Shown here one piece after another: positions 1 through 24,207 of a stretch of 24,207 bases of DNA. How positions within the stretch are numbered: the first letter of the stretch is position 1; each line of letters begins with the position of its first letter. Source of the stretch: a virus; IMG/VR virus record IMGVR_UViG_3300032092_000247, positions 1 through 24,207 of that record; one strand, written 5' to 3'. The position numbers and the translations under genes are program-made. The notes under the pieces were generated by a model. That model saw only the letters and a program-made list of their open reading frames with translations. It made no database searches and had not been told where the DNA came from.

Positions 1-344
1 TCGAGGAGGTCGTCCTCGACGGCGAACTCAAGCACCACGCGGGCGATCTTCATGACCGCGTTGGCGGTGGCGGGCGTCCTGATGGCGAGGGCGTCCCGGA
101 TTGACCGGATGTGCCGGCGCTTGATCTCGGTGATCGGCACCTCATGAAGCCCGGCCAGGCAATCCAGATGATGGCGATAGGCGGCCTTTGTGGTGGGCTT
201 CAGGTTGGCAAAGGCGGCAGACTTCTTATAGGCGACGACCAGCCTGCCAAAGGTCCAAGCGGCCGGGGCTGGCCGCTTGGAGTAAGAGTAGGTCTTAAGG
301 CTTCCGTCTGCGAGCCTTCGCGTCACGCTCTTTTTGGATGGCAT
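1..344 (-). CDS. int: Tyrosine recombinase / phage integrase, N-terminal part (cut by window edge)
   Basis: Integrase that would join the phage to the host chromosome by site-specific recombination. Only about 114 N-terminal residues are visible. They start MPSKKSVTRRLADGSLKTYS, a basic N-terminal arm typical of phage integrases. From about residue 25 a helical SAM-like core-binding domain follows (FGRLVVAYKKSAAF, later RRHIRSIRDAL and ANAVMKIARVVLEFA). The catalytic Arg-His-Arg-Tyr domain lies beyond base 1, so function rests on the N-terminal pattern. The ATG at 344 is the only start that retains the basic arm. It lies inside the excisionase-like gene and overlaps it by 50 bases, so the two are translated from one message. 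It is the last gene of the leftward operon, and attP is expected outside the window. Confidence 0.85.
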   Translation of the reverse strand, partial: MPSKKSVTRRLADGSLKTYSYSKRPAPAAWTFGRLVVAYKKSAAFANLKPTTKAAYRHHLDCLAGLHEVPITEIKRRHIRSIRDALAIRTPATANAVMKIARVVLEFAVEDDLL

Positions 345-549
345 CGACTGCTTTCTCTGTGGCTTCGTCGGCTGTGGCATGGTGCGCCTGCTGGCTGTGT
401 GAGGCAAGCCATGCGTCCAGCATTGTCACGGGATACAGGACGCATCGGCCTATCTTGAGGGGCTTGGGGCCGTGTCGGCGGAGGCTCATGCGAGACAACC
501 CGAGGTAGGTTGCTGCATCGTGCTCTCTGAGGGCGGCGCGGTCAGTCAT
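295..549 (-). CDS. Excisionase-like helix-turn-helix protein (AlpA / HTH_17 type)
   Basis: An 84-residue small DNA-binding protein. The N-terminal half (EHDAATYLGLSRMSLRRHGPKPLKIGRCVLYP) has the winged-HTH pattern of AlpA- and excisionase-type proteins: helix, GLSRMSLRR recognition helix, then a beta-wing around GRCVLYP and a DAWLASH tail helix. The C-terminal 30 residues are charged and Lys/Arg-rich. It sits directly before the integrase and overlaps its start, the usual place for a recombination directionality factor, so it may control excision. That role is inferred from position and fold. It overlaps the upstream 110-residue gene by 8 bases. It could instead be only a transcriptional regulator. 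Confidence 0.75.
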   Translation of the reverse strand: MTDRAALREHDAATYLGLSRMSLRRHGPKPLKIGRCVLYPVTMLDAWLASHSQQAHHATADEATEKAVDAIQKERDAKARRRKP

Positions 550-874
550 GGCTTGCCGCCCTTGCCCGTAGCGCGGCGGAGCATAGCGCTAGTGCTGGGG
601 TGGCGCCGCGCGCGTCTATGTGCCGAGCCCACTCTTTCGGGTCAGCAGGAACACGATAGACAGTCATGCACTGCTCTTGTTTGCGCAGCCACTCGCACCC
701 CACCGGAACCAGCGTAATCGCCGCTTCTAAGCTGGCGGTGTAGTCAGTGCGGGACGGACGAAAGCCGGGCAGGAACACAAGGCTTGTCCAGATAGCTAAG
801 TCTAGCTCGTAATCCGGCCTGGCTGCCTGTTCGCAGCGTTCCGCAAGGGCTAGAAGGGTGGCGGGGTCAGTCAT
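542..874 (-). CDS. Phage hypothetical protein, 110 aa
   Basis: A 110-residue protein with the pattern of a common early-phage family: an N-terminal helix of the LLALAERCEQA kind, a central YTASLEAAITLVPVGCEW segment and a C-terminal ATPALALCSAALRARAA helix. Proteins with this pattern are frequent in temperate phages of Gram-negative bacteria and have no defined biochemical role (sometimes grouped with phage ABA-sandwich proteins). The start is supported by an ATGA overlap with the stop of the 75-residue gene upstream. The gene ends 8 bases inside the excisionase-like gene. There is no membrane segment or signal peptide. Family placement is by pattern only. Confidence 0.75.
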   Translation of the reverse strand: MTDPATLLALAERCEQAARPDYELDLAIWTSLVFLPGFRPSRTDYTASLEAAITLVPVGCEWLRKQEQCMTVYRVPADPKEWARHIDARGATPALALCSAALRARAASHD

Positions 875-1098
875 GACTTCACCTCGGCTGCATCAAGAAT
901 GTCAGCCCCCTTGCAAAGCCGCGCGGCCAACTCGCGCGCTTGTGCCGCGTTGAACTGCCCCGGTGGTGTTTTCAAATTGATCGCGATAAAGCTTGGCCCG
1001 TCTTCGACAAAGCAGACCACCGCTGCGGCAGATGCGCGCTTGTGTGCGCCGGTCTGTTCCACTCGCCCGAGGTTTTGCATTTCCACGATCTTGCTCAT
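871..1098 (-). CDS. Hypothetical protein, 75 aa
   Basis: A 75-residue protein of unknown function. The middle is a short beta-rich stretch (AAVVCFVEDGPSFIAINLK), followed by a helix (NAAQARELAARLCKGADIL). It has no recognisable motif, signal peptide or membrane span. Start and stop are both supported by ATGA overlaps: its ATG sits in the stop of the 35-codon gene upstream, and its TGA sits in the start of the 110-residue gene downstream. It therefore looks translationally coupled within the int operon. Confidence 0.7.
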   Translation of the reverse strand: MSKIVEMQNLGRVEQTGAHKRASAAAVVCFVEDGPSFIAINLKTPPGQFNAAQARELAARLCKGADILDAAEVKS

Positions 1099-1202
1099 GG
1101 CTTCACCTCCTTCAGCGCATCACCCTCAGCGGCAAGGGATAATAAGCGCACCTCTTCAATTTGATGGCGATGAAGTTCCGCTTCTTCTGTGGTGACGGTC
1201 AT
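1095..1202 (-). CDS. Small hypothetical protein, 35 aa
   Basis: A 35-residue ORF starting MTVTTEEAELHRHQ and ending GDALKEVKP. A longer open frame reaches up to about 1520, but that upstream part only shadows two other genes. The ATG at 1202 forms an ATGA overlap with the stop of the 73-residue gene, and its own TGA overlaps the next ATG in the same way. The peptide is predicted helical and acidic. Function is unknown. Precise overlaps on both sides are the main support. Confidence 0.6.
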   Translation of the reverse strand: MTVTTEEAELHRHQIEEVRLLSLAAEGDALKEVKP

Positions 1203-1420
1203 GGCGTTATCCCCATTATCAAGCAGCTTTCGTATTCCTGTTGCGCGCCGATCTTCGCCAAGGCGGCGGTATCCCAGCGCGCAAATTCTTCGCCGTGAAT
1301 GCTGGCGACATAAAAAATAACGGGGCCTCTCTCCCCGAAAACCCGCACAACCTTTAGGCTGGTGCCTTTCAACACAAGCACTCCCGGCGAAGGGTTTTCC
1401 CATTCGTATTGATTGGTCAT
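1199..1420 (-). CDS. Hypothetical protein, 73 aa
   Basis: A small beta-rich protein of unknown function, beginning MTNQYEWENPSPG. A GTG start at 1435 would add five residues. I prefer the ATG at 1420 because it overlaps the stop of the upstream HTH gene as ATGA, the same coupling used throughout this operon. Short hydrophobic strands such as GVLVLKG, SLKVVRVFG and PVIFYVASIHG suggest a compact beta sheet. There is no membrane span or catalytic motif. The gene ends in an ATGA overlap with the 35-residue gene. Confidence 0.65.
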   Translation of the reverse strand: MTNQYEWENPSPGVLVLKGTSLKVVRVFGERGPVIFYVASIHGEEFARWDTAALAKIGAQQEYESCLIMGITP

Positions 1421-1584
1421 TTCCTTGTGTTCCACTTTCCCAATACAGCGCGCGAGACTGACGCCTGCGAGACATCAAAGCTCCTGGCCAGAGTGTGCTG
1501 AGACACGTTGCCCGCGGCATAAGCGCGCCGAATAGCGCGGGCCATCTCGAGCGTGATCTTGGTTTTGGGTTTTGGTCTTTTCAT
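1417..1584 (-). CDS. Small helix-turn-helix DNA-binding protein, 55 aa
   Basis: A 55-residue protein with a basic start (MKRPKPKTKITLEMARAIRR) and a helix-turn-helix at about residues 27-50 (VSQHTLARSFDVSQASVSRA). The pattern matches short resolvase- or Fis-like HTH proteins that phages often encode near endonuclease or integrase genes. An AGAGGA ribosome site lies 7 bases before the ATG at 1584. The next gene starts inside its stop codon (ATGA). It follows a stem-loop that separates it from recT. It may regulate the int half of the operon or act as an architectural DNA binder; its target cannot be read from the sequence. Confidence 0.75.
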   Translation of the reverse strand: MKRPKPKTKITLEMARAIRRAYAAGNVSQHTLARSFDVSQASVSRAVLGKWNTRK

Positions 1585-1601
1585 CGGTTCATCCTCTAGG
1601 C

Positions 1602-1629
1602 GCCCCGCGCAATGTGTCTCGCGCGGGGC
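1602..1629 (-). other. Intercistronic 9-bp GC stem-loop between recT and the int half of the operon
   Basis: A perfect 9-bp inverted repeat (GCCCCGCGC / GCGCGGGGC) encloses a 10-base loop. It starts 9 bases past the recT stop and ends about 10 bases before the ribosome site of the HTH gene. In the leftward transcript no U-tract follows (the next bases are GCCTAGAGG), so it is not a canonical terminator in that direction. It could be an mRNA-stabilising or processing hairpin that sets recT expression apart from the integrase half. On the plus strand it is followed by TTTGGTT, a weak terminator at best. Confidence 0.6.
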
Positions 1630-1637
1630 TTTGGTTG

Positions 1638-2465
1638 TCAGATCAGGTCCATCTCGTCGGAGGCACGGGCGGGCTCGGGCTCTGGCTCGGGTGGTGGGGG
1701 AGGCTCCTCGATCTCGACCGCCTGGGCGTCGATCACGGCTGAGGCGCGGGTGCGGCGGCGCGCTGGGGCCGGCTCGGCCGACGTTGGCGTCGAGGCGGGC
1801 TCCTCCTTGTAGAGCTCATCATCAGCCTCGACCGCCCGGTGAAACTCCTCGTCCTTGTCGGTCGAGCTTGGCAGGTACTTGGACAGGCGGCGGATGACGG
1901 TTTTCTTCGCCATCTCATCCCACCATTGCGTCCATGGCCCGGCGCCCTTGGAGCGGGACACGGCTCGCACGCGCTCGATCTCGGCGACCGTCATAATGGC
2001 GCGCTGCTTGCCGCCGTCCTTCAGCGTCGCGACGGCATAGACCAGGATCGGTTTGCCGCGATCGGCACCAAGGAAAGGCTTGTGCGAGATGCGCTCATCA
2101 TCGCCGAGCTCGTAGGTGAATGTGTCGCGCTCATAGACGACATGGGCGGCGATGGTGCTGATCTCGCCGCTGTTGCGGGCTTTCTTCAGTAGCCCGGCGA
2201 CCATCGGCATATATTGCGCGGTGCCGCTAAACTTCACGAGCGCAGCCTCGCGCCCGTCGAGCACCAAGCCGTCCTGTGCGGCCTTCATGATGGCGCCATA
2301 GATCGAGCGCCGGTCGCAATCCACGATGTCCGGGTTCATCTGAAGCGCGGTCTGCGCCGTGCGGATGAATTTGGCGGAAGGGATGTGCGCCGGCAATGCG
2401 GCGCGAAACTCCGGCTCCATCGTGGTGATGGTGTTGCGGATTTCCACAAGAGCGGTCTTGGACAT
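1638..2465 (-). CDS. recT: RecT-family single-strand annealing protein
   Basis: A 275-residue RecT-type recombinase that coats single-stranded DNA and anneals complementary strands during phage recombination and replication. Family pattern seen: LQMNPDIVDCDRRSIYGAIM, an early block common in RecT proteins; DGREAALVKFSGTAQYMPMV, with the conserved LDGREAALV / YMPM signature; and a late block, TQWWDEMAKKTVIRRLSKYL. The C-terminal 60 residues are a disordered Pro/Glu-rich tail ending DEMDLI. The start overlaps the exonuclease stop by one base (TAATG), so the pair is coupled, as expected for a two-component exonuclease/annealase system. It shares the message from the promoter at 3523-3552. Confidence 0.93.
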   Translation of the reverse strand: MSKTALVEIRNTITTMEPEFRAALPAHIPSAKFIRTAQTALQMNPDIVDCDRRSIYGAIMKAAQDGLVLDGREAALVKFSGTAQYMPMVAGLLKKARNSGEISTIAAHVVYERDTFTYELGDDERISHKPFLGADRGKPILVYAVATLKDGGKQRAIMTVAEIERVRAVSRSKGAGPWTQWWDEMAKKTVIRRLSKYLPSSTDKDEEFHRAVEADDELYKEEPASTPTSAEPAPARRRTRASAVIDAQAVEIEEPPPPPEPEPEPARASDEMDLI

Positions 2466-3400
2466 TATGCGATTTCCTTCAGGTTGAGCTTAAATTGACG
2501 GTAGCCGGAGCGGGCGTTGATGACGGTCCCGACCATGTCCGGCGTGATGGTGGTGCCAGCCGAGCCCTTGGTCTCGGTGGCGGTGAGGGTCCAGCCTTCG
2601 CCCGTGACCTTTCCGGCATCGCCGATCAGGGTCAGCATTTCGGAGCGGGCGGCTTCCTTGCGTGCCACGGCGTCCTTCTCGTCACGCGCGGCGGAGGCGT
2701 AGGACAGGGCGAGGCTGTGCAGGCGGTTGTTGCCGGTGGCGTCGAGCGGTGCGCCAGAGCCGTTGCGGTAGATTTCCCGGATGGTGTCGGCATCCTTTAT
2801 GAAATCCACGGCCGGCGGGGTGTTGGCGTTCACGCGCTGCCAGAAGCGGCGGATGGCGGCGCGGAGCTTGTCGCCGACCTGGCGGTCACGCGCGACCCGG
2901 ATGACGCGAGGCGTGTTGCCTGCGACGAGGCAGACGATCAGCGCCCATTCGCGATTGGCCACCTCAAGCTGGTGCTGAACCTGGATCTCAATATGCGGCG
3001 GGGCTTCGTCGTCGAGCCATTCGTCGCGATAGACCCGAAAATCGACGTTTTTGACCTCCATGAGGCCGGGGCCGTCAGCGTGAGACACGATCTCGAAGTC
3101 AAAGCTGGCGCCCATGCGCGCCTCGTCGGTGTGGCGCCAATAGCCGTTGATGCGCCGCACGGTGAGGCCCATGTCCTCGGCAACGCCATGAGCGATCGCG
3201 TCCTGAAGGCGCAAGCCCCACGTCATGCGCTCGTTCTGCTCGATCTCGTCGGAGACATTGCCGAGCTTGCGGTAGAACAACTCGAGCTCGGTGGCGTATG
3301 GCGAGAGGCCAAACAAGCCGGCGGACTCGGTGCTGGTCACGTCCTCGCGGCGCAACTCCAGCCAGTGCTCGCGGCTGTTGGGGGTGATGATTACAGGCAT
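2465..3400 (-). CDS. YqaJ-family viral recombinase / exonuclease
   Basis: A 311-residue alkaline-exonuclease-type nuclease of the YqaJ/lambda-Exo fold. It would resect double-stranded ends to load the adjacent RecT. Motifs: the N-terminal REHWLELRREDVTSTESAGLFGLSPY signature, in which E25 is in the usual catalytic helix region; MGASFDFE with D101; the core LMEVKNVD with E115 and K117; and IQVQHQLEV at 139-147, the conserved QxxHQ helix. All expected active-site residues appear intact. It starts just before the stop of the 31-residue membrane peptide (two bases apart) and is joined to recT by TAATG. Confidence 0.92.
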   Translation of the reverse strand: MPVIITPNSREHWLELRREDVTSTESAGLFGLSPYATELELFYRKLGNVSDEIEQNERMTWGLRLQDAIAHGVAEDMGLTVRRINGYWRHTDEARMGASFDFEIVSHADGPGLMEVKNVDFRVYRDEWLDDEAPPHIEIQVQHQLEVANREWALIVCLVAGNTPRVIRVARDRQVGDKLRAAIRRFWQRVNANTPPAVDFIKDADTIREIYRNGSGAPLDATGNNRLHSLALSYASAARDEKDAVARKEAARSEMLTLIGDAGKVTGEGWTLTATETKGSAGTTITPDMVGTVINARSGYRQFKLNLKEIA

Positions 3401-3496
3401 TTACTCGTCCTCCATTTTCATGATGATTGCGATAATCCCAAGCACAACGGCGAAGAAAAGAACGCCGTAAGCCCAGGCAGTAAGGATTCCGTCCAT
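3401..3496 (-). CDS. Single-span membrane peptide, 31 aa
   Basis: The first gene of the recombination operon. It is a 31-residue peptide starting MDGILTAWAYGVLFF with one hydrophobic span at about residues 6-26 and a charged end (MKMEDE). A GAGGAA ribosome site lies 6 bases before the ATG at 3496, and a strong promoter ends about 27 bases upstream. Its stop abuts the YqaJ start. The inner membrane is the likely location, with the acidic C-terminus outside the bilayer. Function is unknown. Small phage membrane peptides of this size can modulate host envelope processes, but nothing here shows that. Confidence 0.7.
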   Translation of the reverse strand: MDGILTAWAYGVLFFAVVLGIIAIIMKMEDE

Positions 3497-3516
3497 TGGT
3501 GTTCCTCGCGTTGTGT

Positions 3517-3533
3517 GTTGGGTTTATACCAAC
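3517..3533. promoter_or_regulatory. Putative repressor operator O1 (17-bp dyad over a -10 box)
   Basis: GTTGGGTTTATACCAAC, arms GTTGG/CCAAC around a 7-base centre. It covers the -10 element of the leftward recombination promoter, so a bound repressor would block polymerase. It differs from the site at 11912-11928 by one base. Three related sites lie at other promoters in the window. Confidence 0.65.
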
Positions 3534-3552
3534 CCGTAGCGCGGCACGTCAA
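3523..3552 (-). promoter_or_regulatory. Leftward promoter for the recombination / int operon
   Basis: On the minus strand: -35 TTGACG at 3552-3547, an 18-base spacer, -10 TATAAA at 3528-3523. The predicted start at about 3516 leaves a leader of roughly 20 bases that carries the GAGGAA ribosome site of the 31-residue peptide. A near-identical promoter lies at 11918-11947. I see no terminator between the upstream VRR-NUC gene and this promoter, so read-through from the cro operon could also feed these genes. Confidence 0.7.
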
Positions 3553-3567
3553 GGGATAAATTGGGAT

Positions 3568-3885
3568 TTATTGGAACGCTGAGAGATCGGCCTCGCCGCG
3601 CGCAACGACCGCAATTCCTCCGGCGGTTTCAACCGCTTGCAGAAAATTGCGCTGCGCTTCGCTCGTGCGGCCGGTGGCGGTCTTCACCTCCACGGCGGTG
3701 AAAATCGCAATTTTTTTCCCGACCATGTCCGTGGTCACGGTGCGGCTGGTCCAGCCGATCAGGTCGGACCCGCCCGGGTTGGCGAGCCCGTAGCGCACGA
3801 CCGACCCGTCTGGGTAATGGGCGACCCCTTGATTGTTGCGGAAAACGACCGCTTTGCCGGATAGCGCCAGCATCAAGCGGCGCAT
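3568..3885 (-). CDS. VRR-NUC domain nuclease, 105 aa
   Basis: A stand-alone PD-(D/E)xK nuclease of the VRR-NUC family. It begins MRRLMLALSGKAVVFRNNQG. Motifs: NNQG near residue 16, PGGSDLIGW (the GxxD element) at about 37-45, AVEVKTATGR (catalytic E and K) at about 64-73, and SEAQRNFLQAVETAGG with the family Gln and Gly-Gly. An open frame extends up to 3951, but the ATG at 3885 has an AAGGAAGG ribosome site 6 bases upstream and clears the helicase stop by 14 bases. Family members are structure-specific endonucleases. Next to a helicase, it probably processes replication or recombination intermediates. Its exact substrate is unknown. Confidence 0.88.
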   Translation of the reverse strand: MRRLMLALSGKAVVFRNNQGVAHYPDGSVVRYGLANPGGSDLIGWTSRTVTTDMVGKKIAIFTAVEVKTATGRTSEAQRNFLQAVETAGGIAVVARGEADLSAFQ

Positions 3886-3899
3886 GAGGTTGCCTTCCT

Positions 3900-5291
3900 T
3901 CAAGCTGCCCGCCCCCGCGCCATGCGCGCCGTCATGATGTGACCTGCCCACGCTGCCGGGTTCTTGTACCCGCGCTTTTGGGCGAGCTTGATCAGGTCAT
4001 CGAGTCCGCGCGCCTTTGATTGCTCCTCCATCTTGGCGCGGCGGACCATGGCCGGATCGACCTCGTGAAGCTCGCCGTCCACCTCCTCCACCTTCCGGCC
4101 CGTCTGCTCATAGACATGCCCGCAAGCCGAGCAGACCGGCGCCGGGCGATGCGTGGCAAAGCATTTCGGGCATTGCTTGATGGCGAAGTGCGGCTCGTCG
4201 TCGCCGTCCTTGGCCTTTTTCCGCTTCTCCCTGTCGGCAAGCGTCCAGTCCCGATCGTCGTCGGGCAAGCCGTGTGTGGCGATGTTGTTGGCGTGGTCGA
4301 GGATTAGCGCGTGCTGCTTGCCCGGGAAGGTGCGCAGCGCTCGCCCGACCTGTTGCAGATACAGGCTCAGGCTCTTGGTCGGGCGCAGCAGGATCGCGGC
4401 CTCGATCGCCGGGAGGTCGAACCCCTCACCGAACAGGTCCACATTGCACAAGACCTGGATCTGCCCGGCCCGAAACGCTGCCAGGGCGGCGCGGCGCTCA
4501 TCGCGGGGCGTGGCGCCGTCGAGGTGGTGTGCCACGAACCCGGCAGAGCGAAACTCCTGCGCGACGTGCTGGCTGTGCTTCACGCTCACGCAAAACGCGA
4601 CCGCGCGCTTGCCGGCGGCTAGGCGACGGTAATGCGAGACAGCATCCCCCACGATCGCGCTGGCGCCCATGACCTCGGCAAGCTCGGTCTGGATGTAATC
4701 GCCCGCCCGTGAGTGAACATTCCCGAGGTCGGGATGGGAGGGAGCGAATGCGCGATATGGCGAAAGGAACCCATTCTCGATCAGCCATCGCACGCTCGGC
4801 CCCCGCACCATGCGGCTGAAGTGCTGGCCGAGTCCGGTGCCGTCGAGCCTCCAGGGGGTTGCGGTCAGCCCGACATGCTTGGCGCTGGGGTAGGCGTCCA
4901 TCACCCGGGTCCAGCCTGCGGCTGCGACGTGATGGCATTCATCCCAGACGACCAGCGCGGGCGCACGCACCTTGTCGAGGCGGTTCTTGAGGGTGTCGAT
5001 CGATGCGATCTGAACCGGCGCCAAAGGATCGGGCCGCGCGCCGGCGGCGATGATCCCGTAAGAGATCCCGACCTGGGCGAAGGTGCTGGCGGCCTGCTCG
5101 ATTAGCTCGGCGCGGTGGCAGATGAAAAACGAGCGATGACCGCGGCTGGCGGCGGTGCCGAGCATGCTCGCGGTGAGGGCCGTCTTGCCTGCTCCGGTGG
5201 GCGCCTGGATCAGCACGCGCGGCACGTCTCGCAGGTGGGCGCGAGCTTGGGCGATGATTTCGTCCTGGTAGGGGCGGAGCTTAAAAGTCAT
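3900..5291 (-). CDS. Superfamily 2 DEAD/DEAH-type helicase with C-terminal zinc ribbon
   Basis: A 463-residue ATP-dependent helicase or translocase. Motifs: LRPYQ (5-9), Walker A APTGAGKT (30-37), DECH (117-120), TATPWR (143-148), then a second RecA-like domain with FGEGFDLP (287-293) and QQVGRALR (313-320). A zinc ribbon follows: CPKC (374-377) and CSAC (387-390). The layout resembles phage SSL2/ResIII-like helicases that accompany VRR-NUC nucleases. The frame is open to 5414, but the ATG at 5291 fits best: it overlaps the stop of the 34-residue membrane peptide as ATGA and places LRPYQ at the N-terminus. Likely roles are origin melting, fork remodelling or branched-DNA processing together with the downstream nuclease. 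Confidence 0.9.
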   Translation of the reverse strand: MTFKLRPYQDEIIAQARAHLRDVPRVLIQAPTGAGKTALTASMLGTAASRGHRSFFICHRAELIEQAASTFAQVGISYGIIAAGARPDPLAPVQIASIDTLKNRLDKVRAPALVVWDECHHVAAAGWTRVMDAYPSAKHVGLTATPWRLDGTGLGQHFSRMVRGPSVRWLIENGFLSPYRAFAPSHPDLGNVHSRAGDYIQTELAEVMGASAIVGDAVSHYRRLAAGKRAVAFCVSVKHSQHVAQEFRSAGFVAHHLDGATPRDERRAALAAFRAGQIQVLCNVDLFGEGFDLPAIEAAILLRPTKSLSLYLQQVGRALRTFPGKQHALILDHANNIATHGLPDDDRDWTLADREKRKKAKDGDDEPHFAIKQCPKCFATHRPAPVCSACGHVYEQTGRKVEEVDGELHEVDPAMVRRAKMEEQSKARGLDDLIKLAQKRGYKNPAAWAGHIMTARMARGRAA

Positions 5292-5392
5292 GGCCACCAC
5301 ATCCACGCCATGAACATCACCGCGATAAAGCACCAGGCGGCGCCGGCGAACATGATCCAGGCAATCACCATCATGGGGTCGGAGTCTCTCAT
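5288..5392 (-). CDS. Single-span membrane peptide, 34 aa
   Basis: A 34-residue peptide starting MRDSDPMMVIAWIM, almost entirely hydrophobic from residue 7 to the end. It is rich in Met, Trp and Ala and finishes WMWWP. Start and stop both form ATGA overlaps, with the methyltransferase stop and the helicase start, which strongly supports translation. It is probably an inner-membrane peptide. It shares size, topology class and placement inside an early operon with the 31-residue peptide at 3401-3496, but the sequences are not clearly related. No function can be assigned. Confidence 0.65.
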   Translation of the reverse strand: MRDSDPMMVIAWIMFAGAAWCFIAVMFMAWMWWP

Positions 5393-6558
5393 TGCGATTT
5401 TCCCAAGGCTTCAAGCATGGCGATGCGCTCGCCGATCCATCGCATCACCGGCGCGGCCATCGAGTTCCCTAGCGCCTTGTAGCGTGGGCCATCGGCGGCG
5501 GGCTTCCCGCGATTAGGGACTAGCGTGTAATCGTCGGGGAAGCCTTGCAGGCGCTCGCATTCGCGCGGGGTCAGGCGGCGCACGGCGGCGGCATAGGCAA
5601 TCGCTGGCGCGTGGGCCCCGGCTGCAAGCGGATGGCAAGCATCGCCCGGCTTTGGTTTGCTGAAATTTCCGGGACTGGTGATCTGCGTCGTATCAAACGC
5701 CATGGCTTGCCCTTGGTGGCTTTGCAGCGTCAGCGCGCAATCGTCGGCGGTATGAAGGCCGATGCTGCCGCCTTGCTGGTGCGCAAAAGCGGTCGTGATG
5801 AACGTCTCGCTTTCAAAGTCGCATTTGAAGCCTGCCCCCGGCTGCGCCAGCAGCGCGGGCGTCACGTCAATAGGGCCGCTTGTGCGGTTGCCACCAAAAC
5901 AAACCGGAATAAAGGCGCCGTTATTGTCTAGATCGGTTGTGCGAAAGCCGCCGCTTTGAGAGCTTCCACCAAGAGTTCCGGCAACACTTTCCCCCGCTTC
6001 TCGGCGCGGCGCAGAATGCCCCTGCAAGCTGTGGCGCTCAAAAAGAACCGCTGTGGCACGGCGCCAGTCTCCAAGGTATCCGACAACGAACACACGGCGG
6101 CGTCGCTGGGCCACTCCAAAGAATTGAGCGTCAAGGACTCGGTAGGCGATGCCATACCCGAGTTCGACCATGCCCCCGAGTATGGAACCAAAGTCCCGCC
6201 CTCCGTTCGACGACAAGACGCCGGGGACGTTCTCCCACACCAGCCAGCGGGGCCGTGTTCGGTCAGCAAGGCGGAGAAACTCGAGGGCCAGGTTGCCACG
6301 GTCGTCGTCCAGGCCGCCTCTGAGTCCCGCGATGCTGAAGGATTGGCAGGGGGTTCCTCCCACAAGAAGGTCGATTGCTCCATATTCATTGCCTTTAATG
6401 GTGGTGAAGTCCCCATGAAGCGGGACGTGCGGGTAGTGGTGTGCCAGCACGGCGCGCGGGAACGGTTCAATCTCTGAGAAAAATGCAGGCTCCCATCCGA
6501 GCGGATGCCAAGCTGCCGTTGCTGCCTCGATGCCCGAGCAGACTGATCCGTAGCGCAT
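5389..6558 (-). CDS. DNA (cytosine-5-)-methyltransferase
   Basis: A 389-residue C5-cytosine methyltransferase that transfers a methyl group from S-adenosylmethionine to cytosine in a specific DNA site. Conserved motifs in order: SVCSGIEAATAAW (motif I, residues 5-17), the catalytic TPCQSFS with C71 (motif IV), WENVPG (motif VI, 108-113), AQRRRRVFVVG (motif VIII, 150-160), RRLTPRECERLQGFP (motif IX) and GNSMAAPV (motif X, 364-371). A variable target-recognition region lies at about 175-320. The gene seems intact. No partner restriction enzyme is recognisable, so it is probably an orphan phage enzyme for evading host restriction or marking phage DNA. Recognition site unknown. It overlaps both neighbours by one to four bases. 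Confidence 0.95.
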   Translation of the reverse strand: MRYGSVCSGIEAATAAWHPLGWEPAFFSEIEPFPRAVLAHHYPHVPLHGDFTTIKGNEYGAIDLLVGGTPCQSFSIAGLRGGLDDDRGNLALEFLRLADRTRPRWLVWENVPGVLSSNGGRDFGSILGGMVELGYGIAYRVLDAQFFGVAQRRRRVFVVGYLGDWRRATAVLFERHSLQGHSAPRREAGESVAGTLGGSSQSGGFRTTDLDNNGAFIPVCFGGNRTSGPIDVTPALLAQPGAGFKCDFESETFITTAFAHQQGGSIGLHTADDCALTLQSHQGQAMAFDTTQITSPGNFSKPKPGDACHPLAAGAHAPAIAYAAAVRRLTPRECERLQGFPDDYTLVPNRGKPAADGPRYKALGNSMAAPVMRWIGERIAMLEALGKSQ

Positions 6559-6791
6559 CAGAACAGCGCCCCCTGGTCCGGCTCAGACTGCGGGCGGTTC
6601 TGGACATGGTCAGCGCAGTACCATTTGCCGAGCTTCGCGTAGCCCTCCTCGCGCTTGCCATCCATGATCAGCTTCAGGCCGATGACCGGGAAACAATTGA
6701 CCGCCTGGATGGCATCGGCGCCGCACACGTCGCAGGTGTTGCGCCACTTGATCGCGCCGGTTGATCGGCTTTTGAAAAGCTGGACCGGCAT
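6558..6791 (-). CDS. Small Cys-containing hypothetical protein, 77 aa
   Basis: A 77-residue protein starting MPVQLFKSRSTG. It has a CDVCGA pair and a later WYCADH, which together could bind one zinc (Cys, Cys, Cys and His), as in small phage zinc-finger proteins. An alternative GTG lies one codon upstream at 6794. The ATG at 6791 gives a one-base TGATG overlap with cro. The stop similarly overlaps the methyltransferase start. Function is unknown. Lying between cro and the methyltransferase, it is an immediate-early gene. Confidence 0.7.
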   Translation of the reverse strand: MPVQLFKSRSTGAIKWRNTCDVCGADAIQAVNCFPVIGLKLIMDGKREEGYAKLGKWYCADHVQNRPQSEPDQGALF

Positions 6792-6991
6792 CACGCCACC
6801 AGGTCGGTATGCGAGAGTGCAACCTTGCGCCGCTTCGCCTCATCCAGCAGGCGGCGGTGATACTTGGCCGGCACGTTGGCCCAACGAGTCACGGTGCTTT
6901 TGTCGATTCCCAGCAGGCGAGCGACCTCGGCCTGCGATCCAAATGCCTGAGCGAGGCGGGATACCACTTCGGTCTTGCGCTTATCCTCCAT
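6791..6991 (-). CDS. cro: Cro-like transcriptional regulator, 66 aa
   Basis: A 66-residue helix-turn-helix protein. The DNA-binding unit is at about residues 19-40 (SQAEVARLLGIDKSTVTRWA), followed by a VPAKYHRRLLDEAKRR helix, a pattern seen in Cro/YdaS-type phage regulators. It is the first gene of the leftward early operon, divergent from the CI-like gene, which is the classical Cro position. Its promoter (7021-7050) overlaps a candidate operator. Only a weak GGGGG ribosome-site match lies before the ATG at 6991. The expected role is to repress cI and promote lytic growth. The assignment rests on the HTH and on position. Confidence 0.82.
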   Translation of the reverse strand: MEDKRKTEVVSRLAQAFGSQAEVARLLGIDKSTVTRWANVPAKYHRRLLDEAKRRKVALSHTDLVA

Positions 6992-7020
6992 TGATTCCCC
7001 CGGAGATTGCTATGGCCCCC

Positions 7021-7050
7021 ATTATCACATTGTCGTTGGGTTTTTGTCAA
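7021..7050 (-). promoter_or_regulatory. Leftward promoter of the cro operon
   Basis: On the minus strand: -35 TTGACA at 7050-7045, an 18-base spacer, -10 GATAAT at 7026-7021 (or TGATAA with 17 bases). The predicted start at about 7014 gives a leader of about 22 bases before cro. The -35 and part of the spacer lie in the operator-like dyad at 7035-7051. It has the closest match to consensus among the promoters I found. Confidence 0.7.
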
Positions 7051-7051
7051 T
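7035..7051. promoter_or_regulatory. Putative repressor operator O2 at the cro promoter
   Basis: GTTGGGTTTTTGTCAAT. The left arm and centre match the operators at 3517 and 11912 (GTTGGGTTT), while the right arm is imperfect (CAAT for CAAC). It overlaps the -35 and spacer of the cro promoter. Its start is 36 bases from that of O3, consistent with binding on similar faces of the helix. Confidence 0.6.
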
Positions 7052-7070
7052 GGGCCTCGTGGTGTTTTCA

Positions 7071-7087
7071 GTTGCGTTTTGTGCAAC
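7071..7087. promoter_or_regulatory. Putative repressor operator O3 near the cI promoter
   Basis: GTTGCGTTTTGTGCAAC, a perfect dyad with arms GTTGC/GCAAC and a 7-base centre, the same architecture as O1 and O2. It overlaps the weak -35 element of the candidate cI promoter, so it could mediate autoregulation of cI or Cro repression of cI. Confidence 0.65.
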
Positions 7088-7102
7088 GGTGCGTAGTGTA
7101 AT
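7072..7102 (+). promoter_or_regulatory. Possible cI promoter (weak)
   Basis: TTGCGT at 7072-7077 and TGTAAT at 7097-7102 with a 19-base spacer. The match is poor, as is common for maintenance promoters that need activation. The predicted start at about 7109 leaves a leader of about 26 bases. No clear ribosome site precedes the ATG at 7135. The low score reflects the long spacer. Confidence 0.35.
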
Positions 7103-7134
7103 TTTTCCCGTGATGGCTTGGATTCACAATTGAG

Positions 7135-7704
7135 ATGGATACGATCTGGTTTCAGTCGCGGATAAAAACTCTCGGCAAAAGCCAGCGGGCGCTGGCGCAT
7201 GTGCTTGGAATCGACCCTGCGCAAGTCACCAACCTGCTAAAGGGGCGCAGGCGCATGCAGTTACCAGAGGCCGCGGCTGTTGCCGCGTTCCTGAATGTCT
7301 CAGTCGAAGATGTGCTTCAGCATGCCGGTCTTGCCGTGAGCGGCGGAGTTCGGCGCGTCAAGCTTGCCGGGTACGTCGATGAGCACGGGGAAATCCACTT
7401 ATCCGACCGGCCCGAAGGCGAGGTCGATGCGCCGGCACTGTCGCCGGATGGCACGATCGCCGTGCGCATGAAGGGCGACCAGATGCTCATGCGCAGCGGG
7501 GTTTTGTTCTTCGCGCCTGGCGTCGGCGTGAACCCTGACGCGATTGGCCGCCTGTCGGTGGCGCGGGTCGGCGGCGGGCCGTGGCCGGTCCGCACCATCT
7601 CGCCCGGCCTGGAGCCTGGTCGCTATGACCTGGCCGGACCTGCCAGGGATATCGTCGAGGCCAAGCTTTCGGCGGCGTCCCCGGTGCTCTGGATCAGGCC
7701 CTAG
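7135..7704 (+). CDS. CI-like phage repressor (XRE HTH plus degenerate S24-like domain)
   Basis: A 189-residue repressor candidate. The N-terminal XRE helix-turn-helix covers about residues 12-60 (SQRALAHVLGIDPAQVTNLL and LPEAAAVAAFLNVSVEDVL). The C-terminal part (about 75-189) follows the S24/LexA-type order: GYV..., AVRMKGDQMLMRSGVLFF, PGRYDLAG, VLWI. The usual GDSM serine is Gln at residue 116 (GDQM, 114-117), and the region normally holding the catalytic Lys reads PVRTIS (151-156). Self-cleavage therefore looks lost. The gene is divergent from cro and convergent with the primase, with stop codons overlapping in CTAG. Very probably it maintains lysogeny by binding the operators listed here; binding is inferred. 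Confidence 0.85.
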   Translation: MDTIWFQSRIKTLGKSQRALAHVLGIDPAQVTNLLKGRRRMQLPEAAAVAAFLNVSVEDVLQHAGLAVSGGVRRVKLAGYVDEHGEIHLSDRPEGEVDAPALSPDGTIAVRMKGDQMLMRSGVLFFAPGVGVNPDAIGRLSVARVGGGPWPVRTISPGLEPGRYDLAGPARDIVEAKLSAASPVLWIRP

Positions 7705-10430
7705 ATCGCGTCCATCTCCATCTGGCCCGGCACCTCTGAGGGCGCCTCAAAGTGCCTCCATGGCAGCAGCGTGCCGCGCGCCTTCAGCCCTGGCGCGAAG
7801 TGCGTCACGTTCAAGCGCTGCGCTCCGTCGAGCTCGCGCAATGGGCGGCTCCAGTCGGCTTCCCATTGGGTGCCGCGCAATATCTCGCGCCCGAACCGCG
7901 CGCCCGTGGCGGCTATCGCAACCCCTTCCGGCGTGACCTTGATCCCAAGGGGCGCAAGCTGGCGCTTGGCGTCGGATGGCTCGATGACGTGCGTGTCCTG
8001 CATGCCCCGCGCGCTCTGGATGAGCTCTGCCACGGTGGCTTGCTTGTTCGCCCCGCCGCTCGTCACCATGAGGCGTGAGGTGAGGATGCGCTCGAGCAGG
8101 CGCTCGCGGTCTGGCCGGGCGGCGATGGCCGTGTGGTCGTGCCAGTCATATCGCCGAACGAATCCGACCGCCTCATCGAAGGTAATCTTCCTCGTGGTGT
8201 GCAGGCTCACATAGCCCGCGATCAGCGTCCCGATCTGGTCCGCCGCGCGCCGGTCCTTGAGCTCCTGGGCGGCGGCGTCCACGCATGTCGCCACATTGGC
8301 GAGCAAGGCGTCGATGTTGGCCCATGTGCGCAGGAATAGCGCGCTGGCGAAGGTCGGCGTGAACCACGCCCGGATGTCGGCCATCAGGGCCTTGAATGCC
8401 TCCTCCGCCTTCTCGTCCACCCGCTTCCTAAGCACGAGCTTGGTGATCCGTGTCTCATCCGCATGCTGCTTGATGCTGTGCTCGATCGAGGAAAAGCAAA
8501 ACGCAGACCGCACAGTAAAACTCATAGCCTCGCCGCTGGCTGTGCCTTTGCTGACGGTGGACCCGCTCGAGGCAAGCCGGGCCAGATCCAGGATGCCGGT
8601 GATCCGCATTTGGGCGCGCTCGCTTTCCGCCTCGGCTTCGTCCAGCACGATCGGCATGGCGTCGGCGCCAAGCGTTTGCCGGATGCCGGCCTCGGTGGTC
8701 GAGCCCTCAAAGCGCTGCGCAAAGACCCCGATCAAGCGCCACACCACGTCCAGCAGCACGGTCGTCTTGCCGGACCCGGCCCCGCCCGAGATCCAGATAT
8801 GGGGTCGCCAGTGCAGGGCGCCGCACACCGGGGCGATGGCGATCCAGCCCGCGAGCGCAACGGCGGAGAGGGGGTTTTCCCAATTGAGCCTAGCGCAAAG
8901 GTCCGCGACCCGCTTGGCTTCCGTCGCGCCGGCGGGCTCAACGTCGAGGTTCACGTTTCGCATGGGCCGTGTGGCCGGGTAGATGTAGGTCTGGCTCGCC
9001 TCATAGAGATCAATCCGGCGCTGCCGCGAGAGGGCGAATTGCCCAAGGTGGAACACGGGCTCGCTGCCATCGGTCCAAGCGCCGCGCCCGCGCAGCCGGT
9101 CGGGGTGATAAGTCCCGGCCCTGTGCGCTGAGTTCATGAGGGCATTTGCTGCGGCAAGCTCGCCATTGCGGCCGCTCCCAAATTCGCGCTCCCAATAATC
9201 AAGGGGCGCTAGCTGGATGAGGTTCTTCCAGGTGTGGCTTGAGGCGGACAAGGCCACAAGCTGCCTCGTGCCCCGCGGCATGTAGTAGTAATACCCCCCA
9301 TCAAACCCGAGCACCTGATAGTAGGCGTCGAGGTCGCGCGGCTTGGTGGGCTCCCCCTCGATCGGTGGTGGTGGCGGTGGCGCGTCGTCTTCCGGCTCCG
9401 GCTGCTCCGGCTCTGGTGGCTCTGGCGGCGGCGGCTCAGGCGGTGGTGGCGCGTCGGGCTGGTAGGGCAGGGCATTTGCCCGCAACCACGCCACAGCGTC
9501 AGACACGCCCCAGCCCTCGGCTTCAGCGTCGGCTGCATCCCAGCCCTTCGCGCGGGTCTCCTCCGGCTCGGCGATCTTGATCACGCACCCAAGCGCGGCA
9601 AGGCGTGCGGCGATATCACGCGCGGCGTTCATGCCTGGTTCGTCAGCGTCTGGCCAGATGACCACGCTGCGGCCGGCCAGGATATCCCAGCAGGCATGCT
9701 TCACGCCTTGGGTGCCACCCGGCCAGGTGCAGACCGAAAGCGGCGGCAAGAGGCGCGCGGCGGCATCGGCGGCCTTCTCGCCCTCCACGATGATGATCTG
9801 CCCGGTCGCGATTGGCGCGCGGGGCCAATAGAGCGGCCGCGGCGTCGGGAATGGCACGGTCGCCCATGCCTCGCTGCCATCGGCAAGCCTGACGTAGCGC
9901 ACGGTCGGCGTGACCTTCTTCCCGTCATCAAACTCGACCCGCATCACATAGCCGAGAAGCTCGCCGTCGATGTCTCGGTACGGGAAGACCATGCTTGGCC
10001 GCATGCGCCAGATGCGTTCCTTGCGCGGGTTCCAGACCTCGATCTCGGCCCCCGGCTGAAACATCTCATGGCTGTCGCCAATCTCCGCGACCTCGATGCC
10101 GGCATAGGGGTCGAATTGCTCAACCGCGGCGCGCTCAGGGTCGCGCCTGGTGGGTTTCCATTCATCCGCCCCGGTCAGCGTGCGCGCGGCCTGGCCGATC
10201 GAAACCCCGTCAATGCGGGCGATGAAGTCCACCACGTCGCCATGCTCGCCGCACCCGTAGCAGTGGTAGAATTCCTTTGCGTCGGAGACCGTGAAGCTGG
10301 GGCTCTTTTCGTTGTGGAACGGGCAGAGGCCCTTAAACTCGCCCTTGCCGGCCTTTTCGAGCCGGACCCGGCGGCCAACAACGGCGGAGATCTGGTGCTC
10401 GCGGGCGAGCGCCTCAAAGTCAATCTTCAT
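7701..10430 (-). CDS. Primase-helicase fusion (CHC2 zinc finger, TOPRIM, P-loop ATPase)
   Basis: A 909-residue replication protein. Domains: a CHC2 primase zinc finger with C36, H39, C57 and C60 (CPFHNEKSPSF, FYHCYGCG); a TOPRIM domain with IIVEGEK (E216) and WPDADEP (D261, D263); a proline/glutamate-rich linker at about 327-360; then an ATPase/helicase domain with Walker A GGAGSGKT (549-556) and MPIVLDEAE (Walker B, D597-E598), resembling DUF927-type phage helicases. The C-terminus ends MEMDAI. It should synthesise primers and unwind DNA at the phage fork. It is coupled by ATGA to the tandem-HTH gene upstream. Its stop overlaps the cI stop, with no visible terminator, so its transcript may run antisense through cI. 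Confidence 0.93.
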   Translation of the reverse strand: MKIDFEALAREHQISAVVGRRVRLEKAGKGEFKGLCPFHNEKSPSFTVSDAKEFYHCYGCGEHGDVVDFIARIDGVSIGQAARTLTGADEWKPTRRDPERAAVEQFDPYAGIEVAEIGDSHEMFQPGAEIEVWNPRKERIWRMRPSMVFPYRDIDGELLGYVMRVEFDDGKKVTPTVRYVRLADGSEAWATVPFPTPRPLYWPRAPIATGQIIIVEGEKAADAAARLLPPLSVCTWPGGTQGVKHACWDILAGRSVVIWPDADEPGMNAARDIAARLAALGCVIKIAEPEETRAKGWDAADAEAEGWGVSDAVAWLRANALPYQPDAPPPPEPPPPEPPEPEQPEPEDDAPPPPPPIEGEPTKPRDLDAYYQVLGFDGGYYYYMPRGTRQLVALSASSHTWKNLIQLAPLDYWEREFGSGRNGELAAANALMNSAHRAGTYHPDRLRGRGAWTDGSEPVFHLGQFALSRQRRIDLYEASQTYIYPATRPMRNVNLDVEPAGATEAKRVADLCARLNWENPLSAVALAGWIAIAPVCGALHWRPHIWISGGAGSGKTTVLLDVVWRLIGVFAQRFEGSTTEAGIRQTLGADAMPIVLDEAEAESERAQMRITGILDLARLASSGSTVSKGTASGEAMSFTVRSAFCFSSIEHSIKQHADETRITKLVLRKRVDEKAEEAFKALMADIRAWFTPTFASALFLRTWANIDALLANVATCVDAAAQELKDRRAADQIGTLIAGYVSLHTTRKITFDEAVGFVRRYDWHDHTAIAARPDRERLLERILTSRLMVTSGGANKQATVAELIQSARGMQDTHVIEPSDAKRQLAPLGIKVTPEGVAIAATGARFGREILRGTQWEADWSRPLRELDGAQRLNVTHFAPGLKARGTLLPWRHFEAPSEVPGQMEMDAI

Positions 10431-10840
10431 GCTGCCTGCACCGCGCGCGCCTCAATGTCCGCCCTGGCCGCCTGCATGGCGTACCAGACCAGCCTCGACG
10501 CCCCGGTGCGCTCATAGCGGCACCATGATTCCTGCGATATTCCCAAGACTTGCGCCACGACTCCTTGTGTCGCGCCGGTCGCAATGCGCCAGGCTGTGAC
10601 CTCGTGGCCTTTCTTAAACGAGGCCCTGTGCCCAATCGGTCGGCCGCTTGCCTTCAATTTCTCACGGGGTTTCAGGCTCTGAAGGGCCATGAGGTTGCCA
10701 GTTTTGACGCGACCGCGCTCCCAATTACAAACCGTCATAGCGGTCACGCCTAGCGCAATAGCCACGTCGCGCTGGGATAGGTTGCGCTCAACCCGGGCCG
10801 CGCGAAAGGCAGCGCCGGGGAGGGTGGTGGGGGTGGTCAT
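10427..10840 (-). CDS. Regulator with two helix-turn-helix domains, 137 aa
   Basis: Two XRE-like helix-turn-helix units lie in one chain: the first at about residues 20-44 (LSQRDVAIALGVTAMTVCNW), the second at about 90-114 (TQGVVAQVLGISQESWCRYE). A basic linker (KPREKLKASGRPIGHRASFKK) joins them. Tandem HTH proteins can bind two half-sites as a monomer. Directly before the primase, it may be an origin-binding or late-control protein; this is inferred from position only. It has ATGA overlaps with both neighbours. The longest noncoding region, with a palindrome and repeats, lies upstream of this operon and is a plausible target. Confidence 0.75.
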   Translation of the reverse strand: MTTPTTLPGAAFRAARVERNLSQRDVAIALGVTAMTVCNWERGRVKTGNLMALQSLKPREKLKASGRPIGHRASFKKGHEVTAWRIATGATQGVVAQVLGISQESWCRYERTGASRLVWYAMQAARADIEARAVQAA

Positions 10841-11118
10841 AGCGGCATCACCTCCTGGCGTGCGTCATGAACCGTGCCGCCGGTTTCGTTCGGCTCAAAG
10901 GCCGTGCAGCGCGGGCCGAGTGTGGCGTCTGTCACCCATTCTTTCGGATACTCAGGATCATCCACATCAAAGGCCATGGTGTTTGCTGCAATCTCGCAGC
11001 TATCGCCTTCGCCGGCCTGAAATGCAGCATCGCGCCGGCAGCAACCGCACCAGCGCTCCATAAAATCCATACCTTCGCGGCCGCTTGATGGGCGGTAGGC
11101 GTGGGTGGTTGGGCTCAT
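10837..11118 (-). CDS. Cys-containing phage hypothetical protein, 93 aa
   Basis: A 93-residue protein of a common early-phage family of unknown function. Recognisable pattern: YRPSSGREGMDFMERWCGCC at the start, CEIAANTMAFDVDDPEYPKE in the middle, and GPRCTAFEP near the end. Cysteines at 24, 26, 27, 41 and 71 could bind a metal. Family members usually lie in replication or early modules of temperate phages, as here. Both ends are ATGA overlaps, with the 146-residue and tandem-HTH genes. Confidence 0.8.
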   Translation of the reverse strand: MSPTTHAYRPSSGREGMDFMERWCGCCRRDAAFQAGEGDSCEIAANTMAFDVDDPEYPKEWVTDATLGPRCTAFEPNETGGTVHDARQEVMPL

Positions 11119-11555
11119 TTGCTGCCCCCTTCCGCGCGCTCCAGGGCGTCCATGACGGCTTCCATCATGTCTTGAACCTCCTTCAAGTTGCAGTACGTAC
11201 CGCCTTGCAGGTGCGCGCTGCGCTTGGTCAGGCGCAGACGCATCAAGCGCTCCGTGACGTTCAGCAGGCGGCCAATGATGACCACGCCATGCGCGGTCTG
11301 GTTCCGCTCCATGATGTGCGGGAAAGCATGCGCAAGCGCCGCGATGGGCGCCGCGAGCCCGGCTATATCAATCTGGTTCGCATCGGTGGCCTTGGTGCCG
11401 TCCTCCCATGCCCGGAAGGCGTCATAAAGCGACTCGGTGGCCTGTTGGATCGAGGCATTGGCCTCCTCCAGCGCAGCCTCGGCTTCGTCCCGGTCGCAGT
11501 GCTCGTATTCAGGGCTACGCGGGTCGGTGGTGTTCAGGTTGTCAGGGTAGGGCAT
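11115..11555 (-). CDS. Hypothetical helical protein, 146 aa
   Basis: A 146-residue, mostly helical acidic protein starting MPYPDNLNTTDPRSPEYEH. The frame stays open up to 11708, but that part overlaps the preceding gene and has low-complexity, noncoding-like content. The ATG at 11555 has an AGGA ribosome site and a natural phage-protein start. A helix at about 25-50 (DEAEAALEEANASIQQATES) may be coiled coil. No catalytic motif is seen. It ends in an ATGA overlap with the 93-residue gene. Function unknown; replication-operon context. Confidence 0.7.
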   Translation of the reverse strand: MPYPDNLNTTDPRSPEYEHCDRDEAEAALEEANASIQQATESLYDAFRAWEDGTKATDANQIDIAGLAAPIAALAHAFPHIMERNQTAHGVVIIGRLLNVTERLMRLRLTKRSAHLQGGTYCNLKEVQDMMEAVMDALERAEGGSK

Positions 11556-11613
11556 TGGGTTTTTCCTGCGCCGGTCTCTCCCGGCTGTCACGCTCTGCCC
11601 TTCGGCGTTCAAG

Positions 11614-11632
11614 GCCGGGACATCCTCCCGGC
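11614..11632 (-). other. Stem-loop in the 125-base leader between two early genes
   Basis: A 7-bp perfect stem (GCCGGGA / TCCCGGC) with a 5-base loop lies in the untranslated gap 11556-11680. A second short dyad (GCCGG...CCGGC) lies between it and the ribosome site of the 146-residue gene. No U-tract follows, so it is not an intrinsic terminator. It could shape translation or mRNA stability. I see no other gene in this gap. Confidence 0.4.
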
Positions 11633-11680
11633 GGGGCTGGGCGGTATGGCTCAAGGCCAAGGCGCCAAGTGGTTTAAGCC

Positions 11681-11881
11681 TCAAGCCGCCGCCCAATGGC
11701 GAACCCAAAACATCAGGTTGGAGACCTGCATGGTGGCCGCCTCAATCCGCACAGACAGGCTGTGCTTCAGGTGCGCATGCTGCGGCTGCGTCAGCGCGTG
11801 GTTCATTGCGCGGATCGAAGCGTTCAGCTTTTCGACCTGCGTAAGGTTGCTGGCGATGCGGGTGGCGGTGGTGGCTGTCAT
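11681..11881 (-). CDS. Hypothetical protein, 66 aa, first gene of the replication operon
   Basis: A 66-residue protein starting MTATTATRIASNL. It is predicted helical (LTQVEKLNASIRAMNHALTQ and ATMQVSNLMFWVRHWA). A longer frame to 11935 would run into the promoter and is rejected. The ATG at 11881 has a strong GGAGGA ribosome site 9 bases upstream, and the predicted transcript starts near 11911. Function is unknown. A 125-base gap separates it from the next gene, unlike the tight overlaps elsewhere. Confidence 0.7.
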   Translation of the reverse strand: MTATTATRIASNLTQVEKLNASIRAMNHALTQPQHAHLKHSLSVRIEAATMQVSNLMFWVRHWAAA

Positions 11882-11911
11882 CTCTCTATCTCCTCCGGCT
11901 TGATTGCCGTT

Positions 11912-11928
11912 GTTGGGTTTATAGCAAC
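11912..11928. promoter_or_regulatory. Putative repressor operator O4 over a -10 box
   Basis: GTTGGGTTTATAGCAAC, identical to O1 except for one base in the right arm. It covers the -10 of the replication-operon promoter. The conserved flanks and the same position relative to the -10 argue for one shared repressor. Confidence 0.65.
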
Positions 11929-11947
11929 GCTCCAATCACGCCGTCAA
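11918..11947 (-). promoter_or_regulatory. Leftward promoter of the replication operon
   Basis: On the minus strand: -35 TTGACG at 11947-11942, an 18-base spacer, -10 TATAAA at 11923-11918. It is the twin of the promoter at 3523-3552: same hexamers, same spacer length and the same CCCAACA after the -10. The predicted start is about 11911, giving a leader of about 30 bases with the GGAGGA ribosome site. Confidence 0.72.
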
Positions 11948-12077
11948 TAGGTATTTTATAAATATCTTCGCCGCGCCAAGCCAGCAGGAGAGGTAACGGG
12001 GTGGGGCGCGTGTTACGAAATTATCCAACAATACCAACACGATAGCAAAAAAGGTGACGGTTACGCTCCAGATTTGA

Positions 12078-12158
12078 AGATATATATAGAGATAGAGAGA
12101 GAGATAGACATATATATATAATAATAATAATAATCTATTTATGTATGTTGTTGTTGTT
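12078..12158. repeat. Low-complexity microsatellite tract (TA, GA, ATA, TTG runs)
   Basis: Runs of TA, then GA, then TA, then ATA trinucleotides, and finally TTG trinucleotides follow each other within about 80 bases. This is by far the most AT-rich stretch of the window. It could be an unwinding element, a slippage-prone spacer or a promoter upstream region. It encodes no plausible protein on either strand. Confidence 0.7.
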
Positions 12159-12205
12159 ACCTACCCCCTAGCCCCTTGACCTAAAAGGAAAATGTCGAGG
12201 TTACG

Positions 12206-12220
12206 CGAAGTGTCACTTCG
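12206..12220. promoter_or_regulatory. Perfect 15-bp palindrome upstream of terS
   Basis: CGAAGTGTCACTTCG, 7-bp arms around a single central base. Its centre is about 50 bases before the terS ATG, a typical activator position for the candidate late promoter. It is not related to the GTTG...CAAC operators, so it suggests a second DNA-binding regulator. A hairpin role in RNA is possible but the one-base loop makes it unlikely. Confidence 0.5.
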
Positions 12221-12227
12221 TACCCTA

Positions 12228-12256
12228 TTGCAAGGGTGGCGCGGAATTGCTATTTG
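12228..12256 (+). promoter_or_regulatory. Possible late promoter before terS (weak)
   Basis: TTGCAA at 12228-12233, a 17-base spacer, TATTTG at 12251-12256. The -10 match is poor, so it would probably need activation. If real, transcription would start about at the terS ATG (12263) and give a nearly leaderless message, which would agree with the absence of a ribosome site there. Confidence 0.3.
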
Positions 12257-12262
12257 CGCAAT

Positions 12263-12742
12263 ATGCCAACCGAAAAACCCAAGGCCAAGCGAGGCCGGCC
12301 TTCCGGCTTCACGGAAGAGATCGCGGCGGAAATCTGCCGGCGAATGGCGCTAGGCGAATCCGTGCGGAAGATCCTGACCGAGCCAGGCATGCCGGACTGG
12401 GCCTCGGTCTGGCGTTGGCTTGAAAGCAACGAGGTTTTTCGCGCCCAATACGCAAGGGCTCGGGAAGCCCAGGCTCATGCCCTTGTGTCGCAGATCTTCG
12501 ACATCGCGGACGACGACTCGGCGGATTGGTCCGAGCGTGATGGCGTGCCGGTGGTGAACGGCGAGGCGATCCAGCGCTCACGCCTGCGGGTCGACACGCG
12601 CAAGTGGTTCGCGTCCAAGGTGCTGCCCAAGCTCTACGGGGACAAGCTTAGCCACGAGGTCACGGGGCAAGGCGGTGCGCCGCTCGTGATCCAGGTCGTG
12701 ACCGGCATTGATCGCAACCCGGGCGACGACGCCGGGAAATGA
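12263..12742 (+). CDS. terS: Terminase small subunit
   Basis: A 159-residue DNA-recognition subunit of the packaging motor. It begins MPTEKPKAKRGRPSGFTEEI; KRGRPSxxT, then an AAEICRRMALGESVRKILTEPGMP helix-turn-helix, is a pattern typical of Sf6-like small terminases. WRWLESNEVFRAQYARAREA and the RLRVDTRKWFASKVLPKLYG block are also conserved in the family. An upstream GTG at 12236 would add nine residues, but its only purine-rich match sits directly against the codon. The ATG at 12263 also lacks a clear ribosome site. The stop overlaps terL as ATGA. It is the first gene of the late operon. Confidence 0.9.
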   Translation: MPTEKPKAKRGRPSGFTEEIAAEICRRMALGESVRKILTEPGMPDWASVWRWLESNEVFRAQYARAREAQAHALVSQIFDIADDDSADWSERDGVPVVNGEAIQRSRLRVDTRKWFASKVLPKLYGDKLSHEVTGQGGAPLVIQVVTGIDRNPGDDAGK

Positions 12743-14049
12743 CCGGGCAGGTGATCGACACGGGCTATCGGCCGCGGTGGTTCCAGCGCGAGATCCATTC
12801 GAGGCTGAAGCGGTTCTCCGTGCTGGTCCTCCACCGCCGCGCCGGCAAGACTGTGCTGGCGGTCAATCAACTCATCCACTCCGCCCTGACCGCCAAGCGT
12901 CCTGATGCGCGCTTTGGCTACATCGCGCCGTACCTCAAGCAGTCCAAGTCGATCGCCTGGGATTACGTCAAGACGTACACGCGCGCCGTGCCAGGCGTGC
13001 GCTACAACGAGAGCGAGCTCGCAGCGGATTTCCCCAATGGCGCGCGGGTGAGGTTGTTCGGCGCCGATAACCCCGACGCCATGCGCGGCCTGTACTTCGA
13101 CGGCGTGGTGCCGGACGAGGTGGCGGACATGCGGCCCGAGACCTGGGGCGAGGTCATCCGGCCGGCGCTGGCTGACCGCAAGGGCTGGTGCCTGTTCATC
13201 GGCACTCCCAAGGGCATGAACCAGTTTTACGAGCTATTCCAGCAGGGGCAGAATGACCCGGCCTGGTACAGCGCGATTTACCGGGCGGACGAGACCGGAG
13301 CGATCGATGCGGAGGAGCTCGAGCTTGCCCGGCGCGCGATGTCGGACGCGCAGTTTCGGCAAGAGTTTCTGTGTGATTTCGCTGCGGCAACGGACAACAC
13401 CCTGATCACGATCGACGTGGTGACGGCGGCGGCGGCGCGCGTGGTGCCAGAGCGCGACCTTGCCGGTTTGCCGCGCATCCTTGGGGTGGACGTGGCGCGG
13501 TTTGGCGATGACCGCTCGGTGATCCAGAAGCGGCAGGGGTTTGCCGCGCATCCGCCTCAAGTGATCAAGGGGGCGGACAATATGCACCTGGTCGGGCTGG
13601 TGGCGCAGGAAGCTGTGGCGTGGAAGGCAAACGCGATCTTCATCGACGCGGGCCGGGGCGAGGGCGTGATTGATCGACTGCGCCAGCTTGGCTTTCAGGT
13701 GGTCGAGGTCAATTTCGGCGCGCGTGCCACGCATTCGCGGTTTGTGAACAAGCGGGCGGAGATGTGGTCGGACATGGCGGCCTGGCTTGCGGGCGGCGGC
13801 TCGATCCCGAACGAGCCCGAGCTCAAGACCGACCTTTGCGTCCCGACCTATAGCTACGACGCGGCCAATCGGTTCAAGCTCGAGAGCAAGGACGAGATCA
13901 AGGCGCGCGGCCTGCGCAGCCCCGACCTGGGCGATGCTCTGGCCCTGACCTTCGCCTTCCCGGTGGCGATGACCGAGGTGTATTTGCCGGGCGAGGCGGG
14001 CCAGAAACGCACCGCGATGTCCGTGCATGACTACAATCCCTTTGAGTAA
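12739..14049 (+). CDS. terL: Terminase large subunit
   Basis: A 436-residue ATPase/nuclease that drives DNA into the prohead and cuts it. Walker A is VLHRRAGKT (residues 30-38), in the Arg-rich variant common in podovirus terminases. Walker B/catalytic Glu is DGVVPDEVADM (121-131), and LFIGTPKGMNQFYEL (152-166) is the coupling motif. The RNase-H-like nuclease domain has ILGVDVARFGDDRS (D251), AIFIDAGRGEGV and PDLGDALALT near the C-terminus, giving the expected three acidic positions. Length is normal for this class. It overlaps terS by four bases and is followed by a 78-base gap with its own promoter. Confidence 0.95.
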   Translation: MTGQVIDTGYRPRWFQREIHSRLKRFSVLVLHRRAGKTVLAVNQLIHSALTAKRPDARFGYIAPYLKQSKSIAWDYVKTYTRAVPGVRYNESELAADFPNGARVRLFGADNPDAMRGLYFDGVVPDEVADMRPETWGEVIRPALADRKGWCLFIGTPKGMNQFYELFQQGQNDPAWYSAIYRADETGAIDAEELELARRAMSDAQFRQEFLCDFAAATDNTLITIDVVTAAAARVVPERDLAGLPRILGVDVARFGDDRSVIQKRQGFAAHPPQVIKGADNMHLVGLVAQEAVAWKANAIFIDAGRGEGVIDRLRQLGFQVVEVNFGARATHSRFVNKRAEMWSDMAAWLAGGGSIPNEPELKTDLCVPTYSYDAANRFKLESKDEIKARGLRSPDLGDALALTFAFPVAMTEVYLPGEAGQKRTAMSVHDYNPFE

Positions 14050-14051
14050 TC

Positions 14052-14068
14052 GTTGGTAAAATTACAAC
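14052..14068. promoter_or_regulatory. Operator-like dyad upstream of the portal-region promoter
   Basis: GTTGGTAAAATTACAAC, extended to CGTTG...CAACG, has the GTTG-N9-CAAC architecture of the four early operators, and its first seven bases match the reverse complement of O1. It ends four bases before the -35 of the promoter at 14072-14100 rather than overlapping it. It may be a fifth, activating site, or a chance resemblance. Confidence 0.4.
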
Positions 14069-14071
14069 GTA

Positions 14072-14100
14072 TTGCAGTATTCTCAATGATTTGCTATAGG
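14072..14100 (+). promoter_or_regulatory. Internal promoter between terL and the portal gene cluster
   Basis: TTGCAG at 14072-14077, a 17-base spacer, TATAGG at 14095-14100. It lies in one of the few intergenic gaps of the late region. The predicted start near 14107 leaves a leader of about 20 bases with a GAGGG ribosome site before the ATG at 14128. It would boost portal expression independently of the terminase. Confidence 0.5.
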
Positions 14101-14127
14101 CTAGTCTTCCCCTTTGAGGGTGTTTAA

Positions 14128-14391
14128 ATGTGTAAGGTCAAAACGCCTAGCATGCCGGCGCCACCGCCGCCGCCGCCTCCGCCCGCAATTGAAACGAGCC
14201 CGGGGGTTTCGGCTGATCCGCCGCGCGCTGTCGATGAGGCGGTGAGCCGAGCGCGGTCTGATGAGCGTCGTCGTATTCGGTCGGCTGCTGGTTACTCCAG
14301 CACTATTGCGACCGGAGTGGCGCCTTCTGCTGCTGCGGAGACCGCAAGCATGAGCCTGCTTGGCGGCGGCAGCCGCATGCTTGGTCAATAA
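14128..14391 (+). CDS. Small proline-rich phage protein between terminase and portal, 87 aa
   Basis: An 87-residue protein starting MCKVKTPSMP, with a run of eight prolines (about residues 13-19), an Arg-rich middle (RARSDERRRIRSAAGYSSTI) and a Gly-rich end (SLLGGGSRMLGQ). Small proteins with a STI...G...LLG ending are common just before the portal in podoviruses, where they are virion-associated or unannotated. The role is unknown. GAGGG lies 7 bases before the ATG. The stop overlaps the portal start as TAATG. Confidence 0.8.
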   Translation: MCKVKTPSMPAPPPPPPPPAIETSPGVSADPPRAVDEAVSRARSDERRRIRSAAGYSSTIATGVAPSAAAETASMSLLGGGSRMLGQ

Positions 14392-16079
14392 TGCTCGACC
14401 CTGGCGCACCCAAGAAGCACTTCGAGCGGCGCCTCAGTGCGCTGCGCGATGAGCGTTTCGGGTGGATTAGTCACTGGACTGACCTGTCGGACCATATCAT
14501 CCCGCGCCGTGGCCGGTTCCTGACGCATCAGTCGCAGGACTCGAACAAGGGCGACAAGCGCAACTCCAAGATCATCGACCCGACCGGCGCGCTCGCGTCT
14601 CGCACGCTGGCATCCGGCATGATGGCCGGCATCACCTCGCCGGCGCGTCCCTGGTTCAAGCTGCAACCCCCCGACCTGGAGATGATGGAATACGGCCCGG
14701 TGCGGTCTTGGCTCGATCAGGTGCAGCAGCGGCTCATGACCGTCTTCGCGCGGTCAAACGTCTACAACGTCCTTCCCGTGGTCTATGAGGAGCTTGGCGT
14801 CTTCGGCACGGGCGCGATGGTCGTGCTGGACGACGACGAGGACATCATCCGCGCCTATCCGCTCACGATCGGCGAATACATGATCGGCAACTCGCGGCGC
14901 CTGGTGGTCGATACGCTCTACCGCGAATTGCAGATGACCGTGGGCCAGCTTGTCAGCGAGTACGGGCTCGAGCGCTGCACGCCCGCGACCCAGGCGCTCT
15001 ACCGGCAAGGCGCGCTCGACACATGGGTCAACGTGGTTCACGCATGCGAGCCGAACGACAAGCGCATCGCCAACACGCCCGGCGCGCGTGGCATGCCGTA
15101 CCGCTCCGTGCATTTTGAGACCGGCGCGCAAGAGGACCAGTTCCTGCGCGTGTCGGGCTACGAGGAGTTCCCGGCCATGTGCCCGCGCTGGCACATCACG
15201 GGGACGGATGTCTATGGCCGCAGCCCGGGGATGGAGGCGCTGCCGGACATCAAGCAGCTTCAGGTCATGGCCAAGCGCAAGGCGCAGGCGATTGACAAGA
15301 TGGTGAACCCGCCCATGACGGCGCCGGCGTCTCTTCGCCATCAGGCGGCATCCATCCTGCCGGGCTCGATCACTTATCTTGACATCAGCGCGGCGCAAGC
15401 GGGGCAGCCTGCCTTCCGCCCGGCCTATGAGGTCAACCCGCGCGTGCAAGAGCTCATGATCGACATCCAGAACAAGCAAGCGGATGTCAAAAGCGCGTTT
15501 TATGCGGACCTGTTCCTCATGCTGGCCAATAGTGACCGGCGCCAGATCACGGCGCGCGAGATCGATGAGCGCCACGAAGAAAAGCTCCTCATGCTCGGCC
15601 CTGTGCTTGAGCGCCTGCACGATGAGCTCCTTGACCCATTGATTGATCGCACGGTCGCGATCATGGCGCGCAAGCAACTCCTGCCGCCCGCGCCTCCCGA
15701 GCTTCAGGGTGTCGAGCTTCGCGTCGAGTATATCTCGATGCTGGCTCAGGCGCAGCGTGCGGTGGGCACGTCCTCGATCCGCGATTACGCGACCTTTGCG
15801 ATCGGCCTGGCTGGGGCGAAGCCGGATGTGCTGGACAAGGTCGATTTCGACAAGATGGTGGACAATTACGGGATGATGATCGGCGTCCCGTCTGACGTGA
15901 TCCGCACGCAAGAGCAGGTGGATCAGATCCGGGCCGAGAAGGCGCGGCAAGCGCAACAGGCGCAAGCGATGCAGATGGCAGGGGCCGCCGCACAAACAGC
16001 CGAGACCATGGCGAACACACCAATCGGCGACCAGAACGGGCTCGAGAGGGTCATGGAAGGCATGGGGATGCCGGTATGA
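14391..16079 (+). CDS. Portal (head-to-tail connecting) protein, podovirus type
   Basis: A 562-residue portal that forms the ring at the capsid vertex through which DNA passes. It matches the podoviral head-tail connector family: the N-terminal FGWISHWTDLSDHIIPRRGRF, then DPTGALASRTLASGMMAGITSPARPWFKL, YNVLPVVYEELGVFGTGAMVV, YGRSPGMEALPDIKQLQVM and MLGPVLERLHDELLDPLIDR. The C-terminal tail is Gln/Ala-rich and helical (RAEKARQAQQAQAMQM). Length is normal. Coupled by TAATG to the 87-residue gene and by ATGA to the next one. This gene is the strongest evidence for a short-tailed phage. Confidence 0.95.
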   Translation: MLDPGAPKKHFERRLSALRDERFGWISHWTDLSDHIIPRRGRFLTHQSQDSNKGDKRNSKIIDPTGALASRTLASGMMAGITSPARPWFKLQPPDLEMMEYGPVRSWLDQVQQRLMTVFARSNVYNVLPVVYEELGVFGTGAMVVLDDDEDIIRAYPLTIGEYMIGNSRRLVVDTLYRELQMTVGQLVSEYGLERCTPATQALYRQGALDTWVNVVHACEPNDKRIANTPGARGMPYRSVHFETGAQEDQFLRVSGYEEFPAMCPRWHITGTDVYGRSPGMEALPDIKQLQVMAKRKAQAIDKMVNPPMTAPASLRHQAASILPGSITYLDISAAQAGQPAFRPAYEVNPRVQELMIDIQNKQADVKSAFYADLFLMLANSDRRQITAREIDERHEEKLLMLGPVLERLHDELLDPLIDRTVAIMARKQLLPPAPPELQGVELRVEYISMLAQAQRAVGTSSIRDYATFAIGLAGAKPDVLDKVDFDKMVDNYGMMIGVPSDVIRTQEQVDQIRAEKARQAQQAQAMQMAGAAAQTAETMANTPIGDQNGLERVMEGMGMPV

Positions 16080-16315
16080 TGAAGATTGTTCAAGTTCCAT
16101 CTGTGGCTGTGGTGGCTCAGGTGGTGGCCAGCCGGGAGGTGGCTCCTGACTCTTGGCTGGCCAATCGCTTACGCGTCGAGCGTGCTCCGCGTAAGGTCGC
16201 CGTCCCGGTCTTTCCTCCCGCCGACGCTGCGATAACCTTGCCCGGCGCTCCTCTGGGGGTTTTGGAGGGGCGCCGGGTCTTTTCACATTCTAGCAACCGG
16301 AGGATTGGCGCATGA
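16076..16315 (+). CDS. Hypothetical protein, 79 aa, with an embedded terminator-like hairpin
   Basis: A 79-residue ORF starting MMKIVQVPSVAVVAQ. The ATG overlaps the portal stop (ATGA), and its own stop overlaps the next start (ATGA), as expected for a real coupled gene. The sequence is Val/Pro/Ala-rich with no known motif, and resemblance to any family is not apparent. A strong intrinsic-terminator structure lies inside the 3' part of the reading frame (16241-16283). Either the gene is genuine and is read through, or the overlaps are coincidental and this is a noncoding regulatory gap. Confidence 0.5.
   Translation: MMKIVQVPSVAVVAQVVASREVAPDSWLANRLRVERAPRKVAVPVFPPADAAITLPGAPLGVLEGRRVFSHSSNRRIGA
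16241..16283 (+). terminator. Intrinsic terminator-like hairpin between portal and scaffold genes
   Basis: A 13-bp stem (CCCGGCGCTCCTC / GAGGGGCGCCGGG, one T-G wobble) with an 11-base loop is followed by TCTTTT. The structure is strong and correctly oriented for the late transcript. It lies within the 79-codon ORF and ahead of the small 40-residue gene, Bbp19-like, scaffold and capsid genes. It could attenuate late transcription, or be overcome by coupled translation or antitermination. Confidence 0.7.
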
Positions 16316-16434
16316 GGGCCGCTCTCTGGCGTTTGCTGTCGTCCTGGTGTTGGTCTGCGAGCGATGCGTTCCATTGGCTGGGCGATCAGGCTGAAGGTCG
16401 CGCCAAGCGTGTGCTGCGGAAGCGCCGCGCATGA
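16312..16434 (+). CDS. Small basic protein, 40 aa
   Basis: A 40-residue peptide starting MRAALWRLLSSWCW and ending LRKRRA. The N-terminal half is amphipathic and Trp-rich; the C-terminus is strongly basic (AEGRAKRVLRKRRA). A GGAGG ribosome site lies 8 bases before the ATG at 16312. Both ends form ATGA overlaps, upstream with the 79-codon ORF and downstream with the Bbp19-like gene. Comparable tiny genes occur near the portal in podoviruses. Function unknown. Confidence 0.65.
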   Translation: MRAALWRLLSSWCWSASDAFHWLGDQAEGRAKRVLRKRRA

Positions 16435-16754
16435 GTGCCGCCCGCCGCAAGCATGAGCCTTTCGACGCTTCCGACCCTGGGCAGGTGTCGGCGCGCGTCA
16501 ATGCCGACAAGCGCCGCCGCGAGCGCGAGGTTGATGACCTGCGTGCGGTCGTGGCCACGCCGGAGGGCCGCCGCGTCATGTGGCGGATGCTCGAGCATTG
16601 CGGTGTCTTCCGCTCCACCTTCACCGGCCACGGTGCGCGCGATGCCTTCAACGAGGGCGCTCGCAATGTGGGGTTGTTTGTCATGGGCGAATTGGCCGAG
16701 GCCGAGCCCGAAGTGATCACAACGATGCTTAAGGAAAGCAAGAAAGATGTCTGA
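16431..16754 (+). CDS. Bbp19-like phage protein, 107 aa
   Basis: A 107-residue protein of the family named after Bbp19 of Bordetella phage BPP-1. The diagnostic block is seen: LRAVVATPEGRRVMWRMLEH, then CGVFRSTFTGHG and FNEGARNVGLFVMGELAEAE. The N-terminus is Arg/Lys-rich. These proteins sit between portal and capsid genes and are probably structural or assembly factors, but their function is not settled. The start is within an ATGA overlap. The stop lies 8 bases inside the scaffold gene. Confidence 0.88.
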   Translation: MSAARRKHEPFDASDPGQVSARVNADKRRREREVDDLRAVVATPEGRRVMWRMLEHCGVFRSTFTGHGARDAFNEGARNVGLFVMGELAEAEPEVITTMLKESKKDV

Positions 16755-17403
16755 ATCCGTCAACGCCGCACAGGCTTCCACCGACGCGGGTGCCGGACAG
16801 GCTGCGGCCGATACGAGCACGCCGGCGCCCGACGCGCCTGTCTCCGCTCTGTCTGCCGCTGGCGCTGCCGAACCCAAGGCAGACGCTGCTGCACCGGCCC
16901 AAGCCGAGGCTCCCAAGCCCGCGGCCGTGCCGGAAAAGTACGAGCTCAAGGCCCCCGAGGGGATGCAGCTCGATGCTTCTGCGATTGAGGCGGCAACCCC
17001 GATCTTCAAAGACCTGGGGTTGACCTCCGAGCAAGCGCAGAAGCTCTCCGATGTCTATGCCTCGCAGATGGCACGGATGGCGCAGCAGCAGCGCGAAACT
17101 TGGACCAAGCAGCATGAGGGCTGGGTCTCTGACATGAAATCGGATGCGGAGTTTGGCGGCGACAAGTTTGCCTCCTCCATGTCCACCATGTCGCACGTCA
17201 TCGACAAGGTGATGGGCAGCGAGGCCGATGCCTTCAAGCAGATGCTGGACCTGACCGGGGCGGGCAACCACCCCCAGATGGCGAGGCTTCTGTACCGCGT
17301 CGGTAAGGCGATCGGCGAGGACGGTCTGGTGCGTGGCGGCCCTGCGGGTGCCATGACCGAGAACGACCTGGCCAAGAGCCTCTTTCCAACCATGAAATCT
17401 TGA
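16747..17403 (+). CDS. Capsid scaffold-like protein
   Basis: A 218-residue protein directly before the major capsid gene. The first 60 residues are an Ala/Pro/Asp-rich disordered segment (AGAGQAAADTSTPAPDAPVS). A helical, acidic part follows (KYELKAPEGMQLDASAIEAA, LGLTSEQAQKLSDVYASQMA, QQQRETWTKQHEGWVSDMKS) and a C-terminal helix (DLAKSLFPTMKS). KYELKxPEG, followed by a LT.EQAQ..A helix, is typical of phage scaffolds in BPP-1-like and related podoviruses. It would guide prohead assembly and be removed before packaging. No protease motif is seen. Overlaps the Bbp19-like gene by 8 bases. Confidence 0.82.
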   Translation: MSESVNAAQASTDAGAGQAAADTSTPAPDAPVSALSAAGAAEPKADAAAPAQAEAPKPAAVPEKYELKAPEGMQLDASAIEAATPIFKDLGLTSEQAQKLSDVYASQMARMAQQQRETWTKQHEGWVSDMKSDAEFGGDKFASSMSTMSHVIDKVMGSEADAFKQMLDLTGAGNHPQMARLLYRVGKAIGEDGLVRGGPAGAMTENDLAKSLFPTMKS

Positions 17404-17413
17404 GGTGTGAACC

Positions 17414-18409
17414 ATGGCACTTTTGAGCGCCAACAACCCGACCCTGATCGACGTCGCAGCGCGGCTCGATCCGAACAGCAACATTGACAAGATCGTAGAG
17501 CTTTTGGCTGCGACGAACCCTGTCTTGCAGGATATGTCCTTCATGGAAGGCAACCTGCCAACCGGGCACAAGACGACCGTGCGCACCGGCCTGCCCGGCG
17601 TGACCTGGCGCAAGCTCTACGGCGGCGTGCAGCCCAGCAAGTCCACCACCACCCAGGTGACGGACTCGTGCGGCATGCTCGAAGCCTATGCCGAAGTGGA
17701 CAAGGCGCTCGCCGATCTGAACGGCAACGCGGCCGCCTTCCGCCTGTCTGAGGACCGCGCCTTCATCGAGGCGATGTCGCAGGAGATGGCGCAGACCCTG
17801 TTCTATGGCAACGAAGGGACCGAGCCTGAAGCCTTCACCGGCTTTGCGCCGCGGTACAATTCGCTGTCTGCGCAGAATGCGGACAACATCATCGACGCCT
17901 CCGGCTCTGGCTCCGACAACACGTCGATCTGGCTGGTCGTGTGGGGTCCGAACACCTGCCATGGGATTTATCCCAAGGGCTCGACCGGCGGCGTGCAGAT
18001 GCGCGACCTTGGCGAGGTCACGGTGGAAAACGTGGACGGCAATCAGGGCCGTGCGCAGATGTACCGCTCGCACTATCGCTGGGATTGCGGCCTGACCGTG
18101 CGTGACTGGCGCTATATCGTGCGCATCTGCAACGTGGACGTGTCTGACCTGACCACGGTCGCTAACACGAAGAACCTCATCAACTGGATGATCCAGGCTG
18201 CTGAGCGCATTCCGTCCCTGTCTGCTGGCCGGGCGGCGTTCTACGTCAACCGCAACATTCGCGAGAAGCTGCGCCTTGGCATTCTCGAGAAGGTGGCGAG
18301 CAATCTCACCTTTGAAACGGTGGTGGGCAAGCGCGTTCTTTCGTTCGATGAGATCCCGGTGATGCGTACCGACGCGATCCTCAACAACGAATCCCGTGTC
18401 GTGGCTTGA
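17414..18409 (+). CDS. Major capsid protein
   Basis: A 331-residue HK97-fold-type capsid protein of the podovirus group. Recognisable parts: MALLSANNPTLIDVAARLDP, IVELLAATNPVLQDMSFMEG, then NLPTGHKTTVRTGLPGVTWR and KLYGGVQPSKSTTTQVTDSC; a central AFIEAMSQEMAQTLFYGNEG segment; TWGP-like VVWGPNTCHGIYPKGSTGGV; and FYVNRNIREKLRLGILEK near the end, closing with FDEIPVMRTDAIL. An AGGTG ribosome site lies before the ATG. It forms the icosahedral shell, and the adjacent Bbp16-like protein may stabilise it. Confidence comes from these family blocks and from position. Confidence 0.92.
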   Translation: MALLSANNPTLIDVAARLDPNSNIDKIVELLAATNPVLQDMSFMEGNLPTGHKTTVRTGLPGVTWRKLYGGVQPSKSTTTQVTDSCGMLEAYAEVDKALADLNGNAAAFRLSEDRAFIEAMSQEMAQTLFYGNEGTEPEAFTGFAPRYNSLSAQNADNIIDASGSGSDNTSIWLVVWGPNTCHGIYPKGSTGGVQMRDLGEVTVENVDGNQGRAQMYRSHYRWDCGLTVRDWRYIVRICNVDVSDLTTVANTKNLINWMIQAAERIPSLSAGRAAFYVNRNIREKLRLGILEKVASNLTFETVVGKRVLSFDEIPVMRTDAILNNESRVVA

Positions 18410-18432
18410 TCAGGTAAGAAAGGAACATTCTC

Positions 18433-18915
18433 ATGGCTATTCTTGACAAGCGCACCGAGTTTGCTGACGCGGTGGCGCTCAACACGGGGGCCGCGGGCAC
18501 CTACAACATTGGCGACCAGATCGACCTTGGCCTTGCTGGTCGCGGCATCAGCGAGCCGGGCGATCAGCTTTATCTGGTTCTCCAGGTGGCGACCGGCATT
18601 ACTGCCGGCTCTGCCGGGACGGTGCAGTTTCAGCTTGCGACGGACGATAGCTCCACGCTGGCCACGAACGCCACGCAGTCCATCCACCTCCAGACCCGCG
18701 CTTTCGTTACTGGCACAGGCACGGGCACGACCACGTTGCGCCCCGGCACGGTCCTGGGTGTGTTTGCGCTGCCGATCGAGGGCGTGGTGTACGAGCGCTA
18801 CCTTGGCGTGCAGCAGGTGACAGGTACGGCCGCGATTACGGCCGGCGCGGTCGATGCGTTCCTGACGCCGACGCCGCCTGCCTGGAAGGCGTATGACGCC
18901 CCCTGGCAGCTTTGA
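18433..18915 (+). CDS. Bbp16-like capsid cement protein
   Basis: A 160-residue beta-rich protein of the Bbp16 capsid-cement (stabilisation) family. Pattern: MAILDKRTEFADAVALNT, YNIGDQIDLG, RGISEPGDQLYLVLQVAT, then GTVQFQLATDDSSTLATNAT and RYLGVQQVTGTAAITAGAVD. These proteins bind the outside of the mature capsid as trimers in related phages and strengthen it against internal pressure. It immediately follows the major capsid gene with a 23-base gap that carries an AAAGGAA ribosome site. Confidence 0.88.
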   Translation: MAILDKRTEFADAVALNTGAAGTYNIGDQIDLGLAGRGISEPGDQLYLVLQVATGITAGSAGTVQFQLATDDSSTLATNATQSIHLQTRAFVTGTGTGTTTLRPGTVLGVFALPIEGVVYERYLGVQQVTGTAAITAGAVDAFLTPTPPAWKAYDAPWQL

Positions 18916-18938
18916 TCGTTAGGTAAGGAGGGCGGCGC

Positions 18939-19172
18939 ATGAAAGTCCGGGTCACACAGGTTGCGTTCTGGGACGGTTCGCGCCGCCGTGTGGGCCAGGT
19001 GCTCGAGGTGCCAGACGGCATCAAGGGCTCCTGGTTCGAGGTGGTGGAGGGGCAACCCTCCGCCGCGTCTTCTGAGCGGCAGAAGCGGGCCAAGCCTGCG
19101 CCGATCGCTCTGTCTGAGATTGGGAAAGAGCCGCCTGTCGGGCCGCTTGACCCGCCGGCGATTGAGATTTGA
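18939..19172 (+). CDS. Small hypothetical virion-region protein, 77 aa
   Basis: A 77-residue protein. The N-terminal 35 residues form a small beta unit (MKVRVTQVAFWDGSRRRVGQ, then VLEVPDGIKGSWFEVVEG). The second half is low-complexity and basic (SSERQKRAKPAPIALSE). Short proteins with the MKVRV...G...V.DV....KGSWF pattern are common after cement genes in this phage group and have no known function. GGAGG lies about 9 bases before the ATG. Confidence 0.75.
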   Translation: MKVRVTQVAFWDGSRRRVGQVLEVPDGIKGSWFEVVEGQPSAASSERQKRAKPAPIALSEIGKEPPVGPLDPPAIEI

Positions 19173-19183
19173 GGGAGGCATAG

Positions 19184-19549
19184 ATGCCAACGATTTCAGC
19201 GGTGGTTGACGGGCGCAAGCCTACCGATGTTGCTTTCTCAGGCGAGAGCTCTGCCTTTACCTGGAACCCTCTTGCCAATGGCGATGACGGCGCTGCGGTC
19301 CAGTATGGCGCATTCACTGATCGCAGCATCCAGTTTGCCGGCACGTTCGGCACGGGTGGGACGGTGGTGCTTGAGGGCAGCAATGACGGCACCAATTGGC
19401 AGACGCTGACTGACCCGCAGGGGAACGTGATCAGCAAGACCGCCGCGTCGATCGAGGCTGTGACTGAGGCAACGCGGTACATCCGCCCGCGCGTGACGGC
19501 TGGCGACGGCACCACGGCCATCAAGGCCATTTTGTTTGTGCGAGGGTAA
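19184..19549 (+). CDS. Beta-rich hypothetical virion protein, 121 aa
   Basis: A 121-residue protein with beta-strand alternation throughout and the block GGTVVLEGSNDGTNWQTLTD, which recurs in phage head-decoration or head-fibre-like proteins of unknown exact role. The N-terminus (MPTISAVVDGRKPTDVAF) has no signal peptide. GAGGGAGG precedes the start. It lies between cement and coiled-coil genes, so a minor virion or decoration protein is probable but unproven. Confidence 0.75.
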   Translation: MPTISAVVDGRKPTDVAFSGESSAFTWNPLANGDDGAAVQYGAFTDRSIQFAGTFGTGGTVVLEGSNDGTNWQTLTDPQGNVISKTAASIEAVTEATRYIRPRVTAGDGTTAIKAILFVRG

Positions 19550-19553
19550 GGCA

Positions 19554-20048
19554 ATGGCTGAGATCACCAGCATGCAGACGGCGCTGATCGAGGTCCGCAA
19601 AGGCTTGCGGATCTTCAAAGCGCTTGAGTTCATTGAGCAGGCGGGCGCCAAGATTGAGGCTTCCCAGCAAAACGAAGCCGAGCTCCTGACCTCCATCGCC
19701 TCGCTGCGCGTGAAGCATGCCGAGACCATGGCGGCGTGCGAGGCTGAGCTTACGGCGCAAGCCTCGCGCCTGGCCGATGCCAAAGCTCAGGCGGCCCAAG
19801 CTGAAGCGGTGGCGACACGCGAGGCTGAGAAAATCCTCGCCGATGCCGAGTCTAAGGCAAAGACGCGCACCGCGGCGGCCAATGACGCGGTAATCCAGGC
19901 GGAGGCGGTTGTCGAGCGCGCGAGGGCGGAGGCAATCGATGCCGAGGCTGCGCGCGACCTGGCTAAGGCCGAGCTTGCGGATATTGACGCGCGGCGCAAG
20001 GCGCTGTCGCAGGAGGTTGCGGCGCTACTGGCTCGGATGGGCGGCTAA
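19554..20048 (+). CDS. Ala-rich coiled-coil protein, 164 aa
   Basis: A 164-residue protein that is almost entirely helical. From about residue 25 to 155 it shows Ala/Glu-rich heptad-like repeats (KIEASQQNEAELLTSIASLR, AVATREAEKILADAESKAKT, VVERARAEAIDAEAARDLAK), consistent with a long coiled coil. The frame is open six codons upstream, but the ATG at 19554 follows a GAGGGTAAGG ribosome site. Neighbouring virion genes suggest a fibre-like, scaffold-like or chaperone-like virion component. It might also help assembly of the next proteins. No enzymatic motif. Confidence 0.75.
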   Translation: MAEITSMQTALIEVRKGLRIFKALEFIEQAGAKIEASQQNEAELLTSIASLRVKHAETMAACEAELTAQASRLADAKAQAAQAEAVATREAEKILADAESKAKTRTAAANDAVIQAEAVVERARAEAIDAEAARDLAKAELADIDARRKALSQEVAALLARMGG

Positions 20049-20051
20049 CCT

Positions 20052-20489
20052 ATGTCGGATTACGCTGAAGCCAATCCCGGCGCGGGCGGCCCCAAATTCG
20101 CAACTGACATTCTCGGCGGCGTGAATCATCCGTATGCCAAGCTGGAGTTTGGCGCAGACGGGTCCGCGATTCCGGTGTCGGAAGACAATCCGCTGCCTAC
20201 GCAAGCGGTTGGCGAATTGATTGAAGCTATTGAAGCAATGCGGATGGCGATCAATGCGCTGAAAAAAACTATCGGTTCTGCTTTGCCGAACGCGCAGGGC
20301 TTTCCGATTATGGAAGTGCGGCAGTCCGCAGCGGGCAACTTGATCATCAGCGCCCAGCAAAACGGAACATGGAACATTGCGACCCTGACAAACCAGACGC
20401 AAATCGGTGGCTTTGCTGCGAATGATCAAGTCCCGGCTTTTTTTGCAATGCGCGCGGCTTCGTTCCGCAGAAACATTACGGTGACATGA
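20052..20489 (+). CDS. Hypothetical virion protein, 145 aa
   Basis: A 145-residue protein. The N-terminal segment (PYAKLEFGADGSAIPVSEDN, then PLPTQ) matches a short motif repeated in many phage virion proteins. A middle helix (LIEAIEAMRMAINALKKTIG) may trimerise. The C-terminal half is beta-rich (NLIISAQQNGTWNIATLTNQ). This helix-then-beta layout is typical of small head-fibre or tail-fibre-like proteins. Base composition becomes lower in GC here and stays so in the next gene. It is separated from the kelch-like gene by one base (ends TGA, next ATG at 20491). Confidence 0.7.
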   Translation: MSDYAEANPGAGGPKFATDILGGVNHPYAKLEFGADGSAIPVSEDNPLPTQAVGELIEAIEAMRMAINALKKTIGSALPNAQGFPIMEVRQSAAGNLIISAQQNGTWNIATLTNQTQIGGFAANDQVPAFFAMRAASFRRNITVT

Positions 20490-20490
20490 C

Positions 20491-21918
20491 ATGCCCACAA
20501 CAAACGGCAACAAAAAAATTCTGGACCTGAAGCAGTGGGAGTTTATGGCCCTGGCGCCGGGCGCTTCTTTAACTGGTTCATTCGTTGCCTCATCGCGCCA
20601 TTTTAGGCAGCAGCAGCTTTACGTGCGAAGCAACACGGAAGCATGGATTTACAATCCATCAGAAGACGGGTTTGGTGAAATGCTTAGCCCTGCACTTGCT
20701 GGCACATTTGGCGCGGGCGCGGCTGGGGTGGCGGGCGCGTGGTCAACCGGCTCGACTGTTGGCGCGGCGTCACTGACGGCAACGGGCGGAACCACAACTA
20801 CGATTGTCACGAACCAGACTTTGGCGCGTGATCTGCGGGGCTATCAAGTTTTGATTATGGCTGGCCCAAATGCTGGGGCCGTGCTGCCGATCTCGTCCAA
20901 TACCATTGGCGTAAATGCTACCATTACCGTTCCAATTCAGGCCAGTGCGTTTTCTGCCTCGACGGTGTATCGGCTGCTTACCCCGCGCTGGTATGTTTTG
21001 GGGGCTGGCACTTTGGCTGCCGGTTCGTTCAAGGTTTATGATTACGCCACCAACACTTGGACAAACCTTTCAATCACCGGTCTTGCGGCGACCATCGGCA
21101 CTGATAGCAAATTGATAGCTACGCCGAGTATTGTTGACGGCGCTTTCAAGCAATTTGCCACCGGCACCGCCACCTCTGCCACGGCCACCACGCTAACCCA
21201 AACGGGTAAAGCCTGGACCGCATCGCAGTGGATCAATTCGCAAGTGCGTATCACTGGCGGCACGGGCGCGGGCCAGATCAGGACGATCACGGCCAACACA
21301 GCGGATACGCTTGCCTGTGCTACCTGGACAACCACGCCAGACGCGACCAGCACCTATGCAATCGAAGGGAATGACAATTTCCTTTATTACATGGGCAACA
21401 ACGCGGTTACGCTTTACCGCTATGATATAGCCGCTAATACTTGGTCAACGCTTTCACCTGGCGTAGCGCGCGGCGGGGCGCCGGTTTTGGGCATGTCTGG
21501 CCATTGGGTGCATAGCGTGACGGAAGCCGATTGGAGTGTTGAGAATGCTATTCTGAATGGGCGTTACATTTATTCGTTCCGTGGGGGCGGCGCGCTACTT
21601 GATCGGTACGATATTGCAGCGAATAGTTGGGCGGCAATTACCTACAGCCCAGCGGCAGCAACCTTTGGCGGCGGCAGCAAATACGCTTTGCATAATGGCT
21701 TTTTGTATATCCAGAAGGATAATATCGGACGCTGGTATTACTATGATTTTGCCCGATCCGAATTGTTTCCGTGGGGCAATATGCTTTACCCGCAAGGCGC
21801 GGCAATTGCTGGCGATACGGCTTTTGATGTGCTCTACAAAGACGGCTTAACGGAAATCTACTACGTCTATATGATCCACAACACTTCTCAAATCATGCTT
21901 CGGCAGGCGGTGATCTGA
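20491..21918 (+). CDS. Kelch-like beta-propeller virion protein, 475 aa
   Basis: A 475-residue beta-rich protein. Three kelch-type repeats end YDYATNTW (183-190), YDIAANTW (311-318) and YDIAANSW (373-380), with further weak ones (AWIYNPSEDG at 51-60, WYYYDFARSELF at 415-426). Two inserted beta segments at about 95-162 and 223-293 resemble each other (GAGAVLPISSNT-like and GTGAGQIRTITANT). A propeller is likely, possibly binding a surface glycan or another virion protein. Receptor binding or decoration is inference. Lower GC and looser codon choice than the capsid genes suggest separate acquisition. Next gene overlaps as TGATG. Confidence 0.75.
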   Translation: MPTTNGNKKILDLKQWEFMALAPGASLTGSFVASSRHFRQQQLYVRSNTEAWIYNPSEDGFGEMLSPALAGTFGAGAAGVAGAWSTGSTVGAASLTATGGTTTTIVTNQTLARDLRGYQVLIMAGPNAGAVLPISSNTIGVNATITVPIQASAFSASTVYRLLTPRWYVLGAGTLAAGSFKVYDYATNTWTNLSITGLAATIGTDSKLIATPSIVDGAFKQFATGTATSATATTLTQTGKAWTASQWINSQVRITGGTGAGQIRTITANTADTLACATWTTTPDATSTYAIEGNDNFLYYMGNNAVTLYRYDIAANTWSTLSPGVARGGAPVLGMSGHWVHSVTEADWSVENAILNGRYIYSFRGGGALLDRYDIAANSWAAITYSPAAATFGGGSKYALHNGFLYIQKDNIGRWYYYDFARSELFPWGNMLYPQGAAIAGDTAFDVLYKDGLTEIYYVYMIHNTSQIMLRQAVI

Positions 21919-22094
21919 TGGAAAATCAAGAAAAGCTGGCGATTGAAAACGCCCGCCTTACCAATCTTATGCAGCAGCGCACAGCCGCCGCTGTTATTGG
22001 CGAAAGGGAGCGCGTGGCGTTGTTGGAGGTGGAGATCGAAAGGTCGGAAGCGATGATTGCCAGCCTTGAGGCGCGAATTGCGTCTGGTCAGTAG
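21918..22094 (+). CDS. Small coiled-coil protein, 58 aa
   Basis: A 58-residue helical protein starting MENQEKLAIENARLTNLMQQ, with Leu/Ile/Val heptad spacing through ERVALLEVEIERSEAMIASL. It probably forms a short coiled coil. Start overlaps the kelch stop as TGATG. It ends in TAG. The next small ORF is in the same frame with no other stop between, so amber read-through would give a longer protein. Function unknown. Confidence 0.65.
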   Translation: MENQEKLAIENARLTNLMQQRTAAAVIGERERVALLEVEIERSEAMIASLEARIASGQ

Positions 22095-22121
22095 TTTGGT
22101 GATTGGTGGCGTTTCAAGGGC

Positions 22122-22241
22122 ATGATCACGACGCATTACTTTTTTTTCTTCTTCAATGCCGGGGGCGGAGAGCCGCCACCACCCATCATTGATGGGGGTG
22201 ATTTCATCATTCGGGTCCGTCGCAGGCGGCGGAGGAGGTAG
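22122..22241 (+). CDS. Small FFFFF/RRRRRRR protein, 39 aa
   Basis: A 39-residue peptide starting MITTHYFFFFFNAGGGEPPPP and ending in seven consecutive arginines. An aromatic start, a Gly/Pro middle and an Arg-rich tail are a recurring pattern in tiny phage ORFs before tubular tail genes. Its stop lies two bases before the tail tubular A gene, and the AGG/CGG arginine codons also supply the GGAGGAGG ribosome site of that gene. The ribosome site before its own ATG is weak (AAGGG, too close). Function unknown; DNA or membrane binding is conceivable. Confidence 0.55.
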   Translation: MITTHYFFFFFNAGGGEPPPPIIDGGDFIIRVRRRRRRR

Positions 22242-22243
22242 GC

Positions 22244-22864
22244 ATGTCTTCGCAAGTCCAGATTTGCAACATGGCGCTTGGCTACCTGAACCACGGCATC
22301 CGCATTGCGGCCCTGGATGAAGGCAGCAACGAAGCGGACCAGTGCCAGCTTTATTATGATCATGCGCTGCGCTCTGCTTTGCGCGCTGCGCCTTGGGCTT
22401 TTGCCAAGCGCTACGCGACCCTTGCGAGCCTGAGCAATCCGGTCTCGACGGAGTGGGCCTTCATGTACGCCTATCCGAGCGATGGCATCATCATCCGTTC
22501 GATCCTGCCGCGCGTGGCGTCAACGCCGCCGAACCGCTGGGAAATCGCCTCGACCACCTCAAACCAGAAGGTGATCCTGTGCAACGTGCCGGACGCCACC
22601 GCCTGCTACACCGCGAGCATCACTGATCCGAGCCTGTTTGACCCGCAATTCGTGAGCGCTTTTGCGTGGCAGCTTGCCGGGGAATTGGCGGTCGTTTTGA
22701 CCGGCAACCCGGGGCTGAAGCAGATGGCGAACGCGCAATTCGGGCGCGCGGTCAATCTGGCGATGGTCAGCAACGGGGCGGAGGAGGTCGGGCCGCCGGC
22801 GATCGAGGCTGAATGGATACGGGCGCGCGAAGATGCGCCCTATGCGCGGGGGGTGTGGGAATGA
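22244..22864 (+). CDS. Tail tubular protein A / head-tail adaptor (T7 gp11-like)
   Basis: A 206-residue adaptor that joins portal and tail tube in short-tailed phages. Pattern: VQICNMALGYLNHGIRIAAL, CQLYYDHALRSALRAAPWAF, AKRYATLA, then WAFMYAYPSDGIIIRSI, CYTASITDPSLFDPQFVSAF and AWQLAGELAVVLTGNPGLKQ. This is the classical order in gp11-like proteins. A very strong ribosome site (GGAGGAGG) lies just upstream, overlapping the end of the 39-residue ORF. The stop overlaps the next start as ATGA. Length is normal for the family. Confidence 0.9.
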   Translation: MSSQVQICNMALGYLNHGIRIAALDEGSNEADQCQLYYDHALRSALRAAPWAFAKRYATLASLSNPVSTEWAFMYAYPSDGIIIRSILPRVASTPPNRWEIASTTSNQKVILCNVPDATACYTASITDPSLFDPQFVSAFAWQLAGELAVVLTGNPGLKQMANAQFGRAVNLAMVSNGAEEVGPPAIEAEWIRAREDAPYARGVWE

Positions 22865-24207
22865 CCTCGATCCTGCGTCCATCCTTTGCTGGGGGCGAGC
22901 TCTCGCCTTCGCTGTTTGCGCGTGTGGATCTGGCTAAGTATCAGAGCGGCCTGGCGCTGGCCCGCAATTTTTTCGTGCAAGCCCATGGCGGCGCGTCTAA
23001 CCGTGCGGGCTTGCGCTACGCGGGCGAGGTTAAGGCTTCCGCCACGGCTGGCCGGCTGGTCCCGTTCCAGTTCAACACCACCGACACCTATGTCCTGGAG
23101 TTCGGGCAGGAGATCATGCGCGTCATCAAGAATGGCGGCTATGTGCTCGAGGCTGACAAGGTGATCTCAAGCATCACCCAGGCCAGCCCTGGCGTCTTCA
23201 CGACCACGGCGGCGCATGGGTTCTCGACGGGCGAGGAGGTCTATCTCGAGGACATTGTCGGCATGACGCCGCTGAACAAGCGCAGCGCTATCGTGACGGT
23301 CTTAAGCGCGACGACCTACTTCCTGACCGGGCGCGATGGCGTGGCGATCAGCACCGCGGCATATCCGGCCTATGTGTCGGGCGGGAACGTGGCGCGCATC
23401 TATCAGATTTCCACCCCCTACAATGCGGCGGACCTGCCGCTGCTGAAGTTTGTTCAAAGCGCGGACGTGATGACTCTGACCCATCCGTCCTATGCGCCGC
23501 GCGACCTGACCCGCACGGGGGACGCGGCATGGACCCTGACGGCCATCACTTTTGCGCCTGCTATTGCGGCGCCAGGCGCTCCGACTGTCACGCCCCGCAC
23601 CACGGGCTCGACGACGTATTCCTATGTGGTGACGGCGATCGGGGCGGGGGGCGAGGAGTCTTTAGCCTCGGCAGCCACCGCGATTGCAGACGGCAACGCG
23701 GCGGCGAGCAACGATGTGAGTTGGCCTGCGGTCGCGGGCGCGGTGTCGTATGTGGTCTATAAGCAGGGCGGCGCGCTCTATGGTTTTGTTGGGCGCGCGA
23801 CCGGCACGACCTTCTGGGACAACAATATTGATCCAGATGAAAGTGACACGCCTCAAATAGCGGCTAATCCATTTTCGGGCGCCGGTAATTATCCCGGATG
23901 CGTGACCTACCACGAGGAGCGCAAGGTTTATGGGCGCACTAATGCCAAACGTCAAAGCCTGTTTTTTTCGCAGCCTGGCGCCTACAACAATTTCGGCACG
24001 TCAACCCCAACCAAGGATGACGACGCGATCGAGGCGTCCTTGGTCTCGCGGCAGGTGCATGAAATCCGCGCGCTGCTGTCGCTTGGCGGCCTGGTCGTGA
24101 TGACCTCTGGCGGCGAATGGCTGGCCAAGCCTGGAGGGCAGTCGGACGCGATCACGCCTTACTCGCTGGTGGTGAAGCCGCAAAGCTACCGGGGCGTATC
24201 GGACGTG
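22861..24207 (+). CDS. Tail tubular protein B-like (T7 gp12-like), 5' part, cut by window edge
   Basis: 449 residues are visible, starting MTSILRPSFAGGELSPSLFA, followed by RVDLAKYQSGLALARNFFVQ and HGGASNRAGLRYAGEVK, the standard opening of podoviral tail tubular B/nozzle proteins. LVPFQFNTTDTYVLEFGQEI is also conserved. At about residues 238-331 a fibronectin-III-like segment is inserted (TTYSYVVTAIGAGGEESLAS, VSWPAVAGAVSYVVYKQGG). The normal fold resumes at YPGCVTYHEERKVYGRTNAK, then QSLFFSQPGAYNNFGTSTPT. The frame stays open to base 24207, so the C-terminus lies outside. It forms the tail tube below the adaptor. Confidence 0.9.
   Translation, partial: MTSILRPSFAGGELSPSLFARVDLAKYQSGLALARNFFVQAHGGASNRAGLRYAGEVKASATAGRLVPFQFNTTDTYVLEFGQEIMRVIKNGGYVLEADKVISSITQASPGVFTTTAAHGFSTGEEVYLEDIVGMTPLNKRSAIVTVLSATTYFLTGRDGVAISTAAYPAYVSGGNVARIYQISTPYNAADLPLLKFVQSADVMTLTHPSYAPRDLTRTGDAAWTLTAITFAPAIAAPGAPTVTPRTTGSTTYSYVVTAIGAGGEESLASAATAIADGNAAASNDVSWPAVAGAVSYVVYKQGGALYGFVGRATGTTFWDNNIDPDESDTPQIAANPFSGAGNYPGCVTYHEERKVYGRTNAKRQSLFFSQPGAYNNFGTSTPTKDDDAIEASLVSRQVHEIRALLSLGGLVVMTSGGEWLAKPGGQSDAITPYSLVVKPQSYRGVSDV

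Follow-up and report, generated by a model that had tools for sequence, protein, structure and literature searches.

The gene described here is very probably that of a working immunity repressor, carried by a temperate, podovirus-like phage, which would not be able to cleave itself. This degree of confidence belongs to the non-cleavable, working repressor, and to neither of the induction routes considered below. By the window we mean the whole virus record, 24,207 bases long, in which the gene lies. We may understand its action as follows. The helix-turn-helix (HTH) domain of the protein would hold operators of the form RTTGS-N7-KCAAY at the leftward early promoters (those of cro, of the YqaJ-RecT genes and of the primase) and beside the start of cI, and this occupancy would keep the lytic genes, xis and int silent; promoters and operators are recognized by their sequence, and binding is the likely reading of their arrangement. 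The C-terminal domain, of the LexA/lambda/186 fold, would provide dimer or higher-order contacts only. The residues of its former active centre are visibly replaced, and the chemistry of LexA and lambda CI leads one to expect that such a protein would be unable to cut itself. As a consequence, the prophage would not be induced by RecA-stimulated cleavage of its repressor, and another factor would be needed: most likely a small phage- or host-encoded antirepressor that inactivates the protein, as Tum does with 186 CI, or else a flip driven by Cro and by transcripts of the primase promoter that enter cI from its 3' end, in antisense.

The gene and the two codons on which the argument turns are placed as follows:
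7135..7704, plus strand: CI-like repressor, with the HTH domain at about residues 3-66 and the C-terminal domain of LexA/lambda/186 fold at about residues 73-189.
7480..7482, plus strand: codon of Q116, in the catalytic Ser column of the alignment (7135 + 3 x 115).
7591..7593, plus strand: codon of R153, in the catalytic Lys column of the alignment (7135 + 3 x 152).

The sequence-only reading had proposed a CI-like repressor here, with a C-terminal half that follows the S24/LexA order, and had called for structure prediction against LexA and lambda CI. The open reading frame (189 residues, ATG start) has in its N-terminal part an HTH of the lambda repressor superfamily (HTH_3 of Pfam, E 2.3e-7, 31.2 bits against a cut-off of 23). 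The fold predicted for the C-terminal half agrees with the order that had been read, though the Pfam S24 model stayed below reporting at E 1 over that half. An AlphaFold2 model, computed from 27 sequences (the window repressor and proteins of related loci only), has a mean pLDDT of 87.5 and a pTM of 0.59. When it was compared with the PDB by Foldseek, the top matches were a lambda-186 hybrid repressor (7jvt, E 1.6e-7) and lambda CI (3bdn, 4.7e-6), followed by RecA-bound lambda CI and LexA. VIA-align gave Z 9.6 with the lambda C-terminal fragment 2ho0 (3.2 A over 113 residues), Z 9.4 with the 186 CI C-terminal domain 2fkd (2.7 A over 101 residues, 13% identity) and about Z 9 with LexA chains, values that are middling and stand in the same list as HTH-only matches. 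Among the matches listed, all those that span about residues 70-189 are LexA, lambda CI or 186 CI. The model thus places the C-terminal half in the LexA/UmuD-type fold, and the identification of the gene as a CI-like repressor is borne out by domain and fold alike.

Self-cleavage in LexA and lambda CI is carried out by a Ser-Lys dyad that acts on an Ala-Gly bond. In the window repressor GDQM occupies residues 114-117, with Gln at 116, and PVRTIS residues 151-156, exactly as had been read from the sequence. When aligned with dyad-bearing relatives, the protein has Q116 where they have the catalytic Ser, R153 in place of their Lys and the E-H of GYVDEHGE at the position of the scissile Ala-Gly. 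The 37 residues that separate Q116 from R153 equal the S119-K156 spacing of Escherichia coli LexA (numbered after the PDB titles, 1jhh for S119A and 1jhe for K156A). In the model, a predicted strand at 150-157 contains R153, and Q116 falls in the loop that follows strand 108-112; alignment, spacing and the placing of R153 in a predicted strand are together the basis for the assignment of the two residues. The claim that the self-cleavage centre is dead is thereby upheld, Ser, Lys and Ala-Gly all being replaced. That GDSM had simply become GDQM holds as far as Gln does stand in the Ser column, but more than one letter has changed: the stretch between the two columns counts 37 residues in the window repressor and in its nearest relative L014 and 36 in L015, against 40-42 in dyad-bearing relatives, of which five were measured, and in L015 (57% identical) the GDQM motif is gone, with RSRD-LM in its place. 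The stretch being shorter than in the dyad-bearing proteins, the loop has been remodelled, so that GDQM is a remnant and not a nearly intact site. An error of sequencing or of frame is ruled out as the source of GDQM, since L014, a separate IMG/VR contig with a 97% identical protein, also has Q116 and R153. Replacement active-site residues are ruled out as well, none standing in the proper alignment columns.

The earlier reading implied a peculiarity of a single protein, and this is where it has to be corrected. A tblastn search against phages returned 21 records, which amount to 12 distinct phages once Serratia phage OS31, which matches in the HTH part only (29% cover) and is not in our alignment, is set aside. 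These 12 named phages span five genera (Lessievirus, Pavtokvirus, Lastavirus, Ittyvirus and Parlovirus), with repressors 28-33% identical to that of the window over 68-97% of the protein. IMG/VR contributed 34 loci with repressor homologues, including the nearest relatives, L014 (97%) and L015 (57-58%), and the bacterial genome collection a single one, a Caballeronia contig. Within the phylum of Caballeronia, 16 of the 398 genomes sampled match the family profile at 1e-5, mostly through HTH-only or S24-like proteins, and the profile can be aligned with bacterial S24 proteins that retain the dyad. The alignment joins 38 distinct family C-terminal domains (counted after exact duplicates and L043, which has no C-terminal domain, had been left out) to six dyad-bearing bacterial relatives drawn from those 16 genomes; the six were picked by G(D/E)SM, so that their Ser is there by selection while their Lys is not.

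Across the 38 family members, the residue in the Ser column is D in 21, E in 8, N in 4, Q in 2, and T, G or F in one each, and never Ser; in the Lys column it is A in 27, R in 5, G in 4, and S or V in one each, and never Lys. All 12 named phages are without both. Missing in 38 of 38, the dyad is thus absent as a property of the whole family. Since Ser, Lys and Ala-Gly are absent here, and Ser and Lys family-wide, self-cleavage of the repressor by the known chemistry appears very unlikely. Cleavage might still proceed through a rearranged site that employs another Ser and another Lys, for example S121 and K113, and 33 of the 38 do have a Ser or Thr one column past the former Ser column; yet the window protein has Met in that column, the Lys column is devoid of Lys throughout, with a Lys adjacent to it in one member of the 38, and the scissile Ala-Gly persists in a single member, so that we consider such a rearrangement hardly credible. 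That single member, the repressor of phage JC1 (L003), keeps Ala-Gly despite the loss of both Ser and Lys. Outside the alignment, three distant bacterial S24-like relatives were read by eye: L058 and L060 seem to have lost the dyad too, and L066 has kept GSSM and the Lys. Judging from L058 and L060, the dyad may have been lost more than once.

Repressors of the non-cleavable kind are already known. Like the window repressor, CI of coliphage 186 combines an HTH domain with a LexA/lambda-like C-terminal fold, and it is not known to have the Ser-Lys dyad; a LexA-type fold without dyad is what our protein shares with the 186 CI/Tum kind, with only 13% identity over the aligned domain and no counterpart of Tum recognized among the genes named here. 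It is the antirepressor Tum that inactivates CI of 186 (PMC7708051). The Gifsy repressors GfoR and GtgR are non-cleavable as well, being CI-like proteins of about 136-150 residues that match the N-terminal domain of lambda CI over nearly their full length (PMC3121763), whereas the window repressor keeps a C-terminal LexA-type domain that is catalytically empty. With lambda CI and LexA it shares the fold, the order of elements and, through Q116 and R153 at the Ser and Lys columns, the LexA spacing, but it has neither Ser nor Lys nor the scissile Ala-Gly. The repressors of Bcep22-like and related phages are its true homologues and have likewise lost the dyad; they differ by a longer ex-catalytic loop, RT(A/T/S/N)(D/E/N)(S/T), and the window differs from these phages in having an epsilon15-like portal and an operator motif that is not in common, and from Lessievirus in particular, where co-directed RecB and RecT genes follow cI. 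What is new is the family-wide instance of a LexA-type domain without its protease. A narrowly worded literature search returned no paper on an S24-type prophage repressor lacking catalytic autocleavage; the point may still be published.

The repressor gene is embedded in the following context:
3..344, minus strand: 5' part of a tyrosine integrase gene, running off the left edge (the whole gene is in L068, 5028-6014, minus strand).
295..549, minus strand: Xis-like HTH protein (phrog_66, E 1.3e-4).
6791..6991, minus strand: Cro-like HTH protein of 66 residues, divergent from cI (P22_Cro, E 1.4e-6).
7701..10430, minus strand: DNA primase/helicase gene, convergent with cI, the two 3' ends overlapping by 4 bases.

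As the integrase gene runs off its end, the window is a fragment. Leftward of cro follow genes for a C5 methylase, a helicase-like protein (named by reading its sequence), YqaJ, RecT, the Xis-like protein and the start of the tyrosine integrase; by this gene content, integrase, Xis-like and other early genes together, the phage would be temperate. Its body genes look podovirus-like: the portal is 51% identical to that of epsilon15, and the terminase is best matched by uncultured phages. The C5-cytosine methylase, at 5389-6558 between cro and the helicase-like gene, has near its place in L014 (3659-4660) an unrelated N6/N4 methylase, which suggests a methylase swap between otherwise similar phages. 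A 137-residue protein with two HTH segments, encoded in the primase operon (10427-10840, minus strand), is a possible further regulator.

The Cro-like protein, 48% identical to its L015 counterpart, reaches 28.4 bits against P22_Cro, under the Pfam cut-off of 30.2. Around it and at the other early promoters the following elements can be read:
7021..7050, minus strand: promoter of the cro operon, TTGACA-18-GATAAT.
3523..3552, minus strand: promoter TTGACG-18-TATAAA, upstream of the YqaJ-RecT genes.
11918..11947, minus strand: promoter TTGACG-18-TATAAA of the primase operon.
7035..7051, no strand assigned: operator candidate GTTGGGTTTTTGTCAAT, overlapping the -35 hexamer from which the cro promoter starts.
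7071..7087, no strand assigned: operator candidate GTTGCGTTTTGTGCAAC, symmetric (GTTGC-N7-GCAAC), 36 bp from the site at 7035..7051.
3517..3533, no strand assigned: operator candidate that overlaps the -10 hexamer of the 3552-3523 promoter.
11912..11928, no strand assigned: operator candidate that overlaps the -10 hexamer of the 11947-11918 promoter.
12246..12262, no strand assigned: operator-like site between GTG 12236 and ATG 12263, where the ORF that precedes the terminase (12236-12742) begins.
14071..14087, no strand assigned: operator-like site in the gap that precedes ORF 14128.
14052-14068, no strand assigned: weaker operator-like site in the same gap.

The 17-bp matrix behind these sites was built from four, window 7035 and 7071 and their two L015 counterparts, the pair having equal 36-bp spacing in L014 and in L015, where the rest of the region has mostly diverged. 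Nine sites of the window score at least 14, two of them being training sites; 60 first-order simulations gave 0.32 such sites on average and never more than 2. Besides those listed, sites at this level stand at 3426, 5391 and 12414, the last two inside genes; the sites at 11912 and 12246 fall inside ORFs if TTG or GTG starts are used, yet upstream of the next in-frame ATG. Operator candidates overlap all three near-consensus leftward sigma-70 promoters of the window, where 0.6 near-consensus promoters would be expected by chance, and the one rightward match (12105-12134) is without any. All three promoter-operator pairs are kept in L014, and the single near-consensus promoter of L015 (6064-6035) is overlapped by an operator candidate likewise. 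This is the layout of a CI-type switch, as far as sequence can tell: a divergent cro-like gene and operator-like sites at early promoters, to which CI, Cro or both would bind. The copies near the start of the terminase region (12246, 14071), beside those at 3517 and 11912, raise the possibility that repressor or Cro may also act on late genes; an AT-rich simple-repeat tract with GAGA, TATA and ATA runs covers 12080-12150, in the gap ahead of the terminase genes. A family-wide operator was considered and rejected: the window, L014 and L015 have the motif at high rank before cI, weaker versions of it are seen in L020 and L026, and in most of the other members it is absent. Control by CtrA was also discarded, the window containing no TTAA-N7-TTAA.

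It could be argued that such a repressor is decaying, no longer functional, in a phage that is becoming strictly virulent, and some relatives are indeed described as giving no lysogens, or unstable ones (PMC10269572). Comparison of the window with L014 speaks against it: dN is 0.0133 and dS 0.210 for CI as a whole, 0 and 0.193 for its first 70 codons, 0.021 and 0.220 for the C-terminal part after codon 70. (Cro has 0.027 and 0.255, and the primase 0.017 and 0.250.) With dN far under dS, the CI gene is under purifying selection, strong in both halves, and a pseudogene is ruled out. The operators are conserved as well, the site at window 3517 differing from its L014 counterpart at 1551 by a symmetrical change of both arms (GTTGG...CCAAC to GTTGC...GCAAC), and the integrase and Xis-like genes have been retained. 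Decay therefore strikes us as quite improbable, and the catalytically empty domain of a working repressor would have been kept for another role, most simply dimer or oligomer contacts.

How the working, non-cleavable repressor would be lifted is a matter on which we are more tentative. The route to which we give a little less than even weight is that of a small antirepressor, controlled by LexA or by the host, that binds and disables the repressor. The C-terminal domain of 186 CI is among the best fold matches, and two precedents are at hand: LexA-controlled Tum induces 186 (PMC7708051), and the Gifsy repressors, uncleaved, are inactivated by LexA-controlled antirepressors (PMC3121763). On the other side, the ANT domain PF03374 was found in none of 16 phage records, none of the PHROG matches of the small ORFs scanned names an antirepressor, and no SOS box is seen at a plausible promoter of the window: its two alpha-type LexA boxes are both within coding sequence, none being at the operator-bearing promoters, and CTGT-N8-ACAG has no exact site. 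One alpha-type box is present in the left 7.4 kb of the L068/L014 contig, just beyond the last lysis ORF. Most small early ORFs are without family match, and an unrecognized antirepressor may be among them. Antirepression is reportedly the subject of a paper on SPC32H, an epsilon15-like phage. A second S24 protein can be dismissed, PF00717 being found in 0 of 16 records, with the control positive in 12 of 14 genomes.

Somewhat less weight goes to a spontaneous lytic flip, not driven by the SOS response, through Cro and transcriptional interference: as repression weakens, the primase promoter (11947-11918) would fire, and its transcript, antisense through cI and into the cro operon, would lock the lytic state. 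The overlapping 3' ends of cI and the primase gene, between which no terminator was found in 6500-8000, the operator candidate on the primase promoter, and the same tail-to-tail arrangement in L014 (from its ORF positions) all fit this scheme. It is not general, however: the two genes of L015 lie about 470 bp apart, and a strong terminator-like hairpin (5987-5957) stands in the gap. In that phage the leftward near-consensus promoter, with an operator candidate on its -10, is followed within about 80 bases by this hairpin of 13 pairs (5957-6064 overall), and the unit could yield a short RNA, for which lambda oop is a precedent.

The lysogeny of the relatives is described in contrasting terms. 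For CSP3 the authors found no lysogens, and those of Lessievirus are described as unstable (PMC10269572), so that some members of the family may make scarcely any use of lysogeny; JC1 shows stable lysogeny, in a paper whose main text is without the words 'mitomycin', 'SOS' and 'RecA' (PMC9144972). A bolder view would have the S24-fold pseudo-protease repressors of the five named genera and of many uncultivated phages fully uncoupled from RecA, with lysis in the branch of the window decided by Cro and primase-operon antisense, at zero SOS input; we regard it as doubtful.

Phage repressors of the CI/LexA fold are commonly presumed to be SOS-inducible, and here is a whole phage family without that chemistry. 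The alignment of 38 proteins and the set of operators offer direct and cheap tests. Family members, some of which have been proposed for phage therapy, need a different test of inducibility, and screens based on mitomycin C could miss the prophages governed by repressors of this family.

Follow-up and report, generated by a model that had tools for sequence, protein, structure and literature searches.

Primase and cI-like repressor genes meeting at overlapping stop codons in a probably temperate phage, and possible antisense transcription of cI

Described systems and the cI region of the window

The closest precedent for the arrangement described here is found in Staphylococcus aureus, where a weakened terminator in the sbrB/lexA/sosA region sends antisense RNA over lexA towards sosA, although bulk LexA seemed unaffected by this RNA and effects were seen under stress or altered promoter ratios (PMC8745188). 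A related arrangement is the noncontiguous operon, as in menE-menC-MW1733-ytkD-MW1731 of S. aureus and also in its phages, in which one gene of opposite orientation lies inside a same-strand run and is joined to it by a junction without a terminator (PMC7154746). Further marks of such an operon are a single RNA that carries the genes of both flanks across the opposed gene and mutual control between the overlapping transcripts. In phage 186, the lytic promoter pR, which CI represses, exerts transcriptional interference on the lysogenic promoter pL (PMC7708051).

The window, by which we mean the whole stretch of DNA analysed (24,207 bases, virus record IMGVR_UViG_3300032092_000247), carries a cI-like repressor gene (7135..7704, plus strand) and, divergent from it, a cro-like gene that is the first of a leftward early operon (6791..6991, minus strand; Pfam P22_Cro 1.4e-6, below cut-off), with a homologue in contig L130. 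The leftward early genes, those of replication, the cro operon and recombination, are all encoded on the minus strand and broken up by cI alone, so that one opposed gene divides a same-strand run just as in a noncontiguous operon. A temperate life style is likely, because the nearest relative, G001, has a Pfam phage integrase at the position matching the first ~350 bases of the window, and these bases, which align opposite that integrase at the DNA level, appear to encode the N-terminal part of an integrase cut by the window end.

The 189-aa repressor combines a helix-turn-helix domain (Pfam HTH_3, 2.3e-7) with a degenerate S24/LexA-type C-terminal domain, for which Pfam S24 gave no match in the window CI even at E 10. 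An AlphaFold model (mean pLDDT 86.2, pTM 0.59) had the lambda-186 hybrid and lambda repressors as its top Foldseek matches. Despite this lambda-repressor-like fold, the Ala-Gly site and the Ser/Lys pair of self-cleaving (S24, lambda/LexA-type) repressors are both gone: taking as reference a relative in which dipeptide, Ser and Lys are intact (L116), the window CI has Glu-His in place of Ala-Gly, Gln116 in place of Ser and Arg153 in place of Lys. The window CI is lambda/LexA-like in its predicted fold, and its sequence supports the view, already put forward in a first-pass annotation of this DNA, that it is non-cleavable.

How this locus compares with the described systems can be set out feature by feature. 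As in sbrB/lexA/sosA, a convergent repressor gene would be read in antisense towards a gene beyond it, but in the staphylococcal case a bacterial terminator studied by RNA experiments carries a point mutation, while the window lacks the spacer altogether, has a phage CI as its repressor and is known from sequence alone. Compared with a noncontiguous operon, the RNA across cI is only putative and may stop inside cI, and cro has its own promoter. The likeness to phage 186 is that a CI-repressed lytic promoter would transcribe against the lysogenic one. In phage 186 pR and pL lie near each other, whereas the opposing promoter of the window is ~4.8 kb away and would act via a convergent gene end. 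With lambda/P22-type cI-cro regions the window shares divergent cI and cro genes, putative operator-like sites in the shared leader and the lambda-repressor-like fold; it differs from them in the missing cleavage dipeptide and Ser/Lys pair, in having operator-like sites on the replication and recombination promoters as well, and in replication genes that converge on cI instead of being placed after cro. In Bcep22-like Burkholderia phages (BcepIL02, CSP3, JC1), CI has ~30% full-length identity to the window CI and has likewise lost the Ser/Lys pair, and their cI, like that of the window, is flanked by a divergent gene on the opposite strand. However, in BcepIL02 and CSP3 RecB- and RecT-like genes follow cI on the same strand, which leaves no convergent primase. 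The individual pieces are known, and their combination in the phage group of the window appears to be new within the literature that we searched.

The cI-primase junction and its counterparts in relatives

The DNA primase/helicase gene (7701..10430, minus strand; Pfam Zn_ribbon_DnaG 5e-27, PHROG primase 5e-101) is the final gene of the leftward replication operon, and its stop codon overlaps that of cI in CTAG (7701..7704), as the first-pass annotation had noted. The overlap persists in G001, whose primase and cI are 98% and 97% identical to those of the window: there, the stretch 7690-7715 differs at just two positions, 7701 (C>T) and 7704 (G>A), so that CTAG reads TTAA and each stop codon is TAA where the window has TAG. 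A simple scan near the junction found no terminator-like site on either strand, and the stretch 7661-7745 folds no better than its shuffles (z of +0.58 on the plus strand and +0.13 on the minus strand), with the corresponding stretch of G001 likewise at shuffle level (z +0.62 and -0.49). The earlier claim that there is no hairpin with a U-tract nearby is thus borne out at the junction itself, but has to be qualified further along the leftward path, where, 505-525 nt onward and within cI, a GC hairpin precedes UUUU (see below).

Searches with cI and primase alignments recovered the tail-to-tail pair in three further, more diverged contigs, whose primases share 61-69% identity with that of the window; in each of these the two genes are separated by a spacer. 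The gap measures ~84 nt in L020 (primase 69%, cI 65% identity to the window), ~87 nt in L021 (69% and 63%) and ~468 nt in L130 (61% and 58%). All three carry a strong hairpin after primase, while the window and G001 do not. In L020 this hairpin (dG -28.6, z -4.1, tail UUUUA) is the top terminator candidate of the locus; in L021 the hairpin (dG -25.7, z -4.75) has only a weak U-tract; and in L130 it (dG -26.8, z -4.2) is followed by the tail UUUUCUUU and is dissimilar in sequence to the other two. Because three relatives with the convergent pair have strong hairpins, the absence of a terminator in the window is more than a failure of the scan. The window/G001 lineage is the exception, and the terminator was probably lost there, as in read-through of the sbrB/lexA type; loss is the simpler reading, although the unlike sequences of the L130 and L020/L021 hairpins weaken it and its direction is drawn by parsimony from few genomes.

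No convergent cI follows primase in more distant primase relatives (the Bordetella phages PY223 and PBb001, together with Dolphis, S-H1 and ZRG1). Of the cI matches in alphaproteobacterial genomes, the best two (L115 and L116) lack a convergent primase within the flank examined, and a DNA-level search of named phages matched the methyltransferase alone, among the matches listed. A separate feature of L130 is a TTGACG-18-TATAAA promoter with an operator-like site (7688-7704) at the 3′ end of primase (L130:7669-7785). The strong terminator of this contig (z -4.2) stands ~40 nt past that promoter, which predicts an early small RNA of ~75 nt in the primase-cI gap.

Early promoters and operator-like palindromes

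The replication operon (7701..11881, minus strand) begins with a gene whose ATG at 11881-11879 is preceded by a GGAGGAG ribosome site, and continues with two genes of unknown function (11115-11570 and 10837-11118) and an HTH gene next to primase (10427-10840). Its predicted promoter (11918..11947, minus strand) is a good one, with TTGACG (11947-11942) and TATAAA (11923-11918) separated by an 18-bp spacer; TTGACT-17-TATAAA occupies the position in G001. A start near 11911 would follow, in agreement with the leftward start proposed earlier. The -10 element, however, sits within the operator-like palindrome GTTGGGTTTATAGCAAC (11912..11928, given on the plus strand as are the sites below), which is identical in G001, and this argues against the companion proposal that the replication promoter acts as an independent trigger of induction.

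Related palindromes are found at other early promoters. The site GTTGGGTTTTTGTCAAT (7035..7051) covers the -35 of the cro promoter (7021..7050, minus strand; TTGACA-18-GATAAT), is identical in G001 and has counterparts in L020, L021 and L130. In the cI leader, GTTGCGTTTTGTGCAAC (7071..7087), again identical in G001, covers the -35 of a weak candidate cI promoter (7072-7102, TTGCGT-19-TGTAAT). At the leftward YqaJ/RecT recombination promoter (TTGACG-18-TATAAA), the fourth palindrome, GTTGGGTTTATACCAAC (3517..3533), overlies the -10 element at 3528-3523. In this recombination site the arms differ symmetrically between the window and G001, from GTTGG..CCAAC to GTTGC..GCAAC on the minus strand, as expected for a site that would be read by a dimer.

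The exact pattern GTTGSN7SCAAC occurs four times in the window (0.22 expected) and three times in G001 (0.11 expected), and the relaxed pattern RTTGN9CAAY occurs at eight sites in L130 (0.76 expected); these L130 sites include ones in the cI/cro leader and at the start of the replication operon. Both patterns were chosen after the sites had been seen. An initial degenerate pattern, with seven matches against 0.76 expected, was circular, having been built from those very sites. The motif also stands at matching positions in G001, L020 and L021. A further operator-like match falls within the gene for the terminase small subunit (12414-12430) and was discounted as a likely chance occurrence. Exact copies of the 17-mer GTTGGGTTTATAGCAAC were present in seven viral-contig stretches, one of them G001, and the others, at about the number that we estimate for chance, were likewise set aside. 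A weaker operator-like palindrome, GTTGGTAAAATTACAAC, occupies 14052-14068, in the space separating the gene for the terminase large subunit from the following one.

We infer from these positions that CI, Cro or both read the operator-like sites. The palindrome spanning the -10 of the replication promoter is one that the cro and recombination promoters also have, and CI or Cro should therefore keep the replication promoter silent in a lysogen, to fire only once CI is lost.

Upstream of the replication promoter, between the divergent replication and terminase genes, the window has AT-rich simple repeats (ATATAT, AGAGAG, AATAATAATA) at 12060-12170, and similar AT-rich stretches are found in G001, L020 and L021. 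An 18-nt direct repeat, AAAAGGTGACGGTTACGC, is present upstream of the terminase genes at 12049-12066 and 12189-12206 (78% identical), and possibly serves a late regulator.

Proposed antisense transcription of cI and its alternatives

We propose that CI and/or Cro control the three leftward early promoters (cro, replication and recombination) via one shared operator-like palindrome. Upon loss of CI, the replication promoter would be derepressed and fire at the same time as those of cro and recombination, and polymerase would pass the end of primase unterminated to enter cI in antisense for up to ~525 nt. There it would lower cI expression by polymerase collision, by dislodging or by RNA duplex formation, and the lowered expression would reinforce derepression after its onset. 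Antisense transcription could not start induction by this scheme, because the replication promoter would itself be repressed in a lysogen; where the first-pass annotation had seen interference as a route of induction, we would see a reinforcing latch instead. For this reading as a whole, namely shared-operator control, a lost terminator and antisense transcription of cI that reinforces derepression, we estimate a probability of roughly 0.45. Antisense RNA over cI probably helps to maintain the lytic state once it has begun, but if CI has been lost by the time the promoter becomes active, the silencing of cI may add little. We consider it unlikely that the loss of the terminator went so far as to make the replication operon silence its own repressor gene in antisense. 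In that case CI or Cro would repress the replication promoter and the replication transcript would repress cI, a latch of mutual inhibition in a phage whose CI is uncleavable, and one absent from the relatives that carry a terminator.

How far the antisense RNA would reach depends on what it meets within cI. The candidate terminator there (7177..7196, minus strand, dG -10.2) consists of a 6-bp GC stem, GCCAGC-GCCC-GCTGGC (7196-7181), followed by TTTT (7180-7177), and was missed by the first simple scan because that scan requires 5 T. It is identical in G001, also forms in a long fold, and is one of three such hairpins in the window when both strands are counted. Since ~7% of synonymous cI shuffles yield a hairpin as good, it may be a chance match. 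If active, it may halt antisense RNA short of the cI promoter. Untranslated antisense RNA is moreover a usual target of Rho (PMC9931155); a crude rut scan modelled on RhoTermPredict found no rut-like segment in 6900-7760.

These features bear most directly on the alternative that survives best, which is neutral compaction. Here the spacer and terminator would have been deleted without consequence, the leftward RNA would end soon after primase through Rho or the cI hairpin, and the switch would be unaffected. Compact genomes and short overlaps between convergent gene ends are commonplace among phages, and both the common targeting of antisense RNA by Rho and the hairpin with UUUU at 7196-7177 offer the early stop that this alternative calls for. 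Nevertheless, the relatives retain strong hairpins exactly at the end of primase, which suggests that insulation matters, the rut scan speaks against a Rho site, and an RNA ending at 7177 would still cover ~500 nt of cI in antisense. We regard this alternative as credible, if on balance doubtful.

Full read-through, in which RNA from the replication promoter would cross cI and the cro operon and unite the replication genes, antisense cI and cro in a single noncontiguous operon, is improbable. It would fit the single strand shared by all leftward early genes except for cI, the lack of an intrinsic terminator at the junction and the precedent in S. aureus phages (PMC7154746), and the first-pass annotation had likewise taken leftward RNA through cI into cro. 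The part of that claim concerning the junction stands, but the continuation to cro is doubtful given the antisense hairpin with UUUU and possible action of Rho; such a link is also unneeded, cro having its own strong promoter, and the terminator-bearing relatives manage without it. Leftward RNA reaching cro is thus possible but less likely. Very improbable is the opposite direction of transcription, in which cI mRNA, cI being the expressed gene of the lysogen and no rightward terminator candidate appearing close after it in our scans, would read past the junction in antisense to primase and so provide a second safeguard against leaky expression of the replication genes: the candidate promoter of cI is weak, the replication promoter is apparently already repressed through its operator-like site, and the U-tracts of the relatives point leftward, so as to stop the primase transcript.

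Returning to the preferred reading of a lost terminator and a reinforcing antisense RNA, its interest lies in lytic commitment by phages with an uncleavable CI. Gene order and operator motif are common to the related phages, which differ in one insulating terminator and provide a natural comparison with and without it, so that the insertion or deletion of a single short element could reveal the share of transcriptional interference in the lysis/lysogeny switch.

Elsewhere in the early region, a GC-rich palindromic hairpin (1602-1629, dG -19.9) stands directly after the recT stop of the window and has a counterpart in G001 in inverted orientation. Beside the cro operon, the cytosine methyltransferase gene of the window (5389-6558) is replaced in G001 by an N6/N4-type methylase gene (L017:11070-12071).
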